Source: a virus. Taken from it: a stretch of DNA of 20,292 bases. This document shows positions 1-20,292 of the stretch, piece by piece. Each line of letters begins with the position of its first letter. Position 1 is the first letter of the stretch. Where the stretch lies: positions 1-20,292 of IMG/VR virus record IMGVR_UViG_3300009155_000337; one strand, written 5' to 3'. Both the position numbers and the translations under genes were made by a program. Below the pieces are notes generated by a model that was given only the letters and a program-made list of their open reading frames with translations, was not told the origin of the DNA and ran no database searches.

Positions 1-348
1 ACAAGAGAATATATTAGAAAAGTCGTTGATACGGAAAGAGATGCTATACTGGTTGCGAGTTATGGCACTACTAGCGCTGGTATCAACATTGTTAATATCG
101 ACAATATTATTTTTGCCTCGCCTACTAAGTCTATAATTAGATTGTTACAGAGCATTGGTCGTGGTCTAAGAGTATCTGCAAAAAAGAAGACACTCAAAGT
201 TTTTGATATTGTGGATGACCTTTGTTGGTTGAAACACAAAAATCATATTTTTCGCCACTTCGAAGAGCGCGTAAAGATATACAAAAAAGAAAAGTTTGAT
301 CATAAGATCTTCTCTATGTCTTTAAAGGATACCTTAAAAGATAAATAG
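1..348 (+). CDS. uvsW: UvsW-like superfamily 2 helicase, C-terminal end (5' truncated)
   Basis: The reading frame is open from the first base of the window and ends at the TAG at 346-348, giving 115 C-terminal residues; the start lies outside the window. The translation has the RecA-like domain 2 signature of SF2 helicases: a motif V-like stretch (ASYGTTSAGINI, about residues 19-30) and motif VI (QSIGRGLR, about residues 50-57) with the arginine-finger region, followed by a basic tail. In T4, UvsW is a late-expressed DNA/RNA helicase that unwinds R-loops and remodels branched DNA during recombination-dependent replication. The QSIGRGLR form and the phage context fit UvsW best, but another DEAD/DEAH-type phage helicase cannot be excluded from this fragment. 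It is followed 15 nt later by another plus-strand gene. The internal ATG at 142 is not the start, since conserved helicase sequence lies upstream of it. Confidence 0.85.
   Translation, partial: TREYIRKVVDTERDAILVASYGTTSAGINIVNIDNIIFASPTKSIIRLLQSIGRGLRVSAKKKTLKVFDIVDDLCWLKHKNHIFRHFEERVKIYKKEKFDHKIFSMSLKDTLKDK
340..347 (+). promoter_or_regulatory. Candidate late promoter box GATAAATA upstream of the Sm-like gene
   Basis: GATAAATA matches 7 of 8 positions of the T4 late box TATAAATA and lies 16 nt before the ATG at 364, with a strong ribosome binding site (TAGGAGG, 351-357) between them. The box overlaps the helicase stop codon: the last codons GAT AAA TAG themselves create it, so it may be chance. 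Confidence 0.35.
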
Positions 349-363
349 ATTAGGAGGGCTGCT

Positions 364-1050
364 ATGTCTGACTTAGTACCCGGTCCCCATTTCGATGGGA
401 TTGTAAGAGTTGTTAAGCTTATGAATGGCGACGAACTATTGGGCATAGTTCGTGATGCTACTCCTGATAGAATAGTATTAACTCTTCCAGCCAAATTAGA
501 AACTGCTCAATCTAGAGATAAAAACAATACAATAATAGAATATGTAAAACTTACAAATTATGCAATCAATGTTGTAAATTATGAGATTACAATTAATAGA
601 AATTCTATTCTGTATATGGCTCTTCCTATACCCGAATTAAACAAATTATATGAAGCTTTCTTTTTGGCTATGCAAAAAGATCCAGCTTCTATAGTTTCAA
701 ATAGCGATGAAGAAATTTTCACCGGACCAGAAGCCGGCCTTCAAATGTTGAATGAATTATTTAATAATGAAGATTTTGTTAATTTTGTAAATGATTTGAT
801 CGATAGTTTTGAAGGAGTGGAACTGGTATTGGATTCTGAAGATGAAGAAATCACAGAAGACGAAGAAACAGAACCAAATTTATTTTTAGAATCCCCTATA
901 AACGATTCTACCCCAGAAGAGGCTCCCAAGCCATCTAAGCGTAAGAAACGCACCAGAATGAATCCTGAAACTAATGATATACCTTTTAATCCCGAGGGGA
1001 ACCCAGATTCAGCAGAAAGTTGGTCTGATAATCCCGAAGATTATATTTAA
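364..1050 (+). CDS. Hypothetical protein with Sm/LSm-like N-terminal domain and acidic tail
   Basis: A 228-residue protein. Residues about 13-75 read like an Sm fold: an Sm1-like strand set (VKLMNGDELLGIVRD, followed by a hydrophobic strand and P) and, after a longer variable loop, an Sm2-like ITINRNSILYM. Residues about 140-190 are strongly acidic (EDEEITEDEETE), followed by a basic patch (KPSKRKKRTR) and a disordered Asn/Pro/Glu-rich end. Sm-like proteins usually form rings that bind RNA. That function is inferred here from pattern only; the tail makes a structural or DNA-mimic role possible too. The start is well supported by TAGGAGG 6 nt before the ATG. It is probably co-transcribed with the helicase and ends 4 bp inside the end of the convergent minus-strand gene. 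Confidence 0.8.
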   Translation: MSDLVPGPHFDGIVRVVKLMNGDELLGIVRDATPDRIVLTLPAKLETAQSRDKNNTIIEYVKLTNYAINVVNYEITINRNSILYMALPIPELNKLYEAFFLAMQKDPASIVSNSDEEIFTGPEAGLQMLNELFNNEDFVNFVNDLIDSFEGVELVLDSEDEEITEDEETEPNLFLESPINDSTPEEAPKPSKRKKRTRMNPETNDIPFNPEGNPDSAESWSDNPEDYI

Positions 1051-1571
1051 ACGCTTCCGGTCAAATCTTCAGAAGCATCGGGACAAATTTCATAATAAGA
1101 ATATTTAAATTTGCATGAAGCTTTTTGAATTATTGCATCTGAGCTATCGCTTTGGAACATTATACCACCCAAAGTAATTGGAATTATGTATTTAAAATTT
1201 ACGGTAGTTTTTATGCATCTAGTAACAGGATCATAAATTCCAAGTGATGCATTCCAGTGCCAAGTTTCATAAGGTATATTCTTTGTACTGTCAGATTCAA
1301 TGTTTGCCATATTTCTCATCCAAGAATATATGCTTTTCCAATTTTGCAATTCAGAGTCTACTATAAATTCAACTGTCAATGGTTCGTAACTAAATTGCAA
1401 AGTTGGAATCGGAATAGTTGTACCAAAAATCGTAGGTTGGGGATTTTCTGGAATACTGCAACCGGGTAAGTTTGCTTTTTGGCAATTCAATTCAAATTGA
1501 GTAGTACCTCTACCAAAAACCAAGGTAAAGTAACTATTGTAAAGTGGATTGATATTATTATTGCAACTCAT
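1047..1571 (-). CDS. Tail-tube-fold virion structural protein
   Basis: 174 residues. The N-terminal half follows a pattern common in large myoviruses: a strand ending in F-x-L, an aromatic/Cys strand, LPGCSIPE, then TIFGTTIPIP, SYEPLTVEFIVDSE and a WKSIYSWMRNM helix. This is the layout of tube-type proteins (T4 gp19 and gp54 fold), where the SIP-x-P loop and EPLTVEFIVD strand are the most conserved parts. Similarity to the two gp19-like proteins at 7783-8849 is only distant. It may be a tube initiator, terminator or minor tube component. It has six cysteines, unusual for this fold. It is the last gene of the minus-strand virion block. It is separated from the capsid gene by a terminator and preceded by its own GATAAATA box 5 nt before the ATG, with no Shine-Dalgarno, so it looks independently transcribed. 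Confidence 0.75.
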   Translation of the reverse strand: MSCNNNINPLYNSYFTLVFGRGTTQFELNCQKANLPGCSIPENPQPTIFGTTIPIPTLQFSYEPLTVEFIVDSELQNWKSIYSWMRNMANIESDSTKNIPYETWHWNASLGIYDPVTRCIKTTVNFKYIIPITLGGIMFQSDSSDAIIQKASCKFKYSYYEICPDASEDLTGSV

Positions 1572-1576
1572 AAAAT

Positions 1577-1584
1577 TATTTATC
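1577..1584 (-). promoter_or_regulatory. Candidate late promoter GATAAATA, 5 nt before ATG of the tube-like gene
   Basis: On the minus strand the sequence reads GATAAATA-ATTTT-ATG. The box matches 7 of 8 positions of the T4 late consensus. It lies just downstream of the capsid terminator hairpin, as expected for a fresh transcription unit. No Shine-Dalgarno lies between box and start codon. With T4 late-promoter spacing, transcription would begin at the A of the ATG. Confidence 0.6.
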
Positions 1585-1593
1585 CCAAAGCAA

Positions 1594-1621
1594 AAGTCCT
1601 CCCCATTTCTGGGGAGGACTT
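1594..1621 (-). terminator. Intrinsic terminator after the major capsid gene
   Basis: A perfect 11-bp GC-rich stem (AAGTCCTCCCC, 1594-1604, paired with GGGGAGGACTT, 1611-1621) with a 6-nt loop. Read on the minus strand it is followed by a short T run (CTTTT across 1596-1592). It starts 30 nt after the capsid stop codon. It is the clearest hairpin terminator I found in the window and fits the need to isolate the most highly expressed gene. Confidence 0.88.
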
Positions 1622-1651
1622 CGAAGTGTTATTTAACCTATCTTACTGGGA

Positions 1652-3151
1652 TCAGTAAGAGTTACCGTGGAGGCTCTTGATAGCGGTGATACGGTAGTAT
1701 TGGTTGAGACCAGCACTCAAAGTATCAGCATCTGGAGCATTGCTGCTATTTAGAACGTATGGATTAGCAACTACGCCGTAACGGGTCTTGAACGCAATAC
1801 GGGGTTGGAAAGTATTGGGATCAACTGCACGTACCATTTGTAGCGGAACGTATGGGCAGTAGAACAGACCAGCATCATAAGGTGATTCGCCCTTATAACC
1901 AACGCAGAAGAAGTTTACGCCTGCGGGGCTATATGGATCGATATAAACCTTAATCTTGCCACTCAAGATACCGGCAAAGGTGCTTTGAGTGTCATCAACA
2001 TTTAGTTGAGGAGCAATTGCTGGGCTGAGGCTCATGAAGCCAGACATAGCAAGGGCTGCTGCGGTATCGCTATCGCAGATTACAAAGTTGCCCTTACCAC
2101 GACGAGTTTCCTTAGCGATGAAATTGCATTCACGTTCGATTTGGAAGCTGAGACCACGGAAGCGTTCAGCAGACCAACGACCGTCAGAATCGGTATCCAT
2201 ATTGTATACGCCACCACCTGCACTGGTAGCTACGTATTGCAAGTCAGATTGTTGTGAACCAGTCTTAGCAACATAGTAAATTGTCTTGACGATTTCGCGG
2301 TTGATTTCGGCAAGAATTTCGGTGCTGAGTAGGTTAGCCAACTCTGCTTCGGCATCGAGACCGTGAACGGCCTTGAGGTCTTGAGCGAGTTCAACGGTAT
2401 AATTGCTGCTTAGAGCGCGTGTACGAGCTTGTACTGCAACACGGTCGATTGAGAATGCCATTTGATTCCAATTGGCATATTGACCGTTGGTGGGTACATA
2501 ACCAGTGGCAGAACCACCTACACCAGGAATTAGTGGGTTGTTTCCAATACCTTCACCGTAGTTGGTCAAGATACCACGGAGAGCACCAACAGCAGAAGCG
2601 CTTGATTTGTACCAGCTTGTGAGGCCGTTACCTTGGTTCCAACCAGCAGAAAGACCCTTAGATGCATAGAAAGTTGCATCCAAAGTCCAACCTGAACCAC
2701 CGTAAGCTGGTTGTGGTTCTTGGAACATAGCTTCAACGTATCCAGCTTGAGTGTAGGTCTTACCAGAACCTGCAAATTGGTAATTAGCACGCATGGCAAA
2801 GATGAGACCGGTTGGGGCAGTCATTGGTTGAACGCCGCAGATATCGTATGCCATTAGATTTGGCATAGAACGACGGATCAACGAAATGAGTACTGGGTCA
2901 TAACCAGATACTGCACCGGTGTTGTATCCGGTTGAAGTTGCGGGGCCACCAAGATTTGAACCGCTGGCAAAACCTTGGTTCATATCTTCGTAGAGGTGTT
3001 GTTGACGAAGGGCTTGCTCTTGGTTCTCTAAAAGAACGGCAGTAACCTTCTTACGGTATTCGTCTTGAATGGAAGGAAGAGCCTCGTGTTCGAGTACGGG
3101 ACTCCACTTTTCAGTCAAAATATCATATGGGGTATTTTCTTGAAAATTCAT
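1652..3151 (-). CDS. 23: Major capsid protein (T4 gp23 family)
   Basis: 499 residues, close to the 521 of T4 gp23. It builds the hexamers of the prohead shell. Family features are clear: an N-terminal charged delta-like region (residues 1 to about 55) ending in VLLENQEQALRQQHLYED, a Gly/Ser-rich linker, then LIRRSMPNLMAYDICGVQPM and TGLIFAMRANY, the best-conserved signature of gp23. The C-terminal part includes KVYIDPYSPAG and FFCVGYKG, also typical. A candidate gp21 cleavage site of the L-x-E type is LYE|D at residues 53-56. The ribosome binding site is AGGAG (3164-3168), 12 nt before the ATG, with an ACTAAATA box upstream. An intrinsic terminator follows. GC content is visibly higher than in the tail genes, consistent with codon selection for high expression. 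gp24, which follows gp23 in T4, is absent here. Confidence 0.97.
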   Translation of the reverse strand: MNFQENTPYDILTEKWSPVLEHEALPSIQDEYRKKVTAVLLENQEQALRQQHLYEDMNQGFASGSNLGGPATSTGYNTGAVSGYDPVLISLIRRSMPNLMAYDICGVQPMTAPTGLIFAMRANYQFAGSGKTYTQAGYVEAMFQEPQPAYGGSGWTLDATFYASKGLSAGWNQGNGLTSWYKSSASAVGALRGILTNYGEGIGNNPLIPGVGGSATGYVPTNGQYANWNQMAFSIDRVAVQARTRALSSNYTVELAQDLKAVHGLDAEAELANLLSTEILAEINREIVKTIYYVAKTGSQQSDLQYVATSAGGGVYNMDTDSDGRWSAERFRGLSFQIERECNFIAKETRRGKGNFVICDSDTAAALAMSGFMSLSPAIAPQLNVDDTQSTFAGILSGKIKVYIDPYSPAGVNFFCVGYKGESPYDAGLFYCPYVPLQMVRAVDPNTFQPRIAFKTRYGVVANPYVLNSSNAPDADTLSAGLNQYYRITAIKSLHGNSY

Positions 3152-3180
3152 TGTAGTTATTATCTCCTAGTGAGTAAAAT

Positions 3181-3188
3181 TATTTAGT
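3181..3188 (-). promoter_or_regulatory. Candidate late promoter ACTAAATA for the capsid gene
   Basis: The 48-nt gap between scaffold and capsid genes holds ACTAAATA on the minus strand, 29 nt before the capsid ATG, with AGGAG in between. CTAAATA is the form of the late box described for T4-like cyanophages. The same 8-mer occurs before the scaffold gene. Confidence 0.65.
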
Positions 3189-3199
3189 AAAGTAAAAAA

Positions 3200-4249
3200 T
3201 TAGAGTTTCTTGTGAATTCTTCCTAGTGCACCAACGTAGTTTTCTACTAGATTTGTTGATGCCATCTTAACTGGAGCAAACGTTTGTTCTGGCTCAATTG
3301 TGCGAGCAGGAGCAGGACGTGTGTTCAGGTAATTTTCGCGAATTGCAACGAGCTTTTCGCGATATTCTTCTGGGCTTTCGAATGAAACATTTTCCATCAA
3401 GCCTTGAAGTTTAGCTACTTGAGTGTCAGCAAGATCCTTTGTCTCGGCAACAAAGATTCCAGCGCATTCAGTTAGAGAAACTTCCTTGCGTAGGTTAATG
3501 TTGTAATTATAAGCCTCATTTAGTTTTTCTTCTAGTTCTCTGTTAAAAGCATAAAGTTCATCAAGAACATTGTACTTCTCGGCAGGAACATCGATGTAGT
3601 GATTTTCGAAAAGATTCTTTAGACCGCTAATGAAGTTTTCAGCAATTTGAGTCTTGATACCTTGTTCAATGGCGACAGAATTATCAGTCATCCACTCTTC
3701 TACAACGTAATCTAGATAATCATCGACTTTGCCAACCAAAGATTCGGTGATATCATCAAGATAGGTTTTGACGTTTCCGTCAACATTTTCAACAATTTGA
3801 GCGACTACTTGTTCAACACGGTCGGTTACAGCAGCTTCAAAAATTGCTTCAAGTTGGTTGATTAAAGATGGATCAACGTTTTCACCAAGTAAAGAAACTA
3901 ATGCATCATGGAATCGAGCTTTAGTCTCTTCATTGGTTTCAACTTCTTCTTCAACTTCTTCACCTTCTTGAGCATTATGAAGAGTGGCTTGTTCTTCACC
4001 ATCATCTTGAAAATCTTGATAAGCTGCTGTAGCATGAGTTCCGGGAGCAGTTCTCATAACTACTGGCATGCCTTGTGCACCCATAGATTGATGAACTACA
4101 TCGTTCGCATTGGTGATAGCTGGTTGTGGGATCGAATCTGGGCGCCCAGATGCATCACGAGCACCACCTCCGTTTGATTGGGAGTAACCACCGAGACCCA
4201 TGGCCTCAGCAGCAGCTTCTGAAATAGTGTTCTTTCTTTTATTTTTCAT
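3200..4249 (-). CDS. 22: Prohead core scaffold protein (T4 gp22 family)
   Basis: 349 residues against 269 in T4. The internal scaffold organises the prohead core and is later degraded by the gp21 protease. The C-terminal two thirds (from about residue 110) match the family: helical, acidic, with VGKVDDYLDYVVEEWM, a following IAENFISGLKNLFENHY and a coiled-coil run (LDELYAFNRELEEKLNEAY). The first 110 residues are an extension that is Gly/Ser/Asn-rich (20-75) and then very acidic (81-109, many Glu). The extension is not typical of T4 gp22 and could be a fused or diverged core-protein segment, since acidic runs occur in T4 gp67. The gene sits directly before gp23 as in T4, and has its own ACTAAATA box and an AAGGA site 10 nt before the ATG. 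Confidence 0.92.
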   Translation of the reverse strand: MKNKRKNTISEAAAEAMGLGGYSQSNGGGARDASGRPDSIPQPAITNANDVVHQSMGAQGMPVVMRTAPGTHATAAYQDFQDDGEEQATLHNAQEGEEVEEEVETNEETKARFHDALVSLLGENVDPSLINQLEAIFEAAVTDRVEQVVAQIVENVDGNVKTYLDDITESLVGKVDDYLDYVVEEWMTDNSVAIEQGIKTQIAENFISGLKNLFENHYIDVPAEKYNVLDELYAFNRELEEKLNEAYNYNINLRKEVSLTECAGIFVAETKDLADTQVAKLQGLMENVSFESPEEYREKLVAIRENYLNTRPAPARTIEPEQTFAPVKMASTNLVENYVGALGRIHKKL

Positions 4250-4270
4250 ATTAAAGGAATCCTTGTAAAA

Positions 4271-4278
4271 TATTTAGT
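4271..4278 (-). promoter_or_regulatory. Candidate late promoter ACTAAATA for the scaffold gene
   Basis: The 40-nt gap before the scaffold gene contains ACTAAATA on the minus strand, 21 nt before the ATG at 4249. The Shine-Dalgarno AAGGA (4260-4264) lies in a small AAGGATTCCTT palindrome between box and start. The 8-mer is identical to the one before the capsid gene. Confidence 0.65.
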
Positions 4279-4289
4279 AGTTTTTAAAA

Positions 4290-5003
4290 TTAAGGAATAT
4301 TAAAACCTTTTTTCCTTAGTTTTTTAATTTGATCTGCTTTTTGTGCTTTTTCTATAGCTTTATTTTGTTTATAATTTGGATCGTATGGTTTTTGTTTTGA
4401 TTGTCCGCGTCTGGGTACTGCCAGTGCAGTCCATGGGCTTCCAGCACCTTGTGCGGCAAGTTCCATTTGACTTTGACCAATTTTTGCTACGTTTGCATCA
4501 AACCAATTTGCACCACTGATATCTGAAACTTGTCTTAAAAGTTTTGAAGTTGCTCCGGGAATCGCGCTAACTACCCCCGAGGCTATACCAGCTGCAATAT
4601 CCCCCATCAACCCCTTATTTTTTGGTAACCATTTACTCAAACCAACAACATCACCTATTCTTTGAGCACCAGTAGCATCCAAAACATCTGCAACTGCATC
4701 AGCTGCTTTTCCTATACCATATGCAGTAGCAGCTGCACCAACTCCCAAGTCGTTATCACCAAATAAAACATCATTTGTTGATAGTTCTTTATCATCTTTC
4801 TTTTTTCCTTTAGGAGCACCTGCACCAAAACTATTATCTGAAGTGGAGGAAGCACCGCTTCCTGCATTACCAGATGGACTTGATAATTTTAATGATGGTG
4901 ATTTTGTAATTTCTTCTAAAAATTCTATAACTCTATCTCGTTCCGTAGTAGAAAGAGATTCGAGTAAATAGTTCTTAGAATCAATTGGTAAAAAAGAACT
5001 CAT
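4290..5003 (-). CDS. Unrecognised protein between prohead protease and scaffold
   Basis: 237 residues with no family I recognise. In T4, genes 21 and 22 are adjacent, so this is an insertion into the head-assembly block. The start overlaps the end of gene 21 by 4 nt (ATGA), so it is likely translationally coupled and made with the head proteins. Layout: a charged helical N-terminus (1-35, LLESLSTTERDRVIEFLEEI); a low-complexity Ser/Gly linker (36-60); a Lys/Asp patch (65-75); a long Ala/Gly-rich, weakly hydrophobic helical region (about 85-165, with AAATAYGIGKAADAVADVL and GDIAAGIASGVVSAIPGA); and a basic Lys/Gln-rich C-terminus ending KKLRKKGFNIP. The basic end and location suggest an internal head protein or core component. 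The Ala/Gly region could also contact membranes. Both are inferences. Confidence 0.8.
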   Translation of the reverse strand: MSSFLPIDSKNYLLESLSTTERDRVIEFLEEITKSPSLKLSSPSGNAGSGASSTSDNSFGAGAPKGKKKDDKELSTNDVLFGDNDLGVGAAATAYGIGKAADAVADVLDATGAQRIGDVVGLSKWLPKNKGLMGDIAAGIASGVVSAIPGATSKLLRQVSDISGANWFDANVAKIGQSQMELAAQGAGSPWTALAVPRRGQSKQKPYDPNYKQNKAIEKAQKADQIKKLRKKGFNIP

Positions 5004-5647
5004 TTGATTTTTTTGAAATACTCTTCAAATACCTTTACGATATTCTTGTTAAGATTTCTGCTGGATGAATTGTGAATTAAACGTCTTGCGACTGCAGCTT
5101 CACGCTCTTGCCATGAACCTTCAACAAACATCCATTCTCTGCCTTCCATGATTCCATTAACAAAAGCATTTGGTGCAGAAGGATCAGCAACGATGTCAAC
5201 AGCGGCAAGCATAAAATCTTCTTGAACTTCTTGATATCCATTTTTGGATTTCAACGAACCCATGCCACGGGTAGATACACCGAGTTGGGCTCCTTCTTCA
5301 ATAAGATTCTTTACAATTTTGCCCATTGGGGTATCCATGATTTTGGCTTTTCCATAAATGGTATTTCCGTTTTCATGAAGTTCTTTAATGATGTGAGAAA
5401 CACGGTCAAGATTAACAGTTGGACCAGTTGGGTGGTTTAGCTCACCAAGAGCACGGCCCTTGTCAACATATTCTCTGATATATCTTTTGCATTCATTAAC
5501 AAGAATGCCCTGAGGATATACTCTTCCATTACGGTTTTTTACGCTGGCTTGCATAAAGACACCTTCAATAAAGTATGCCTTTTCACCGTTGCCAACGTTT
5601 TCTTTAATATACTTGATATCTTCTGTTAATTCTGTGATTAGTTTCAT
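5000..5647 (-). CDS. 21: Prohead core protease (T4 gp21 family)
   Basis: 215 residues, almost the 212 of T4 gp21. It is the serine protease that cleaves scaffold, core and capsid proteins during prohead maturation, and then itself. The herpesvirus-assemblin-like fold is recognisable: ARGELNHP-type motif here as GRALGELNHP with catalytic His72, the GVSTRGMGS motif with nucleophile Ser125, and AAVDIVADPSAPNAF with Asp151 and Asp155 as candidates for a third active-site residue. Strand F-M-Q-A near residue 31 and NRNGRVYP near 40 are also typical. The start overlaps the stop of the 54-aa upstream gene by 4 nt, and the stop overlaps the start of the next gene by 4 nt. The C-terminal tail (about 185-215) is basic and probably removed on self-cleavage, as in relatives. 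Confidence 0.96.
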   Translation of the reverse strand: MKLITELTEDIKYIKENVGNGEKAYFIEGVFMQASVKNRNGRVYPQGILVNECKRYIREYVDKGRALGELNHPTGPTVNLDRVSHIIKELHENGNTIYGKAKIMDTPMGKIVKNLIEEGAQLGVSTRGMGSLKSKNGYQEVQEDFMLAAVDIVADPSAPNAFVNGIMEGREWMFVEGSWQEREAAVARRLIHNSSSRNLNKNIVKVFEEYFKKIK

Positions 5648-5808
5648 TTGTCTGTTTTTCCTGACATGATTTGTTTGGCTACAGTCTTGTATTGTTCTTG
5701 TAATCTGCTACCAACTTTACCATAAAGAACTTTGGCTGTTTGTTCTTTAAAAGAAACAGCATTTTCTTCTACCACATTTTTTAGCATTTGTCTGATGTTG
5801 TTTTTCAT
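5644..5808 (-). CDS. Small prohead core protein candidate (54 aa)
   Basis: A short gene that fills the gap between the 137-aa gene and the protease. The translation starts MKNNIRQMLKNVVEENAVSF, continues with KVLYGKVGSRLQEQYKTVA and ends SGKTDK. It is linked at both ends by ATGA overlaps: its ATG at 5808 overlaps the upstream stop, and its TGA at 5644-5646 overlaps the ATG of gene 21. This makes it very likely a translated, coupled gene. It is predicted to be mostly helical and amphipathic. The pattern of a short N-terminal helix followed by a helix of the type KVxxRLQEQYKTVA is common in small core proteins of T4-like phages. In T4 this place, between genes 20 and 21, is taken by core genes 67 and 68. 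I do not assign it to either one. Confidence 0.75.
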   Translation of the reverse strand: MKNNIRQMLKNVVEENAVSFKEQTAKVLYGKVGSRLQEQYKTVAKQIMSGKTDK

Positions 5809-6218
5809 ATTAATTGTTTTACTTTCTGTGAAAATGTTAGGTGTTGTTTGAATTTGCTGCCGTCAGTAAAAATTTCAGAAACCATCATTTGGCGGTTGTA
5901 GGGGTTCAATGATTCAAACAAATTAGTCAACAATTTCATGTCAGATTCTGTAATATTTATACTAGAGCCATTTTTAAATTTATAATTTCCGGGAATAAAA
6001 TTTTGTATAAATTCTATAAATTCTTTTAATTCTGGAGTATTGAATGTTTGCTTTTCAACATATAACAACTTTTTAGAAACATTTTCTTTAATTTCAGAAA
6101 AACTTTCATTTAATTTGAGTGCTAGAGCGTGGTTTATATTTTGTCGAAAATGATTTTCATTTTTGACTATCAACCCCTCTATTCCATTTTTTAACAATAA
6201 AGCGGTTATATTTTTCAT
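5805..6218 (-). CDS. Prohead core protein candidate (T4 67/68 position)
   Basis: 137 residues, mostly helical, with mixed charge and no transmembrane segment. It lies between portal gene 20 (2 nt gap) and the 54-aa gene (4-nt overlap), exactly where T4 has core genes 67 (80 aa) and 68 (141 aa). Its length matches gp68. The C-terminal 50 residues (ESDMKLLTNLFESLNPYNRQ, then MMVSEI and FSQKVKQLI) look like a conserved helical hairpin seen in core proteins of marine T4-like phages, but I cannot confirm homology by eye. Expected role: part of the internal core that templates the elongated or isometric prohead, then is cut by gp21. The call rests mainly on position and size. Confidence 0.65.
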   Translation of the reverse strand: MKNITALLLKNGIEGLIVKNENHFRQNINHALALKLNESFSEIKENVSKKLLYVEKQTFNTPELKEFIEFIQNFIPGNYKFKNGSSINITESDMKLLTNLFESLNPYNRQMMVSEIFTDGSKFKQHLTFSQKVKQLI

Positions 6219-6220
6219 TG

Positions 6221-7774
6221 TTATCCCTGAACTTGTTGTGCTGCCTGTTGTGCCGCAAGAGCAGCTTGTTCTTGTGCTATGCGTTGACGGTCAGCAGTCA
6301 TTTGTTTTTCCATCTCCTGCAATTCTTCTGGGAGATATTTGAGTACCTTAGTCTTGACATAATCAGTGGAGAAATACTTTCCAATGTATGGCTCAATGAA
6401 AGAAAGCATTTTTACTCTTTCGGCCATTATTTCAGCTTCCTTGAGATCCCAGAAATAATTGTCTGTATTAAAGACAAATTTCATATCGGTCTTAAGGTGT
6501 CTCCAATCGTCATCGGTCATGACTCCTTTGAGGAGCAATTGAACACGAAGAATATCCATAAACAATCTGGAGAACTGGAAACGTAATCTATCAATAAATT
6601 TATAGAATTTAATTTCTTCTCGGGTAATCTCTGTAGATCTACCCATGTTAAATCCATTGCTTTCTGGAGTCAAACGGCTCAATGGAACGTTGAGTGAACC
6701 ATAAAGCTTTTTCTTGAAATATTCTGCATCTTCAATTTGCGAAAGAGATTGTGCACCGGGAAGAGTGGTGATTTCTGTGCCGCGAGAGCCTTCACGACGT
6801 GGAAGCCAGTAATCTTCCAGCACAGACATGAACTTACGCTCATCTCTAATTTCTCCAGTATCTTGATTATAGATGAGTCTGGTACGGAAGCGGCTCATCA
6901 TGTCGCGCATATACTGTTCGGCTTTTTGTTTTGGAAGTTGACCAACGTCAACGTAGAACACTCTGCGTTCTGGAGCTCTTGCTATGCGATATACAAGCAA
7001 AGCGTCTTCCATTTGACGCAACATGTTAAGAGGACGAATTGCTTTATGCAAATATCCAAGAACACGTTTGCTGTTTAGATCAACTAAACCAGAAGGAACA
7101 TATACAACGCTGTCCGAGGATAGATGTAATCCCTGTGGACCTGTTGAAATAAAAGATTCCTTTTCAGTATTGGTATATACATAGAACTCTTCTACTTCTT
7201 TTACTAATTGAATTGGAGTACCCTTAGTACCCTTGTCCATTTCTTTTTTGACTTTTCTTACCTTTTTAATTTTTAAAGGATCCATCGGAATGATTTCTTT
7301 GATACCTTCATTCGGAAGATCTTTATCAATTACCAAATTATAATAAATTTTTGAATCAATGTACCATCGTCTAAAAATTTCATATGATCTATTATTAAAA
7401 TCAAGTAGATGCATAATAGCATCAAATTCTTTATAAATTTTTGTCTTGATATTTTCAGATACTGGGCATTTAGACAAATCAAGTTTTACTGGTTGATGAT
7501 CGGTACCGGGAACTATTGCCGCATTAACGATTTCATCAATTGCATTATCTAATTCGGGATATACCGACATATTTCTATATTGGATGATAGATGCGCCTTC
7601 ATCCCGCATAGTTGTAGCATAATCAAGAACCGTTCCAAAGAATCCACCAGCCTCAACGGTAACAGTACCATCATAAACTTCTGGAACAGAGAAAGCTTGG
7701 ACTGATGTTTTTTCACTATCAATCTTTTCTCCTTTTTTCTTACCGAATTGAAACCCAAATAAATCAATTTCCAT
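6221..7774 (-). CDS. 20: Portal vertex protein (T4 gp20 family)
   Basis: 517 residues against 524 in T4. The portal is the dodecameric ring at the capsid vertex that nucleates head assembly and forms the DNA channel. Family features: an N-terminal clip/wing region with YRNMSVYPELDNAIDEIVNA, the IIPMDPLKIKKVRK strand, ARAPERRVFYVDVGQLPKQK and the following YMRDMMSRFRTRLIYN, EDYWLPRREGSRGTEITTLP (all highly conserved in gp20 and used as marine T4-like marker regions), and GFNMGRSTEITREEIKFYKF. The C-terminus is Gln/Ala-rich (about 495-517), a low-complexity crown-side tail. The gene is placed after the tail tube pair (8 nt gap) and before the core proteins, in T4 order. Confidence 0.97.
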   Translation of the reverse strand: MEIDLFGFQFGKKKGEKIDSEKTSVQAFSVPEVYDGTVTVEAGGFFGTVLDYATTMRDEGASIIQYRNMSVYPELDNAIDEIVNAAIVPGTDHQPVKLDLSKCPVSENIKTKIYKEFDAIMHLLDFNNRSYEIFRRWYIDSKIYYNLVIDKDLPNEGIKEIIPMDPLKIKKVRKVKKEMDKGTKGTPIQLVKEVEEFYVYTNTEKESFISTGPQGLHLSSDSVVYVPSGLVDLNSKRVLGYLHKAIRPLNMLRQMEDALLVYRIARAPERRVFYVDVGQLPKQKAEQYMRDMMSRFRTRLIYNQDTGEIRDERKFMSVLEDYWLPRREGSRGTEITTLPGAQSLSQIEDAEYFKKKLYGSLNVPLSRLTPESNGFNMGRSTEITREEIKFYKFIDRLRFQFSRLFMDILRVQLLLKGVMTDDDWRHLKTDMKFVFNTDNYFWDLKEAEIMAERVKMLSFIEPYIGKYFSTDYVKTKVLKYLPEELQEMEKQMTADRQRIAQEQAALAAQQAAQQVQG

Positions 7775-7782
7775 ATTTCACC

Positions 7783-8304
7783 TTAAATTGTTCTTGTAAT
7801 TCCTGTAATTTCAATATAATCATAAACAATGATAACGTTAAAACTATTTAACGTATTTGGATTACCCATGTTTAGAGTAATGGGTTGAATTCCTGCTGGC
7901 CAGCAACCATGCATAATATATTCTTTTAATGGTGTATCAGAACCATTTAAATCTAAATGTTGAATTTTCCAATTATTTGCTTTGTAATCAGATGGACGTA
8001 TTGCAGAAGTATTGTCTGTGTGGTCATTTATAAAATTTTGCCACCTTTGTAATTGGCCCCATAGATTATTATCATCTGTATCGTCCCACATTGTAAATGA
8101 CCATGTTCCATATCCTTTTTCTCCGGGATAATGGTATTTTCTACCAAAATAATCATAACTAATAGTTTTAGATTCTACTGTAGGGATTGTTGTGGCTCTA
8201 ACGTGATAGTCGGTAAACCCACCACCTTTTGGAAATGATCCAGTGACCCTAAATCTATTGGATCGTGTACCGCCTGAGAAATTATCTTTAAATTCTGAAA
8301 GCAT
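7783..8304 (-). CDS. 19: Tail tube protein, copy A (T4 gp19 family)
   Basis: 173 residues against 163 in T4 gp19, which stacks as hexamer rings to form the inner tail tube. Conserved parts: FSGGTRSNRFRV at the N-terminus, ATTIP, GRKYHYPGEKGYGTWSFTMW in the middle, LDLNG, CWPAGIQPITLNMG and the closing VYDYIEI strand. It sits directly before portal gene 20 as gene 19 does in T4. The adjacent gene at 8307-8849 is a paralogue (2-nt gap). By position next to the portal, copy A corresponds to T4 gene 19, but which copy builds the bulk tube is not decided by sequence. Confidence 0.9.
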   Translation of the reverse strand: MLSEFKDNFSGGTRSNRFRVTGSFPKGGGFTDYHVRATTIPTVESKTISYDYFGRKYHYPGEKGYGTWSFTMWDDTDDNNLWGQLQRWQNFINDHTDNTSAIRPSDYKANNWKIQHLDLNGSDTPLKEYIMHGCWPAGIQPITLNMGNPNTLNSFNVIIVYDYIEITGITRTI

Positions 8305-8306
8305 TG

Positions 8307-8849
8307 TTAACTATTGTAATCGTCATCAATTCTGATATAGTCATAGGTTAGAGTTGTGCTAAACCCTACAATTCCAACATCTCCCATATTTAAATTTATT
8401 TCACCAACAACAGATGGCCAACATTTGTAAAGATATATTGTTTTTATAATATCTCCATTTATATCTAGTTGGTTTACTCGCCATGTTGTTTGTAAACGAT
8501 CATAAGAATAATTGTTATTCGCAACTTTGTGGGTGTAGTGACCATCCATTAATTCAGCCCAAGTTTGAAAGGCTCGCCATAAATTTTGAGTATTATTGTC
8601 ATCATAAACGCCAACTGCCCATGTGCTATACATTCTATCACCGGGAAAAGTTATTTGACGGCCACGATAAGGTACTGATATCGTATTAATTGTGGTAGCT
8701 GGTATTGAAGCAGATACAATTTTAAAACTAGAATCTGCACTCTGTACAACTACTCCATTTGGCCAAGTAGGAATAACTTCAAATCTATTGGAGCGGGTTC
8801 CTCCATTAAATCCATTTTTAAAATTAATTATGGAGTTATTTGATGCCAT
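8307..8849 (-). CDS. Tail tube protein, copy B (T4 gp19 family)
   Basis: 180 residues, a paralogue of the next gene. Shared landmarks: FxGGTRSNRF near the N-terminus, ASIP, GRQITFPGDRMYSTWAVGVY with the D-D that follows, a W five residues after a central gap, LDINGD, CWPSVVGEINLNMGD, and a YDYIRI end. Identity is spread over the whole length, so this is an old complete duplication, not a fragment. It carries a longer N-terminus (MASNNSIINF) and an insertion near residue 30 (VVVQSADSS). Its start overlaps the sheath stop by 1 nt (TAATG), implying coupling with gene 18. It may be a second tube subunit or a tube end-protein. Confidence 0.88.
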   Translation of the reverse strand: MASNNSIINFKNGFNGGTRSNRFEVIPTWPNGVVVQSADSSFKIVSASIPATTINTISVPYRGRQITFPGDRMYSTWAVGVYDDNNTQNLWRAFQTWAELMDGHYTHKVANNNYSYDRLQTTWRVNQLDINGDIIKTIYLYKCWPSVVGEINLNMGDVGIVGFSTTLTYDYIRIDDDYNS

Positions 8850-10150
8850 TATTGTGTTAGTGCTACGGTAATTCCAAAAGAATTTATACTAATAATTGGT
8901 TTTATTACAACGGTCATGTTGAGAGTTCCAGAATTATCTGTATTATTAGAAGCATTACAAATAATTTGAGTTTGTGCTGTATCCAAATATGGACTCAATG
9001 GTTCTAGCGCAGTTTGAATGGCCGATGATACCTGTGACCGAGTAGCCGCATTGTTTATTTGGTACAGATATTTTAATCCAACTGTATTTAAAATTGAATA
9101 AACTTTAGTGTACATTTGTGACGGGCCTATACGGTCACTGGAACCTATACTTGATGAACTTGTGGCTCCAATTAAATCAGAACCCAAAAATGGTGGCGTA
9201 TAAGTTACAAAGAAATTTGCACGATTTGTTCTTAAAGTATTTGTATCGGAATTAGCCCAATCTACTGTATTAATTATAGAACCATTTAATACTGATCCTA
9301 ATTCAGTTCCGGCAACTGTTAGATATTGTTGTCTTGTATTTTTGGATCTTGTGAAGAATCCACCAACGTCTGAAACAGCTGGTAATTGATAGGTTATTTT
9401 GCTATTATTTAACAAAGTTGTAGTATCAATATCAACATATTTGTTGACACCATATACATTAAAAATTCTATTAGCTACAGTAAGCCCAGTAACATAGCTA
9501 GCGCTACCGAATAAAGATGCATAATTTGCTATTGAGTAACTATTTCCGGTTTGCCCATCTGCTCCAAGATTTGTTGGAAATATACCAAAAGTATATGGTT
9601 GTCCTATTAGCCATTTGCACAAACCGCTTGTAGCTTCTTGCCCTATTACTGCATCTAATTGATTTGTAGTATCGTTTGTATACTGCTTAAAACCTGTTGT
9701 TGAACCAACTACTACTAATGTTCCACCATAAGCCAAATAATTAATAGCATATAAGAAATCGTTTCCTGCTGTGCGTGGAGCCAATCTTACTGTATTGAGG
9801 GTGGTTCCATTATTTTGAAAAAGACCAAAGGTTCCACCAGCTCCAGTAGCAGATACTAAACACGAAGTTACCCCACTTAAAAGATCTAAATCATTTACAA
9901 TATCTTGAGGATTAGTATATACAATATAGCTATCTGTTGTATAGCCTCTAATTGGGTTTGCCAATATTGCTCTGGCATATGTCAACCAACCAAATAAACC
10001 ACCGGGATCATTTCCAGCTGCACCACAATAACCATTAAAGGTTAATCCGGGATTATATGTCAGCCCCAGTTGCATACCAGCTATCAATGGTATATTGGTA
10101 CTTTCTGTGGAATATTGGCTTGAATTAATAAAAGAGCTTAATGATGGCAT
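8849..10150 (-). CDS. 18: Contractile tail sheath protein, short form (T4 gp18 position)
   Basis: 433 residues against 659 in T4 gp18. The sheath surrounds the tube and contracts to drive it through the cell envelope. The call rests on position (between terminase 17 and tube 19, as in T4) and on weak family patterns. These include an N-terminal GMQLG region with many Gly/Thr, an internal DxxGxFxRSKNTRQQYLT segment, and a C-terminal domain with MYTKVYSILNTVGLKYLY, a helix SSAIQTALEPLSPYLD and the closing pair of strands LNMTVVIKPI / SFGITVALTQ. Short sheaths lack the surface domains that T4 has inserted. A late-promoter box and AAGGAC (5 nt before the ATG) precede it, so it heads its own transcription unit. 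Confidence 0.75.
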   Translation of the reverse strand: MPSLSSFINSSQYSTESTNIPLIAGMQLGLTYNPGLTFNGYCGAAGNDPGGLFGWLTYARAILANPIRGYTTDSYIVYTNPQDIVNDLDLLSGVTSCLVSATGAGGTFGLFQNNGTTLNTVRLAPRTAGNDFLYAINYLAYGGTLVVVGSTTGFKQYTNDTTNQLDAVIGQEATSGLCKWLIGQPYTFGIFPTNLGADGQTGNSYSIANYASLFGSASYVTGLTVANRIFNVYGVNKYVDIDTTTLLNNSKITYQLPAVSDVGGFFTRSKNTRQQYLTVAGTELGSVLNGSIINTVDWANSDTNTLRTNRANFFVTYTPPFLGSDLIGATSSSSIGSSDRIGPSQMYTKVYSILNTVGLKYLYQINNAATRSQVSSAIQTALEPLSPYLDTAQTQIICNASNNTDNSGTLNMTVVIKPIISINSFGITVALTQ

Positions 10151-10175
10151 TTATTGTCCTTGATAATTGCAAAAA

Positions 10176-10183
10176 TATTTAGC
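10176..10183 (-). promoter_or_regulatory. Candidate late promoter GCTAAATA for the sheath gene
   Basis: GCTAAATA on the minus strand lies in the 36-nt gap between the terminase stop and the sheath ATG, 25 nt before the start. The Shine-Dalgarno AAGGAC (10156-10161) stands between. The arrangement is the same as for the capsid and scaffold genes. Confidence 0.65.
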
Positions 10184-10186
10184 ATT

Positions 10187-11842
10187 TTATGAAGGATACC
10201 AAACTGCTCCCCCGTGAACAAATTCACCATCGTCGTCATCATTTTTTTGTTCTGGAACAAATAAAATATTATCATCTTCGGGTTTTTGAGCATCTTCATA
10301 GTTAAATTTTGCTTGTTCTACAAGATCAGAATAGTAATCTTGTCTAGTCAACCATGCAAAAAATACTAATGTCATTACTAAATCGTCATTTTGACCGTCT
10401 TCTGCCTTATATGTATTTGATTTAGATACAAAAGACATGAGTTCTGTGACAATCCGATCATCATTTAATAAAATTTTATCTTCTTCTACTAATCGTTTTA
10501 ATATAGCACAACCAAGTTTTTTTGTTTGCGCTGTGGTACGTATTCCCATCTCATTCCTACCAACTCCACCAAATCCTTGAGATAAAACTTGACCTTTTCG
10601 TCCTAATACTTTAGTCATTAAAACATTTTCATATTCTAATTCTGAATGCAGAATATTTGACACCTGACCACCAAGATCATTTGTCTCAACCAGAACAAAT
10701 GCATTATTATATTCTTTAGCAGCATTTAAAATTGTAGTTGGAAAATTAAATGGGCTAATTGTATTATTTCGATATGAAGCTACTACTTTATAAGGTGCTG
10801 CAGTACCATCAATTATGGTAAAAGCAGAGTAATCGGCGCCTTGTCCTCGAGAAACGTCAGCCTGTAAAAAGTATATTTTATCTTTTATAGGCTTTTCAAA
10901 AATTCTAAGCCCTTCTGCATTTTCTGAAATAAATTCTTCGGGGGCTAATACATTTAATTTTGTAGAAGATATCAATGTATTAGATGAACCTAAAAAACTA
11001 CATCCATATTCTTGTTGGAACTGTTCTTCACTAGTATTAGCTATTTGTTCTGCTGCCCAGACATCATCTCTTCTAGGCCCACCGGGAGTAATTGGAACCT
11101 CTCTCCAGCTTACATCAATTGGAATAAACTTGTTCTTTAACTTATGGCCATCTGGGCGGTTAGCATCTACCCATAATTTATGGAAATGGTTCATTCCATT
11201 TGGAGTAGAAACAATTACAAGTTTTGTAGTCGTACCTGCTGAAATAGTTGGATATGTAGATGCATAAAATTCTTCTGCTACGTGAGAGGGCAAGAAGGCA
11301 TATTCGTCCAAAAGAAGAAAGTTAAACGAACCACCACGGATTGCAGCAGATGAGGTTGCATCACATATAACTCTGGAACCATTTTCTAATTTTAAAGATG
11401 TTTTATTCCATTCAACTACACCTTGTTGCAAAAAGGCTGGCAAATTTTCATATGCCATTTGCAATTTAGAATATAATTCATCTTTGGCCGTCTTAAGTCT
11501 ATTGGCAAGGATTGCCACGCTTACGCTTTGATTGAAGGTAATATAATGACAAATATATCCAATTACAGATGTAGATTTACCTGATTGTCGGGGCCATTTA
11601 GAAATGGTAAAACGATTGTCATGAATTGCTTTTACAAATTTTTGTTGATAATCGTACAATTCAAAAGGCATAATACCTTTATCAAGTGTTTTAACTTTTA
11701 CATATTTGCTACAAAAATAAACTGGATCATTTGCACACTTTATATATTCTTCTAATTGTTCTTTTGTATATTGAAGATCTACACCGGGTGGCTTTAATTT
11801 TGAATTATTTCTATAACCTTGATTAGGTTGGTTTTGGCTCAT
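10187..11842 (-). CDS. 17: Terminase large subunit (T4 gp17 family)
   Basis: 551 residues against 610 in T4. It is the packaging motor ATPase and headful nuclease that docks on the portal. N-terminal ATPase: Q-motif region FELYDYQQKFV (60-70), Walker A variant KWPRQSGKS (82-90), Walker B NFLLLDEYAF (174-183) with Asp179-Glu180, and motif III VSTPNG (211-216). C-terminal RNase H-like nuclease: FLQADVSRGQGADYS with Asp329, VLVETNDLGGQV with Glu386, and DGQNDDLVMTL with Asp486/Asp487, matching the three acidic metal ligands of gp17. The tail is acidic (NDDDDGE). The start overlaps the end of the small terminase gene by 20 nt, as expected for a coupled pair. All catalytic residues are present. 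Confidence 0.98.
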   Translation of the reverse strand: MSQNQPNQGYRNNSKLKPPGVDLQYTKEQLEEYIKCANDPVYFCSKYVKVKTLDKGIMPFELYDYQQKFVKAIHDNRFTISKWPRQSGKSTSVIGYICHYITFNQSVSVAILANRLKTAKDELYSKLQMAYENLPAFLQQGVVEWNKTSLKLENGSRVICDATSSAAIRGGSFNFLLLDEYAFLPSHVAEEFYASTYPTISAGTTTKLVIVSTPNGMNHFHKLWVDANRPDGHKLKNKFIPIDVSWREVPITPGGPRRDDVWAAEQIANTSEEQFQQEYGCSFLGSSNTLISSTKLNVLAPEEFISENAEGLRIFEKPIKDKIYFLQADVSRGQGADYSAFTIIDGTAAPYKVVASYRNNTISPFNFPTTILNAAKEYNNAFVLVETNDLGGQVSNILHSELEYENVLMTKVLGRKGQVLSQGFGGVGRNEMGIRTTAQTKKLGCAILKRLVEEDKILLNDDRIVTELMSFVSKSNTYKAEDGQNDDLVMTLVFFAWLTRQDYYSDLVEQAKFNYEDAQKPEDDNILFVPEQKNDDDDGEFVHGGAVWYPS

Positions 11843-12272
11843 TATTAACTACCTCTGCATCCACAATATCTTTTTCAGTACTTCGTTCTTTATTTAAAAG
11901 GTTTTGTAAATCTTTTGTAGATCCTACAAAAACAGAGTTATTAGTTTGTTTAACTTCTACTTTATTGCCTGTTGTATCTTTTGCTTTTTTATGAACATCC
12001 AACACATTATTATTAAGATCGGCAAGGGTTTTGAGAAGTATGGCAACTACTTCAAATGCTCTTGGAGCATCAGATTCTGTTGCAACTTTTAATGCCGCTT
12101 CCAATGCCAAATTGCCATTACCAAGTAAATTTTTTAAATTATCTTGTACAAAAACATAATCTTTTTGAAAACTGGCAGCATCAAATGTTCCGCCAGTAGG
12201 CTTTGATGGGTTTTCAATAGATTTGGGTTCTTTAACGTCAAACAATTTAGATAAATTTTTATTAATATTCAT
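11823..12272 (-). CDS. 16: Terminase small subunit (T4 gp16 family)
   Basis: 149 residues against 164 in T4. gp16 forms rings that recognise concatemeric DNA and regulate the gp17 motor. The central part is typical of the family: FQKDYVFVQDNLKNLLGNGN, followed by a second helix LEAALKVATESDAPRAFEVV and LLKTLADLNNNVLDVHKKAK, that is, the helical core that oligomerises. N- and C-terminal parts are low-complexity and charged. The gene starts 2 nt after the stop of gene 15 and overlaps gene 17 by 20 nt. A helix-turn-helix is not obvious, as in T4. Confidence 0.92.
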   Translation of the reverse strand: MNINKNLSKLFDVKEPKSIENPSKPTGGTFDAASFQKDYVFVQDNLKNLLGNGNLALEAALKVATESDAPRAFEVVAILLKTLADLNNNVLDVHKKAKDTTGNKVEVKQTNNSVFVGSTKDLQNLLNKERSTEKDIVDAEVVNNEPKPT

Positions 12273-12274
12273 AA

Positions 12275-12916
12275 TTAATCAAATATAATATCTGTACCCG
12301 ATGTATTAATATTTTCAATAGTTGTATTTGTTTTCACTTCACCAAATATCCAAGACTTTGCCATAAATTGAAAAGATGCTATATTAAGTCTTCTACTACT
12401 TAGGTCACCTTCATATCTTTCACTTAAGTTATTACTTACCATTATTATGGGTATTTGTACATCAGTTTCTGCTGAATTCATATTCATACTAATAATATGA
12501 TCGGGAACAAAGTATGGCATTATTTGTTCCACAGCCTGTAGCATGTCATCTGTGTGTCTGGTATATACAAATAAATTGAATGATACGTTTACTGGAATTT
12601 TAGAACTTGTATCACTAAAAGAACAACCGGGTGCAATTCCTATACGTGGTAATCTTCTTCCCGGATCAGAAGTTACGGAGTTCATCATAAAACTAATAAC
12701 AGGAACTTGTAATTCAATACGTGTCCCCGGAGTAATTGAAGATGGTTGCAACAATCTTTGAATAAATTTTTCTTGAGGTGCGTAATGAATAGGAACTCTA
12801 ATATTGGTTGAGGTACCAGTGTCTGGATCAGTATGAGCAACCTGAATGTTGCTGAATAAGCTTCCAAAACCTACTACTAATTTTCTTAAATTATGATTAT
12901 AAAAGTATTCAAACAT
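12275..12916 (-). CDS. 15: Proximal tail sheath stabiliser / tail completion protein (T4 gp15 family)
   Basis: 213 residues from the start chosen here (T4 gp15 is 272). gp15 forms the hexameric terminator at the head-side end of the tail and joins it to the neck. Family features: N-terminal MFEYFYNHNLRK, LFSNIQV, IRVPIHYAPQEKFIQRLL, FVYTRHTDDMLQAVEQIMPYF and the late strand-helix SSRRLNIASFQFMAKSWIFG. An ATG 30 nt further upstream (12946) would add ten residues and overlap gene 14 by 22 nt. The start at 12916 is preferred. It has AAGGA 6 nt upstream, leaves an 8-nt gap to gene 14, and gives the N-terminus M-F-x-Y-F-Y-N found in relatives. Confidence 0.93.
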   Translation of the reverse strand: MFEYFYNHNLRKLVVGFGSLFSNIQVAHTDPDTGTSTNIRVPIHYAPQEKFIQRLLQPSSITPGTRIELQVPVISFMMNSVTSDPGRRLPRIGIAPGCSFSDTSSKIPVNVSFNLFVYTRHTDDMLQAVEQIMPYFVPDHIISMNMNSAETDVQIPIIMVSNNLSERYEGDLSSRRLNIASFQFMAKSWIFGEVKTNTTIENINTSGTDIIFD

Positions 12917-12924
12917 GTTGGTCC

Positions 12925-13602
12925 TTAACAGGTGATCCCAGAACAATTACTTTGATTGAATGGATTGTTTGGATCAAATCCATAATCCGCGCTTTCAGAA
13001 GTCAGGTCATCATTTACACCGTAAGTTGTTCCAAGATTGTTTGCTAGAGGTATCATAGTAGAACCAGAAAACCCTAGTGTACTTGTATATGGAGAATTGA
13101 TATCCGTTTTATTTGTGTCAATTTTTTCATAGCTGTAGGTAAACAACTCTGCGGTAATTTGGTAAGTATAAAGTTTTCCTAATGGGTATAAAGGATTTTC
13201 ATGCTCAACAAAATTAATTTCAAACAAAGATTTTGATAATGGAAAATAAATCAAGTCACCTTCTCGGGGGCGACTAATTGTAGAATCCATTGTTGTAACT
13301 TCTTCATTAAATCTTTTACGAGCAAAAACTAAAGTAATTTTATCTTTAATTTCTAAACCAAATTGAGTAATTACATCCGTGCCATCAAATCCTTTGTATG
13401 ATTGAATATACATTTCTAATACATAAGCTTTTTTGAAAGATGATGCTGGATCTTCTCCAAAAATAGTATCAATACTAAAATATTTACGTGGAACGTAATA
13501 ACAGTCTTGACCAACACCTTGGATCAATTCGACTGTAATATCTTCAATAAGTTTTTGTTCAGACCCTACTGAAGTTGTATTGATGTATGGATTAATTGCC
13601 AT
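12925..13602 (-). CDS. 14: Neck protein (T4 gp14 family)
   Basis: 225 residues against 256 in T4. gp14 and gp13 form the neck that closes the filled head and receives the tail. Recognisable parts: QDCYYVPRKYFSIDTIFGED (residues about 32-51), a helix-containing FKKAYVLEMYIQSYKGFDG, the LEIKDKITLVFARKRF strand region and REGDLIYFPLSKSLFEINFV, all strongly similar in pattern to T4 gp14. The C-terminal 60 residues are variable and Asn/Ser/Thr-rich, ending in Cys-Ser-Gly-Ile-Thr-Cys. It lies 1 nt after the stop of gene 13 and 8 nt before gene 15, giving the conserved 13-14-15 order. Confidence 0.95.
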   Translation of the reverse strand: MAINPYINTTSVGSEQKLIEDITVELIQGVGQDCYYVPRKYFSIDTIFGEDPASSFKKAYVLEMYIQSYKGFDGTDVITQFGLEIKDKITLVFARKRFNEEVTTMDSTISRPREGDLIYFPLSKSLFEINFVEHENPLYPLGKLYTYQITAELFTYSYEKIDTNKTDINSPYTSTLGFSGSTMIPLANNLGTTYGVNDDLTSESADYGFDPNNPFNQSNCSGITC

Positions 13603-13603
13603 A

Positions 13604-14434
13604 TTAGCCTATTAGTGGATCTACTGGTAGTTCTTGTGTTTTTAGTAGCATTATTTCTATTGCATCTAGTTCACGTGATGCTTCTTGCAGAATAGCTGGA
13701 GCATTCAATTGTGCACCACCGGGCAATGGTATACCTGCAAACTTTATTAAATTTTGAGCCCATTGTTTTTTCAATAACGCAGCATAATGACGTTGGAATA
13801 TACGATCATTCCAAACAGCTGGATAATAATCTGGATTTACTTGAACATATGCTTCAACCATTAAAAAGTTAATACTTTGTTCTTTAGATTTTTGTTTTTC
13901 TAAAAACAATCTATTGGTAGACTTTGTATATGTATACGATACTGGATAATTGAATACATCTTCAATTAATGAAAGGTATTGCATACTTTCCATATAGGTT
14001 GCCATAGGCCCTTGAGATAGACCACCTTGATTAAAGTAAAGACCAAAGAAATCAAATAATGTCATCTGATATCTAAGGTCAAACATATAGTCGCCTACTG
14101 TGCTGTTTGGACTATAAACTTTTGTAATAGTTCTAATATCGCTGGCAGCGGGCCAATAAGCGGTCAATCCACTATCCGATGATGTTACTCCTTGTGCACC
14201 AACTGCATATCCAAAAGTACTTACATCAAAATATTTTTGTGATATATTTGCAGCTGTAACTGGCACTACAAACTGTGCACGCTCATTAAAATCAAAATGA
14301 CGTTCGTGCATATATTCCAAAGATTCCTTTAAACGATCTTCGGCTTGTTGTGGGTCTACGTTTATTTGAATAACTGGAGCACCCAGTTTTCGAAACGTAT
14401 AATCAATAAATTCTTGTTTGGAAGCAATGGCCAT
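13604..14434 (-). CDS. 13: Neck protein (T4 gp13 family)
   Basis: 276 residues against 309 in T4. It is a head-completion/neck protein that works with gp14. Family features: an N-terminal helix ending YTFRKLGAPVIQINVDPQQ, RLKESLEYMHERHFD, a Phe/Tyr-rich central part (LFDFFGLYFNQGG, YMESMQYLSLIEDVF) and a C-terminal helix pair (YAALLKKQWAQNLIKFAGIP, then LPGGAQLNAPAILQEASREL) closely like T4 gp13, ending LPVDPLIG. The start codon is preceded by CATAAATA exactly 5 nt upstream and no Shine-Dalgarno, so this gene probably opens the neck/packaging operon with a leaderless message. There is a 31-nt gap to the zinc-ribbon gene upstream. Confidence 0.95.
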   Translation of the reverse strand: MAIASKQEFIDYTFRKLGAPVIQINVDPQQAEDRLKESLEYMHERHFDFNERAQFVVPVTAANISQKYFDVSTFGYAVGAQGVTSSDSGLTAYWPAASDIRTITKVYSPNSTVGDYMFDLRYQMTLFDFFGLYFNQGGLSQGPMATYMESMQYLSLIEDVFNYPVSYTYTKSTNRLFLEKQKSKEQSINFLMVEAYVQVNPDYYPAVWNDRIFQRHYAALLKKQWAQNLIKFAGIPLPGGAQLNAPAILQEASRELDAIEIMLLKTQELPVDPLIG

Positions 14435-14439
14435 ACAAT

Positions 14440-14447
14440 TATTTATG
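14440..14447 (-). promoter_or_regulatory. Candidate late promoter CATAAATA, 5 nt before ATG of gene 13
   Basis: The minus strand reads CATAAATA-ATTGT-ATG. The box matches 7 of 8 positions of the T4 late consensus and lies in the gap before gene 13. No Shine-Dalgarno is present between box and start or just upstream. Confidence 0.6.
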
Positions 14448-14465
14448 TATTTTGTTTAATAATGT

Positions 14466-14870
14466 TTATTCGGTTTTGCCAATTGTAACTTGAACAAGAC
14501 TCAATTCTTCTTTAGACATGGATTCAATTTGTTCTTTTCGTTCTTTTATTTCTGGCAAAGTAAAATTAGGATCATAATTTGTAAACCCCGGCATATGTAT
14601 TGGACAATTTAATACCGGATAATCTAACTTTGAATACTCGGAAGAATCTTTTAAAAGCCATGTATGAGGTTTATCACCACAACCACATCTTGCACAAAAG
14701 TGTTTATTTTTGTGATTTGGACTTAATTTTAAATATGGGCAGCGTGCAATTTTATTTTCAATACCAAAACACGAAACAACCCTTAATTGTTTGGTTTCTA
14801 TATCTGTTTTTTTATTTTCAAGTCCTCTGGATGCCAGAGAAGCAGCAAACATGACCATTTGTTTAATCAT
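14466..14870 (-). CDS. Small zinc-ribbon-like protein
   Basis: 134 residues. The N-terminal helix (MIKQMVMFAASLASRGLENK) is followed by KQLRVVSCFG and then a cysteine-rich part: Cys34, Cys44, the knuckle Cys59-x2-Cys62-x-Cys64 (FCARCGCGDK) and Cys89 in LNCPIH. The order of a helical N-terminus, a C-x(n)-C pair, a CxxCGC knuckle, a W-containing loop and a final Cys-Pro resembles small zinc-ribbon proteins often found among structural genes of marine T4-like phages. Its function is not known to me. A structural Zn site is likely; nucleic-acid binding or a baseplate assembly role are guesses. It lies between the baseplate I-like gene and gene 13. A weak box (ATGAAATA) lies 5 nt before its ATG, and no Shine-Dalgarno is seen. 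Confidence 0.8.
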   Translation of the reverse strand: MIKQMVMFAASLASRGLENKKTDIETKQLRVVSCFGIENKIARCPYLKLSPNHKNKHFCARCGCGDKPHTWLLKDSSEYSKLDYPVLNCPIHMPGFTNYDPNFTLPEIKERKEQIESMSKEELSLVQVTIGKTE

Positions 14871-14875
14871 AAAAA

Positions 14876-14883
14876 TATTTCAT
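14876..14883 (-). promoter_or_regulatory. Weak candidate late promoter ATGAAATA, 5 nt before ATG of the zinc-ribbon gene
   Basis: The minus strand reads ATGAAATA-TTTTT-ATG. The box is a poorer match (5 of 8 to TATAAATA) but has the same 5-nt spacing as the boxes before genes 13, 25 and the tube-like gene. It overlaps the last base of the upstream stop codon. Confidence 0.3.
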
Positions 14884-15536
14884 CAAAAAGTAGTATAGTT
14901 GACAACTATTCCAGCCGGTATAACATAAGTTTCTAAAAATGGTTTATATTGATTCAAATATGAACTTTGAGCAGAAGCCATACTTATATTCATTATGCAT
15001 GGAGATGATTGTTTAACAATCACATCATTCCACTGAAACCCAAACAAAGAACAAATTAAATATTTTATTGCTCTGGGGCTACCTTTAATGTTAAAATAAC
15101 TTTTTCTTGCACTTACAGAAAATTGTCTAACATTTGGTAATATATTTGATAGTGGTTCTTGAGAAAAATCAGCATTAGGAAAATAAAAATCTGTATATGC
15201 TTCTAAAAATAAAGAATTAGCATATAAAGGAACTCTTATATTTTCCCAATTTAATTGAGCCCCATAACCAAAATCTTGGCTCAAAAGCCATCTCATATAA
15301 TTTTTAATAATTGTGATTATAGCTACATTAGTAGGATTATTATTATATTCTTTAATTATCCATTGAGGAAATAAAGATTCTATAGTCAATTCGTCGCCTA
15401 ACCATGGTGTGTTATCAGTATTAAAAACACGAAATGTATTTTCTTGGTTGCTACCTGCAAGAAGAGCTATTCTATCTTTTAGATAGGAAATTTTTCCATT
15501 TAATGAAACAGGTTGATTATTAAATAGTAGAATCAT
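14883..15536 (-). CDS. Baseplate wedge protein, P2 gpI-like
   Basis: 217 residues. Residues about 145-180 carry the signature of the tail protein I family (Tail_P2_I): SARKSYFNIKGSPRAIKYL followed by a hydrophobic ICSLFGFQWNDVIV, corresponding to the usual hrrKGTP-A-l-l-l-G-i pattern. Upstream it has aromatic and Asn-rich segments (WLLSQDFGYGAQLNWENIRV). In P2, protein I (176 aa) is the third wedge protein with W and J; in T4 the equivalent part is held by the much larger gp7. The start overlaps the stop of the gp6/J-like gene by 4 nt, and that gene overlaps gp25 in the same way, giving a coupled W-J-I cassette. The C-terminal end (ETYVIPAGIVVNYTTF) is a strand typical of baseplate I-like ends. 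Confidence 0.65.
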   Translation of the reverse strand: MILLFNNQPVSLNGKISYLKDRIALLAGSNQENTFRVFNTDNTPWLGDELTIESLFPQWIIKEYNNNPTNVAIITIIKNYMRWLLSQDFGYGAQLNWENIRVPLYANSLFLEAYTDFYFPNADFSQEPLSNILPNVRQFSVSARKSYFNIKGSPRAIKYLICSLFGFQWNDVIVKQSSPCIMNISMASAQSSYLNQYKPFLETYVIPAGIVVNYTTF

Positions 15537-16612
15537 AAGCTATAAGTTAGACTAATACCAGCAACAGTCTTGTTGCTAAGATAATCTATTAATAAAGATT
15601 GATTAGTTGTAGACAAACCAGAAACATAAATTTTAACAGTACCCGGATTACTTGGATCATTTTGAACAGTAATTAATGATGAATCCGTTGTTCCGTCTAA
15701 GCCTGAACTTAAAATTGCATTAACATAGTCGGAAATAGTCACACATCTGTTTTGACCTGTAGCATTAAATAATAATTTATATCTTGCAAGTTCTACGGAA
15801 ATCTGATCATATCCACCACTTGGAACTGAAGCAGAAAGAAAAGACACATCAGGTCTCTGAACAACTGTCGAATTGTTTGCAGATATTCCATTTGAAACTA
15901 CTGCTTTAATTAATACAGTACTTGCGGTTGTAATTGTTTGTGCCGAAGGAAAATTATTTGTTACAATATATCCTTCGGGTCCATTAATTACAGTAAAAGT
16001 TGTCTGATTACCGGTACTGGCAGGAGCATCTTGCTCTACTTTTGTCCATGTGGTAACAATAGGTGAATTAACAGGTGCTGTATAGAATTTAATTGTTCTT
16101 GGATCTACTGTATATGGAAGCTGGCATGATTGCGTCTTATAATCATAATTTGTATAACTTACAACTTGTGTCCCGGAATATAAAGTAATGGTAGCATCTC
16201 TATTTGGGTTTATCGCATCAATATTAAAAAAGTATAAATTACCACCATTTGTAGCTGTTGCTAAAAATGTAGTATATTCTTGTAATGTATTTCCAGTAGT
16301 AATAATACTTCCTACAGTAGAAGCTCCTTGTGTAGGTGTAAGCATTACAGAATTGTTGGCTGCAATACCTAATAAACTTTGTAATATTGTAGTTGTAGTG
16401 GCAAAAGAATTTATATAACCAAATTGAGAATAAACTCCATTATAAGCAGTAACAGTTGCCAACATATTTATTAATAAATTGGTAGTACTGGCATTATTAT
16501 CGTAATCTAAATCGGATAAATCGGGTTGCTGTTTAAAAAATGATACTAAAGATGTTTTTATGTCATCAAAATCCAAAGAAGAAACATCAAGATTTTGTAA
16601 TTGATACGTCAT
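15533..16612 (-). CDS. 6: Baseplate wedge protein, gp6/gpJ family (short)
   Basis: 359 residues, against 660 for T4 gp6 and about 300 for P2 gpJ. It forms the wedge dimer core of the baseplate. N-terminal pattern: DFDDIKTSLVSFFKQQPDLSD then DYDNNASTTNLLINMLATVT and AYNGVYSQFGYINSFATTTT, the helical start shared by gp6 proteins. The central part is beta-rich. The C-terminal domain (about 255-359) has the J-type GGYDQISVELARYKLLFNAT, QNRCVTISDYVNAILSSG, and a terminal ferredoxin-like strand-helix (LLIDYLSNKTVAGISLTY). The short form lacks much of the middle of T4 gp6. It overlaps both gp25 and the I-like gene by 4 nt. Confidence 0.85.
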   Translation of the reverse strand: MTYQLQNLDVSSLDFDDIKTSLVSFFKQQPDLSDLDYDNNASTTNLLINMLATVTAYNGVYSQFGYINSFATTTTILQSLLGIAANNSVMLTPTQGASTVGSIITTGNTLQEYTTFLATATNGGNLYFFNIDAINPNRDATITLYSGTQVVSYTNYDYKTQSCQLPYTVDPRTIKFYTAPVNSPIVTTWTKVEQDAPASTGNQTTFTVINGPEGYIVTNNFPSAQTITTASTVLIKAVVSNGISANNSTVVQRPDVSFLSASVPSGGYDQISVELARYKLLFNATGQNRCVTISDYVNAILSSGLDGTTDSSLITVQNDPSNPGTVKIYVSGLSTTNQSLLIDYLSNKTVAGISLTYSL

Positions 16613-16992
16613 TGTAATTGAACCTCTACATAGGTACTTGCTTTATTTTGTGTATTTATTCCATCAGTTATCAAATATGTAACCAAAAGTTGAATAACAC
16701 TATCAGACATATAAAGTATTTGCACTTGTACATTTGCCAATTCTGGTATAGCTGCATAAATGTATGCAGATAAACTAAGTTCAAGAGCACCATTATTTGC
16801 TTGACCATTGAAAATATATTTAAAATAATCGGATCCAAGATCCATATTTGAAACTAATTCACCTTTTTGAGTTTTACAAATAGCTGTTATATACTGTGAA
16901 TATGCATTAAAACCACTAACCACTCCCAAATCTTTATTGGATGAAATAGTAGATACTTTTTCTAATAAGATTGAGAAATCTTTTATTGCCAT
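16609..16992 (-). CDS. 25: Baseplate wedge protein, gp25/W family
   Basis: 127 residues, close to T4 gp25 (132 aa). gp25 is a lysozyme-like-named but structural wedge protein that links the wedge to the first sheath ring. The pattern fits the GPW_gp25 family: a helix followed by T-x-x-GE (KTQKGELVSN), then MDLGSDYFKYIF in place of the usual P-x-FG-s-x-L-x-x-L-F, a helix ALELSLSAYIYAAIPELANV with the typical P-x-I/L, and two closing strands (QVQILYMSD, IQLLVTYLI). The Arg of the usual E-x-R is not seen. It overlaps the following gp6/J gene by 4 nt. The only perfect TATAAATA in the located set lies 5 nt before its ATG, without a Shine-Dalgarno, so it probably opens the wedge transcription unit. 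Confidence 0.78.
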   Translation of the reverse strand: MAIKDFSILLEKVSTISSNKDLGVVSGFNAYSQYITAICKTQKGELVSNMDLGSDYFKYIFNGQANNGALELSLSAYIYAAIPELANVQVQILYMSDSVIQLLVTYLITDGINTQNKASTYVEVQLQ

Positions 16993-16997
16993 CAGAA

Positions 16998-17005
16998 TAT
17001 TTATA
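16998..17005 (-). promoter_or_regulatory. Late promoter TATAAATA, 5 nt before ATG of gene 25
   Basis: A perfect 8/8 match to the T4 late promoter consensus lies in the 13-nt gap after the upstream gene, read TATAAATA-TTCTG-ATG. There is no Shine-Dalgarno before the start codon. Confidence 0.75.
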
Positions 17006-17737
17006 TCAGGGGTAATATGCGCCAGCTATACCCGCAATCTGACTTAATGCCAGTGCAGTTTCATGTGTGCCAGAATTAGTAACAACATGTTTTATGCCAG
17101 TAATATAGTAAATACCATTCATGTAAGATGATGTTAAATCATATGGATATCCACTCATTGCATTTGCATTTAAATTTATTACTTCCCCAAGTTTAAGACT
17201 AAAATCTCCAGCAATAGTAACATCAACTTTTCTTCCATATTGCAATGCATCTACAAATTCTGCTCTTTGTACTGGTGTTTGTACTGGAGTATTCCAAAAT
17301 GAAGCATTATTTAATCTATGTTTAATATATGCTTCGTATTTTGGCCCAATATTTGGACAGTTACTGCTATATGCTGCATTTGGGGTTCCCCACAAACATC
17401 CGATCCAATCCGTTCCTAATAATTTTGCAACTAAATTAGTTTCTTCTGTTGTTGTATTAAAATACAAATCTAATCCACCACCAAAAGAACCTCCCGGATT
17501 ACCTAACCAAAGAGTATAACCAGAAGGTCCATAAAGTGCAGGATTATAAAAACCAACAGCAGCTGCAATATCTTTTATTTGTGGATATGTATTAAAACAT
17601 TCATCTACAGATCCGGGTGCCGCACATACGCCTTGAGTAATGTATCCATTTGCACAATCATAGACATCACGCGACGTGACTGAATATAAAGAAGTCTTTG
17701 CTTCATTTGTTCCATAAGTTACAATTTGTTTAGACAT
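17006..17737 (-). CDS. Baseplate hub-like structural protein
   Basis: 243 residues. The C-terminal 80 residues (TIAGDFSLKLGEVINLNANA ... then MNGIYYITGIKHVVTNSG ... THETALALSQI) match the closing domain of hub proteins of the gp27/gpD/VgrG type. In these a strand G-D-x-x-L-x-x-G is followed by SGxYxIxxxxHxx and a final TxLxLxR-like strand. The N-terminal part (about 1-150) is Gly/Tyr/Asn-rich with six cysteines and no recognised motif. The protein is shorter than T4 gp27 (391 aa). Since the preceding gene looks like the N-terminal part of a hub, the two could share one hub function. The role is an inference from pattern and from its location upstream of gp25. Confidence 0.55.
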   Translation of the reverse strand: MSKQIVTYGTNEAKTSLYSVTSRDVYDCANGYITQGVCAAPGSVDECFNTYPQIKDIAAAVGFYNPALYGPSGYTLWLGNPGGSFGGGLDLYFNTTTEETNLVAKLLGTDWIGCLWGTPNAAYSSNCPNIGPKYEAYIKHRLNNASFWNTPVQTPVQRAEFVDALQYGRKVDVTIAGDFSLKLGEVINLNANAMSGYPYDLTSSYMNGIYYITGIKHVVTNSGTHETALALSQIAGIAGAYYP

Positions 17738-17753
17738 ATAAAAATTCCATTAA

Positions 17754-19697
17754 TTAACAATTACCATCAACAATATTTTCAGCCCAAAAATAAACTACCT
17801 TATCATTTCCACCAACTGGTTCGATACAAACTCTAGCAATATGCATAATATTACCACCTGTGGTAAGAGTAGTTTGAGTAGCTGGTATACCTATAGGTCT
17901 ATAAGAAAAATTAGTACTAGAAGATGCTGCCCATCCGGGTGGAAGATATCCGGCAGTTAATCCTCGTTCATTTAAATTTATTGCCCACGTATCATCTTGT
18001 GTTGGATTTGATTTTACTGAAGGATCCAAATACCAAGATTCTACTTTATTTGGATAAGTATTTCCATAAGATCCTCCTGCTCCACCACACGCTCCTGCTC
18101 CACCACATGCTCCAGATATACCCGAAGGATTGGAAAATACAAGTTTATTCCATTTATATCGATATTTTTTAGCTTTACTTAAATATGGTTCAGTGGATGA
18201 TAGTGGAATTGTATTATCTATTTCATATCTTTGTAACACAGCAAAAAAACAATCATCACCACGGCCCATGCAACATAATGAATACATTACAAAATTTTGT
18301 GCTTCTATTTCTCTTAATTTTGATAATCTATCTCCAGAAGTTGTTCCATCTAACGGCAATGGCCCATCATAATAATTTACATCTTTTCCAACATAATCAC
18401 GTATTTTCATTACAGTATCTAATGTTGTTGCACTTCCAGCTTTTGGTGGAGATGTTTGTGTATTTGGATAATCTGGATGAATTGGTGTCATATCAAACAT
18501 ATTTTTCCACATGTCAGGACTATCCAAAAATGGCATATATCCTGTTACACCCATAAAATTTAATTTTTGATATGACTCATTTGTGCCATAATTATTACTT
18601 AACAAATTTGTTATTGATTTATTATTTGTTGGGGATCCTCCGTCAAAATATCCCCAAGTATTTTCTGGTACCAATCTATCACCGCCAAAAGGTGCGGTAT
18701 TTCCTCTGCCATCAATTGTAATAATATCAATATTATATTTTTGCCCATCATCTTGAAAATGAAAAGCTAGATTTGCCGTAGTATAAGTGCTTCCTCCACT
18801 GACACCTATTGATGCTGGTATTTCATCCAAATATTTTGGTGTTTTTCTTACATAATAATAATTTTTAGAAATCCATTGAAATGCTGGATTAGTAGCCAAA
18901 AAATATGCTTTACGATAATATTTACGATCAGAAAGTTTTTGTACAACAGAATCACCATCAAAAACTGCTATATTTCTATAATTTGCATTAATAGTTGCAT
19001 ATGATGGATCATCTGCAATGTTTCTAGAAAAATATTTAAAATTTACATTACCACCAAAACCTGTCCAGAATAAAAAATTTGGAGAACCACCAGATACACC
19101 AACTGCACCTGTTGAAATATAGTTTAAAAATTCTACTGCATTATCTGGAAGCGTTTCTTCTCGATTATTAAATGGTATAAGTGGTTTATATAAAAAATAA
19201 TTACTTGCAGAATCTTGATACCCACTTCCTGAACCAAAAATTTTAGTTCTTAATAATGTTACTAATTCATCTATAGAAAATACAGTTGGCCGACTATATC
19301 CCCAACCAGACATAAGTTCTGTAAGAGTATTAGTTGAAAAATATCTATAATAAAGATTTGTAAAATGAATAACAAATAAATTATCTTCACTATCTGATGC
19401 GGCATTTGTGCTATAAGAAGCACTTGTAATGTCGCAATTCCATCTTGAACCATCAAAAAATTCAATTATTATTGTAGTAATATTGTTGTATCCAATAAAA
19501 CTTGCAATATCTCTCAAATCAGTCACAGCAATACTTCCATTTGGAAACACTTCATTTATATTTTCTACTGTTTCCATTCTCTCAAATCTACATTGAGTAT
19601 TTTGTTTTGTAATATCTAATATATTAGTGCCATTAGATAGATAAATTGCCTTGACGGTGGAATAAGACGGATTAAAATTTTTACTTGTATTAGGCAT
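17754..19697 (-). CDS. Large virion structural protein, hub-like N-terminus
   Basis: 647 residues, one of the two longest reading frames on the AT-rich right side. The first 120 residues have the beta-barrel pattern of the first domain of T4-like hub proteins: RFERMETVENINEVFPNGSI with the following VTDLRDIASFIGY, a strand TTIIIEFFDG and FVIHFTNLYYRYF. The middle (about 130-500) is aromatic and Asn/Gly-rich, with helix EIEAQNFVMYSLCCMGRGDD and many Tyr. At about 535-548 there is a Cys-containing Gly/Ala linker (GACGGAGACGGAGG) encoded by an 18-bp direct repeat. The end (FAENIVDGNC-type, with IARVCIEPVGGNDKVVYFW) is beta. No enzymatic motif is seen. It ends 16 nt before the hub-like 243-aa gene. 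Role is probably central baseplate hub or tail fibre attachment. Confidence 0.6.
   Translation of the reverse strand: MPNTSKNFNPSYSTVKAIYLSNGTNILDITKQNTQCRFERMETVENINEVFPNGSIAVTDLRDIASFIGYNNITTIIIEFFDGSRWNCDITSASYSTNAASDSEDNLFVIHFTNLYYRYFSTNTLTELMSGWGYSRPTVFSIDELVTLLRTKIFGSGSGYQDSASNYFLYKPLIPFNNREETLPDNAVEFLNYISTGAVGVSGGSPNFLFWTGFGGNVNFKYFSRNIADDPSYATINANYRNIAVFDGDSVVQKLSDRKYYRKAYFLATNPAFQWISKNYYYVRKTPKYLDEIPASIGVSGGSTYTTANLAFHFQDDGQKYNIDIITIDGRGNTAPFGGDRLVPENTWGYFDGGSPTNNKSITNLLSNNYGTNESYQKLNFMGVTGYMPFLDSPDMWKNMFDMTPIHPDYPNTQTSPPKAGSATTLDTVMKIRDYVGKDVNYYDGPLPLDGTTSGDRLSKLREIEAQNFVMYSLCCMGRGDDCFFAVLQRYEIDNTIPLSSTEPYLSKAKKYRYKWNKLVFSNPSGISGACGGAGACGGAGGSYGNTYPNKVESWYLDPSVKSNPTQDDTWAINLNERGLTAGYLPPGWAASSSTNFSYRPIGIPATQTTLTTGGNIMHIARVCIEPVGGNDKVVYFWAENIVDGNC
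18073..18114 (-). repeat. 18-bp direct repeat encoding Gly/Ala/Cys linker
   Basis: Two adjacent 18-bp units (18073-18090 and 18091-18108) agree at 16 of 18 positions and are followed by 6 further matching bases. They encode a GACGGA repeat in frame within the 647-aa protein. Confidence 0.85.
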
Positions 19698-19698
19698 A

Positions 19699-20292
19699 TC
19701 AACTATACTTAGTAGTCACAAATGAACTCTGCACGAAACCAAGCTGACTTGGAACATATGCTTGAATTTGTTTTGGTATATTATTTACTGTTTGTTGGAC
19801 ATTATAATTTACAGTTTGAACTATGGCTTCTGGCACTGCATTTGCTGGACTATCTGGTACTGGAATTGCTTCTGGCAATGCACTATCGATTGTAGAATTT
19901 CCCGATACAATTTCTTTATAAATTGAAAGTGCTTGTGTTGGTTTTGTAATTTCAAATACACGGCTTGCAGAAGATTTTTTGTTTGCTGCATAATATGATC
20001 CAGCCCAAGTATATGAACCATCTACATTTTTTTGTATTACAGTAATATGTGGACCTGTGCCAGTAACAGTTATAAATGTACCACCATATTGTGGACCTAT
20101 AATCATATTATCATCATAAAATGAAGAGGCCTCCACAATAGCAAATGGTCCATTTACATCAAAATCTCCAGTGCTACCATATACATATGATGCTCCTGTA
20201 TTTCCCACATAGGGTGTCAATATACTACCGACTGGAAAAGCAACTCCACCATCAGTGTCACTTAAATTAGGAAATAATATTAAATTTATACG
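19699..20292 (-). CDS. Structural protein of unknown function (5' truncated at window edge)
   Basis: The frame stays open from the TGA at 19699-19701 to the window edge, so the start is outside and at least 197 residues are encoded. A TTG at 20218-20220 has no supporting ribosome binding site and is not a likely start. The visible part is beta-rich, with VNGPFAIVEASSFYDDNMI, GGTFITVTGTGP, a strand-turn NVDGSYTWAGSYYAAN, and then a probably disordered Pro/Val/Asn-rich end (EAIPVPDSPANAVPE, QQTVNNIPKQI). I recognise no family. Its stop codon lies 1 nt before the ATG of the 647-aa gene, so it belongs to the same tail/baseplate unit. Confidence 0.75.
   Translation of the reverse strand, partial: RINLILFPNLSDTDGGVAFPVGSILTPYVGNTGASYVYGSTGDFDVNGPFAIVEASSFYDDNMIIGPQYGGTFITVTGTGPHITVIQKNVDGSYTWAGSYYAANKKSSASRVFEITKPTQALSIYKEIVSGNSTIDSALPEAIPVPDSPANAVPEAIVQTVNYNVQQTVNNIPKQIQAYVPSQLGFVQSSFVTTKYS

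Follow-up and report, generated by a model that had tools for sequence, protein, structure and literature searches.

Do some virion genes of this phage begin their late mRNAs at the start codon itself? The question arises because a TAAATA-type box stands exactly 5 nt ahead of the ATG at several genes of the 20.3-kb virus record analyzed here, which we call the window and which represents part of the genome of an uncultured T4-like phage. Its minus strand carries a cluster of T4-type virion genes, in the order two large genes, a tail-protein gene, gp25, gp6, an unassigned gene in the gp53 position, a zinc-ribbon gene, gp13, gp14, gp15, gp16, gp17, gp18, two gp19-like genes, gp20, a small gene, gp21, a further gene, gp22, gp23 and a tail-tube-family gene. 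PHROG matches back the names of the tail tube, gp6, gp25 and gp13; the remaining names come from gene order and homology to annotated phages. The window has no close cultured relative (at most ~34% for gp13 among the matches listed, ~50% for the terminase), and no relative was found in the GTDB contigs that were searched for a clue to the host. For comparison, 80 related IMG/VR loci were retrieved with gp13 as the query, and 15 long related contigs totaling 0.87 Mb were taken as the clade set. Start calls in these IMG/VR contigs are heuristic, and the contigs are partly redundant, duplicates being dropped only if their sequence context was identical.

The boxes with a 5-nt spacer, and the genes behind them, are the following.

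16998..17005, minus strand: putative late-promoter box TATAAATA, spacer TTCTG, 5 nt to the gp25 ATG; leaderless class, from sequence reading and orthologue conservation.
16609..16992, minus strand: gp25 baseplate-wedge gene (PHROG phrog_43); mRNA 5' end predicted at the gene start.
14440..14447, minus strand: putative late-promoter box CATAAATA, spacer ATTGT, 5 nt to the gp13 ATG; leaderless class, from sequence reading and orthologue conservation.
13604..14434, minus strand: gp13 neck (head-tail adaptor) gene (PHROG phrog_211); predicted leaderless; heads the 13-14-15-16-17 operon.
1577..1584, minus strand: putative late-promoter box GATAAATA, spacer ATTTT, 5 nt to the tail-tube-like gene; leaderless class, from sequence reading and orthologues.
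1047..1571, minus strand: tail-tube-family gene (PHROG phrog_45); predicted leaderless.
14876..14883, minus strand: ATGAAATA-TTTTT-ATG before the zinc-ribbon gene; unconserved, probably not a promoter.
1595..1620, minus strand: hairpin AGTCCTCCCC-AGAAAT-GGGGAGGACT followed by TTTGCTTT; read directly from the sequence, not among the hits of the scan.

All four strings of box, 5-nt spacer (N5) and ATG that the initial annotation had reported are present, and the lack of a Shine-Dalgarno (SD) sequence at all four genes is borne out. As late boxes, however, only those of gp25, gp13 and the tail-tube gene hold: TAAATA lies exactly 5 nt ahead of the ATG at each, they are the only three clean N5 sites in the window, and they are kept in relatives. 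The zinc-ribbon box shares bases with the stop codon that ends the preceding gene; outside the window, it is seen only as a degraded TTGAGATA in the closest relative and is missing from the other 40 distinct orthologue upstreams. This box is therefore probably a chance occurrence, and we reject the zinc-ribbon gene as a fourth promoter. Separately, the strong terminator-like hairpin behind gp23 directly adjoins the tail-tube late promoter on its upstream side, and it is likely to be the terminator of the gp23 unit.

Since TAAATA near an ATG is common in AT-rich DNA, such strings might arise by chance, and the raw count in the window alone says little against this: 3 TAAATA-N5-ATG sites are found where 0.9 are expected, and at least 3 appear in 9 of 100 dinucleotide shuffles, the zinc-ribbon site being a case of this kind. 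Given the 22 gene starts in the window, however, the evidence is strong, with 0.028 N5 boxes expected (P ~4e-6). The shuffle control that had been proposed is weak on the window alone, and it is the relatives that decide for a signal. Among distinct orthologue upstreams from the related IMG/VR loci, gp25 has its box at N5 in 27 of 36, at N6 in 4 and at N7 in 5, with none boxless, and gp13 has it at N5 in 24 of 30 and at N8 in 5, with 1 boxless. In the 15 clade contigs, the leaderless arrangement is found at gp13 in 11/11, at gp25 in 12/12 and at the tail tube in 10/10 (distinct orthologues for the tail tube). The genes downstream of gp13 in its operon are without a box, and across the related loci operon-internal genes almost never have one close to the start. 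An SD motif occurs in 1% of N5 genes.

In the 15 clade contigs, distinct TAAATA-Nk-ATG occurrences number 2-3 at N4, 83 at N5, 22 at N6, 30 at N7 and 11 at N8, and smaller rises are seen at spacers of 16, 21-23 and 29; permuted hexamers (n = 14) average ~8.5 at N5. A count over relatives had been named beforehand as the test that could refute the fixed spacer, and its outcome strongly favors that spacer: close to the ATG, N5 alone shows a sharp peak. The signal is specific for ATG, which was found 83 and 119 times in two counts, against 4 and 5 for GTG and 3 and 1 for TTG. In a stretch of a 516-kb contig with a GC content of 45%, 23 sites fall at N5, and each of the other spacers up to 20 has 0-2, so that AT-richness is no explanation; in a 185-kb contig, the counts are 49 at N5 and 19 at N6. 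The N5 spike recurs in other gp55-bearing uncultured phages, on contigs of up to 516 kb and with sharper histograms than in the clade; these contigs were picked for holding a divergent N5 pair, which builds one pair each, and not the rest, into their spike. The permuted hexamers, the other spacers, the other start codons, the conserved orthologues and the 45% GC contig together rule out chance at the three main sites, leaving it a practically nil probability, and they uphold the earlier view that AT-richness alone is insufficient.

The spike is absent in T4, KVP40 and cyanophages, and ten reference T4-like late regions pooled have 5 of 125 boxes at N5, with a mode of 27-28. Pattern counts in PA5oct, Mel-JY01, KVP40, Aeh1 and the Campylobacter phages PC5 and CC_R7 are at or slightly above those of a reversed-pattern control, unlike those of the uncultured groups; pelagiphage HTVC008M has 14 against 4 in this control. 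Two single loci may be mentioned. In the cultured Pelagibacter phage Mosig, the tail-tube gene after gp23 has GATAAATA-TTAGT-ATG (L084 22699-22714), like the tail-tube gene of the window. In P-SSM4, TATAAATA-CCTAT-ATG is found where the gene for plastoquinol terminal oxidase is annotated to start (L091 23298-23313), and this gene is possibly a single leaderless late gene in a cyanophage.

The initial annotation had taken a fixed 5-nt spacer in four of four cases as its argument. That count was selective, because three other virion genes of the window have the box ahead of SD-bearing leaders.

10176..10181, minus strand: putative late box TAAATA of gp18, 25-nt leader with AAGGA; leadered class; box and SD in 11/11 clade orthologues.
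4271..4276, minus strand: putative late box TAAATA of gp22, 21-nt leader with AAGGA; leadered class; box and SD in 8/8 clade orthologues.
3181..3186, minus strand: putative late box TAAATA of gp23 (major capsid), 29-nt leader with AGGAG; leadered class; box and SD in 8/8 clade orthologues.

In gp18 and gp22 orthologues, the box is always 15-25 nt ahead of the ATG, with AAGG(A) in between. An SD-bearing leader, which is usual for T4-type late genes in isolates but does not define the promoter, is thus lacking at gp25, gp13 and the tail tube and present at gp18, gp22 and gp23, and as we read the sequence, two late classes coexist in this phage, a leaderless and an SD-leadered one.

Based on these findings, we propose that gp25, gp13 and the tail-tube gene are very probably expressed as leaderless mRNAs from gp55-type late promoters. 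The late promoters would be of the T4 type, consisting of a single -10-like box (NATAAATA/TCTAAATA) that is read by a late sigma factor of the gp55 family, and the box would be placed such that the A of the ATG is +1. The three genes would then be translated from mRNAs that have no leader (0 nt; in relatives, 0-3 nt), and ribosomes would enter at the AUG that forms the 5' end, while gp18, gp22 and gp23 would keep ordinary SD leaders, with the box 21-29 nt ahead of the ATG. A box of the NATAAATA/CTAAATA type does stand ahead of virion genes in the window, and a gp55-family sigma factor is found in relatives: 10 of the 15 clade contigs have a homologue (E ~2e-40 or better), as do 15 of 26 contigs that contain divergent pairs, compared with 0 of 14 control genomes. 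The gp55 gene is not within the window itself. We infer from the sequence the use of the box by the gp55 polymerase, the exact +1 and the leaderless translation.

The placement of +1 follows from geometry. In T4, the late box is at -13 to -6 (PMC1524935); together with a purine peak at offset 5 in the clade contigs, where a purine is found in 82% of the leadered promoters and 78% of those with N6-N8, the N5 spacing puts +1 on the A of the ATG. The predicted +1 thus lies at or within ~3 nt of an AUG, which is strongly preferred. A neighboring reading is that the promoters are real but that +1 is 1-3 nt upstream of the ATG, so that the leaders are very short rather than absent. T4 late starts could vary by a base, and spacers of N6-N8 occur in some relatives; these would have leaders of 1-3 nt, so strict leaderlessness does not extend to all of them. 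However, a generally upstream +1 should tolerate N4 and N3, yet both are nearly empty, and the purine peak at offset 5 also speaks against it. The sharp lower edge at N5 is instead expected if transcription starts at the A, since shorter spacers would cut off the AUG. We therefore give the very short leaders a small probability at the three genes and retain +1 on the A, a placement that the earlier leaderless reading shares and that is drawn from T4 geometry; the N5 peak, the ATG specificity, the conservation at gp13 and gp25 and a second promoter type at N6 all support that reading.

This second type resembles sigma70 promoters (-35 and TA[CT]AAT at a spacing of 16-18). In the clade contigs, the ATG follows it at N6 27 times and at any other spacer at most 4 times, and in other groups 14 times at N6; the reference sequences used here consist mostly of late DNA and are not a fair control. 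Because N6 after the -10 hexamer corresponds to the canonical +1, the ATG would be at +1 for these promoters too. L141 (G014), L121 (G007), L106 (G002) and L138 (G013) contain series of short genes in which every gene has a -35/TACAAT promoter of its own and the ATG exactly 6 nt after the -10; the short genes with such promoters are probably leaderless early genes, their earliness being judged from the promoter type.

A different explanation would make the box an A/U-rich translation-initiation element of the SD-less Bacteroidetes type and no promoter, with transcription beginning further upstream. It would account for the facts that the box genes are without SD and that the box occupies the SD position. 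Against it, the box is also found at a distance of 15-31 nt ahead of genes that do have an SD, it is almost never seen at operon-internal genes, its lower edge falls exactly at N5, a gp55 homologue is present, and Vibrio phage Va1, described below, has a palindromic box together with separate SD leaders. Moreover, with two promoter types each at its own canonical spacing, a translation element is hard to uphold. We regard this explanation as improbable, and prefer late promoters that start transcription at the ATG.

Some genes of the leaderless class stand back to back across one palindromic box. In an exact scan, CAT-N5-TATTTATAAATA-N5-ATG was found in 113 viral contigs, compared with 12 for N6, 14 for N7 and 5 for a scrambled palindrome with N5. 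In 101 of the 113 contigs, both sides of the palindrome have open reading frames that span 40 aa or more; these make up ~25 different gene pairs from 38 protein families. Divergent pairs that share TATTTATAAATA, with both ATGs 5 nt off, are exemplified by L121 10797-10824, L129 402-429 and L117 15601-15628, with ~110 other viral contigs. A symmetric -10-like element between divergent genes is thus present in viral contigs outside the window, and none was found in the window; the shared TATTTATAAATA box probably acts as a promoter in both directions, giving two leaderless mRNAs. Many N-termini of the pairs have a form (MKxxEFIxE) that we take to resemble T4 capsid-targeting sequences. In L204, L174, L233 and L245, one member of a divergent leaderless pair resembles Fe/Mn superoxide dismutase genes; its product shares ~37% identity with a protein of the PA5oct group of jumbo phages that is annotated as sodB in Callisto.

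In the cultured Vibrio phage Va1, the TATTTATAAATA palindrome lies between gp14 and gp20 (portal) and between gp13 and a head-completion gene (L346 4560-4670 and 5800-5900), with SD leaders on both sides. In the uncultured locus L201, the orthologous gp14 and gp20 genes lack leaders, with N5 on each side. Its gp14 and gp20 proteins are 60% and 66% identical to those of Va1 and collinear from Met1, which supports the start codons. Since Va1 is leadered and L201 leaderless over one palindrome, promoter and leader are separable.

More speculatively, and with rather more doubt than confidence, a broad uncultured part of the T4 superfamily (with contigs of at least 516 kb) may run a genome-wide leaderless program, in which early sigma70-type and late gp55 promoters both place the ATG at +1 and palindromic late boxes each fire two leaderless virion genes; the whole lineage would then have moved away from SD initiation as leaders were lost, perhaps with the help of a ribosome modified by the phage. 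A phage-encoded ribosomal protein bS21 as a necessary partner is unsupported, as none of the 15 clade contigs encodes it. It does occur in several large phages that show the leaderless arrangement (G016, G024, G025, G029, G035, Mosig and Melnitz); the clade of the window is without it.

Gene starts are normally predicted from SD signals; if the mRNAs start at the AUG, the exact positions of many starts and promoters could be taken from the sequence. A natural experiment on leader loss or gain is offered by the gp14/gp20 pair, which has leaders in Va1 and none in L201 over one promoter. It also becomes testable why virion genes split into a leaderless set (gp13, gp25, tail tube) and an SD-leadered one (gp18 sheath, gp22 scaffold, gp23 capsid), a split that possibly sets protein dosage, and whether such phages favor leaderless initiation on host ribosomes.

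In the open literature, which omits much phage transcriptome work (including, we expect, key studies of Syn9 and phiKZ), we found no report of leaderless gp55-dependent late mRNAs. The boxes described here are like T4 late promoters (gp55/gp33/gp45) in having TATAAATA or NATAAATA/CTAAATA without a -35 element upstream of virion genes. They differ from those of T4, Syn9, P-SSM4, S-RIM32, PX29, Vi01 and others, in which the box is mostly 20-30 nt from the ATG with an SD leader, whereas here it is 5 nt away. Single leaderless cases in phages include lambda cI transcribed from PRM. Leaderless mRNAs of bacteria, for example mycobacteria, arise where promoter spacing makes the AUG the 5' end and SD is absent (PMC4633059). 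Unlike in these cases, the arrangement here recurs at a whole class of virion genes in T4-superfamily phages whose genomes also have leadered late genes, and this class is apparently read by a phage late sigma factor. Bidirectional promoters based on -10 symmetry, with one symmetric -10-like element and divergent starts on either side, are known (Warman and Grainger; PMC12825309); here, the element is a perfect palindrome TATTTATAAATA of the gp55 box in T4-like phages, with both start codons exactly 5 nt off. The cultured Vibrio phages Va1 and pv27 have the same palindrome between divergent gp14/gp20 and gp13/head-completion genes, but there both genes carry SD leaders.
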